DNA of 35,446 nucleotides from assembly GCA_020052935.1 (NCBI GenBank), contig JAGVOD010000027.1, positions 1 through 35,446 of the forward strand, written 5' to 3'. The first letter of the stretch is position 1. Each line of letters starts with the position of its first letter. Shown here in pieces: positions 1 through 35,446 of this stretch. Made by a program: the position numbers and the translations under genes. The DNA is from an archaeon. GTDB taxonomy: Archaea > Nanobdellota > Nanobdellia > Woesearchaeales > UBA11576. The notes under the pieces were generated by a model. That model saw only the letters and a program-made list of their open reading frames with translations, ran no database searches and was not told where the DNA came from.

Positions 1-193
1 TCACCGCCGAACGAGGATACGTCAACGCCTGAAAGGCTTGACGAGGGAGCGAGGCGGAACGGGGATTATAAGGGGTCGCAACCCCTTATCTCATACTGAA
101 AAATCCAATTATTTCAGTTACTAAATTTGTTGCACTAGCGGGCTAAAAAGGCAACGACGGCCACGCTGCTGCTAATGTTCACCTCGGTTTTGC
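1..193. repeat. Palindromic repeat, core-B type, truncated by window edge
   Basis: This noncoding stretch is rich in inverted repeats. A perfect 9-bp stem with a 4-base loop lies at 68-76/81-89 (ATAAGGGGT/ACCCCTTAT). Positions 90-144 match the conserved core B found at 29463-29542 and, reversed, at 17422-17501: the string CCAATTATTTC, then a TACTAA-like block, then GCGGGCT. The end CCTCGGTTTTGC (182-193) is identical to one arm of the 29339-29641 element, so the partner arm probably lies left of the window. The left half of core B is replaced here by the 68-89 hairpin. No coding potential was recognised. Confidence 0.7.
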
Positions 194-194
194 T

Positions 195-224
195 CTTATA
201 AACTATTACAGTATGTTTTAAATA
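195..224 (+). promoter_or_regulatory. Putative promoter of the primase gene
   Basis: Two A/T-rich TATA-like boxes, CTTATAAAC (195-203) and TTTTAAATA (216-224), lie between two repeats. Elsewhere in the window a TTTAAATA box sits about 30 bases before the start codon. Here the start codon is 173-180 bases downstream, and the whole 252-385 palindrome lies between. Either the mRNA has a long hairpin leader or the element was inserted between promoter and gene. Confidence 0.45.
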
Positions 225-251
225 TCTTCCTCAATTATTTCAGAAGAAACT

Positions 252-385
252 GCAGCAGTGCCACGCCAGGCTCCGCTTATTGATGCTTTTTATGGAAACT
301 CGACATCCCCGTAGGGGGCGACCCCCTGTCGAGTGTGATTGAGTTTCCGTGCAACGCTTCGCAAAAATGGCGGTGGCACTGCTGC
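252..385. repeat. Palindromic repeat, type A, complete copy
   Basis: The element is bounded by a perfect 13-bp inverted repeat, GCAGCAGTGCCAC (252-264) and its complement (373-385), which continues into GCC/GGC with a one-base bulge. Inside, ACTCGACA (298-305) pairs with TGTCGAGT (327-334), and GGAAACTC (294-301) can alternatively pair with GAGTTTCC (341-348). The tip carries the family core, CCCCGTAGGGGGC followed by a C run. The ends resemble those at 18694-18875, 20600-20721 and 31193-31320. It ends only 11 bases before the primase start codon. Confidence 0.85.
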
Positions 386-396
386 TTATGTGAAAA

Positions 397-1998
397 ATGG
401 ACCCGATACTGCTGAGCAAGGTACTGAAGCACTACAAACGGATTGAGGTGCAGAACGAGATAGTTAATGCTGCGAGGAACAAGGAGGCAGTAGGCAGCTT
501 CGAGGGACATGGGTACGCAAAACGACCGGATACGATACTCTATCCCAACGACGTGATGGAACAGGTGAAGAACGGCGTCACGTCATTCCACCTATCCGAA
601 GAGACATGGCAGAACCCGCAGATGATAGCAGTCGAGATGAAGAAGCACGAATACGACAAGCTACGCATCGGATGGGATCTTGTGTTGGATATAGACTGCC
701 CGCAGTGGGAATTCGCTAAGATAGTCGCATGGCTATTCATACGCGCGCTGAAGGAGCACGGCATCGACGCCATAACAGCCAAGTTCTCAGGCAACAAGGG
801 ATTCCACATAGCAGTGCCGTTCGAGGCATTCCCGGAAACAGTGCAGAACATACCGACAAAAGACCTCTTTCCCGACGGGCCAAGGAAGATAGCGGCATAC
901 CTGCTCGACTACATAAGCAACAAGCATGTCATAGTCAAAGACAACAAAGTGACTTTCGGCGGAAGGTTCAGCTATGACATGAAAGAGCTGGAAGAGAAGA
1001 CCCATAAGACTGCGCAAGAGCTCGCGCACACATACTGCGCAAACTGCGGCAAGACAACAAAAACCGACACGCGGAGGCAGATACAGTTCACCTGCCCCCA
1101 ATGCGAATCGACAATCATCGGCACAGAGGAAGAGCAGTACAAGAGCTGCCCGAAATGCAAGATAATAATGGAACGCAGTGTCACAGAACTAGGAAAGAAA
1201 TGCTGCGCAAAGCCGAAACACACCACAAGATTCAACCCGCTAGCCATCGTCGAGGTCGATACGGTTTTGATAGCACCACGCCACCTTTACAGGGCGCCAT
1301 ATTCCTACCATGAGAAGTCAGGCATGGTATCAGTGCCTATCGACGCTAACAGGATACTTGAGTTCGAGAAGAAAGAGGCAGAGGCAGACAAGATCAAGTT
1401 CACACACAAGTTCCTCGACCGCGAGGAAGCCAGGTCTGGCGAGGCGACAAGACTGCTCGTAGAAGCATTTGACTTCTCTGCGCGGAAAAACCAACGCGTA
1501 CGCGAGATGGAAGACGTAGAGAAGCTGGAACACGCAGGCATGCACCGCGAGTTCGACGAAATTTTGACTGCAATACCTGAAAAATTCTTCCCACCATGCG
1601 TGCAGCTCATATCACGCGGACTGCCTGACGGAAAGAAAAGAGCAGTATTCATAATGACAAACTTCCTATCAAGCTGCGGATGGGACTACGACAAGATAGA
1701 AGAATGGTTCAAGGCATGGAACTCCCGCAATCCTGAACCGTTGAGGGAGCAGACAGTCCTCGGTCAGGTAAGATACGCAAAACAGCAGCGCAAGAAAATA
1801 CTTCCTCCAAACTGCGACAACAACGCATACTACAAATCGTTTGGAATATGCAAACCAGACCAGTTCTGCAGATACATAAAGAACCCAGCGAACTACGCCA
1901 TCAAAAGGGCGAGGTACTCGCAGAGGGATGAGGAGAAGGGGAAGAAGCCGGCAAGAGAGAAGAAGGCGAAGAAAGAGGCTAAGAAGGCCAAAGAGTGA
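397..1998 (+). CDS. priS: DNA primase, fused small-subunit and large-subunit-like parts
   Basis: This 533-residue protein resembles archaeal/eukaryotic primases, which make primers for DNA replication. Residues 90-140 hold the catalytic DxD (Asp98, Asp100) and the nucleotide-binding SGNKGFHI block (131-138). Residues 285-315 hold the third catalytic region, with Asp288 and RAPYSYHEKSG. A zinc-binding insert at 214-270 contains several CxxC pairs, more than a usual PriS. Residues 395-500 resemble the iron-sulfur C-terminal domain of PriL, with PPC at 401 and Cys473, 485 and 491 as candidate cluster ligands. A lysine-rich tail follows. Archaea normally have separate PriS and PriL; a one-chain primase is known in Nanoarchaeum equitans. 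The ATG at 397 is preceded by an in-frame stop at 391-393, so no longer start is possible. Confidence 0.85.
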   Translation: MDPILLSKVLKHYKRIEVQNEIVNAARNKEAVGSFEGHGYAKRPDTILYPNDVMEQVKNGVTSFHLSEETWQNPQMIAVEMKKHEYDKLRIGWDLVLDIDCPQWEFAKIVAWLFIRALKEHGIDAITAKFSGNKGFHIAVPFEAFPETVQNIPTKDLFPDGPRKIAAYLLDYISNKHVIVKDNKVTFGGRFSYDMKELEEKTHKTAQELAHTYCANCGKTTKTDTRRQIQFTCPQCESTIIGTEEEQYKSCPKCKIIMERSVTELGKKCCAKPKHTTRFNPLAIVEVDTVLIAPRHLYRAPYSYHEKSGMVSVPIDANRILEFEKKEAEADKIKFTHKFLDREEARSGEATRLLVEAFDFSARKNQRVREMEDVEKLEHAGMHREFDEILTAIPEKFFPPCVQLISRGLPDGKKRAVFIMTNFLSSCGWDYDKIEEWFKAWNSRNPEPLREQTVLGQVRYAKQQRKKILPPNCDNNAYYKSFGICKPDQFCRYIKNPANYAIKRARYSQRDEEKGKKPAREKKAKKEAKKAKE

Positions 1999-2043
1999 CG
2001 TTATATGTTGGTGACACTATATTATAGGGGGTAAATCTAAACC

Positions 2044-2286
2044 TTTATAAGTAACCGAAATCTCGGGTGTTGTGTTCGGAATAAGCGTTTAAACGACTGA
2101 TTCGATGTTTAAATGCGTTGTAGGAATTAACGAGCCTGAAAAGACGGGTTTTCAGTACGAGTTTAGTTCAAATAAGCTCTTGTTCTTGAAAAAACGTCAT
2201 AAATAGGCTTTTTCGAAACAGCAAGGCTGTAAAGAGGCTTCGAAGAGCTATTCCCTTTAATCAGGCTAGGTTGAAGACTCTAAAAA
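2044..2286 (+). promoter_or_regulatory. Promoter and structured leader of the ribosomal protein operon
   Basis: A TATA-like box, TTTATAAG (2044-2051), would start a transcript near 2072 with a leader of about 215 bases before the L3 start codon. The leader could form a 7-bp hairpin, CTGAAAA/TTTTCAG (2136-2142/2149-2155). It could also form a compound hairpin: 2209-2217 pairs with 2239-2247 (9 bp including G-U pairs) and encloses ACAGC/GCTGT (2218-2222/2226-2230). A second A/T box, CATAAATA (2198-2205), could give a shorter transcript. No tRNA-like or coding signal was seen here. A regulatory role is inferred. Confidence 0.45.
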
Positions 2287-3273
2287 ATGGCAAACGTAAG
2301 AAGACCGAGACACGGAAGCATGCAAGTCTGGCCTAGAGTAAGGGCCAAACGCATCTACAAACGAGTCAAGAAATTCCCACAGGTAAAAGAGGCAAAACTT
2401 CTCAGCTTCGCAGGCTACAAAGCAGGAATGACGCATGTCCTGATCACAGACGCAAGAAAGTATTCTATGACAAAAGGCGAGGACATAACCTGGCCAGTCA
2501 CGATCATCGAATGCCCACCGATAAGGATAGCGGGCGTAAGGTTCTACAAGATATTCGAAAAAGCCATGAGGCCAGCATTCGACATACTAGCAAAAGCAGA
2601 CAAGGAACTCGGAAGGAAGATCGACGTGCCGAAGAAAGAGACAAAGAAGCTCGACACGGTAAAGGCAGAGGATTTCGACGAGCTCCGCATGCTCATCGAG
2701 ACGCAGCCAAAGATGACAGGCATAGGCAAGAAGATGCCAGAGTTCTTCGAGGGAAGCGTCGGCGGAAACAAAGACGAGAAATTCAAGTTCGCAAAAGACA
2801 ACCTCGGCAAGGAGCTGAGCGTAAAAGACGTGTTCAAGGAAGGACAGATGATAGACATCCACGCCGTGACAAAAGGCAAGGGATTCCAAGGGCCGGTGAA
2901 GAGGTTTGGCGTAAAGATACGAAACCACAAGGCAGAGAAGACAAAACGAGGACCAGGATCACTCGGCGGATGGAGCGCGCAAGGACACGTCATGTACAGG
3001 GTAGCGCACGCAGGACAGATGGGCTACCACAACCGAATAGACTACAACAAGCAGATACTCATGATCGGAGACGATGCAGAGCAGGTCAAGATCAAAGGCG
3101 GGCTCAAGAACTATGGCGTCGTGAAGAACACATACGTACTCGTCAAGGGCAGCGTACCCGGACCAGAAAAGAGGATAATAAGGCTCGAAGCAGGAAGAAA
3201 GGTCAATAACAAGGTAGAGCAGGTCCCGCCGACAATACAATACATAAGCACCGCGTCAAAGCAAGGCAACTGA
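2287..3273 (+). CDS. rpl3: Large-subunit ribosomal protein L3 (uL3)
   Basis: L3 helps assemble the large subunit and reaches toward the peptidyl transferase centre. The 328-residue protein has the archaeal/eukaryotic form: a very basic N-terminus, the KGKGFQGPVKRFG block near residues 194-206, and the GGW tip of the W-finger near 225-228, followed by GQMGYHNR. It is the first gene of the ribosomal string. The L4 gene follows after 2 bases, consistent with one transcript. The ATG lies just after an A-run with no clear Shine-Dalgarno motif. Confidence 0.97.
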   Translation: MANVRRPRHGSMQVWPRVRAKRIYKRVKKFPQVKEAKLLSFAGYKAGMTHVLITDARKYSMTKGEDITWPVTIIECPPIRIAGVRFYKIFEKAMRPAFDILAKADKELGRKIDVPKKETKKLDTVKAEDFDELRMLIETQPKMTGIGKKMPEFFEGSVGGNKDEKFKFAKDNLGKELSVKDVFKEGQMIDIHAVTKGKGFQGPVKRFGVKIRNHKAEKTKRGPGSLGGWSAQGHVMYRVAHAGQMGYHNRIDYNKQILMIGDDAEQVKIKGGLKNYGVVKNTYVLVKGSVPGPEKRIIRLEAGRKVNNKVEQVPPTIQYISTASKQGN

Positions 3274-3275
3274 AG

Positions 3276-4199
3276 ATGAAGCTCAAGATACTAAACCCGC
3301 AGAACAACGAGAAAGGCAGCATAGACATGCCACAAGTGTTCAGCGAGCAGATAAGGCCCGACATAATCAAACGAGCTGTCGAAGCGCTCCAGGCAAACGC
3401 AAGACAGTCATACGGATCAGACCCGCTGGCAGGAAAGAAGTCCAGCGCAAAGCTCTCGAGGAGAAGACGCGACTACAGGGGAAGCTACGGGCACGGAATA
3501 TCAAGAGTGCCGAGAAAGATAATGTCACATTCAGGGACAAGATTCAACTGGGTAGGAGCATTCGCGCCAGGAACTGTCGGCGGAAGGAAGGCACACCCGC
3601 CCAAAGCGACCAAGTCATTCGAAAAGAAGATCAACAATCAGGAAAGAAGGAAGGCAATAAGGTCTGCGCTGGCAGCCACGATGGAGAAGAAGCTCGTCGA
3701 GGCACGAGGCCACATAGCGCCAGAGAAATACCCGTTCATAATCACCAACGACTTCGAGACGATGAAGAAGACACGCGAGGTCATAGACGCCCTGGTCCAG
3801 CTCGGACTGGCGAAAGAGCTCGAGCGAGCGGCAGAGAAGACATACCGCACAGGAAAATCAAGGCTCAGGGGAAGGAAATACAGGAAAAGGAAAGGCCCGC
3901 TGTTCGTCGTGGCAAAGGAATGCCCGCTCATAAACGCTGCGCAGAACATACCTGGCGTCGATGTCGTGATGGCAAACGCACTCAACGCAGAGCTGCTCGC
4001 GCCAGGAACCGTGCCAGGAAGACTGACGCTATTCACAGAAGCAGCGATAGAAAGGATCGCCAAAGAGAACATGTTCACAGGCATGCAGATGACTGAGAAG
4101 AAAGACAAGACTGAGAAGACAGCGAAGACCGAAAAGCCTGCCAAGCAAGACAAGCCCAAGGCAGCAAAGCCTAAGGCAGTGAAGAAGGCAGACAGCTGA
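3276..4199 (+). CDS. rpl4: Large-subunit ribosomal protein L4 (uL4)
   Basis: L4 binds 23S rRNA and lines the peptide exit tunnel. The 307-residue protein has the archaeal L4 core, with the extended tunnel loop rich in Arg, Gly and Ser (residues ~60-110; SRRRRDYRGSYGHG and GRKAHPP). From about residue 275 it carries a repetitive tail of Lys, Ala, Glu and Pro (TEKTAKTEKPAK-like units) absent from the compact fold. It lies 2 bases from L3 and 2 bases from L23. Confidence 0.97.
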   Translation: MKLKILNPQNNEKGSIDMPQVFSEQIRPDIIKRAVEALQANARQSYGSDPLAGKKSSAKLSRRRRDYRGSYGHGISRVPRKIMSHSGTRFNWVGAFAPGTVGGRKAHPPKATKSFEKKINNQERRKAIRSALAATMEKKLVEARGHIAPEKYPFIITNDFETMKKTREVIDALVQLGLAKELERAAEKTYRTGKSRLRGRKYRKRKGPLFVVAKECPLINAAQNIPGVDVVMANALNAELLAPGTVPGRLTLFTEAAIERIAKENMFTGMQMTEKKDKTEKTAKTEKPAKQDKPKAAKPKAVKKADS

Positions 4200-4201
4200 A
4201 A

Positions 4202-4462
4202 ATGGAGATCACAAACGTCATCAAATACCCGTTGTCGACGGAAAAGTCGATAAGGCTCATGGAAGCGGAGAACAAGCTCATATTCGTCGTAGACATAAAA
4301 GCAAACAAGCACGAGATAAAGAAAGCCATAGAGAGGACATTCAAGGTGAAGGTCGAGGACGTAAAGACGCTGATCACGCCCAAGGGCCAGAAACGAGCAT
4401 ACGTCAGGCTTTCGCCAGAGACGCCGGCGCTGGACATAGCGACGGACCTCGGACTCATGTAA
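4202..4462 (+). CDS. rpl23: Large-subunit ribosomal protein L23 (uL23)
   Basis: L23 sits at the tunnel exit and is a docking point for SRP and the translocon. At 86 residues it has the usual archaeal length. The N-terminal IKYPLSTEKSIRLME motif and the central KANKHEIKKAIERTFKVKV block are typical. It follows L4 after 2 bases. Its stop is 16 bases before the L2 start, with AAGGTG between as a possible ribosome binding site. Confidence 0.97.
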   Translation: MEITNVIKYPLSTEKSIRLMEAENKLIFVVDIKANKHEIKKAIERTFKVKVEDVKTLITPKGQKRAYVRLSPETPALDIATDLGLM

Positions 4463-4478
4463 TGATATAAGGTGTATC

Positions 4479-5195
4479 ATGGGAAAAAACCTAATACAGC
4501 AGGCACGTGGAAAAGGCGGCCCGACATACAGGGCGCCGAGCTTCAGGTACAAAGGAGAGGCAAAACACATCCGCCTCGCGCCAGAAGCGATAGAAGGAGA
4601 AGTCCTAGACTTCGTGCACTGCCAAGGCCACTCAGCACCGCTCGCCCAAGTCAGGTACAACAACGGCGATGTATGCCTGCACATAGCGCCGGAAGGGATG
4701 CGCGTGGGACAGAAGGTACAAAGCGGACCCAAGACAGAGTTAGAGCCAGGCAATACCATGCAGCTCAACGAAATACCTGACGGAACCGCGATCTATAACA
4801 TAGAAGGAATACCTGGAGACGGCGGAAAGTTCGTCAGGGCATCAGGCACATCCGCACGCGTGATGGGCAAGTACAAGAACAATGTTGTAGTGCTGCTCCC
4901 GTCAAAGAAACGGAAGGAATTCCACCCAGCCTGCAGGGCGACGATAGGAATAGTCGCGGGCGGCGGCAGGACAGAGAAACCATTGCTGAAAGCAGGCGTT
5001 GCGTTCCACAAGATGAAGGCAAAGAACAAGAAGTATCCGATAATGGCGGGCTCTGCACAGAACGCAGTCGACCACCCATTCGGAAACAAGAGGACGTCAC
5101 GCAAGTCAAAGGCAAGGCCTGTCGGCAGGAACGCCCCGCCAGGAAGAAAGGTAGGAATGATCGCCGCAAGAAGGACAGGCAGGAAGAAAAAGTAA
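4479..5195 (+). CDS. rpl2: Large-subunit ribosomal protein L2 (uL2)
   Basis: L2 is a core 23S rRNA-binding protein needed for subunit joining and peptidyl transferase activity. The 238-residue protein starts MGKNLIQQARGKG, as archaeal L2 proteins do. It keeps the C-terminal NAVDHPFG motif with the conserved His near residue 199, and a very basic C-terminus ending GRKKK. The start is supported by AAGGTG about eight bases upstream. S19 follows after 12 bases. Confidence 0.97.
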   Translation: MGKNLIQQARGKGGPTYRAPSFRYKGEAKHIRLAPEAIEGEVLDFVHCQGHSAPLAQVRYNNGDVCLHIAPEGMRVGQKVQSGPKTELEPGNTMQLNEIPDGTAIYNIEGIPGDGGKFVRASGTSARVMGKYKNNVVVLLPSKKRKEFHPACRATIGIVAGGGRTEKPLLKAGVAFHKMKAKNKKYPIMAGSAQNAVDHPFGNKRTSRKSKARPVGRNAPPGRKVGMIAARRTGRKKK

Positions 5196-5207
5196 AGGCA
5201 GGAAAAA

Positions 5208-5591
5208 ATGGCTAAAAAAGAATTCACATTCCGCGGAAAACCACTTGACGAGCTGCAGAGGATGAGCATGAGCGAACTAGCGGAACTCCTCCCATCCGCA
5301 GCCAGGAGAAAGATCAAGAGAGGGCTCACAGAACAGGAGAAGATACTCCTCAACAACCTGAAGACGAGCAAGAAGACAGTCAAGACGCACTGCAGGACCA
5401 TGATCGTGCTGCCAGAGATGGTCAGCAAGACAATAAAGGTATACAACGGCAAATCATTCGAGGACGTGATGATACAGCCAGAGATGATAGGCCACTACTT
5501 CGGCGAGTTCGTGATGACCAGGAAGAAGGTATCTCACTCAGCGCCGGGAATAGGCGCGACGAAGTCGTCCGCAAACGTATCAGTCAAGTAA
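5208..5591 (+). CDS. rps19: Small-subunit ribosomal protein S19 (uS19)
   Basis: S19 is in the head of the small subunit near the A-site tRNA. The 127-residue archaeal form has an N-terminal extension with FRGKPLDELQRMS. The conserved core has HCRTMIVLPEMV and YNGKSFEDVMIQPEMIGHYFGEF, followed by the basic MTRKKVSHSAPGIGAT tail. It is in the L2-S19-L22 order normal for archaea, 11 bases before L22. Confidence 0.97.
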   Translation: MAKKEFTFRGKPLDELQRMSMSELAELLPSAARRKIKRGLTEQEKILLNNLKTSKKTVKTHCRTMIVLPEMVSKTIKVYNGKSFEDVMIQPEMIGHYFGEFVMTRKKVSHSAPGIGATKSSANVSVK

Positions 5592-5602
5592 ACAGATAAA
5601 AA

Positions 5603-6112
5603 ATGGCACAATACAACTACGCATTCCAGGGATTCAACAAGGAACTCATGGCAAGAGCGGTAGCGAGAGACGTAGAAGTCAGCTATAAACAAGCAATAGA
5701 GATATGCAACTACCTGCGCCACAGGAAACTCGCCAATGCCAAGGCCACGCTCGAGAGAGTGATGGAAAAGAAGCAGGCCATACCCTTCAAGAGATTCGTG
5801 AATGGGCTGGGCCACAAGCCCGGGAAGATGACTTCAGGACGCTACCCTGTGAAGGCATCAGGCACGTTCCTCAAGCTGCTCGAGTCCATAGAGGCCAATG
5901 CGCAGACAAAAGGCCTCAACACAAACGAGCTCGAGATAGTACACATCTGCTCACACAAGTCGGCGAGACAGCCGCACTATGGAAGGAACGGCGGAAGGCA
6001 GTTCAAGAGATGCCACATAGAGGTCGTAGTCGCGGAGACCACCGAGAAGGAGAAAGGCAAGAAAGAAGAGAAGAAGAAAGCGCCAAAAGGCAAGGAAAAC
6101 AAAAAAGAATAG
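5603..6112 (+). CDS. rpl22: Large-subunit ribosomal protein L22 (uL22)
   Basis: L22 lines the exit tunnel. The 169-residue protein has the archaeal L22 fold, with RDVEVSYKQAIEICNYLR near the N-terminus and a tunnel hairpin region around RYPVKASGTFLKLLESIEANA. The last ~22 residues are a Lys/Glu-rich tail (GKKEEKKKAPKGKENKKE). The next gene, S3, starts 46 bases later. That gap shows no TATA box, only a GAGG motif before the S3 start. Confidence 0.96.
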   Translation: MAQYNYAFQGFNKELMARAVARDVEVSYKQAIEICNYLRHRKLANAKATLERVMEKKQAIPFKRFVNGLGHKPGKMTSGRYPVKASGTFLKLLESIEANAQTKGLNTNELEIVHICSHKSARQPHYGRNGGRQFKRCHIEVVVAETTEKEKGKKEEKKKAPKGKENKKE

Positions 6113-6158
6113 ACAAGCATAACCACAAAAGGATAATCACACTCACGAGGAACAAAAG

Positions 6159-7058
6159 ATGATCGAAAGACAAATCGTGGCGGCAAACGTCAAGGAACTG
6201 GAGATACAGGAATACGTGCAGAGCGTGCTGAAGAACCTCGGGCACAGCCACATAAAGCTCCAGAAGACGCCGCTCGGAGAGAAGATCATAGTATATGCAT
6301 CAAGGCCAGGGCTCATCGTCGGAAGGAAAGGACAGAACATAAAGAAGCTCACAGACGACCTCAAAGCCAAGTTCAAGCTCGAGAACCCGCAGATAGAGAT
6401 AAACGAAGTAGACAGCCCGGACCTAGACGCCCAGATCGTGGCAGAGAGGGTCGCGAGCTCGCTGGAGAAATTCGGCACGCAGAGGTTCAAAGGCATAGGC
6501 CACAAGATAATGGCAGACGTCATGAATGCGGGCGCGATGGGAGTCGAGATACTAGTATCAGGGAAGATACCGAGCTCACGCGCCAAGAGATGGAGATTCT
6601 ACCAAGGCTACCTGAAGAAGTGCGGAGATGTCGCCATCGTCGGAGTCAGGAAAGCATACGCAGCAGCACAGCTGAAGACAGGCACGATAGGCATCCAGGT
6701 GAGGATAATGCCGCCGGATCTCAAGCTGCCAGACAAGGTCAGGATGCTCGAGCCAGGAGAAGTCGCTGAAGGGATGAAGAACCAGATACAGATGCAAGCA
6801 GACAAGAAAGCAGCAGAGAAGAAGGCAGAAGAGAAGAGAGAAGAAGCCAAGAGCGACGCGACAAAGGCAGAGGAGAAGAGACAGAGACGCTCAAGCAAGA
6901 AGGAAGAGAAGCCGCAGCACGAAGAGAAGACGGAGAAGGCCGAAGATAAGAAGCCCAAGAAAACTCCGAAGAAAAAGGAAGAGAAACCGGAGCAGGAACA
7001 GAAACTGCCGGAACAACCGCAACCATCACAATCAACAAGCGAAGAGAAAAAGGAATAA
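6159..7058 (+). CDS. rps3: Small-subunit ribosomal protein S3 (uS3) with long charged tail
   Basis: S3 forms part of the mRNA entry channel. The 299-residue protein has a KH domain with GLIVGRKGQNIKKL near residues 51-65 and the S3 C-terminal domain (SSRAKRWRFYQGYLKKCGD, then GTIGIQVRIMPPD). From about residue 207 it has a ~90-residue tail of Lys, Glu, Ala and Gln (KKAAEKKAEEKREEAK-like repeats, later Pro/Gln-rich). This tail makes it long for an archaeal S3. Eight bases separate it from L29. Confidence 0.96.
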   Translation: MIERQIVAANVKELEIQEYVQSVLKNLGHSHIKLQKTPLGEKIIVYASRPGLIVGRKGQNIKKLTDDLKAKFKLENPQIEINEVDSPDLDAQIVAERVASSLEKFGTQRFKGIGHKIMADVMNAGAMGVEILVSGKIPSSRAKRWRFYQGYLKKCGDVAIVGVRKAYAAAQLKTGTIGIQVRIMPPDLKLPDKVRMLEPGEVAEGMKNQIQMQADKKAAEKKAEEKREEAKSDATKAEEKRQRRSSKKEEKPQHEEKTEKAEDKKPKKTPKKKEEKPEQEQKLPEQPQPSQSTSEEKKE

Positions 7059-7065
7059 CTGAAAA

Positions 7066-7254
7066 ATGAAAGACCTAGACGTAACAAAGATGAGCAAGGA
7101 CGAGCTGAACGCCAAGATACTCGAACTCAGGAAAGAGCTCATCAAGCTTAACGCTCAGACAGCAACGGGCACTACACCAAAGAACCCGATGCAGATCAGA
7201 ACAACAAAGAAAAACATCGCAAGGCTCATGACAGCCTTGAGAGGAAAGGAGTAA
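7066..7254 (+). CDS. rpl29: Large-subunit ribosomal protein L29 (uL29)
   Basis: L29 lies at the tunnel exit next to L23. It is a 62-residue protein of two predicted helices, with DELNAKILELRKELIKLNAQ and the C-terminal IRTTKKNIARLMTALRGKE typical of the family. The S3-L29-aIF1-Rnp1-S17 neighbourhood is the usual archaeal order. The aIF1 start is 5 bases after the stop. Confidence 0.96.
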   Translation: MKDLDVTKMSKDELNAKILELRKELIKLNAQTATGTTPKNPMQIRTTKKNIARLMTALRGKE

Positions 7255-7259
7255 AACAA

Positions 7260-7568
7260 ATGAGTGAGATTTGTTCAACGTGCGGACTGCCAAAAGAGCT
7301 GTGCGTATGCGAGACAATCGCAAAAGAGAACCAACTCATCGAAATAAGCGTCGAGAAGAAGAAATTCGGAAAGCAATACACCGTGGTAACGGGCATCGAC
7401 ACGAAAGAGATCGACCTTGAGCAGCTCCTCAAGAAGCTTAAGAACAAGCTCGCTTGCGGAGGGACAGCCAAGGACGGCAAGATTGAGTTGCAGGGCCAGC
7501 ACAGGCAAAGAGTCAAGAAAGCGCTCCTCGAGATGGGATTCGCACCAGAAACAATAGTCATGAGATGA
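7260..7568 (+). CDS. Translation initiation factor aIF1 (SUI1 family)
   Basis: aIF1 promotes accurate start-codon choice on the small subunit. The 102-residue protein has an N-terminal zinc-ribbon-like cluster (Cys5, Cys8, Cys14, Cys16), followed by a SUI1 domain with QYTVVTGID, LKKLKNKLACGGTAKDGKIELQG and the terminal GFAPETIVMR. Its last bases overlap the Rnp1 start in ATGA, suggesting coupled translation. Confidence 0.95.
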   Translation: MSEICSTCGLPKELCVCETIAKENQLIEISVEKKKFGKQYTVVTGIDTKEIDLEQLLKKLKNKLACGGTAKDGKIELQGQHRQRVKKALLEMGFAPETIVMR

Positions 7569-7819
7569 ACATGCAGAAGCAAGCCAAGCCCGCAAGGACC
7601 GTGCTGATAGGCGAGACGATACGCATCGTGTCGTCGAAAAACAAGAGCCTCGAAGGCATCGGCGGGAAAGTGACGGACGAGACAAAAAACATGCTCAAGA
7701 TCATGACGCCCAAAGGCGAAAAGACAGCAATCAAGGACCAAATCACGATCAAAATCGGAGACAAGACGATCAACGGAGAACAAATCCAAGGAAAGATCGA
7801 GGCCAGGATCAAACAATAA
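7565..7819 (+). CDS. rnp1: Ribonuclease P protein component 1 (Rnp1/p29)
   Basis: Rnp1 is the archaeal homologue of eukaryotic Rpp29/Pop4 and supports RNase P RNA in maturing tRNA 5' ends. The 84-residue protein has the short beta-barrel seen as LIGETIRIVSSKNKSLEGI, GGKVTDETKNMLKI and KTAIKDQITIKI. It overlaps the aIF1 stop by 4 bases; a second ATG at 7571 is an alternative start. Its place between aIF1 and S17 is the usual archaeal one. Confidence 0.92.
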   Translation: MNMQKQAKPARTVLIGETIRIVSSKNKSLEGIGGKVTDETKNMLKIMTPKGEKTAIKDQITIKIGDKTINGEQIQGKIEARIKQ

Positions 7820-7830
7820 TGGTGAACTAA

Positions 7831-8277
7831 ATGCCAAGGACAAGAAACGCAGGATTCGAAATCACAATTCCCGAAAAAGCATGCACTGACAAGAAATGCC
7901 CATTCCACGGCAACCTCAAGACGCGCGGAAGGCAATTCACAGGCAAAGTAGTGTCAGAGAAGATGCAACACACAGTAGTCGTGGAGTGGGAAGGATGGAG
8001 ATACATCCCGAAGTACGAGAGGTACAGGAGGACAAGGACAAGGCTGCTCGCGCACAACACCCCCTGCATAAACGCTGCGGAAGGAGACATGGTCCTGATA
8101 GCCGAATGCAGGCCGCTCAGCAAGACAAAGAACTTCGTAGTGCTCAAGGTCCTAGGAAAACTCGAGAAATACGCACTTGAGAAAGAGGCCATGGAGGAAG
8201 CGAAGCACAAGGCCAAGGCCGCAGAGATAGAGAACCTCGCTAAGCAAGAGACGAAATCCAAGGAGAAAGGAGAGTAA
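7831..8277 (+). CDS. rps17: Small-subunit ribosomal protein S17 (uS17)
   Basis: S17 is an early 16S rRNA-binding protein with an OB fold. The archaeal-type protein is 148 residues long. It has an N-terminal extension with CTDKKCPFHGNLKTRGRQF, then the core TGKVVSEKMQHTVVVEWEG and GDMVLIAECRPLSKTKNFVVL. A Lys/Glu/Ala tail of about 40 residues follows and is longer than usual. GGTG before the ATG may act as ribosome binding site. Confidence 0.96.
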   Translation: MPRTRNAGFEITIPEKACTDKKCPFHGNLKTRGRQFTGKVVSEKMQHTVVVEWEGWRYIPKYERYRRTRTRLLAHNTPCINAAEGDMVLIAECRPLSKTKNFVVLKVLGKLEKYALEKEAMEEAKHKAKAAEIENLAKQETKSKEKGE

Positions 8278-8279
8278 AG

Positions 8280-8681
8280 ATGCAAGCCCACAAAGCACGC
8301 GTGACAAAAGGACTCCAGCTAGGGTCCTGGATACCGACCTGCGACAACTCAGGAGCCAACATAATCAAGATAACATCGATAAAGAAGACCAAGACCTCGC
8401 AGAGACGCATCCCGTCATGCGGCGTCGGCGACATGATCATGGCGGCAGTCAAGAAAGGAAAGCCTGAGATGAGGAAACAGGTCGTATTCGCGATCATAGT
8501 CCGGCAGAGGAAGGAATACAGAAGGCTCGACGGCATGAGGATAAAATTCGAAGACAACGCGGCAGTCGTGCTGAAGGATGACAAAGGCAACCCGAAAGGC
8601 ACGATACTCAAGGGACCCATAGCGAAAGAGGCTGCAGCGAGATGGCCAGCAGTCTCGAAGATCGCAAGCATAATAATATGA
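8280..8681 (+). CDS. rpl14: Large-subunit ribosomal protein L14 (uL14)
   Basis: L14 contributes to the intersubunit bridge and factor-binding site. The 133-residue archaeal form has CDNSGANIIKITSIKK near residues 21-36, then GDMIMAAVKKGKPEMRKQV and the conserved GTILKGPIAKEAAARWP at the C-terminus. It starts 2 bases after S17. A 43-base gap with a possible internal promoter separates it from L24. Confidence 0.97.
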   Translation: MQAHKARVTKGLQLGSWIPTCDNSGANIIKITSIKKTKTSQRRIPSCGVGDMIMAAVKKGKPEMRKQVVFAIIVRQRKEYRRLDGMRIKFEDNAAVVLKDDKGNPKGTILKGPIAKEAAARWPAVSKIASIII

Positions 8682-8693
8682 TCAATAATATGA

Positions 8694-8701
8694 TTAATAT
8701 A
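8694..8701 (+). promoter_or_regulatory. Possible internal TATA box before L24
   Basis: TTAATATA lies 31 bases before the L24 start, the same spacing as the leaderless promoters elsewhere in this window. It is in one of the longest gaps inside the ribosomal string. The surrounding sequence repeats AATAATATGAT twice (8672-8693), so part of the A/T richness may be a small tandem duplication. Confidence 0.35.
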
Positions 8702-8724
8702 CTCACAACCGAAGAAGGCATAAA

Positions 8725-9117
8725 ATGAAAAAGGAATTTTCAAAAAGCTGGAACTCAAGCAAAAGGCCCGGAAAACAGCGCAAGTACAGGTACAACGCCC
8801 CGCTCCATATAAAGCACAAGTTCTGCTCAGCACACCTGTCGAAAGAGCTGAGGACGAAGCACGGAAGGAGGAGCATAGAGGCGAGGAAAGGCGACAAGGC
8901 CAAGGTAATGAGAGGCCAGTACAAGGGAAGGGAGAACAAGATAGAAAGGGTAGACATAAAGAAGATAAAAATCTACATAACGGGCATAGAGACGACCAAG
9001 AAGGACGGCTCAAAATCACTCTACCCCATAGACCCGACGAACATCATGATAACCGAGCTGAATCTCGAAGACAAGAAAAGAAAGGCCACACTAAGCAAGG
9101 CCAAAGAGGAAGCATAA
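8725..9117 (+). CDS. rpl24: Large-subunit ribosomal protein L24 (uL24)
   Basis: L24 is an early assembly protein near the tunnel exit. The 130-residue archaeal form begins with KSWNSSKRPGKQRKYRYNAP, followed by LRTKHGRRSIEARKGDKAKVMRG, which contains the KOW motif, and GRENKIERVD. The KDGSKSLYPIDPTNIMI segment is typical of the archaeal and eukaryotic L26e form. The S4e gene starts one base after its stop. Confidence 0.96.
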   Translation: MKKEFSKSWNSSKRPGKQRKYRYNAPLHIKHKFCSAHLSKELRTKHGRRSIEARKGDKAKVMRGQYKGRENKIERVDIKKIKIYITGIETTKKDGSKSLYPIDPTNIMITELNLEDKKRKATLSKAKEEA

Positions 9118-9118
9118 A

Positions 9119-9832
9119 ATGCCAAAGAGTCATCTCAAAAGGATGGCAGCACCAAAGAGCTGGCCCATACCTAGGAAGGAGACCAAATATGTCATGAGGC
9201 CCACGTCAGGACCCCACAAGCTCCGCAACGCGATGCCGCTATCCTTGGCAATGAGAGAACTGATCAAAGTCGCAAAGACGTCAAAGGAAGCGAAACACAT
9301 CATCAAGACCAAAGACGTCTTCGTAGACAAAAGGAAAAGGACAGACGAGAAATACCCTGTCGGCCTGATGGACATAATAGAGTTCCCTCAGCTCGAACAG
9401 CAGTACAGGATGCTCATCGACAAGAAAGGAAGGCTGAAGGCAGTCAAGGCAGATGCCAAGGAAGCCGCGACAAAGCTATCGAGGATAGAGTCCAAGACAA
9501 AGATCAAGGGCGGGAAGACACAGCTCGGCATGTCCGACGGAAGAAGCATCATAGTCGACAAGGACACATACGCAATAGAAGACGTCCTGCAGCTGGCGCT
9601 GCCAGAGCAGAAGATACTCAGCCACATGAAGCTCGAGAAAGGCACCCTGGTACTCATGACCGAAGGCAAGCACGCGGGCATGATAGGCACAGTGGAAGAG
9701 GTAGGCAAAGACAAAGTCACAATCAAAGCCGGGAAGAACCAGAACTTCGAGGTCATGAAGGCGCAGACATTCGCCGTAGGAAAAGAGAAGCCGGCCATAG
9801 ACAGCATAAAGCAACTGATGGCAGAAAATTAA
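9119..9832 (+). CDS. rps4e: Small-subunit ribosomal protein S4e (eS4)
   Basis: S4e is found in archaea and eukaryotes but not bacteria. The 237-residue protein starts MPKSHLKRMAAPKSWPIPRK. It has an S4-type RNA-binding domain (SLAMRELIKVAKTSKEAKHI, VFVDKRKRTDEKYPVGLMDI) and a C-terminal KOW-like domain (MTEGKHAGMIGTVEEVGKDKVTIKAG). L5 begins one base after its stop. Confidence 0.97.
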   Translation: MPKSHLKRMAAPKSWPIPRKETKYVMRPTSGPHKLRNAMPLSLAMRELIKVAKTSKEAKHIIKTKDVFVDKRKRTDEKYPVGLMDIIEFPQLEQQYRMLIDKKGRLKAVKADAKEAATKLSRIESKTKIKGGKTQLGMSDGRSIIVDKDTYAIEDVLQLALPEQKILSHMKLEKGTLVLMTEGKHAGMIGTVEEVGKDKVTIKAGKNQNFEVMKAQTFAVGKEKPAIDSIKQLMAEN

Positions 9833-9833
9833 A

Positions 9834-10346
9834 ATGAAAAGCCCGAGAGACATAAGGATAGAGAAGGTAACGCTCAACATAGGCGCGGGAAAGAGCGCGG
9901 ACAGGCTAGAGAAAGGACTCAAGCTGTTCGAGATGCTGACCCAGGTCAAGCCAGTCAAGACCATCACCAACAAGAGGATAGCAGGATGGGGACTCAGGCC
10001 AGGACTGCCCATCGGCTGCATGGTCACGATAAGACGCGAAAAAGCGGCAGAGCTGCTGAAGAGGCTGCTGGGAGCGGTCGACAGGAAACTCAAGCCCGAG
10101 CAGTTCGACAACGAGGGAAACGTCGCTTTCGGAATAAGCGAATACACAGACATACCAGACATGGACTACTCGCCGGAGATCGGCGTGCTGGGATTCCAGG
10201 TCTGCATAACGCTCACAAGAGACGGCTTCAGGGTGAAGAGAAGGAAGCTACAAAGAAAGAAGATCGGCAGCAAGCACAGGATAAGGAAAGAAGAAGCCAC
10301 CGATTTCATGAAGAAGAACTTCAATGTAGTGTTCGAGGAGGAATAG
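9834..10346 (+). CDS. rpl5: Large-subunit ribosomal protein L5 (uL5)
   Basis: L5 binds 5S rRNA in the central protuberance. The 170-residue protein has [22 protein letters not shown] at the N-terminus, [25 protein letters not shown] in the centre, and the [19 protein letters not shown] region typical of archaeal L5. It lies 1 base after S4e and 4 bases before S14. Confidence 0.97.
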
Positions 10347-10350
10347 CCGA

Positions 10351-10581
10351 ATGACAACATCTGATCATAGGAAGATCCTGGCACAGCTCGCGGTCAAGCC
10401 TGCGATATACCAGAAGTTCATAAAGCACAACGCGCCCAAGAAAAGGACCTGCGGGATAAACCTGAAAAGATGCAAGCGATGCGGCACATACCATGGGTAC
10501 ATAGGCAAGTACGGCCTCAACCTCTGCAGAAGGTGCTTCCGCGAGGTAGCTGTCAAGATAGGATTCAAGAAATACAACTAG
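10351..10581 (+). CDS. rps14: Small-subunit ribosomal protein S14 (uS14), zinc type
   Basis: S14 is in the small-subunit head. It binds zinc through Cys41-x2-Cys44-x14-Cys59-x2-Cys62, the usual archaeal pattern, and ends [13 protein letters not shown]. With the ATG at 10351 it is 76 residues, about 20 longer than the common 50-56-residue archaeal form. No later ATG exists before the Cys motif, and the start follows the L5 stop by 4 bases, so the extension is probably real. Confidence 0.94.
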
Positions 10582-10590
10582 GTGCAAAAA

Positions 10591-10983
10591 ATGTCACTGA
10601 ATGATACATTGTCAAACGCGATGTCCAAGATACTCAACTACGAGAAGGTCGGAAAGAAGGAGTGCGTAATAAAGCCCACATCGACCATAATAAAGAAGGT
10701 CCTGGACACGATGAACGCAGAAGGATACGCAGGCAAGTACGAGGAAGTCGAGGACTCCAGAGGCAAGTACATCAAGCTGGCGCTGCTGGGCAACGTAAAC
10801 AGCTGCGGAGCGATAAAGCCGAGATTCTCGGTCCAGCTCGACGCATACGAGAAGTTCGAGAAGCGCTTCCTGCCTGCAAAGGACTTCGGCATACTCATAG
10901 TCTCGACATCCCAAGGGATGATGACACACTACCAGGCCAAAGAGAAGAAGCTCGGCGGCAGACTGATGGCATACTGCTACTGA
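10591..10983 (+). CDS. rps8: Small-subunit ribosomal protein S8 (uS8)
   Basis: S8 is a primary 16S rRNA-binding protein. I chose the ATG at 10591 over the in-frame GTG at 10582 because it gives 130 residues, the normal archaeal length, beginning MSLNDTLSNAMSKILNYEK. The C-terminal LIVSTSQGMMTHYQAKEKKLGG block is diagnostic of the family. The S14 stop lies just before the GTG. Confidence 0.95.
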   Translation: MSLNDTLSNAMSKILNYEKVGKKECVIKPTSTIIKKVLDTMNAEGYAGKYEEVEDSRGKYIKLALLGNVNSCGAIKPRFSVQLDAYEKFEKRFLPAKDFGILIVSTSQGMMTHYQAKEKKLGGRLMAYCY

Positions 10984-11006
10984 ATAAAGGAAAAGAATAA
11001 AGGAAA

Positions 11007-11555
11007 ATGAGAATCAAACAACTCACAGAGAAGCTCGAAATACCAGAGAAGGCCCAGCTGACCATAGAAGGCAACCTTGTGAAGGTCAAGGGCCCGAAAG
11101 GAGAATTACAGAGAAAGCTCGAGCTCCAGAACACAGAGACCAAGATAGAAGGCAACAGGCTGCTGCTCATAGTCAAGGACGCGAACAAGAAAGACAAGAC
11201 AAGGATAGGCACGGTCAAGTCACACATAAAGAACATGCTCCAGGGAGCGGTGGCAGGCCACATGTACAGGCTGAAGATGTGCTCAAGCCACTTCCCGATG
11301 ACCGCCACAATGAGCGGAAGCTCGTTCGTCCTGAAGAACTTCCTCGGAGAGAAGGTCCCGAGGACACTCACGCTGAAACAAGGCGCGACAGTAAAGATCG
11401 AAGGCAACGAGATAACCGTCGAGAGCCCAGACATAGAGAAGGCAGGGCAGGTCGCGGCAGACATAGAGCTCCTGACACGCATAGTCAAGCGAGACATACG
11501 CGTATTCCAGGATGGCATATACATAACAAAGAAGTCCAAGAAGGAATCGACATAA
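11007..11555 (+). CDS. rpl6: Large-subunit ribosomal protein L6 (uL6)
   Basis: L6 lies near the factor-binding site of the large subunit. The 182-residue protein has two similar alpha/beta domains. The first contains LVKVKGPKGELQRKLEL and the second NFLGEKVPRTLTLKQGATVKIEGNEITVESPD. The archaeal SHIKNMLQGAVAGHMYRLKMCSSHFPM block links them. AAAGG precedes the ATG by two bases, too close for a typical ribosome binding site. Confidence 0.97.
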   Translation: MRIKQLTEKLEIPEKAQLTIEGNLVKVKGPKGELQRKLELQNTETKIEGNRLLLIVKDANKKDKTRIGTVKSHIKNMLQGAVAGHMYRLKMCSSHFPMTATMSGSSFVLKNFLGEKVPRTLTLKQGATVKIEGNEITVESPDIEKAGQVAADIELLTRIVKRDIRVFQDGIYITKKSKKEST

Positions 11556-11556
11556 A

Positions 11557-12159
11557 ATGAACACGAAAGAACTGCTCCAGAAAAGACGCGAAGTCAAGAG
11601 GAAGAAGCCAGAGTTCATAATGCAGGACGCGCACAAGAAAAAGAGGCTGCCCTGGAAGTGGAGCAAACCAAAAGGCTCAGACTCAAAGATGAGAGTGAGC
11701 AGGCGAGGTTATAAGAGGATGTTGAGGGTGGGCTGGGGCTCGCCATCAGAAGTCAAAGGGCTCAACAGACAAGGGCTAGTGCCGGTCACGGTCAACAACG
11801 TCAAGGAGCTGCAGAAGATAAACCCCAAGACAGACATCATAGTCATAAGCGCCAGCGTCGGCACAAAGAAGAGATGCGAGATAATAGAGGCTGCGCTGGG
11901 AAAGAACATGCTGATAGCCAACTACAAAGACTCGCGTAAGTTCCTCGAGACAGTCAAGCAGGATGCTGAAGCGAAGAAGAAAGAGAAAGAGACGCTCAAA
12001 CAGACCCGCGAGAAGAAGAAGGAAGAGGCGGCAAAGGTGGCGCAGAAGAAGGCCAAGGAAGCGAAGAAAGAAGAAGCCAAGAGCGAGGAAGAGAAGCAGG
12101 CAGACAAGAAGGCTGAAGAGAAGAAAGAAAAAGACAAGATGCTCATAACGACGCAATGA
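11557..12159 (+). CDS. rpl32e: Large-subunit ribosomal protein L32e (eL32) with charged tail
   Basis: L32e is an archaeal/eukaryotic large-subunit protein. The core (residues ~1-130) has RKKPEFIMQDAHKKKRLPWK, KPKGSDSKMRVSRRGYKRM, VGWGSPSEVKGLNRQGLVPV and the later ISASVGTKKRCEIIEAA. The last ~70 residues are almost entirely Lys, Glu, Ala and Gln, a predicted helical, highly charged tail. It starts one base after L6. Confidence 0.96.
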   Translation: MNTKELLQKRREVKRKKPEFIMQDAHKKKRLPWKWSKPKGSDSKMRVSRRGYKRMLRVGWGSPSEVKGLNRQGLVPVTVNNVKELQKINPKTDIIVISASVGTKKRCEIIEAALGKNMLIANYKDSRKFLETVKQDAEAKKKEKETLKQTREKKKEEAAKVAQKKAKEAKKEEAKSEEEKQADKKAEEKKEKDKMLITTQ

Positions 12160-12166
12160 GGTCAAG

Positions 12167-12724
12167 ATGAAACTCAAGGTACAAAGAAGGCTTGCAGCAG
12201 CGGTCTTGCGATGCTCCCCGAAGAGGGTATGGTTCGACGAGGAAAGGCTCGACGACATAAAGGAAGCGATAACCAAGCAGGACCTCAAAGGCCTCGTGAT
12301 AGACGGAGCCATACGACCCAAGCCCATCAAGTCCATCTCCCGCGGGAGGGCAAGGCACAAGAAACGCCAGAAATCAAAAGGCATGCAGAAAGGGCACGGC
12401 TCAAGGAAGGGCGGCCATAACGCAAGAAACCCCGGCAAGAAAGCATGGATGGCAAAGATAAGGGTGCAAAGAAGCTTCATCAAGATACTGAGGGACAAGA
12501 AGTACATCGACACAACGCTGTACCGAGACCTCTACCTGAAGTCCAAAGGCGGATTCTTCAGGAGCAAGCGCCACATCAAGCTATACCTGGAAGAGCACAA
12601 CCTCCTCAAGCCGCAAGACGCTAAAAAGCTGCAGCCTGAAGAGAAGAAACAGGAACAGACGCCAAAGCCAAAAAGGAAACCTAAGGCCAAGGCAGAAACC
12701 AAGGCAGAAAAAACAGAGCAGTAA
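12167..12724 (+). CDS. rpl19e: Large-subunit ribosomal protein L19e (eL19)
   Basis: L19e is an archaeal/eukaryotic protein that contributes to an intersubunit bridge. The 185-residue protein has the typical QRRLAAAVLRCSPKRVWFD start, the IRPKPIKSISRGRARHKKRQ turn, the very basic KGHGSRKGGHNARNPGKKAW middle, and WMAKIRVQRSFIKILRDKKYI. It ends with a Lys/Pro/Glu-rich tail of about 35 residues. L18 starts 6 bases later. Confidence 0.97.
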   Translation: MKLKVQRRLAAAVLRCSPKRVWFDEERLDDIKEAITKQDLKGLVIDGAIRPKPIKSISRGRARHKKRQKSKGMQKGHGSRKGGHNARNPGKKAWMAKIRVQRSFIKILRDKKYIDTTLYRDLYLKSKGGFFRSKRHIKLYLEEHNLLKPQDAKKLQPEEKKQEQTPKPKRKPKAKAETKAEKTEQ

Positions 12725-12730
12725 GGCAAA

Positions 12731-13321
12731 ATGACAATCAAAAAATACGGCCAAAGACGAACTGTCCCGCACAGAAGGAAACGCGAGTCACGAACGAACT
12801 ACAAGAAGAGGCTCGCGCTCCTGAAATCCGGCGAGAACAGGCTAGTCATAAGGAAAGCGAACAATACAGTGACGATGCAGCTCGTCGAATACAGCCCTGC
12901 AGGAGACAAGACGCTCGTCTCAGCATGCTCGACAGAGCTGAGGAAGCTGGGATGGAAGATGCACACTGGAAACATGACGAGCGCATACCTGACAGGGATC
13001 CTCATAGGCGTGAAAGCCAAGAAGAAAAAGATCGGCCAGGCTGTGCTGGACCTCGGGCTCCAGACACCGAACAAGGGCGGAAAGCTCTTCTCGGCGCTGA
13101 AAGGGGCTGTAGATGCAGGCATGCAGATACCGCATGACGCAGAGGTATTGCCCGGCATGGACAGGATAAGCGGAAAACATGTCGCAGAATACGCAGCAAA
13201 GATAAAATCCGACAAGGCAAGGTACGAGAAGCAGTTCTCGCGCTACCTCAAGGAGAAAGCAGATCCAGAACAAGTCACAAAGATGTTCGAGGAGATGAAG
13301 AAGAAGATACTAGCTTCATGA
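12731..13321 (+). CDS. rpl18: Large-subunit ribosomal protein L18 (uL18)
   Basis: L18 binds 5S rRNA together with L5. The 196-residue archaeal form has RRKRESRTNYKKRLALLKSG near the N-terminus, the central NMTSAYLTGILIGVKAKKKK, and AVLDLGLQTPNKGGKLFSALKGAVDAG. The gene follows L19e and precedes S5 with short gaps. Confidence 0.97.
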   Translation: MTIKKYGQRRTVPHRRKRESRTNYKKRLALLKSGENRLVIRKANNTVTMQLVEYSPAGDKTLVSACSTELRKLGWKMHTGNMTSAYLTGILIGVKAKKKKIGQAVLDLGLQTPNKGGKLFSALKGAVDAGMQIPHDAEVLPGMDRISGKHVAEYAAKIKSDKARYEKQFSRYLKEKADPEQVTKMFEEMKKKILAS

Positions 13322-13335
13322 TCCGGGAGTAAAAA

Positions 13336-14148
13336 ATGGCAAGAGAAGAGGAAAAGAAACAACCGAGAAAGCTTCCAAAGGAAGATGAAATCATAGTAAA
13401 GGAAGAAGAGAAGCACCTCATAAAGCCCATCGAAGAGGAGGCTCCAGTAGTCAGACCATTGTCCTCGTTCGACTCCGACAGATGGAAGCCCAAGACATCA
13501 CTCGGAAAAAGGGTAAAGACCGGAGAGATAGCCAACATAGACACGATCCTAGATAATAATGACAGGATACTCGAGGTCGAGATAGTCGACATGCTCCTGC
13601 CTACGCTCGAATCAGACCTGCTCCTGATAGGACAGTCAAAAGGAAAGTTCGGCGGCGGACAGAGACGCGTATTCAGGCAGACACAGAAGAAGACCAAGGA
13701 AGGCAACAAGCCGAGCTTCGCCACATGCGCGGTGGTCGGAGACAGGAGAGGGCACATCGGCCTCGGCTACGGGAAGTCGCGCGAGACAGTGCCTGCCCGC
13801 GAGAAGGCATTGAGGAACGCCAAGCTCAACATAATAAAGATAAGACGCGGCTGCGGCTCATGGCAGTGCAACTGCAAGGAATCACACTCAATACCCTTCT
13901 CAGTGAATGGAAAATGCGGCTCGGTCATAGTGAAGCTGATGCCCGCACCAAAGGGAACAGGCCTCTGCGTCGGGAGCGAAGTGGCAAAGGTGCTCAAGCT
14001 CGCAGGAGTAGGAGACGTATGGTCCAGGACAGAAGGCAAGACGACATCAAGGATAAACCTGATGATGGCGACGATAGAAGCGCTCAAGAAGCTCATGACC
14101 ACAAAGGTCCAGGAAAGATACAAGGAAAAACTCAACATAACAGAGTAA
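13336..14148 (+). CDS. rps5: Small-subunit ribosomal protein S5 (uS5)
   Basis: S5 shapes the mRNA entry channel and decoding fidelity. The 270-residue protein is long. About 60 N-terminal residues are charged and Pro/Glu-rich, before the archaeal double-stranded RNA-binding domain with FGGGQRRVFRQTQKKTKEGN, VVGDRRGHIGLGYGKSRETV and RRGCGSWQCNC. The C-terminal fold has LMPAPKGTGLCVGSEVAKVL and GVGDVWSRTEGKT. L30 starts 8 bases after its stop. Confidence 0.96.
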   Translation: MAREEEKKQPRKLPKEDEIIVKEEEKHLIKPIEEEAPVVRPLSSFDSDRWKPKTSLGKRVKTGEIANIDTILDNNDRILEVEIVDMLLPTLESDLLLIGQSKGKFGGGQRRVFRQTQKKTKEGNKPSFATCAVVGDRRGHIGLGYGKSRETVPAREKALRNAKLNIIKIRRGCGSWQCNCKESHSIPFSVNGKCGSVIVKLMPAPKGTGLCVGSEVAKVLKLAGVGDVWSRTEGKTTSRINLMMATIEALKKLMTTKVQERYKEKLNITE

Positions 14149-14156
14149 ACGCGAAG

Positions 14157-14582
14157 ATGGAAACCAAAAAACCCGCACAAAAACAGGCGCAAAAACCGGC
14201 ACAAAAGGAAGCCAAGGGCAAGCTCGCAGCAATCAGGATAAGGAATATCACCAAAGCAGACGGCAAGATGCGTGGCACACTAGACATGCTCGGCCTGCGG
14301 AAGAGCCACACCTGCGTGATTGTACCAAACACAGAAGCAATGCGCGGCATGATCAACAAGGTCAAAGACTACGTCACATACGGCGAAATAGAGGAAGAGA
14401 CAGCCAAGATGCTCGAACAGAAACGCGGAAAGAAAGGCAAGGACGGCGCAAGGAAAGACTTCCACCTCAGCCCGCCAAGGGGAGGATTCGAGAGGAAAGG
14501 CATAAAGCACAACTACGAGCAGGGCGGAGCTCTCGGATACCGCGGAAAGAAGATAAACGAGCTGATCAAGAAGATGCTCTGA
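14157..14582 (+). CDS. rpl30: Large-subunit ribosomal protein L30 (uL30)
   Basis: L30 is a large-subunit protein of the L7/L30 family. I place the start at the ATG at 14157, just after S5, giving 141 residues; the open frame extends upstream only as overlap with S5. The N-terminus has an Ala/Gln/Lys/Pro repeat (about 20 residues). The core shows AIRIRNITKADGKMRGTLDMLGL, and later FHLSPPRGGFERKGIK and GYRGKKINELIKKML. L15 starts 9 bases later. Confidence 0.93.
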   Translation: METKKPAQKQAQKPAQKEAKGKLAAIRIRNITKADGKMRGTLDMLGLRKSHTCVIVPNTEAMRGMINKVKDYVTYGEIEEETAKMLEQKRGKKGKDGARKDFHLSPPRGGFERKGIKHNYEQGGALGYRGKKINELIKKML

Positions 14583-14591
14583 TGATCCAAA

Positions 14592-15113
14592 ATGGTAATC
14601 AATAAAAGAAAGAAAAACAGCAGGCAACGAGGATACCAGACCCATGGCTGGGGCTCCATGAAGAAGCACCGCGGCAAAGGCCATCGCGGAGGAGCTGGCA
14701 TGGCCGGCACAGGAAAAAGGGCAGACCAAAAAAAGCCATCGATCTGGAAAGACGAGAAATACTTCGGAAAGTTCGGCTTCATCTCTAAGTCCAGGATGCC
14801 TGAGATGATACCCATAGACATCAAGACCATAGAGGACAGGCTGGAATCTCTCGTGAAGAAAGGCCTCGCGAAGCACGAAGGCGGTGCGTATACCCTAAAC
14901 CTGGCAGACCTCGGATACAACAAGCTCCTCGGAAACGGCAAGGCAACAAAGAAACTGATGATCACTACAGACTTCGCAGCAGCGAGCGCAATAGAGAAGA
15001 TAAAAAAGGCTGGCGGAGACGTCAAGGTGCTCATAACGAAGAAAGAGAAGAAGAAAAAGCATAAAGAAGAAGAGAAAGAGGGGAAAGGAAAAGAAGCAGA
15101 GGCCAGCAAATAG
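14592..15113 (+). CDS. rpl15: Large-subunit ribosomal protein L15 (uL15)
   Basis: L15 is a late-assembling large-subunit protein. The 173-residue archaeal form has the glycine-rich basic start KKNSRQRGYQTHGWGSMKKH and HRGKGHRGGAGMAGTGKRAD. The later DLGYNKLLGNGKATKKLMIT and AIEKIKKAGGDV are family-typical. The last ~25 residues are Lys/Glu-rich. It is the last ribosomal gene before SecY, whose promoter lies in the 61-base gap. Confidence 0.97.
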   Translation: MVINKRKKNSRQRGYQTHGWGSMKKHRGKGHRGGAGMAGTGKRADQKKPSIWKDEKYFGKFGFISKSRMPEMIPIDIKTIEDRLESLVKKGLAKHEGGAYTLNLADLGYNKLLGNGKATKKLMITTDFAAASAIEKIKKAGGDVKVLITKKEKKKKHKEEEKEGKGKEAEASK

Positions 15114-15148
15114 AAATCCAACAATACATCCCGATCTTCTTCAAATCC

Positions 15149-15154
15149 TTTAAA
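15149..15154 (+). promoter_or_regulatory. TATA box for secY
   Basis: TTTAAA within ATCCTTTAAACAAAA lies 26 bases before the SecY ATG. That predicts a transcript starting at or very near the start codon (leaderless). There is no ribosome binding site before the ATG. SecY may therefore be transcribed both from the ribosomal operon and on its own. Confidence 0.5.
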
Positions 15155-15174
15155 CAAAAACCAACAGGCTGACC

Positions 15175-16563
15175 ATGACACTCTTCGAAAAAGTCATCTC
15201 ATACCTTCCTGAGGTCGCAAGACCTATGCAGAGAAGGCTTTCTTTCAAGGAAAAGCTCAAGTGGACGATAATCTGCCTCGTCCTGTTCTACATGATGGGC
15301 CTCATACCCCTGTTCGGCCTGGGCCAGAACGCGCTGCAGCAATTCGAATACCTATCTATAATACTGGGCGCACAGTTCGGCTCGATAATATCCCTAGGTA
15401 TCGGACCGCTCGTCACAGCATCCATCGTCCTCCAGCTATTGAACGGCTCAGGACTCGTCAAGTTTGACCAGAAGACGCACGAGGGGCGAAGACGCTTCCA
15501 GGGGACGCAGAAGATAATGAACATCTGCTTCGTGATATTCGAGGCAGGCATATACGTATTCATGGGCGGACTAGCGCCCCCACCTGAACTTGCAGGCACA
15601 CCATTCTTCTTCCAGCTAGAGCTGTTCCTGGTATTCCAGCTCATCCTCGGCGGAATAATCATCATGTTCATGGACGAAGTCATCTCAAAATGGGGCTTCG
15701 GCTCAGGAATAAGCCTCTTCATCGTAGCAAACGTGGCACAGGAGATATTCATGCGGTCGCTGAGCCCGCTGCCCAGCCCGACAAACCCAGGCATAGCGAC
15801 AGGAGCCATACCTGCGTTGTTCCAGAGCCTGGCCGCGGGAGACGCAGTGACTGCGGGGCTGATGCTGTCTGTCTTGATTGCGACAGCCGTAGTGTTCATG
15901 GTCGCAGTATACGCGCAGGCCATGAAGATAGAGATACCATTGTCATTCGGAAGGATACGCGGACACGGAATAAGATGGCCGCTGGCATTCATCTACACAT
16001 CAAACATACCAGTCATACTCGTCGCAGCACTGATGGCCAACATACAGCTGTTCGGCAGGCTGCTGCAGAACTGGGGACACCCCTGGCTAGGAACATTCGT
16101 CGGCAACACACCATCCACAGGCATGGTGGCGTGGATAAACGCGCCAGACATACTCGGAAAGATAATACGAGGCAGCATCACAGGCACTGATTTCACGCAA
16201 GGCCTCGCATACACGCTTTTCATGGTCGCAGGCGCGATTTTATTCAGCGTCTTCTGGGTCCAGACATCAGGCATGGACGCGAGAAGCCAGGCAGAGAAGA
16301 TAATGGCATCAGGACTGCAGATACCTGGCTTCAGGAAAGACCCGAGGATACTCGAAAAAGTCCTCGACAGGTACATAGGCCCGCTGACAGTCATGGGAGC
16401 GATAACAGTCGGACTGATAGCCGCGCTGGCGGACCTCACCGGAGCGTTCGGCAGAGGCACAGGAATCCTGCTCTCAGTCATGATCATATACAGGATGTAC
16501 GAAGACATAGCAAAGCAGCACATGATGGACATGCATCCCATGATGCGCAAGTTCATGGAATAG
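15175..16563 (+). CDS. secY: Protein translocase subunit SecY
   Basis: SecY is the channel of the Sec61/SecY complex, which moves proteins across or into the membrane. The 462-residue protein has about ten membrane segments and the archaeal N-terminus ending RPMQRRLSFKEKLKWTI. It has the plug-region IILGAQFGSIISLGIGPLV, and the cytoplasmic loop with YAQAMKIEIPLSFGRIRGHG. The C-terminal part contains ILEKVLDRYIGPLTVMGA. EMC3 follows after 4 bases, linking translocation and membrane insertion in one transcript. Confidence 0.97.
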   Translation: MTLFEKVISYLPEVARPMQRRLSFKEKLKWTIICLVLFYMMGLIPLFGLGQNALQQFEYLSIILGAQFGSIISLGIGPLVTASIVLQLLNGSGLVKFDQKTHEGRRRFQGTQKIMNICFVIFEAGIYVFMGGLAPPPELAGTPFFFQLELFLVFQLILGGIIIMFMDEVISKWGFGSGISLFIVANVAQEIFMRSLSPLPSPTNPGIATGAIPALFQSLAAGDAVTAGLMLSVLIATAVVFMVAVYAQAMKIEIPLSFGRIRGHGIRWPLAFIYTSNIPVILVAALMANIQLFGRLLQNWGHPWLGTFVGNTPSTGMVAWINAPDILGKIIRGSITGTDFTQGLAYTLFMVAGAILFSVFWVQTSGMDARSQAEKIMASGLQIPGFRKDPRILEKVLDRYIGPLTVMGAITVGLIAALADLTGAFGRGTGILLSVMIIYRMYEDIAKQHMMDMHPMMRKFME

Positions 16564-16567
16564 GAAA

Positions 16568-17338
16568 ATGTTCGAAGCACTTCTAGCCCCAGTCTTCTCG
16601 CCGCTGCTCAGACTGCCGCCCGTAGCCGCGATAGGCATAATAGCGCTAGTCATCTCGCTGATAATCATCATAGTCTACAAGTACATGACAGACCAGACCC
16701 TGATGAAGGACATCAAGCACAGGCAGAAAGAGCTCCAGAAAAAGATGAAGGAGTACAAGAAAGAGCCTGAGAAGATGATGAAGGTACAGAAAGAGCTCAT
16801 GGACCTCAATATGAAGTACATGACCCAGAGCTTCAAGCCTACAATCATAACATTCCTGCCTATAATAATAATATTCGGATGGCTGAACGCCAACCTCGCG
16901 TACGAGCCGATACTGCCAGGCCAGGAATTCACCACTACACTCGCACTCAAGGAAGGATTCAACGGCAACGTAAGCATAACAGTGCCTGAAGGAGTTGAAG
17001 TTATCGGCGATTCGGTGACTGAGATAAATGAAGGAAAGGCAGAATTCAAGCTCAAAGGCAAGGAAGGAGACTACCTACTGGTATTCAACTACGACGACAA
17101 GCAGTACAACAAGGAGCTCACGATAACAAAAGACAGGCGATACGCAGCAGTCCAGAAACTGCTCAAGGACGAGCCTGTCAGCGCCATAACCCTCAGCAAC
17201 CCGAAATTACTGGCTGTGAACCTCTTCGGCAAAGAGGAAGGCGGGTTCTTCAGCGGAAGAGTCGGCTGGCTGGGCACATACATCATATTCTCGCTGCTGT
17301 TCAGCCTTGGATTGAGAAAAGTCCTTAATATATACTGA
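16568..17338 (+). CDS. EMC3/YidC-type membrane insertase (DUF106) with extracellular insert
   Basis: This 256-residue protein matches the archaeal DUF106/EMC3/TMCO1 branch of the YidC/Oxa1 insertase superfamily, which puts small membrane proteins into the bilayer. It has TM1 at 17-39, a charged coiled coil at 42-85, TM2 at 92-109 and TM3 at 232-252. Between TM2 and TM3 is an insert of about 80 residues (112-190) with strand-like repeats (NVSITVPEGVEVIG, KAEFKLKGKEGDYLLVFNY), predicted outside the cell. A Ser/Asn-Pro-Lys linker (210-213) precedes TM3. The gene directly follows SecY. Confidence 0.88.
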   Translation: MFEALLAPVFSPLLRLPPVAAIGIIALVISLIIIIVYKYMTDQTLMKDIKHRQKELQKKMKEYKKEPEKMMKVQKELMDLNMKYMTQSFKPTIITFLPIIIIFGWLNANLAYEPILPGQEFTTTLALKEGFNGNVSITVPEGVEVIGDSVTEINEGKAEFKLKGKEGDYLLVFNYDDKQYNKELTITKDRRYAAVQKLLKDEPVSAITLSNPKLLAVNLFGKEEGGFFSGRVGWLGTYIIFSLLFSLGLRKVLNIY

Positions 17339-17394
17339 GAAGAAGAACAGTTCAATTCTCTATTATGGCAAATCCACAACAGTATCTTGCTAGA

Positions 17395-17616
17395 GCAAAT
17401 TCACAGCCGTCGCCGCCAATCAGCCCGCTACAACGGCGAATTTAGTCATAGAAATAATAGGATTTTCTCAGTTTAGCTTCGCAAAAGATAGTTAGGCGGG
17501 CGTGGCGGCGACGAGAGCTGAGTGAGCATTTAAAATGCCGCAGCATTTTTAATGTGCTCAGAAACCAAAGGTTTCTGACACAGCAGCGAACGAGGCGAAG
17601 TAGGCTGTGAATTTGC
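17395..17616. repeat. Palindromic repeat, core-B type, inverted orientation
   Basis: The element is bounded by a perfect 14-bp inverted repeat, GCAAATTCACAGCC (17395-17408) and its complement (17603-17616). On the - strand, 17501-17422 aligns base by base with core B at 29463-29542: GCCCGCCTA, TTTTGCGAAG, CTATTATTTC, GACTAAATTCGCC and GCGGGCT. A further arm (17522-17580) holds two hairpins, one around GCATTTAAAATGC and one AGAAACC/GGTTTCT (17560-17566/17570-17576). The flanks 17339-17394 and 17617-17634 show no gene. Confidence 0.8.
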
Positions 17617-17634
17617 GCCTTGAAGCAGGCATGT

Positions 17635-17642
17635 TTTAAATA
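17635..17642 (+). promoter_or_regulatory. TATA box for the radical SAM gene
   Basis: TTTAAATA lies 30 bases before the ATG at 17665. No ribosome binding site precedes the ATG, so a leaderless transcript is likely. The box starts 18 bases after the end of the palindromic repeat. Confidence 0.55.
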
Positions 17643-17664
17643 GCAATCCTGATTATCAGCGCAT

Positions 17665-18693
17665 ATGGAAACCGAGATGCAAAATCTCATAAAGCAGGCA
17701 AACAAGGCATTCCTCTCAGAGTTCAAGCCAGAGACCTGTTTCGGAAGATGCATATTCTTGAGCTGGTACTGCGATGTCGGCACGTGCAAGTTCTGCTTCC
17801 GCTCGACAATAAAGCACAAGATAAGATACGCGAAGAACGCCAAGAGGACACTCGAATCTGTGCTGGCAGACGCGCTCATCAGCAAGAAGATGGGATGGCG
17901 GCTGGAGTTCCTGACAGGCGGATACAGGATCTTCTCACCCGACGAGATGCTGGATATAATCAAGAAGGTGTCTGAGGTATACGGCGAGAAGATATGGATC
18001 AACCTTGGGACCATGGACAAAGATAGGCTGGCTAAGCTGAACCCATACGTCCAGGGAGTATGCGCATCAATAGAGACTGTCGAGCCTGGGCTGCACAGTA
18101 AGATATGCCCTGACAAGCCGATTGCACCCTACTCAGAGATGCTCAAGCAGGCGAAAGAGCTGGGATTCAAGACAAGCATCACGATAGTAATAGGCCTCGG
18201 CGAGAAAAAAGAGGACTTTCCTCTGCTGGAGAAGTTCATATCTGAGCATAAGCTGGACAGGATAACGTTCTATGCGCTGAAGCCAGTACGCGGGACTGAA
18301 TACACTGCGAGCCCTGAACCAGAACAATATGCCTGGTGGATAGCGAAGACGAGGATAAGATTCCCGAAGCTCGAGATAATGTCCGGCCTGACGCCAAAGA
18401 AAGTCGAGTATGCAGAACTGCTGCTTATAGCTGGAGCGAACGCAATAACAAAATTCCCTGCGATAAAGCAATTCAATTCTTTGAACGCAAAATCGATAGA
18501 AAAGCAGGCTGCTGCGGCAGGAAGGAAATTCCTGGGAAGCCTCACAGAGATGCCAAGGATAGATTGGGACAAAGAGATAGAGAATCTGCCATTCGACAAA
18601 GAGCTGAAACGCAGGATAAAAGCGAAACTCGAGCAGCAGCTAGAGACGATGAGGAAGACGAAGAAAACGACTGCGGATGATGAATTCTGCTGA
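17665..18693 (+). CDS. Radical SAM protein with atypical Cys-x4-Cys-x2-Cys motif
   Basis: This 342-residue protein looks like a radical SAM enzyme, which uses a [4Fe-4S] cluster and S-adenosylmethionine to start radical chemistry. The candidate cluster motif is WYCDVGTCKFCF (Cys36, Cys41, Cys44), spaced x4/x2 rather than the usual x3/x2. Cys25 and Cys29 lie just before it. LTGGYRIFSPDEML (83-96) resembles the conserved glycine-rich SAM-binding motif after strand 2. Later barrel blocks include VCASIETVEPGLHSKICPDKP and TSITIVIGLGEKKEDFPLL. The substrate is unknown. It stands alone between two palindromic repeats and is probably leaderless. Confidence 0.8.
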   Translation: METEMQNLIKQANKAFLSEFKPETCFGRCIFLSWYCDVGTCKFCFRSTIKHKIRYAKNAKRTLESVLADALISKKMGWRLEFLTGGYRIFSPDEMLDIIKKVSEVYGEKIWINLGTMDKDRLAKLNPYVQGVCASIETVEPGLHSKICPDKPIAPYSEMLKQAKELGFKTSITIVIGLGEKKEDFPLLEKFISEHKLDRITFYALKPVRGTEYTASPEPEQYAWWIAKTRIRFPKLEIMSGLTPKKVEYAELLLIAGANAITKFPAIKQFNSLNAKSIEKQAAAAGRKFLGSLTEMPRIDWDKEIENLPFDKELKRRIKAKLEQQLETMRKTKKTTADDEFC

Positions 18694-18875
18694 AAGCGGT
18701 GCCACGCCATGCTACGCTTGTTTATTAGCTTCCTGAAACGTGACCTCCCCGTAAGTCTCTCAAACCCTTGGTTTGTGAGAAGTTACGAACGCCGGGCGTT
18801 CGAAACTGGACTTCCCCCCGTCACGTGCTATTTTCTAACCGAAAAACGCTTCGCAAAATGGCGGTGGCACCGCTT
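18694..18875. repeat. Palindromic repeat, type A
   Basis: The outer arms are AAGCGGTGCCAC-GCC (18694-18708) and its near complement (18860-18875), with a single-base bulge. Nested inside are ACGTGAC/GTCACGT (18738-18744/18820-18826), AAGTC/GACTT (18753-18757/18808-18812) and the 8-bp stem CGAACGCC/GGCGTTCG near 18786-18802. The CTCCCCGTAAG core is a variant of the family core. The right end CGCTTCGCAAAATGGCGGTGGC nearly matches the 252-385 copy. The left arm begins immediately after the stop codon of the radical SAM gene. Confidence 0.85.
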
Positions 18876-18905
18876 TTAGTTGATAAGGGCATTAAACTTC
18901 CGAAA

Positions 18906-18916
18906 GAAATAAAAAC
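18906..18916 (+). promoter_or_regulatory. TATA-like box for the cyclase gene
   Basis: GAAATAAAAAC lies about 30 bases before the ATG at 18939. The spacing again suggests leaderless transcription. It is less TATA-like than the other boxes in this window. Confidence 0.35.
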
Positions 18917-18938
18917 AGCAGACGCATAAGATAATACG

Positions 18939-19859
18939 ATGGCATTCACACTCAACCAGACGATATACCTTGTACTGCTGCTATTCACCTTCTACGGATG
19001 CCTAAAGTCACTCATGGTGTACAAGGAGAAAAGGGAGTTCAAGTACCTCGTCATACTCGCGTTCTTCCTAATCATATCACCACAGCTATGGATGAAGGCA
19101 TACGGCGTAAAGATGCAGGAATTCCTCGTCACATTCCAGTTCGTGGTGCTGCTCGTACCTCTGGCGCTGTTCCTGTTCTACGACTACTGGGAACGAAAAA
19201 GGCTAGAGGAGCAGAAAGACAAGATAAAGATAAAGACATTCTTCGAAAGCTACGTAAACCCCAAGATAATCAACGAGCTCCTGCAGAAGGAACGCGTCGA
19301 ATTCAAGGGAAAGAGACAGGACGTAACCGTGTTCTTCATGGACATCCGCGGATTCACGAAACTGTCAGAGAAGCTGCCTGCAGAAGAGGTAATCCGCATA
19401 CTCAACAAGTACTTCGACATCGCGACATCCATACTGTTCAAGCATGACGGCACGGTAGACAAATTCGTCGGCGACGCAGTCATGGCATTGTTCAACGCGC
19501 CCACGGCGGTAAAGGACCACGAGCTTAAGGCAGTCAATGCAGCATTGGAGATACAGCGAGCGCTGAAAGAATGGGGCAGAGTGGAAGCAGGCATAGGCAT
19601 CAATACCGGCGAGGCAATCATAGGCAACATCGGCAGCAAGCATAAAGTAGACTATACTGCGATAGGAAACACAGTCAACATAGCATCAAGGCTCGAAGGC
19701 CAGACCACTGCGGGTGATATAGTCATAAGCAAAGACGTGTATGACCAAGTCAAGCACAGGTTCCCAACAAAACACAAGGAGACAGTCACGCTAAAAGGCA
19801 AGGAAAAACCCCTCGAGATATATAGGTACAAGACAAAGACCGAGAGCTACAGGACATAA
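18939..19859 (+). CDS. Membrane-bound class III adenylate cyclase
   Basis: This 306-residue protein is predicted to make cyclic AMP from ATP at the inner face of the membrane. Three membrane segments (residues ~6-26, 35-53, 62-81) precede a short linker with FFESYVNPKIINELL, the usual element before bacterial class III cyclase domains. The catalytic domain (127-298) has both metal-binding aspartates (Asp135 in FMDIRGF, Asp179 in FVGDAVMA). It also has the adenine-selecting Lys175 and Asp238, and Asn247 and Arg251 of VNIASR. All six residues point to adenylate rather than guanylate cyclase. The Yip1-like gene starts one base after its stop. Confidence 0.88.
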   Translation: MAFTLNQTIYLVLLLFTFYGCLKSLMVYKEKREFKYLVILAFFLIISPQLWMKAYGVKMQEFLVTFQFVVLLVPLALFLFYDYWERKRLEEQKDKIKIKTFFESYVNPKIINELLQKERVEFKGKRQDVTVFFMDIRGFTKLSEKLPAEEVIRILNKYFDIATSILFKHDGTVDKFVGDAVMALFNAPTAVKDHELKAVNAALEIQRALKEWGRVEAGIGINTGEAIIGNIGSKHKVDYTAIGNTVNIASRLEGQTTAGDIVISKDVYDQVKHRFPTKHKETVTLKGKEKPLEIYRYKTKTESYRT

Positions 19860-19860
19860 A

Positions 19861-20559
19861 ATGGACCTAAGAAGGATAAAGACACACCTGGAGATCGGCA
19901 GGATGCGCCTGCACCGCAAGGCGAAAGAGCTGCACCAAACAGTACACAGCAACATAAAGGGAGCGATGCCGAAAAGCGGAGAAGAGATAGGAAAGCACAT
20001 AGAGCACAAGCTCTCAGCATCACAGAAGATATGGAGCAATGTCTCAGCAGCATTGTTCTCCCAGACATCGCTCGAGAATATAAGCCATTTCTCAGGTATC
20101 CTGCTCGGCGTGGTCATGCTACTGCTCGTAGACATCATACTCATATTCCCGACAGATAAGAAATCGCTCGCAGCAGGAGTCATGGTGACGAACTTCTTCG
20201 TCGTGCTGGCAGGGCTGGTAGTGATAAACCTCATAACTTACGGAGCTATGCGGCTGCTCGGATCAAAAACAGAATTCAAGGTATATTTCAGCACAGTCAA
20301 CACGGCACTCTTCATGAGCCTCCTGTGCATCTCCATACCCCTCGCGCTGGTATCGTTCGCATTATTCTCCACGATGCTGAAGAGCGACTCTGCGATAAAC
20401 ATGTTCTTCAGCATAATACCATTCTACAACTATCTCGTATATGGCTGGGCATCTGAGACACTAGCCCGGCTGAAAGGGATAAAGTCAATACTTGTCGCGC
20501 TGATAGCTCTGCTGGTGATACTTTTCTTCAACCTCTTGCTGCCGCAGATAGTGGTATAA
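19861..20559 (+). CDS. Yip1-like multipass membrane protein
   Basis: This 232-residue protein has a charged, probably helical cytoplasmic N-terminus (1-75). About five membrane segments follow, near 79-100, 107-133, 147-175, 180-198 and 207-230. The segment order and the mid-membrane FNLLLP/PFYNYLVYGWAS features resemble Yip1-domain proteins, whose role in archaea is not established. It begins one base after the cyclase stop, so the two are very likely co-transcribed. It may sense or relay cyclase-linked signals, but that is inference only. Confidence 0.6.
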   Translation: MDLRRIKTHLEIGRMRLHRKAKELHQTVHSNIKGAMPKSGEEIGKHIEHKLSASQKIWSNVSAALFSQTSLENISHFSGILLGVVMLLLVDIILIFPTDKKSLAAGVMVTNFFVVLAGLVVINLITYGAMRLLGSKTEFKVYFSTVNTALFMSLLCISIPLALVSFALFSTMLKSDSAINMFFSIIPFYNYLVYGWASETLARLKGIKSILVALIALLVILFFNLLLPQIVV

Positions 20560-20576
20560 TCAAATAAAAGTAGCAG

Positions 20577-20738
20577 GCTCTGTAGAAAAGTTCACCTTCG
20601 GTGGGTGCCGCCAGGCTTCGCGCCACAATCCTGTTTCTGTAGACCTGACATCCCCGTAGGGGGCTTCCCCCTGTCAGGTGCAATAGTGCAGCAGATATGC
20701 ACTTCGCAAAAAGGCGGCACCTCACTTTTCTACAGAGC
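20577..20738. repeat. Palindromic repeat, type A with extra outer stem
   Basis: A 15-bp outer inverted repeat (20577-20591/20724-20738, CTCTGTAGAAAAGT and complement) encloses the family stem GGTGCCGCC/GGCGGCACC (20604-20612/20713-20721). Inside, ACCTGACA/TGTCAGGT (20643-20650/20672-20679) carries the core CCCCGTAGGGGGC plus C run, nearly identical to 298-334. A small GTGC/GCAC hairpin follows near 20684-20702. It lies between the Yip1-like gene and the next promoter. Confidence 0.85.
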
Positions 20739-20752
20739 TGAATCAGCCATAA

Positions 20753-20762
20753 TATTTAAATA
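20753..20762 (+). promoter_or_regulatory. TATA box for the 20786 gene
   Basis: TATTTAAATA is a strong archaeal TATA-like box, 33 bases before the ATG at 20786. No ribosome binding site precedes the ATG. A leaderless or nearly leaderless transcript is predicted. Confidence 0.55.
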
Positions 20763-20785
20763 CGCCACAAGACATAGTCCGCCTG

Positions 20786-21952
20786 ATGGAGTCTAAAAAG
20801 AGAGAGTTCTTGCCAGCGAATAACCTTTTCGCCATAATCTCCATCCTGTTCATGATAAGCTCTGTGACGAGCTCTTACCTCACCTACACGCACTCTAAAC
20901 AGCTGGCAGAAGAGCTCACAGGCAAAGCAGCGACAGAGGCAGAGGCAAGAGTCTGCATCAACAGGCCGCCTATGATAATCCAGAACTGCAGCAACACAGC
21001 CACAGTCGGCGCTGGATATTACTGCGATGTCGATGCCACAGACCCTGACAATGACACAATAACATTCTACGACGACACAACCTTGTTCAACATAGACCCG
21101 ACTACAGGAGAGATAATATTCACGCCAGCAGCAGGGCAGGAAGGCGCGCATAGCATAACAATAACCGCAGCAGACAACAACACCTGCTCGAATTCCAATT
21201 CAACAGCGACACTCACGCTCACAATATCCACACTGCCGGGCGGTGGCGGTGGCGGCGGTGGAGGGGGAGGAGGCGGTGGCGGCGGAGTCACTGTAAAATG
21301 CTCCCCGCAATGGGAATGCACGCCCTGGAGCAGCTGCCAGCCAGACGGCACCTCGACCAGGGATTGCTATACGCTCAATAACTGCCCGGAAGGCAAGCCT
21401 TCTGAGGAGGAAGAATGCATCTACCTGCAGCCGCCCGCACCTAGAATCAAGCAGTACTACCTCTGCAACTTCGATGAAAGAGACGAATGCTTCGCCAGCT
21501 TCGGCATGGGAGAAGACTGGGTCTACACATACAAATCAAGGAACAGCACAATAAACATGCTGAGGATAGATGAGGCTGGGGCGGATGTGAGCATAGACGA
21601 CTCTATACTCTTCTCAGCTCCGATAGAGAGGATAAAGCCTGTCGACGTCACCAACGACGACGTGCCTGACTTCGAGTACATACTCCATGCTGTTACGGGA
21701 GGGCGGGCAGAGATGACTGTAAGGCTGGTAAAACAGTTTGAAGTGGTGGTGGAGAGGCCAATCTACATAGAAAGGCTGCCAGCATTCATAATGATCATAC
21801 TGCTCTTTGTCTACCGGAATGCGTGCATAATAGCGCTGCTGGTGATAATACTGCTCGCAACACTGATATATGGCGGGCTGATGAGGAAAGTCGACGAGAA
21901 GAATGAGGAGAAAGAGAAGAATGCTGGCAAAGAAAGAAAACCTAAACCATAG
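20786..21952 (+). CDS. Membrane-anchored surface protein with 16-Gly hinge and Cys-rich domain
   Basis: This 388-residue protein has an N-terminal signal anchor (~14-34). A cadherin/He_PIG-like beta domain follows (60-147), with ATDPDNDTITF and FNIDPTTGEI. Next come sixteen consecutive glycines (152-167). A small domain, CSPQWECTPWSSC (172-184), then has further Cys at 194, 200 and 211, and resembles the thrombospondin-1-like WxCxxWxxC modules of DPANN surface proteins. A C-terminal membrane segment (~333-362) and a charged tail end it. Function is unknown, perhaps adhesion. Its last 11 bases overlap the convergent TIM-barrel gene. Confidence 0.7.
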   Translation: MESKKREFLPANNLFAIISILFMISSVTSSYLTYTHSKQLAEELTGKAATEAEARVCINRPPMIIQNCSNTATVGAGYYCDVDATDPDNDTITFYDDTTLFNIDPTTGEIIFTPAAGQEGAHSITITAADNNTCSNSNSTATLTLTISTLPGGGGGGGGGGGGGGGGVTVKCSPQWECTPWSSCQPDGTSTRDCYTLNNCPEGKPSEEEECIYLQPPAPRIKQYYLCNFDERDECFASFGMGEDWVYTYKSRNSTINMLRIDEAGADVSIDDSILFSAPIERIKPVDVTNDDVPDFEYILHAVTGGRAEMTVRLVKQFEVVVERPIYIERLPAFIMIILLFVYRNACIIALLVIILLATLIYGGLMRKVDEKNEEKEKNAGKERKPKP

Positions 21953-22667
21953 AATTCTGCCTTGCAAGGATTATATCGTGGTGCTGCTTCCTGAATTCGT
22001 GGGCTGTCTCCAGCGTCACTCTTGCGTCGCCGGGCAGTATCTTCTCAAAATACCAGAACTTCAGATTGCCTTCTTTCAGATGCAGGTGCATATCCTTCTT
22101 GCCCTGGATCCTCGTGTCTGAAAGGTGGAAATACTTGGGCTTGAGCGAGAGGAGCTGCTTCACGAAATCGATGTAGTAGATATGGTTCTGATGCGCGAAT
22201 TCCGCTGCGTGCGGGAAATCAAGGCACATACCTTTCCTGGTCTTCTCGCGTATCCGCAGAATATCCTCGATGCTGCCGCCGACATGAGGCGAGCCACCTG
22301 ACAACGCAGGCATGTTCTCGACGATAAAACGCGAGTCGAGGCGCGAGAGGAAACGGATAGAGTGCTCGATGCTGCACCTCCCTGTATCAAGCTCGCCGGG
22401 ATGCACAACTATGAGGTCTGCTTTAAGTATGTCTGCTGCTTTTGAAGCGGCGTCTACGCCAAGCTTGTTTATGCTTCGCTTATCAGGATTGGCTGGATTG
22501 AAACCCCAATGAGAATGGATGGTATGCACTGTGAAAGGCTTGCCAATCTGCTTCAATGCGCGGAAATTTGACTTCGGAATGGCCATGACCTCGAAGAAAT
22601 CACAGTACTTCGCCATCCTCTTCGCGTAAGCGAGATCCTCTGGGAATATCTTGACACCGATTTCCAT
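21942..22667 (-). CDS. TIM-barrel protein of the AP endonuclease/xylose isomerase-like family
   Basis: I start at the ATG at 22667 rather than the in-frame TTG at 22673, giving 241 residues; GAGGT lies about ten bases upstream. The sequence shows the pattern of xylose isomerase-like barrels: FFEVMAIPKSNFRALK, VHTIHSHWGFNP, LIVVHPGELDTG, FIVENMPAL, MCLDFPHAAEFA, YFHLSDTRI and VTLETAHEF. The regularly placed His, Glu and Asp residues are candidate metal ligands. It could be an endonuclease IV relative or a sugar isomerase; I cannot decide. It is the last gene of the exporter gene run and converges with the 20786 gene. Confidence 0.65.
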   Translation of the reverse strand: MEIGVKIFPEDLAYAKRMAKYCDFFEVMAIPKSNFRALKQIGKPFTVHTIHSHWGFNPANPDKRSINKLGVDAASKAADILKADLIVVHPGELDTGRCSIEHSIRFLSRLDSRFIVENMPALSGGSPHVGGSIEDILRIREKTRKGMCLDFPHAAEFAHQNHIYYIDFVKQLLSLKPKYFHLSDTRIQGKKDMHLHLKEGNLKFWYFEKILPGDARVTLETAHEFRKQHHDIILARQNSMV

Positions 22668-22718
22668 ATTCAATCACTCATACCTCAAAGTCTGTCACTC
22701 ACTCTGTTCGTTCCTTGA

Positions 22719-22745
22719 CTTTGCGATACTATTCGTATCGCAAAG
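22719..22745 (-). terminator. Perfect stem-loop across the stop codon of the second permease
   Basis: CTTTGCGATAC (22719-22729) and its exact complement (22735-22745) form an 11-bp stem with a 5-base loop. The TAG stop of the permease gene lies at the loop. It could slow termination of translation, stabilise the 3' end, or end transcription, but no U run follows. The TIM-barrel gene starts 52 bases later. Confidence 0.3.
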
Positions 22746-23937
22746 CGTCCACTGGCTTGAGCTTTGAAGCCCTGTTCGCCGGAAGCGTGCCAGCTATGGC
22801 ACCGACGAAAAATGAGAACGCGAACGCCCCCACTATAAGATACCAAGGATATATTGTCTGTATGAAGCTCCAGCCTGCTGCGTCCGCACCGAAAGCGACG
22901 AGCTTGCTCAGGCCAACGCCGATTACTATGCCTATAATCCCCCCTGCTGCCCCAAGCAGGCCTGACTCAATCAGGAAAAGCATGAAGACATCGCTATTCC
23001 TGGCACCTATGGCCTTCATCACGCCAATCTCGCTGGTACGCTCCATGACCGCAGTATACATCGTGTTGGCGATGTTCACTCCACCGACCAGAAGAGAGAT
23101 GCTCGCTATCCCGATAAGCACTATCTGCACTATGGTCAGGACGATGCCGAACGTCTCCATGATGTCAGAAGCGGTCATGACCGCAAAATCCTCATCACCC
23201 TCATCAACATTACGCGTCTTCCTAAGCTTCTTCTTTATCCTCTCAGAAACATCATCGACATTGGCGCCATCCTTCAAGCCGACTATTATGTAGTCGATAT
23301 CATCATCTCCTGTGCCGAAAATCTCATTCGCGGCGGCAAGAGGTATGTAAACCTGGCTGTCATCACTGGGATTCCCAACTCTGTCCACTTCGCCTACAAC
23401 CTTGAACTTCTTGTTCTCGATAACCAGCCTGTCACCGATCTCGACAGCGCGGTCAAAGAAATCAGCATGGCTGAAACGGTAAGGCATGACAGCTTCCCTC
23501 AGGCCTTCAGCGCCCTGGCCATTGATTATCTCCATCCCGAAGCCTTCCATAGCTTCGGTAAAAGATTGCTCAGAATCATCTATGCCTATTACAAAAGTAT
23601 ACTTCACCTCGTCTCCGAACTTAATCCTGGATATCTTAAACACCATGCCGCTCGCCACGTCTACACCTGGCACTGACTTTATCGCTGCAAGGTCGTCAGA
23701 GGTCAGCTTCACCGTGCTGGTGCCGAAGGATGCCATACTCGAGCCAGGCTGGACAAACACCTTGTCTGCGCCCATAAGCGAGAACTGCCTGTCGATGCTG
23801 TACTTAAGGCCCTGACCCAACGAGATGAGCGAGACTACTGCAGCAATGCCTATAAAAATCCCCAGCAAGGTGAGAAAAGTGCGTTTCTTCTGGCTGGCGA
23901 ATGTCTTGAACGCTAGCCTGAAATATTCAGTCCACAT
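22729..23937 (-). CDS. MacB-type ABC transporter permease (second copy)
   Basis: This 402-residue protein is a MacB/FtsX-superfamily permease. It has TM1 near 22-44 after FKTFASQKKRTFLTLLGIFIG, then a large extracellular MacB-PCD domain (~45-270). Three C-terminal segments contain SLLVGGVNIANTMYTAVMER, TSEIGVMKAIGARNSDVF and ESGLLGAAGGIIGIVIG. It ends with KPVDALRYE. MacB-family systems do mechanical work on extracellular substrates rather than simple transport. It is a paralogue of the upstream 405-residue permease, so the two may form a heterodimer. GGAG precedes the ATG. Confidence 0.93.
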   Translation of the reverse strand: MWTEYFRLAFKTFASQKKRTFLTLLGIFIGIAAVVSLISLGQGLKYSIDRQFSLMGADKVFVQPGSSMASFGTSTVKLTSDDLAAIKSVPGVDVASGMVFKISRIKFGDEVKYTFVIGIDDSEQSFTEAMEGFGMEIINGQGAEGLREAVMPYRFSHADFFDRAVEIGDRLVIENKKFKVVGEVDRVGNPSDDSQVYIPLAAANEIFGTGDDDIDYIIVGLKDGANVDDVSERIKKKLRKTRNVDEGDEDFAVMTASDIMETFGIVLTIVQIVLIGIASISLLVGGVNIANTMYTAVMERTSEIGVMKAIGARNSDVFMLFLIESGLLGAAGGIIGIVIGVGLSKLVAFGADAAGWSFIQTIYPWYLIVGAFAFSFFVGAIAGTLPANRASKLKPVDALRYE

Positions 23938-23958
23938 ATTATCTCCTTCATCTCTCTA

Positions 23959-25176
23959 TTATTTCCGTAAAGCGTCTACAGGACTCAGCCTGGCGGCCTG
24001 TATCGCCGGCAAAGTGCCTGCTGCAGCGCCTACGATGAATGCGAAAAGCAAAGCGCCGATTATCAACGGGGCGCCCATGTAAGCCTTCAGGGACTCGACT
24101 CCGTACTGCATGGCTGCAAACTCCGCGGCCTTGCCGATACCGAGGCCCATCACGACACCTATAACGCCTCCTACAACTCCAAGAAGGCCGGACTCAACGA
24201 GAAAAATGACCATTATCGCAGAGTTCCTGGCGCCGACAGACTTCATTATACCTATCTCGCGAGTCCGCTCGACAACCGAGGTGTACATCGTGTTCGTTAT
24301 ACCGACACCACCGACCAACAGTGAGATTGCAGCAAGCCCGACAAGCACTGCCTGCACAACACCAAGTATTGTCTGGAATGCGGCAATCGCCTGGGCAGAG
24401 GTCTGGACGCTGAAATCCTCCTCACCTTCCTTGACATCGCGGTAGCTCCTCAACTTTTTCTTGAGGTTCTCTGCGACAGTGTCGACTTCAAAACCCTCGC
24501 GCACCTTGACAAAAATGGCTGTTATCTCGCTAGGCTCAGCAAAAATCTCACGCGCACTGTCCAATGGGATGCGCACAGCATCATCGCTGGATACCGCCCC
24601 TCCCTTCTTCTCATTGATTCCGACGACCTGGAAAGGCATGGCATCTATGTATATCGTGTCACCGACCTTGATCTCCTTATCAAAAAGGTCATTAGCTATG
24701 TTCCAGCCTATGACCACTCGGTACTTGTCGCTCGCGCGAAGCATCCTACCATTATCGACGTCAAACATCGACTGAGTCTTGTAGAACGCCAGGCTGTCGC
24801 TGTCTGTCGGGAAACCCCAGACAAGCTGCTGTTTTGTCTCGCGGCCGAAAGTTATGTATGCTGTCTGGCTATAGACCTGAGCGGATATCGCAATGCCACG
24901 CGCGTTCTTTATCGCATCATAATCCCCCTGATAGAACTTCGTCGGGCTCATGAACCCGCCGACAGGACCCATGGCTGCGCCTCCTGGAGAAAGGACGATG
25001 CGGTCAGTGCCCATCTTCTTGAACTCATCAAGGATCGCGTTCTCCATGCCCTGCGAGAGTGAGACAAGGCCGACGACTGCCATTATGCCTATGAATATCC
25101 CTAGCACAGTCAGCCACGACCTCAGCTTCCTCCTGATAAGATTGCTCAGGGCAATCCGAAAATAGTCAAAAAGCAT
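23959..25176 (-). CDS. MacB-type ABC transporter permease (first copy)
   Basis: This 405-residue MacB/FtsX permease has a first segment after ALSNLIRRKLRSWLTVLGIFIG and a large extracellular domain (~45-275). Three C-terminal segments contain LLVGGVGITNTMYTSVVERTREIG and the coupling motif REIGIMKSVGARNSAI, which contacts the ATPase. It ends SPVDALRK. It lies 21 bases before the start of the second permease and 33 bases after the anchored NEW3-like gene. The two paralogues share the SKxGA-like cytoplasmic loop but differ in the outer domain. Confidence 0.93.
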   Translation of the reverse strand: MLFDYFRIALSNLIRRKLRSWLTVLGIFIGIMAVVGLVSLSQGMENAILDEFKKMGTDRIVLSPGGAAMGPVGGFMSPTKFYQGDYDAIKNARGIAISAQVYSQTAYITFGRETKQQLVWGFPTDSDSLAFYKTQSMFDVDNGRMLRASDKYRVVIGWNIANDLFDKEIKVGDTIYIDAMPFQVVGINEKKGGAVSSDDAVRIPLDSAREIFAEPSEITAIFVKVREGFEVDTVAENLKKKLRSYRDVKEGEEDFSVQTSAQAIAAFQTILGVVQAVLVGLAAISLLVGGVGITNTMYTSVVERTREIGIMKSVGARNSAIMVIFLVESGLLGVVGGVIGVVMGLGIGKAAEFAAMQYGVESLKAYMGAPLIIGALLFAFIVGAAAGTLPAIQAARLSPVDALRK

Positions 25177-25209
25177 CTTCAGTCACTCGCAGTAATACCG
25201 CAATCGGCA

Positions 25210-26547
25210 TCACTTCTGCTGCGCCTTCTTCCTGCGCTTCTCCCAGGACCGATAGCCTAGCCAGACGGCCAGCATTATGACAATGACGACGGCGATTATC
25301 ATCGCGCTGGTGCTCTGAGCTTCTCCTCTCTCCTCAGGGGTGCGTATCTGGTACTTCATCATGACATCCTTGTCATAATCGATGTTGTTCGCATCCTTGA
25401 AGGTCACGTGCAACGGGAATTCGAGCACGCTCTCCTTCTTCGCGTTGCCGTTGTTGTTCAGGTATATCGAGAACTCCACGCTCTCAAAGTCATCAGAGTC
25501 TATGTTGCCGATGTATTCCTCTTTTGAAGATATTATCTTGTATTCGTCAGTCTCATCAAGGACGACGTCAAGGAACTTTATGTCTGTCACGCCCTTGTTG
25601 ACGAACTTGAACGAGACCTTTCCTGTCTTCTTGCCTGCGACGAGGTCCGAGCTGTCGATCACCGCATAGACATCAGGCTTCGAGCCGACGACGATGCCCA
25701 CCAGGTCGTCCTTCTCGAACTCGGTATCGAGCTCATCCTTGTATGTCATGATGACCGGAAGCTTGTAGACCCTAGATAATGCCGACGGATAGACCATCAG
25801 GTCATAATCCACCAAGACAGATTCGCCTGGCTTCAGAGAAGCTATCCTTTTCTCGCTTGAAGATGACGTCGGGACAAATGGCAATGCGTCATATCGCAAT
25901 GCCGCTTCGGTCCCTGTCGTAGGCTGAGGCATCGTCTCCAGCATCAGGTCCAGCTTGACGTTGATGTCCTTCATCAAAGAGTCTGCAAGATTAGTGATCT
26001 TGAGCGTAAGGCGGCCGCTGTTGCCAGGGGTTATCCTCTCTGGCTCCAGAGATACTGATTCGATAACCACAGCCGCGTCGACGCTCTGCACCCGGACATC
26101 AAAATTGCCGAGCTTTGTCCAGTCATCAACACCAGTGAAGCGGTACATGAGCGTGAGCTCATTTATTCCCTCAGAGGCGTCCTCGTCGATACGGACCTTG
26201 TAATACAGCACTACACCCTCCTCGCCTTTCTGGTGGCCCTGGATCGTGCCGAGCTGCCTGACTCCATCGTCATTGCCGAGCATCTGGAACGGATAATCCG
26301 AAACCAGCATGAACTCTACATCCTGAAGTGGAGTAGAGCCCATGTTTATCACCATCCAACGCAATTCAAGGTACTCCCCGGGCTTCACAGGATCGGGGTC
26401 CTGGCTTATCATCGAGACGCGTATGCTCGGGCCAGAGACGTATGTATCGACGTCTGCGATGGCTGAAGCAACCAACAAAAGCGTGAAAAGCAACAATGCT
26501 GCGCTGACAAAAACATATCTCTGACTGTTTGTGTTTGTTTTTTTCAT
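25210..26547 (-). CDS. Secreted, membrane-anchored NEW3/CARDB-like protein of the exporter operon
   Basis: This 445-residue protein has a signal peptide (~9-32) and two or three beta-sandwich repeats of the NEW3/CARDB kind: RMSISQDPDPVKPGEYLELRWMVINMGS-type and ESVSLEPERITPGNSGRLTLKITN-type blocks. It ends with one membrane segment (~410-430) and a basic tail. Similar COG1361-type proteins often sit beside MacB-like transporters in archaea. It could act as the extracellular partner that replaces the bacterial MacA adaptor (inference). Its start overlaps the ABC ATPase stop by four bases (ATGA). Confidence 0.75.
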   Translation of the reverse strand: MKKTNTNSQRYVFVSAALLLFTLLLVASAIADVDTYVSGPSIRVSMISQDPDPVKPGEYLELRWMVINMGSTPLQDVEFMLVSDYPFQMLGNDDGVRQLGTIQGHQKGEEGVVLYYKVRIDEDASEGINELTLMYRFTGVDDWTKLGNFDVRVQSVDAAVVIESVSLEPERITPGNSGRLTLKITNLADSLMKDINVKLDLMLETMPQPTTGTEAALRYDALPFVPTSSSSEKRIASLKPGESVLVDYDLMVYPSALSRVYKLPVIMTYKDELDTEFEKDDLVGIVVGSKPDVYAVIDSSDLVAGKKTGKVSFKFVNKGVTDIKFLDVVLDETDEYKIISSKEEYIGNIDSDDFESVEFSIYLNNNGNAKKESVLEFPLHVTFKDANNIDYDKDVMMKYQIRTPEERGEAQSTSAMIIAVVIVIMLAVWLGYRSWEKRRKKAQQK

Positions 26548-28868
26548 TTTTTAGTACCTCTGCGGTTTTTTTGAACATCTTTCTTTGAGTCTACCCTGCA
26601 GGTAGCTGCATGAGCATGAGAATGCTTCTTCCCCTTTTTTGTACTGGCTATGGTCCCGTCCCTCAGGAACTCTATGCGCTCTGCGTGCTCGGCGACGTCA
26701 GCGTCGTGCGTCACCATCACTATGGTCTTGCACTTCTTGTTGTGGAGCTGCTTCAGGAACTCCATGACAATACCCCCTGTCTTCGAGTCGAGGTTGCCTG
26801 TGGGTTCGTCAGCAAGTATGACATCAGGGTCATTGGCAAGTGCACGCGCTATCGCGACACGCTGTTGCTGGCCGCCTGAAAGCTCTGTCGGCTTGTGATC
26901 CATCCTGTCTCCGAGCTCGACCAGATCAAGCAGCTCGGTCGCGCGCTGCTTCCTCTCGCTGCCGGGAATCCCCTGGAATGTCATCGGGAGCATGACATTC
27001 TCCAAAGCTGTAAGGTTCGGGATGAGATTGAACTGCTGGAATATGAATCCGATCTTCCTGCCGCGTATCTGCGCAAGGTCAGACTCTGAAAGATGAGAGA
27101 TGTCCTTGCCGTCGAGGTATATGCTGCCTTTTGTCGGGATGTCGAGGCAGCCGATCATGTTCATGGCCGTAGAATTGTGGATGATAAAATTATTCGCAAT
27201 AAAGTTATCCGCACCAGGAACAGTAATATCATATACACGAATGCGTTTATTCAATCTGCGGACGGATCTTATCCTGTCCCAGAAGATATCATCATCAACC
27301 AGATTTTTGAGCTTATCGGCAGATAACCCATGTTTTTCAAGCAAGGCGATGATTCCCTTAAGCTTCGCATTAGAGGCGTGGATCTTCTCCTTTTCATAAG
27401 GCCATAGAAGCTTATGGACCTTTCTTGGAAGAACGACCGAAGAGCCCTTTTTGATATCACGTATGATCTTCCCACAAGGGATGACATCCACGTTCGTGTC
27501 CCCTTTACCGAGCAAATGCCTGTTCAACCTTTCATCTTTATGTTTGCAGTTAAACCCTACGAATCTAGAGTATGATTTTAGGCTCTCAAGCCCGGAAATA
27601 GACAAGGCATAATATTTTCTGATAATCTTTCGCTTAGAGTTGGTTGCGCATTTCAATTTTTCAGAATACCTCGCAACAATGCCAAATCTCAAAAACAGAT
27701 AAATCAACTGCTCAATAAGGATCTTACTGGCAAGGGCGATAGAAATCTCTTTCCTATCTTTTGAGATGTGAGCATCACAATCAAAAAGACCCCTAATAAA
27801 AGAGGATATCTCATCATCGGCGCATTTGAACACAAAATCAGGGAGCTTGATGTGCCTCGCTTTTTTAACTAGTGGAAATCCGAAGATCTCCACAAAAAAA
27901 GATCTTAACACTTTACTGTTACAATCAATCCTTTTAGGAATGAACTCCCTGGTCTCAACCCCGAAAACCTCTTTGTATAAATGCCTGATCCTATCCTTCA
28001 ACCCATCATCTACATTGGTTATCTTGAGCCCATCTTCATCTATGTTCCCGTCTCCACATAAAAATCCGTAAAGCTCTAATAATTCCGGGCCGCTGTACGC
28101 CGGAATCTTGACTTTCTTACCAGAACTTAGTGCAGTAAGTTCCACTTTTCCGTCGTATTCCGCAATACTTTTTCCGCAAAAATCCAGAATCTCCCTGAAC
28201 CTATACAGTGAAACATTATTTTTGTACAACCATGAATCAAGAGTGCTGTATTTCACACCCAATCCCTTGCAAATGGCCCCCCTTGAAACGTGCGAGTCAC
28301 CCATCACTTTCTTGACCAGTCTTGGAGAGTCAAATACAATCAATGACCTGTCTCTGCAGAGCCGGTTCAATGAATCAAGGTACTGCCTCTTCCCACGTAT
28401 CCTTGTGGATCTGGAAGACGCCACAAACGCACCTTCCTCAAGATCCTTTGCAGGAACTTCACATAAACCATTTTCATCCAGTATAAAGAAAGGGTGCTCA
28501 ATAGACGTAATTATCTTTTTTCCACTGCAGGTCTCTACCTCAAGGGCATTTTCAACCTGTCTTTTGTAAAATCCTCTGATCGGGAATGGACGTATCTTGC
28601 GTGTCTTTTTATCCAGCGCCAAGATTTCGACATCTTTCATGTCCTCTATATCCTTGATTTTCATCGGCAAACCGTTGCTCAGAATAAGCTGGCTATCCCC
28701 CGAAATGCATTTGCCAGAGCCTGACGGGCCCATCACTGCGACAAACTCGCCCTTGTTTATCGTGAGGTCTAAGCCGCGCAATGCGGGTACTTCTACAGCA
28801 CCCATAGTGTAAACCTTCCAGACATCAGTCAACCGTATCACTGCAGTCTCTTTAGTCTTGTTTTTCAT
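26544..28868 (-). CDS. MacB/LolD-type ABC ATPase with an intein in the Walker A loop
   Basis: The open frame codes for 774 residues. Residues 1-53 and 566-774 together make a 262-residue ABC ATPase: Walker A GPSGSGK|ST, Q-loop FIFQQFN, signature LSGGQQQR, Walker B DVILADEP and H-loop VTHD. The ATPase drives the two neighbouring permeases. The 512 residues between (54-565) are an intein. The Ser that follows it is both the splicing nucleophile and the magnesium-binding Ser of Walker A. Unspliced protein would therefore lack a P-loop. The Lys-rich C-terminus ends with a His/Ala patch (KKGKKHSHAHAAT). It overlaps the PadR gene and the following gene by four bases each. Confidence 0.93.
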   Translation of the reverse strand: MKNKTKETAVIRLTDVWKVYTMGAVEVPALRGLDLTINKGEFVAVMGPSGSGKCISGDSQLILSNGLPMKIKDIEDMKDVEILALDKKTRKIRPFPIRGFYKRQVENALEVETCSGKKIITSIEHPFFILDENGLCEVPAKDLEEGAFVASSRSTRIRGKRQYLDSLNRLCRDRSLIVFDSPRLVKKVMGDSHVSRGAICKGLGVKYSTLDSWLYKNNVSLYRFREILDFCGKSIAEYDGKVELTALSSGKKVKIPAYSGPELLELYGFLCGDGNIDEDGLKITNVDDGLKDRIRHLYKEVFGVETREFIPKRIDCNSKVLRSFFVEIFGFPLVKKARHIKLPDFVFKCADDEISSFIRGLFDCDAHISKDRKEISIALASKILIEQLIYLFLRFGIVARYSEKLKCATNSKRKIIRKYYALSISGLESLKSYSRFVGFNCKHKDERLNRHLLGKGDTNVDVIPCGKIIRDIKKGSSVVLPRKVHKLLWPYEKEKIHASNAKLKGIIALLEKHGLSADKLKNLVDDDIFWDRIRSVRRLNKRIRVYDITVPGADNFIANNFIIHNSTAMNMIGCLDIPTKGSIYLDGKDISHLSESDLAQIRGRKIGFIFQQFNLIPNLTALENVMLPMTFQGIPGSERKQRATELLDLVELGDRMDHKPTELSGGQQQRVAIARALANDPDVILADEPTGNLDSKTGGIVMEFLKQLHNKKCKTIVMVTHDADVAEHAERIEFLRDGTIASTKKGKKHSHAHAATCRVDSKKDVQKNRRGTKK
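27174..28709 (-). mobile_element. LAGLIDADG intein (512 residues)
   Basis: Splicing signals are visible. Cys1 is in CISGDSQLILSNG, block B is SIEHPFF with the conserved His, and block F is RVYDITVPGADNF. Block G ends IIHN, followed by Ser. The homing endonuclease has LYGFLCGDGNI (frame residues 266-276) and FIRGLFDCDAHI (357-368), both with their acidic residue, so it may still be active. A helix-turn-helix-like stretch (~185-225) precedes it. Two 60-base lines sampled inside (27661, 27901) have 37-38% G+C against 58% in a flanking line (26881), pointing to recent horizontal entry. Confidence 0.93.
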
Positions 28869-29269
28869 CTTGTCTTCTGCGCCTCCTTCCTCTCTTTCTC
28901 AAAGAACTCTGACAGCTTCTTGGAGAGTTCTGACTCGCTCTCGCCAGAGAACAGGCAATAAAGACGGACTGAATTTAGTACTTGGTTGAAGCAGGCGCTG
29001 CCATCGCCCATCTTGCTAAGCTCTGACCTGCCCTCTTTTGTCAGAAGGTATTTCTTGCTCTTGCCTGACTCTTTTACTGACAATAGGCTAGAAGCCTTCA
29101 GCTCTTCCAGCAACGGGTACATGGAGCCAGCACTTGGCTTCTTGCCGAGCCTTTTTCCTATGGATTTCATCAGGTCATAGCCTGACATCTCTTTCTCTTC
29201 AAGAAGGCGTAGAACAAGCAGCCTAAGATGGCCTTTTATGATTATGTCTTCGTGATGGGGGGTGTCCAT
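28865..29269 (-). CDS. PadR-family transcriptional regulator
   Basis: This 134-residue winged helix-turn-helix protein belongs to the PadR family. It has HLRLLVLRLLEEKEMSGYDLMK (residues ~14-35), then GKKPSAGSMYPLLEELKASSLL and the KYLLTKEGRSELSKM wing, and a C-terminal helical dimerisation part. PadR proteins often repress adjacent efflux genes and lose DNA binding on ligand binding. It is the first gene of the exporter operon and overlaps the ATPase start by four bases. A palindromic candidate operator lies just before it. Confidence 0.88.
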   Translation of the reverse strand: MDTPHHEDIIIKGHLRLLVLRLLEEKEMSGYDLMKSIGKRLGKKPSAGSMYPLLEELKASSLLSVKESGKSKKYLLTKEGRSELSKMGDGSACFNQVLNSVRLYCLFSGESESELSKKLSEFFEKERKEAQKTR

Positions 29270-29284
29270 GATAAGTCACTAGTT

Positions 29285-29304
29285 GGTACCGATACATCGG
29301 TAAC
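29285..29304 (-). promoter_or_regulatory. Candidate PadR operator
   Basis: GGTACCGAT (29285-29293) and ATCGGTAAC (29296-29304) form a 9-bp inverted repeat with one mismatch, separated by AC. The inner 6-bp half sites are perfect. It lies between the TATA box at 29313-29320 and the PadR start at 29269, over the expected transcription start. Binding there would block its own operon. Confidence 0.6.
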
Positions 29305-29312
29305 GATACTTA

Positions 29313-29320
29313 TATTTAAA
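29313..29320 (-). promoter_or_regulatory. TATA box of the PadR/exporter operon
   Basis: TTTAAATA on the - strand lies 51 bases from the PadR ATG. This predicts a 5' leader of about 20 bases. Unlike the solitary genes of the window, this one is therefore not leaderless. Confidence 0.5.
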
Positions 29321-29338
29321 GGTTACTTTTGCTTTGAG

Positions 29339-29641
29339 AGGCAGTGCCGCGCTAGGCTACGCCCTGATTCGCAAAACCGAGGCCTGTTTCGATGCTTCGC
29401 ATTGTAACCCTTCAGGCCGCTGCGTCCTGAAGTGACTCGCCTCGTCGAGCCTCGTGACGCCAAGCCCGCCTATTCTGTTTTACGAAGTTAGTCTGATAAA
29501 ACCCAATTATTTCGTTGACTAATTTCGCCTATGTGGCGGGCTATAAGGGCGAATCCGCCTACGGCGGAAGGGTCGCGTTCGCTTCGCTCGCGACCGTCAC
29601 CAGCCTCGGTTTTGCTATTGTTATTGGCGGCGCCACTGCCT
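29339..29641. repeat. Large palindromic repeat joining type-A ends and core B
   Basis: The outer arms AGGCAGTG/CACTGCCT (29339-29346/29634-29641) resemble type-A ends. A perfect 12-bp arm, GCAAAACCGAGG/CCTCGGTTTTGC (29371-29382/29604-29615), is shared with 182-193. Core B (29463-29542) is bounded by AGCCCGCC/GGCGGGCT and can form an inner stem, CGAAGTTAGTC/GACTAATTTCG. Two further hairpins follow, near 29555-29567 (CCGCC/GGCGG) and near 29570-29595 (GGTCGCG/CGCGACC). The divergent promoters of the PadR operon and the 29704 gene lie outside it. Confidence 0.85.
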
Positions 29642-29671
29642 GCTTTACAGCTCCTATAATAATGCACAAAT

Positions 29672-29679
29672 AATATAAA
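29672..29679 (+). promoter_or_regulatory. TATA box for the 29704 gene
   Basis: AATATAAA lies 32 bases before the ATG at 29704, again with leaderless spacing. It starts 31 bases after the end of the large palindrome. Confidence 0.5.
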
Positions 29680-29703
29680 GAACGGATTTTTCATGGATAT
29701 AAC

Positions 29704-30345
29704 ATGTCACGCATAAGAAAACACAGGAGAACCAAGTCTGAGGCGCGAGAGGCACCCCCGAAGAAAAGCATGTCCAAGCAGATGATCATGACCATAATAC
29801 TAGGAAGCGTCATGGTCCTGAGCGTGTTCGGCATAATGTTCAGCAGCTACAACTCTGGAAACGAGAAAGAGAGATACGGCGAACACGTGTTCAAACGCAG
29901 CACAAACGGCTGGGTCACAGAGATAAACGGCCAGAAGGCAGAATTCACCTATCTTCCAAAAGACCTGGAGAACATGAACATAAGCACTGCGGCGGCAGAC
30001 AAACTCCGCGGAGCAAAAGTCGTGTATATAACATTCAACCCGAACTCGAAGCACGTCGACAAGTTCGAGCTTATGAGGTTCGAGCTGGGAAACGCACTCG
30101 TGCAGCTGGCAGACACATATGCGATGGCAGCCATTTCTGAAAACAATTCAGCATATACGCAGCCAATCGTGACCTGCGAGAACGCGACAGCAGCACTCCC
30201 AGTAATCAGTATAATGGAAGGCAACGAGACTGATGCCCGAGTCGAGGGAGAGTGCATAATACTAGAATCCGACGATTACTCAACCAGGGCACTGAAGGAC
30301 AAGTTCCTATATGACCTTCTCGAGATAAAGAACGAGCAAAAGTAG
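29704..30345 (+). CDS. Membrane-anchored protein of unknown function, paralogue 1
   Basis: This 213-residue protein is not recognised. It has a short, very basic cytoplasmic N-terminus (1-25), one membrane segment (~27-48) and an extracellular domain. Features of the domain are GEHVFKRSTNGW (59-70), KVVYITFNP (105-113), TCE (157-159) and GECIILES (182-189). It ends with LKDKFLYDLLEI (197-208). The same order of motifs appears in the next gene (NGYSFINFGGVW, KHIYVTFDP, TCD, GDNCVTV, AKDRLLL), so the two are paralogues. The two cysteines could form a disulfide. Ten bases separate the genes. Confidence 0.6.
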   Translation: MSRIRKHRRTKSEAREAPPKKSMSKQMIMTIILGSVMVLSVFGIMFSSYNSGNEKERYGEHVFKRSTNGWVTEINGQKAEFTYLPKDLENMNISTAAADKLRGAKVVYITFNPNSKHVDKFELMRFELGNALVQLADTYAMAAISENNSAYTQPIVTCENATAALPVISIMEGNETDARVEGECIILESDDYSTRALKDKFLYDLLEIKNEQK

Positions 30346-30354
30346 GCAGAGACG

Positions 30355-31143
30355 ATGGCAAGGATAAAAGAAGAAACGCTGCAGAACATGGGAAGGGCCC
30401 AGAAGGCAGAGGATGACGACCTCGAGGTAGATGTCACAAAGAGCAAGAAACTTGCGAAGCATCACCACCATGAAGAAGAAAGAGAAGAAGACGGAAACGA
30501 CAGGAAAGACACAATAAAACTCCTGATTGCCCTGGGCGCAGTCCTGTTGATAATCGCGATTTTTGTCATCCTGTTCTTCGTGCTCAAGCAGCCGAAGAGG
30601 GTCATGACAATAGACGAGATGCACCAAGCCAACATGGACGGAAAGCTCGACCCGGCCGAAGGATACATTTACAACGGCTACTCATTCATAAACTTCGGCG
30701 GCGTGTGGTATTCGCAGGTCAAGAAGAACAACACCATCTATGATGTCACATTCAACTTCGACCCTAAGAACGTAGAGAACATAACTGTCGACGGGAAACT
30801 GACCAGCGACTTCGTGAAGAACAAGCACATATACGTCACGTTCGACCCTGAAGGACACTACCTGCAATACGTCGGAGTCGCGAACTACGGCTTGAGCAGG
30901 AGCCTCGCGTGGGCATTCAGCTACAACATGACAGCAGCATGCACGAAGAACATAACAAAAGCATGCGAGACTGCGGGAGTGGTGACTTGCGATGATGTCG
31001 ATAAGGCAGTAGTCTATTTCAAGGAGGCAGAAGAGACAAAAGTAATCCTTGGCGACAACTGCGTCACTGTCCAGGGCGCAGGGCCAGAGATAGTCCGGGC
31101 AAAGGACAGGCTGCTGCTAAGATGGTATGGAATGATGGACTGA
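30355..31143 (+). CDS. Membrane-anchored protein of unknown function, paralogue 2
   Basis: This 262-residue protein is not recognised. It has a long charged cytoplasmic N-terminus (1-52, with HHHHEEEREED), a membrane segment (~54-77) and an extracellular domain. The domain has NGYSFINFGGVWYS (107-120), HIYVTFDPEG (158-167), four cysteines (196, 204, 212, 236) and ETKVILGDNC (227-236). It ends with AKDRLLLRWYGMMD. The domain parallels that of the upstream gene, so the pair probably arose by tandem duplication and is co-transcribed. It ends facing the convergent envelope cluster. Confidence 0.6.
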   Translation: MARIKEETLQNMGRAQKAEDDDLEVDVTKSKKLAKHHHHEEEREEDGNDRKDTIKLLIALGAVLLIIAIFVILFFVLKQPKRVMTIDEMHQANMDGKLDPAEGYIYNGYSFINFGGVWYSQVKKNNTIYDVTFNFDPKNVENITVDGKLTSDFVKNKHIYVTFDPEGHYLQYVGVANYGLSRSLAWAFSYNMTAACTKNITKACETAGVVTCDDVDKAVVYFKEAEETKVILGDNCVTVQGAGPEIVRAKDRLLLRWYGMMD

Positions 31144-31164
31144 GGGATTTTCTAATCTAACTGG

Positions 31165-31186
31165 GCAGTGCCGCGCCAGGCTGCGC
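31165..31186. repeat. Solitary type-A repeat left end
   Basis: These 22 bases, beginning GCAGTGCCGCGCCAGGCTGC, match the left arm of the 252-385 copy (258-275) with two differences. They have no matching right arm before the next complete palindrome begins 6 bases later. It looks like a remnant into or beside which another copy inserted. Confidence 0.55.
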
Positions 31187-31192
31187 TAAATT

Positions 31193-31320
31193 AGCAGTGG
31201 CACGCGAGGCTCGGCGTGCATCGGTTTTGTTGATTGGGCTATCTCCCCGTAGGGGGCATCCCCCGATAACGCCCCTGCAGATATTGTAGAAACGCCTCGC
31301 GAATTCGCGGTGCCACTGCT
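31193..31320. repeat. Palindromic repeat, type A, between convergent genes
   Basis: AGCAGTGGCAC (31193-31203) pairs perfectly with 31310-31320. GCGAGGC/GCCTCGC (31204-31210/31294-31300) continues the stem. The core CCCCGTAGGGGGC plus C run sits inside GGGC-TATC/GATA-ACGCCC. The element lies between the ends of the 30355 gene (+) and the 31351 gene (-), where it could also act as a bidirectional terminator. Confidence 0.8.
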
Positions 31321-31350
31321 TAAGAAGTTATTGGCTATGCTGCTAAATCT

Positions 31351-31791
31351 TCAAGGCCTTAGGTACATTACCTTGGCTTCGCCAGTGTAGATGTCGGTCT
31401 TGTTCCAGCCATCTGGAATTGTAGCGTAGAAATAGACGTGTCTCAGCTCTTTCGGGCCAAGGATGAAATTGTTGTCATCAGTAGAGATGAACTGCGCAGC
31501 CTCGCCCTTGAGTCTTATCTGGACTAGGAGAGGGATATCCCAATCATTCGTAAGGATCATGTCCTTCTGTGAAGTGCCGCCACGGTTAGGAATCTTGCCG
31601 AAATGAAGCGTGGGGTCAGCATTGAATCCTATAAGATTCCCTTCTACACTCTTCACTTCAATATCATAAATCTGGACATATGCAACCTGGTATAGTGCGT
31701 AGTACCACATCGTGCCGCCAAAGCCTGCAAGAAAGATTATTATTATAAGGGCGACGGTTGCTTTCAGGCTCAATGCTTCTTTCTTTGCCAT
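31351..31791 (-). CDS. Small membrane-anchored envelope protein
   Basis: This 146-residue protein has one N-terminal membrane segment (~10-33, VALIIIIFLAGFGGTMWYYA). The ~110-residue outer domain is strand-rich, with PLLVQIRLKGEAAQFIS, KELRHVYFYATIPDGW and ending KVMYLRP. This resembles an Ig-like or S-layer-associated fold, but the family is not recognised. It has its own TATA-like box, so it is probably not dependent on the upstream gene. It is the last gene of the envelope cluster. Confidence 0.6.
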   Translation of the reverse strand: MAKKEALSLKATVALIIIIFLAGFGGTMWYYALYQVAYVQIYDIEVKSVEGNLIGFNADPTLHFGKIPNRGGTSQKDMILTNDWDIPLLVQIRLKGEAAQFISTDDNNFILGPKELRHVYFYATIPDGWNKTDIYTGEAKVMYLRP

Positions 31792-31812
31792 GGTATCCGG
31801 GACAAGAAACTC

Positions 31813-31821
31813 ATTTATAAG
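31813..31821 (-). promoter_or_regulatory. TATA box for the 31791 gene
   Basis: CTTATAAAT on the - strand lies about 30 bases before the ATG at 31791 and just beyond the stop of the upstream gene at 31824. The spacing matches the leaderless genes of this window. Confidence 0.5.
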
Positions 31822-31823
31822 TT

Positions 31824-33014
31824 TTATGGATTCTTCTTCCTATACACAGCAAGGAAGACATTGACTGCAGTGAGGATTATCACTATTATAACAAGGATGA
31901 TAGTAAGGGTGACAGGGCTCAAGCCTGCCTCTTCCTTCTCTGGGGCAAGAGTCTCATTCTTGGCTTCGACAGCAGGCAGGACAATATCTATCTTGCCATC
32001 GAATGTCGTAATTTTCTCAGCATAGTACAACTCTATCTTCAGGTTGTATTCTTTCGCCTCGAGGCTTGAAGTGTCTATAAAAGACTCTAAGGAAAGGATT
32101 TTCCAAGGCAAAAGGGCCACAGTAGCCGTTTTCGCATCCACACTCATGTTGGCATCATATACACGAATCTTTGCATAAATATTAAGAGGATCGTTCCAAG
32201 CGCTCTCAACATTGGCCATGAAGCGTTTTATGCCCCCTTTCTCAAGCGTCTCTGTGTGGTTGACAAGCTTAACATCAAGATTGCCTATCCTGAAACTCGC
32301 GTTTGCTTCTGTGTTTGTACCATCAGAATCAACAAAAGCTGTCGCGGAATAGTTTCCTGGAGGAAGGCCTAGAGTGTTGAACTGGGCTGTGAGCGACTCT
32401 GTCATGGATGAATTGATGGTTTTGCTGTCTAGATAGGCAGTGCCTACGTTCTGTTTCTCAAGATTATAGACTTCTACCTTTCCGGTCGCCTTGATGATGT
32501 CCTGCAGACCAAGGTTCTGGACAGTCACTGTGAACTCCATAGGCTCGTTACGGTTGACGTTTGGAGCAATAAGAGTCACCATAGGCATTATCCCTGGATG
32601 AAGGACGCGGAAAGATATCTGCCCGCAGGCGCTGGTCCTGCCGCAGACAGTGCCTTTCGTAGGGCAATCTTCGATGACACAGATAAATAAGGCATACCAA
32701 CCAGGAGGGTCAAGATGGTCTGGAAGCTCAATCCTGCCACCGAAAGGGACCCAGCTGCCTTTAGGTACATTCTCAAAATGCTTTTGGTCATTGTCAAACA
32801 CAACATACTTAGACAATGGTCCTTCCATGGCAAAGACATCATAGTTGTTGTCATAGTCTTTACTTGCTGCAATGGCATAAGAGAAGTTGTACACCATGCT
32901 CGGGTAGAATCTCTTGTATGTGAGAAGATCCTCTCCAGAGATACCGACTGCAAACACGGTCGAGGATAGGACAATCAAGAAGAATAAAGAAAATAACAGT
33001 TTGGAAGACCTCAT
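31824..33014 (-). CDS. Secreted CARDB-like envelope protein with C-terminal anchor
   Basis: This 396-residue protein has a signal peptide (~5-22), a unique N-terminal region (23-135) with two CxxxxxxC-like pairs, and two CARDB/NEW3-like domains (~140-245 and 246-350). The first domain shows RNEPMEFTVTVQNLGLQDI and PPGNYSATAFVDSDG. One membrane segment ends it (~365-390, basic tail YRKKNP). Several NxS/T sites suggest N-glycosylation. It is similar in design to the exporter-operon protein at 25210-26547. It follows the 33048 gene through a T-rich spacer. Confidence 0.65.
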   Translation of the reverse strand: MRSSKLLFSLFFLIVLSSTVFAVGISGEDLLTYKRFYPSMVYNFSYAIAASKDYDNNYDVFAMEGPLSKYVVFDNDQKHFENVPKGSWVPFGGRIELPDHLDPPGWYALFICVIEDCPTKGTVCGRTSACGQISFRVLHPGIMPMVTLIAPNVNRNEPMEFTVTVQNLGLQDIIKATGKVEVYNLEKQNVGTAYLDSKTINSSMTESLTAQFNTLGLPPGNYSATAFVDSDGTNTEANASFRIGNLDVKLVNHTETLEKGGIKRFMANVESAWNDPLNIYAKIRVYDANMSVDAKTATVALLPWKILSLESFIDTSSLEAKEYNLKIELYYAEKITTFDGKIDIVLPAVEAKNETLAPEKEEAGLSPVTLTIILVIIVIILTAVNVFLAVYRKKNP

Positions 33015-33019
33015 TTTTT

Positions 33020-33043
33020 AAAAAGAAGAAAAAAATAAAAAAA
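33020..33043 (-). terminator. T-rich transcription terminator or attenuator
   Basis: On the - strand, right after the stop of the 33048 gene, a short AAGCT/AGCTT hairpin is followed by about 24 bases that are nearly all T. Archaeal RNA polymerase terminates at such U tracts. It probably reduces expression of the downstream 31824 gene relative to the upstream surface protein. Confidence 0.6.
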
Positions 33044-33047
33044 GCTT

Positions 33048-33707
33048 TTAAGAGCTTCTCGCAGCTGTAAAGACGACGTTATTATCGCACTGACCAGACG
33101 GACCAGTCGGGACATACAACTTGATTGTGACGTTGAAGTCATCTACGCTGTCGTCTGCTGACAAGTTTGTACAGAGCAACTGGTGTGCGCCGGTGAACTG
33201 GCCCTCTGAGGTGTCCAGTGTACCATAAGCTGCGCCACAACCACCGGATGCAAGCTCTTTACCTGCCCAGGTATAATCCGGATCGCCCGCGATTATCGTT
33301 GTCGTGCCGCACGTATTGAAATAGTTCGCAGCCACTGTCGAGTTGATAGTCACGTTAGCATAGACGTTACCATCGTTCTCCAGCCAGAAATCTGAAGGGT
33401 TGTAAGTACCCGTATTGACCCAGCAGCTAGGTTGTGCAGCAGAGGACGTTAGGTTGCACTCAGCGGCGTCTGCGACGACTGAAGAGTTCCTGTAGCCAGC
33501 ACCGAAATCAACATTGTTGTTCCTCAGTGTTATAGAAACGGTCTGGTTGATGTAGACCTTTGTAGTGCCTGTTGCGGTCGGCAACGCACCTGTTATAACG
33601 TTTGTGACCTGAGAGACACCCCTCATCGCGAAGAATGTGCCTGCCAATGAGATCACGATAGCAACAACTAGTAATGTCGCCAATGTCTTGTTTGAGATTT
33701 CATCCAT
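33048..33707 (-). CDS. Secreted or membrane-anchored surface protein rich in N-glycosylation sites
   Basis: This 219-residue protein has an N-terminal segment, NKTLATLLVVAIVISLAGTF (6-25), that is a signal anchor or pilin-like helix. The rest is a Thr/Asn/Ser-rich outer domain with many NxS/T sites (INQT, RNSS, CNLTSS, VNGT-like, CNLSADDS) and eight cysteines that may pair. It has a strong Shine-Dalgarno motif, GAGGAGGTT, eight bases before the ATG. The function is unknown; an abundant S-layer-type or pilus component is possible. It pairs with the 33730 gene. Confidence 0.65.
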   Translation of the reverse strand: MDEISNKTLATLLVVAIVISLAGTFFAMRGVSQVTNVITGALPTATGTTKVYINQTVSITLRNNNVDFGAGYRNSSVVADAAECNLTSSAAQPSCWVNTGTYNPSDFWLENDGNVYANVTINSTVAANYFNTCGTTTIIAGDPDYTWAGKELASGGCGAAYGTLDTSEGQFTGAHQLLCTNLSADDSVDDFNVTIKLYVPTGPSGQCDNNVVFTAARSS

Positions 33708-33729
33708 CTTTTCTAACCTCCTCTTTTAC

Positions 33730-33960
33730 TCATTTCATTATGTTTATCGAAACCTTTCCGGCCTCATTAGACATTTGAGGTACCGTGGGCGCGTTGATGC
33801 TCAAACTGACCCTTCCAGGTGCGGGCCCGCCCAGCTCCATTGTCTTATAGATAGTTGTCGGCTGAGAAAGAATAGTCCAAGTGCCTACAACCGAGACAAT
33901 GAGCGTTAGAACCAATAGAACTAGGACTGTACGTTTCGAGATATCGTTGTCCTTATCCAT
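33730..33960 (-). CDS. Small anchored surface protein, related to the following gene
   Basis: I start at the ATG at 33960, giving 76 residues, because AAGGAGGTT lies seven bases before it; the open frame reaches 34077 but without a ribosome binding site. One hydrophobic helix (~10-31) is followed by a short outer part, ending VPQMSNEAGKVSINIMK. The 20 bases from the Shine-Dalgarno motif into the ATGGAT start are the same as those of the next gene, pointing to duplication. It is the first gene of the envelope cluster. Confidence 0.65.
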   Translation of the reverse strand: MDKDNDISKRTVLVLLVLTLIVSVVGTWTILSQPTTIYKTMELGGPAPGRVSLSINAPTVPQMSNEAGKVSINIMK

Positions 33961-33984
33961 CTTTTCTAACCTCCTTTTGTAAAA

Positions 33985-34040
33985 CTGAAAAATCCTTTTT
34001 GAGGATTTTGTGCGCTCAGGAATTGTTGAAGCAATTCCTG
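33985..34040 (-). promoter_or_regulatory. Two stem-loops in the leader of the envelope cluster
   Basis: CAGGAATTG/CAATTCCTG (34017-34025/34032-34040) is a perfect 9-bp stem with a 6-base loop. AAAATCC/GGATTTT (33989-33995/34003-34009) is a perfect 7-bp stem. Both lie in the predicted leader just before the Shine-Dalgarno motif at 33968-33976. They could stabilise the mRNA or control translation. Confidence 0.45.
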
Positions 34041-34112
34041 ACACATCACCTTTTGAAAAAGGCCAGTTTCTACTCAAATAATGATGATTAGAAGGGTTCC
34101 ATGAAGTAGGGA

Positions 34113-34120
34113 CATATAAA
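34113..34120 (-). promoter_or_regulatory. TATA box of the envelope cluster
   Basis: TTTATATG on the - strand predicts a start near 34087 and a leader of about 125 bases, unlike the leaderless genes. The strong Shine-Dalgarno motif fits a leadered mRNA. The interval 34121-34290 holds no gene; it has short palindromes, TCACCA/TGGTGA (34200-34212) and TTGCCAG/CTGGCAA near 34252-34272. Confidence 0.5.
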
Positions 34121-34310
34121 GTTTTTGGTGGAGGGTGGTGTTTGGGGCGTCCTAACTAGGTTTTAGGGTATTTTAGCGCGGCCATGCGAAAATCAATAGT
34201 CACCAGTGGTGATAATGCGTTTTAGCAGGTTATAGGCGTTTGGAAGGGGTTTTTGCCAGGAATAGCTGGCAATTTACCTGCGTTGATCAATATTTAAAAA
34301 AGCGGTTTAA

Positions 34311-34331
34311 TGGGTAAATATTATATACCCA
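34311..34331 (+). promoter_or_regulatory. Promoter with palindrome over the TATA box
   Basis: TGGGTA (34311-34316) and TACCCA (34326-34331) flank the A/T-rich AATATTATA (34317-34325), which is 45-55 bases before the ATG at 34371. A regulator bound to this palindrome would cover the TATA box. CGGTTTAA occurs on both sides (34303-34310 and 34334-34341). A GGGGTG ribosome binding site lies at 34359-34364. Confidence 0.5.
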
Positions 34332-34370
34332 GACGGTTTAACCCGCGTATCAAACTCCGGGGTGCAGACT

Positions 34371-35446
34371 ATGAGAACAATCAAACCTAACAATATCTCT
34401 CCATTAGAACAGGCAGTTGCTGATGATTCCAGGCTGACTGATGCTGACAGGATACCTGAAAGGAAATATTCCTTATGGCAAAGGATTGCGGCAGCCATAA
34501 CTTTCGGGGCGTTCTACATCGCGACACTAGCCAGCGCAGGAATCGCTGTAAGTTCTTGCGGCAATGGGGGCGAGGACAACAAAGACCCGGTCACTGTCTC
34601 CGGCAGCGCTACTGACGGACCATACATCGCTTTGACTCCTGTGAAGATAGTGGAGCTCAACGACAGGTTCATATCACAGCCCGGAAGCATAGACACATGG
34701 ACAGACGCTTTGGGGAGATTCACAGTAGAGCTCCGCAACAACACAACGTACATGGGATCTGTAGATGGCAAGAACTTCGACGAAGTAGCAGGAGTGACGC
34801 CAGCCGGCTCCATAGAGCTCAAAGGATTCTTCAGGACAGGGACTGCGCCAGCAGCAGAGTATAATATCAATGACTTCACACACCTCATAACAGAAAGGGT
34901 GAAGACACTCTATGCCACTGGACTCGCCTTTGAGGACGCGAGCATACAGGCACGTGACGAATTGCTTGCTGAGCTGAACATGATTGTTGCGGCTCCTGGC
35001 TGCCAGCCATATGAGATGGACATAATATCAGGACCTAACGACTGCGACAATACACTGCTTGCAATGGAGATACTCGTAAGGCAATACGCGCACACACGCG
35101 CTTTGACTAGCGGCAACGACGTCGAGACAGAGATACAGACCATACTCAACAATACAGCAGCTGCGTTCGGAACTGGAGGGATATTGCCTGACGCGACAAA
35201 AGAAGGCCTCAGACAGGCAGCGATGGACGCAGATATCATACAGGCGACGAACAACCTGCAGACATATTTCACTTCGAATGGGCTGACTGCAACACCACCT
35301 GATGCAGATGCTGTGATAGATTCTGACCTGGATGGAGAAGTCAATGCAACAGACTGCATGCCACGTGACTCTTCAAGATGGACTGGCCACGCGGATATTG
35401 ACGGGGATGGACACGACCACATAGCCTGCGGAGGGGATGACTGCGA
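34371..35446 (+). CDS. Lipoprotein-like secreted protein with metal-binding repeats, 3' truncated
   Basis: The gene runs off the window after 358 complete codons. A long polar N-region (1-38) precedes a hydrophobic stretch (~39-60) and a lipobox-like VSSC (Cys63), suggesting lipid anchoring; archaeal lipobox use in this lineage is inference. The next ~250 residues are not recognised (FTHLITERVKTLYATG and ARDELLAELNMI are helical). From about residue 316 come Asp-rich DSDLDGE and ADIDGDGHDH, then CGGDDCD, as in MopE-like/thrombospondin type 3 calcium-binding repeats. More repeats probably follow beyond the window. Confidence 0.7.
   Translation, partial: MRTIKPNNISPLEQAVADDSRLTDADRIPERKYSLWQRIAAAITFGAFYIATLASAGIAVSSCGNGGEDNKDPVTVSGSATDGPYIALTPVKIVELNDRFISQPGSIDTWTDALGRFTVELRNNTTYMGSVDGKNFDEVAGVTPAGSIELKGFFRTGTAPAAEYNINDFTHLITERVKTLYATGLAFEDASIQARDELLAELNMIVAAPGCQPYEMDIISGPNDCDNTLLAMEILVRQYAHTRALTSGNDVETEIQTILNNTAAAFGTGGILPDATKEGLRQAAMDADIIQATNNLQTYFTSNGLTATPPDADAVIDSDLDGEVNATDCMPRDSSRWTGHADIDGDGHDHIACGGDDC

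Follow-up and report, generated by a model that had tools for sequence, protein, structure and literature searches.

A family of branched palindromic elements dispersed in an archaeal genus, probably a non-autonomous mobile DNA

A larger branched hairpin, made up of a terminal stem (P1), a side hairpin (P2) and two further stems (P3 and P4), has core B (29463-29542, + strand) as its tip. The whole unit, element B, occurs in about 58 dispersed intergenic copies, about 74-91% identical, in the 1.64 Mb archaeal draft genome (G000) that holds the window, the 35,446-nucleotide stretch of DNA analyzed here. The window is contig 12 of this genome, whose assignment to the archaea is based on ribosomal proteins L32e, S4e and L5e and a primase of archaeal type. 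We consider element B to be probably a mobile palindromic DNA that is non-coding, non-autonomous and specific to its genus. The near-pure Watson-Crick pairing of its stems, the lack of any strand or context bias among its copies, and the empty state of several of its sites in a congener together favor this reading over an RNA gene. No description of the family was found in the literature searched, which took in a minority of subscription papers. If our reading is correct, an abundant mobile element would be added to an archaeal group in which mobile DNA is little described.

Architecture of element B and its copies in the window

The anatomy of element B is based on an alignment of 40 copies and inspection of all flanks, and the structure was taken from covariation because RNAalifold missed the interior mini-hairpin and aligned P3 poorly. 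From 5' to 3' the element is composed of P1, CCCTACTTCGC, the P2 side hairpin, GCTCTCG, P3, AC, P4, the interior, P4', TAATNA, P3' and P1', and is about 150-200 bp long when inserts are excluded. P1 has the ends GCA...TGC and 21 different inner 10-mers among the copies, and its arms showed 94% pairing with their own partners versus 65% with partners taken from other copies. Covariation was strong in P3 (e.g., columns 7/104: CG 20, TA 8, AT 3) and in P4, which is typically GCCCGC/GCGGGC and rarely GGCCGT/ACGGCC or GCGCGT/ACGCGC. Within the interior is a C(GNA)G mini-hairpin with the variants GCGAAGC, ACGAAGT and CCGAAGG, whose pair 33/39 was formed in 100% of cases (GC 25, AT 8, CG 7; no exception). 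Nearly all copies have GAA as the loop of this mini-hairpin, the others having GGA, GCA or GTA across species, and the closing pair is always C-G. The P1-P4 architecture is present in four congeneric species. In the window's species, interior columns 79-82 of alignment A1 (GCCG/GTTG) can pair and covary with columns 102-105 of the P3 3' arm, which would allow the 3' side of the element to fold differently.

The original prediction was that core B is a recognized RNA or DNA hairpin with a constant loop in a variable stem. Its general form was supported: covariation analysis found that P1, P3, P4 and the mini-hairpin change in a compensatory manner, and these compensated stems enclose a constant inner part. 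As to its nature, the evidence pointed to DNA rather than RNA, based on the near absence of G.U pairs, the unbiased strand and the presence or absence of copies between congeners. The inner stem that had been proposed, CGAAG/CTGA with GACTAA/TTCG, was not general, as only 68% of cells had TAGTC/GACTA paired; CGAAG instead folds back on itself into a very small hairpin. Two inner segments, CCAATTATTTC and GACTAA, show sequence conservation but have no covarying partners.

Core B had also been described as shared by three different palindromes, but the window palindromes are copies of one family. The claimed alignments were reproduced, with core B matching the minus strand of 17422-17501 end to end (local score 73; maximum 26 in 2000 shuffles) and 90-144 locally (score 37; shuffle maximum 22). 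The predicted pairing of the core B arms, AGCCCGCC/GGCGGGCT, was likewise confirmed, the copy folding as DNA with z = -3.9. The 29k copy, on the + strand, lies within a nested palindrome recognized by sequence and DNA fold at 29340-29640, whose outermost arms are GGCAGTGCCGCGC (29340-29352) and GGCGGCGCCACTGCC (29626-29640); the DNA fold of 29336-29648 had z = -6.6. Its P1 is formed by the 5' arm GCAAAACCGAGGCC (29371-29384) and the 3' arm GCCTCGGTTTTGC (29603-29615). Downstream of the 5' arm are an inserted double-hairpin unit (TTCGATGC/GCATTG, CTTCAGG/CCTGAAG; 29385-29432), similar to a unit that lies at a different position in copies C26:887 and C28:10531, the P2 side hairpin (GACTCGCCTCGTCGAGCCTC; 29434-29453), whose position is conserved among copies, and the 5' arm of the covarying P3, GTGACGCC (29454-29461). 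Core B itself contains the P4 arms (3' arm at 29535-29542), the mini-hairpin ACGAAGT (29482-29488) and the conserved unpaired segments CCCAATTATTTC and GACTAATTTCGCC. The second of the two additional units that interrupt this copy, a 45-bp double hairpin at 29551-29595, splits the P3 3' arm into AAGGGC (29545-29550) and GTCACC (29596-29601). The related copy C34:33561 lacks this unit and runs through GGCGTCACC unbroken. The unit is present in the sister copy C11:5027, which has the same inserts as the 29k copy and is 88% alike over 257 bp.

The second full copy is on the minus strand at 17395-17616, with P1 arms at 17616-17603 and 17408-17395, P3 arms at 17512-17504 and 17417-17409, P4 arms at 17501-17496 and 17428-17423, and the mini-hairpin GCGAAGC at 17482-17476. 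It is interrupted by one unit, a double hairpin of 54 bp within its P2 loop (17527-17580), and the fold of the entire copy (17395-17620) had z = -8.3. The third copy is partial (73-172, + strand, within 1-172): its interior and right half (96-144), P3 3' arm (150-158) and P1 3' arm (159-172) are retained, and its left half has been lost or replaced by other sequence. Elsewhere in the window are an ABC transporter ATPase gene (26544-28868, minus strand) with an intein containing a LAGLIDADG-like domain (Pfam), and a gene (18939-19859, + strand) for a protein with an adenylate/guanylate cyclase catalytic domain, here in an archaeal genome.

Interruption by double-hairpin units of 45-55 bp was seen in several element B copies, the units being located within P2, within the core or in the stretch that separates P3 from P4. 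Comparison of C9 with C42 revealed one insertion of the ~54-bp type without visible duplication of flanking bases, between AGTCTGTAA and GAATCC. Families of these units are represented in the window (17527-17580, 29385-29432 and 29551-29595) and elsewhere in G000 (C9, C91, C63, C80 and C34:6494), and their arms differ between units yet stay complementary. Another palindrome family, with the outer arms AGCAGTGCCACGCC/GGCGGTGGCACTGCT, is located at 254-390, 18695-18864, 20609-20717 and 31164-31215 of the window. At 254-390, 18.8k and 20.6k it holds a hairpin of the GACATCCCCGTAGGGGG..CCCCCTGTC type (core A), and some element B copies also lie between these outer arms. Yet another hairpin sequence (GGTTACGC..GCGTGCAAAGTGCGGCATTCG..CTCAGCCAC) is found in P2 loops or replacing the 5' half of copies (G000:C82 at about 3600-3760, C75, C76, C34:3793 and C25:11350). 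A similar stretch at about 5.4 kb of G000:C11 appears to interrupt a tRNA-like gene, which was uncalled by ARAGORN.

Distribution and site occupancy

Searches of the genome confirmed that further copies exist, in a family far larger than three. The 80-mer of core B had 23 BLAST matches in its own genome and a 226-bp copy had 43, and a covariance model identified 60 matches at E <= 0.01, two of which were short fragments. With the exception of one ambiguous copy, all were intergenic. The four genomes of the genus have about 58, 17, 17 and 3 copies, and the genome with only 3 is 93% complete. Of 287 genomes of the order, the 283 outside the genus had only one match, a marginal one (L173) without P1 and P2 that we took as chance. 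An exact-pattern scan of GTDB representatives produced five scattered bacterial matches, a number expected by chance. One search of IMG/VR produced zero matches, and the single match from another scan had no P4 stem and was also taken as chance.

At several sites where G000 has a copy, the flanking genes are the same in its congener G001 but are separated by only a short intergenic gap (31, 57, 31, 74, 66 and 55 bp versus 216-369 bp in G000). Such presence or absence at orthologous sites is as expected for a miniature inverted-repeat element of the MITE type. No target-site duplication was seen, and neither a duplication nor an exact boundary could be established because identity between the congeners at syntenic loci is only about 70-82%, a divergence at which the ends are not exactly placed. 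Both species have a copy at five loci (C44/L068, C48/L074, C42/L135, C91/L178 and C62:17652/L084), and as at least this many sites are common to both, not all copies are recent.

At these five shared loci, P1 (11 base pairs) had 20 two-sided changes and zero one-sided changes. Stepwise compensation would leave some one-sided states. The observed pattern therefore makes a concerted process likely, either whole-stem replacement or arm template switching, concerted correction of arms by replication template switching being a documented mechanism (PMC8794818). Homogenization of the arms by template switching may thus maintain the stems. Concerted change in P1 makes covariation of the long stems weaker as proof of selection, and leaves that of the two-base-pair mini-hairpin unaffected. 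With stems that diverge while remaining almost perfectly Watson-Crick, and without G.U intermediates, element B provides a natural test case for pairing selection versus template-switch correction.

Alternative readings and a possible mode of movement

The strong compensatory changes in P1, P3 and P4, the sequence-conserved interior, and the recurrence of stems and interior across four species are consistent with a structured RNA, either an ncRNA family or a cis-regulatory element, that would be transcribed from each copy's + strand and have P1-P4 as its helices. An RNA helix is expected to tolerate G.U, on one strand only. However, the 1030 stem pairs counted were Watson-Crick in 1014 cases, G.T in 6, A.C in 4 and other in 6, so that G.T was as rare as the A.C mispair and the tolerance typical of structured RNA was lacking. 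In tRNAs of the same genomes 3 of 60 pairs were G.T, although these five tRNAs are too few to weigh heavily. The downstream gene was on the same strand for 21 copies and on the opposite strand for 25, and the contexts (tandem 26, divergent 11, convergent 9) were similarly unbiased. In addition, Rfam covariance models had no match in the window or in five further loci, and copy number ranges from 3 to 58 inside one genus. Based on these data, we consider a structured RNA unlikely.

We also considered whether the palindromes are largely mutational, with template switching creating and homogenizing their arms, nothing being mobilized, and spread occurring through occasional duplication or ectopic repair. 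The exclusively two-sided P1 changes at orthologous loci are what this mechanism (PMC8794818) would produce, but it would leave unexplained why about 58 copies at unrelated sites share an interior that is not palindromic. Moreover, the mini-hairpin with its invariant CGAAG covaries and, with two base pairs, is too short for arm templating, and we judge a mutational origin quite unlikely. A cruciform or hairpin site selected for chromosome organization, replication or repair, similar to REP/BIME and retained by a host protein, would fit the conserved unpaired interior, the GNA mini-hairpin and the preserved pairing at the five shared orthologous sites. This appears very unlikely, as just 3 copies are present in a congener whose genome is 93% complete, and there is no strand bias.

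If element B is a mobile DNA element, as we favor, it would move, or would have moved, as a folded single strand with its ends closed by P1 and with P2, P3 and P4 forming a branched hairpin. A trans-acting enzyme would recognize the site formed by the C(GNA)G mini-hairpin and the conserved unpaired AT-rich segment, and replication template switching after insertion would keep the stem arms complementary. We infer that single strands are the functional form of element B, and the covariation of the GNA mini-hairpin is a rare indication that a DNA may function as a folded single strand. A bolder proposal, which we regard as unlikely, is that element B represents a new class of archaeal mobile DNA: a folded single strand recognized by structure, through the GNA mini-hairpin and an unpaired segment, with self-correcting variable terminal stems, served by a non-Y1 enzyme and acting as a landing ground for hairpin elements.

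Y1 transposases were identified in 0 of the 4 congeneric genomes, whereas control genomes were positive. No other mobilizing enzyme was identified among the families searched, which did not take in DDE transposases or tyrosine recombinases, and no autonomous parent was seen among the partial copies inspected. A TnpB-like domain was found in G001 only. Reverse transcriptases are present in G001 (L155, on C44) and in G000 (L191 and L193, on C96 and C102) and prompted consideration of retro-mobility; a template/variable repeat pair in G001 points to diversity-generating retroelements instead. About 93% of the mismatches in this pair, located beside the reverse transcriptases of G001:C44, are at A, which suggests that the G001 enzymes are part of such a retroelement.

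Comparison with known systems

DNA mini-hairpins that have a GNA loop and two or more G-C pairs are extraordinarily stable, and GCGAAGC melts at 78 C (PMC4686876). Element B has the identical GCGAAGC, GNA-loop variants and the C-G closing pair. The d(GCGAAGC) work was in vitro (PMC4686876), whereas in element B the mini-hairpin would covary within an element that is dispersed through a genome.

REP/BIME with RAYT and the PATE of IS200/IS605 are, like element B, palindromic DNA repeats with many extragenic copies, and their recognition as single-strand hairpins is a model for it (PMC3733652, PMC3119063). Element B was not assigned to either system because their defining transposase, Y1, was sought and not found in its genus. 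Rickettsia palindromic elements are also repeats of about 150 bp with several families per genome, but are often inside genes (PMC10969869), unlike the intergenic copies of element B. Integron attC sites come with an integrase and with R-box arrays between cassettes; element B copies are single and dispersed. The repetitive and double-hairpin elements of fungal and sponge mitochondria are intergenic hairpin units whose frequencies differ between related species (PMC2800124), as do those of element B. However, element B is archaeal-chromosomal and branched around a conserved interior rather than two adjacent hairpins forming a unit, an arrangement seen only in its 45-55 bp inserts, which resemble those double-hairpin elements (PMC2800124).

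Compared with MITEs, element B differs in its branched inner structure, in having no visible target-site duplication, and in that P1, the expected terminal repeat, varies freely between copies where classical terminal inverted repeats are conserved in sequence. A parental transposase with matching ends was not identified in searches that took in Y1 and TnpB. As in MITEs, element B is short, non-coding, intergenic and multicopy, with terminal inverted arms (about 58 copies, P1 arms GCA...TGC) and a copy number that varies between relatives. With many copies, inverted arms and presence or absence between relatives, it falls within the general definition of MITEs and repetitive hairpin elements and behaves like one of them.
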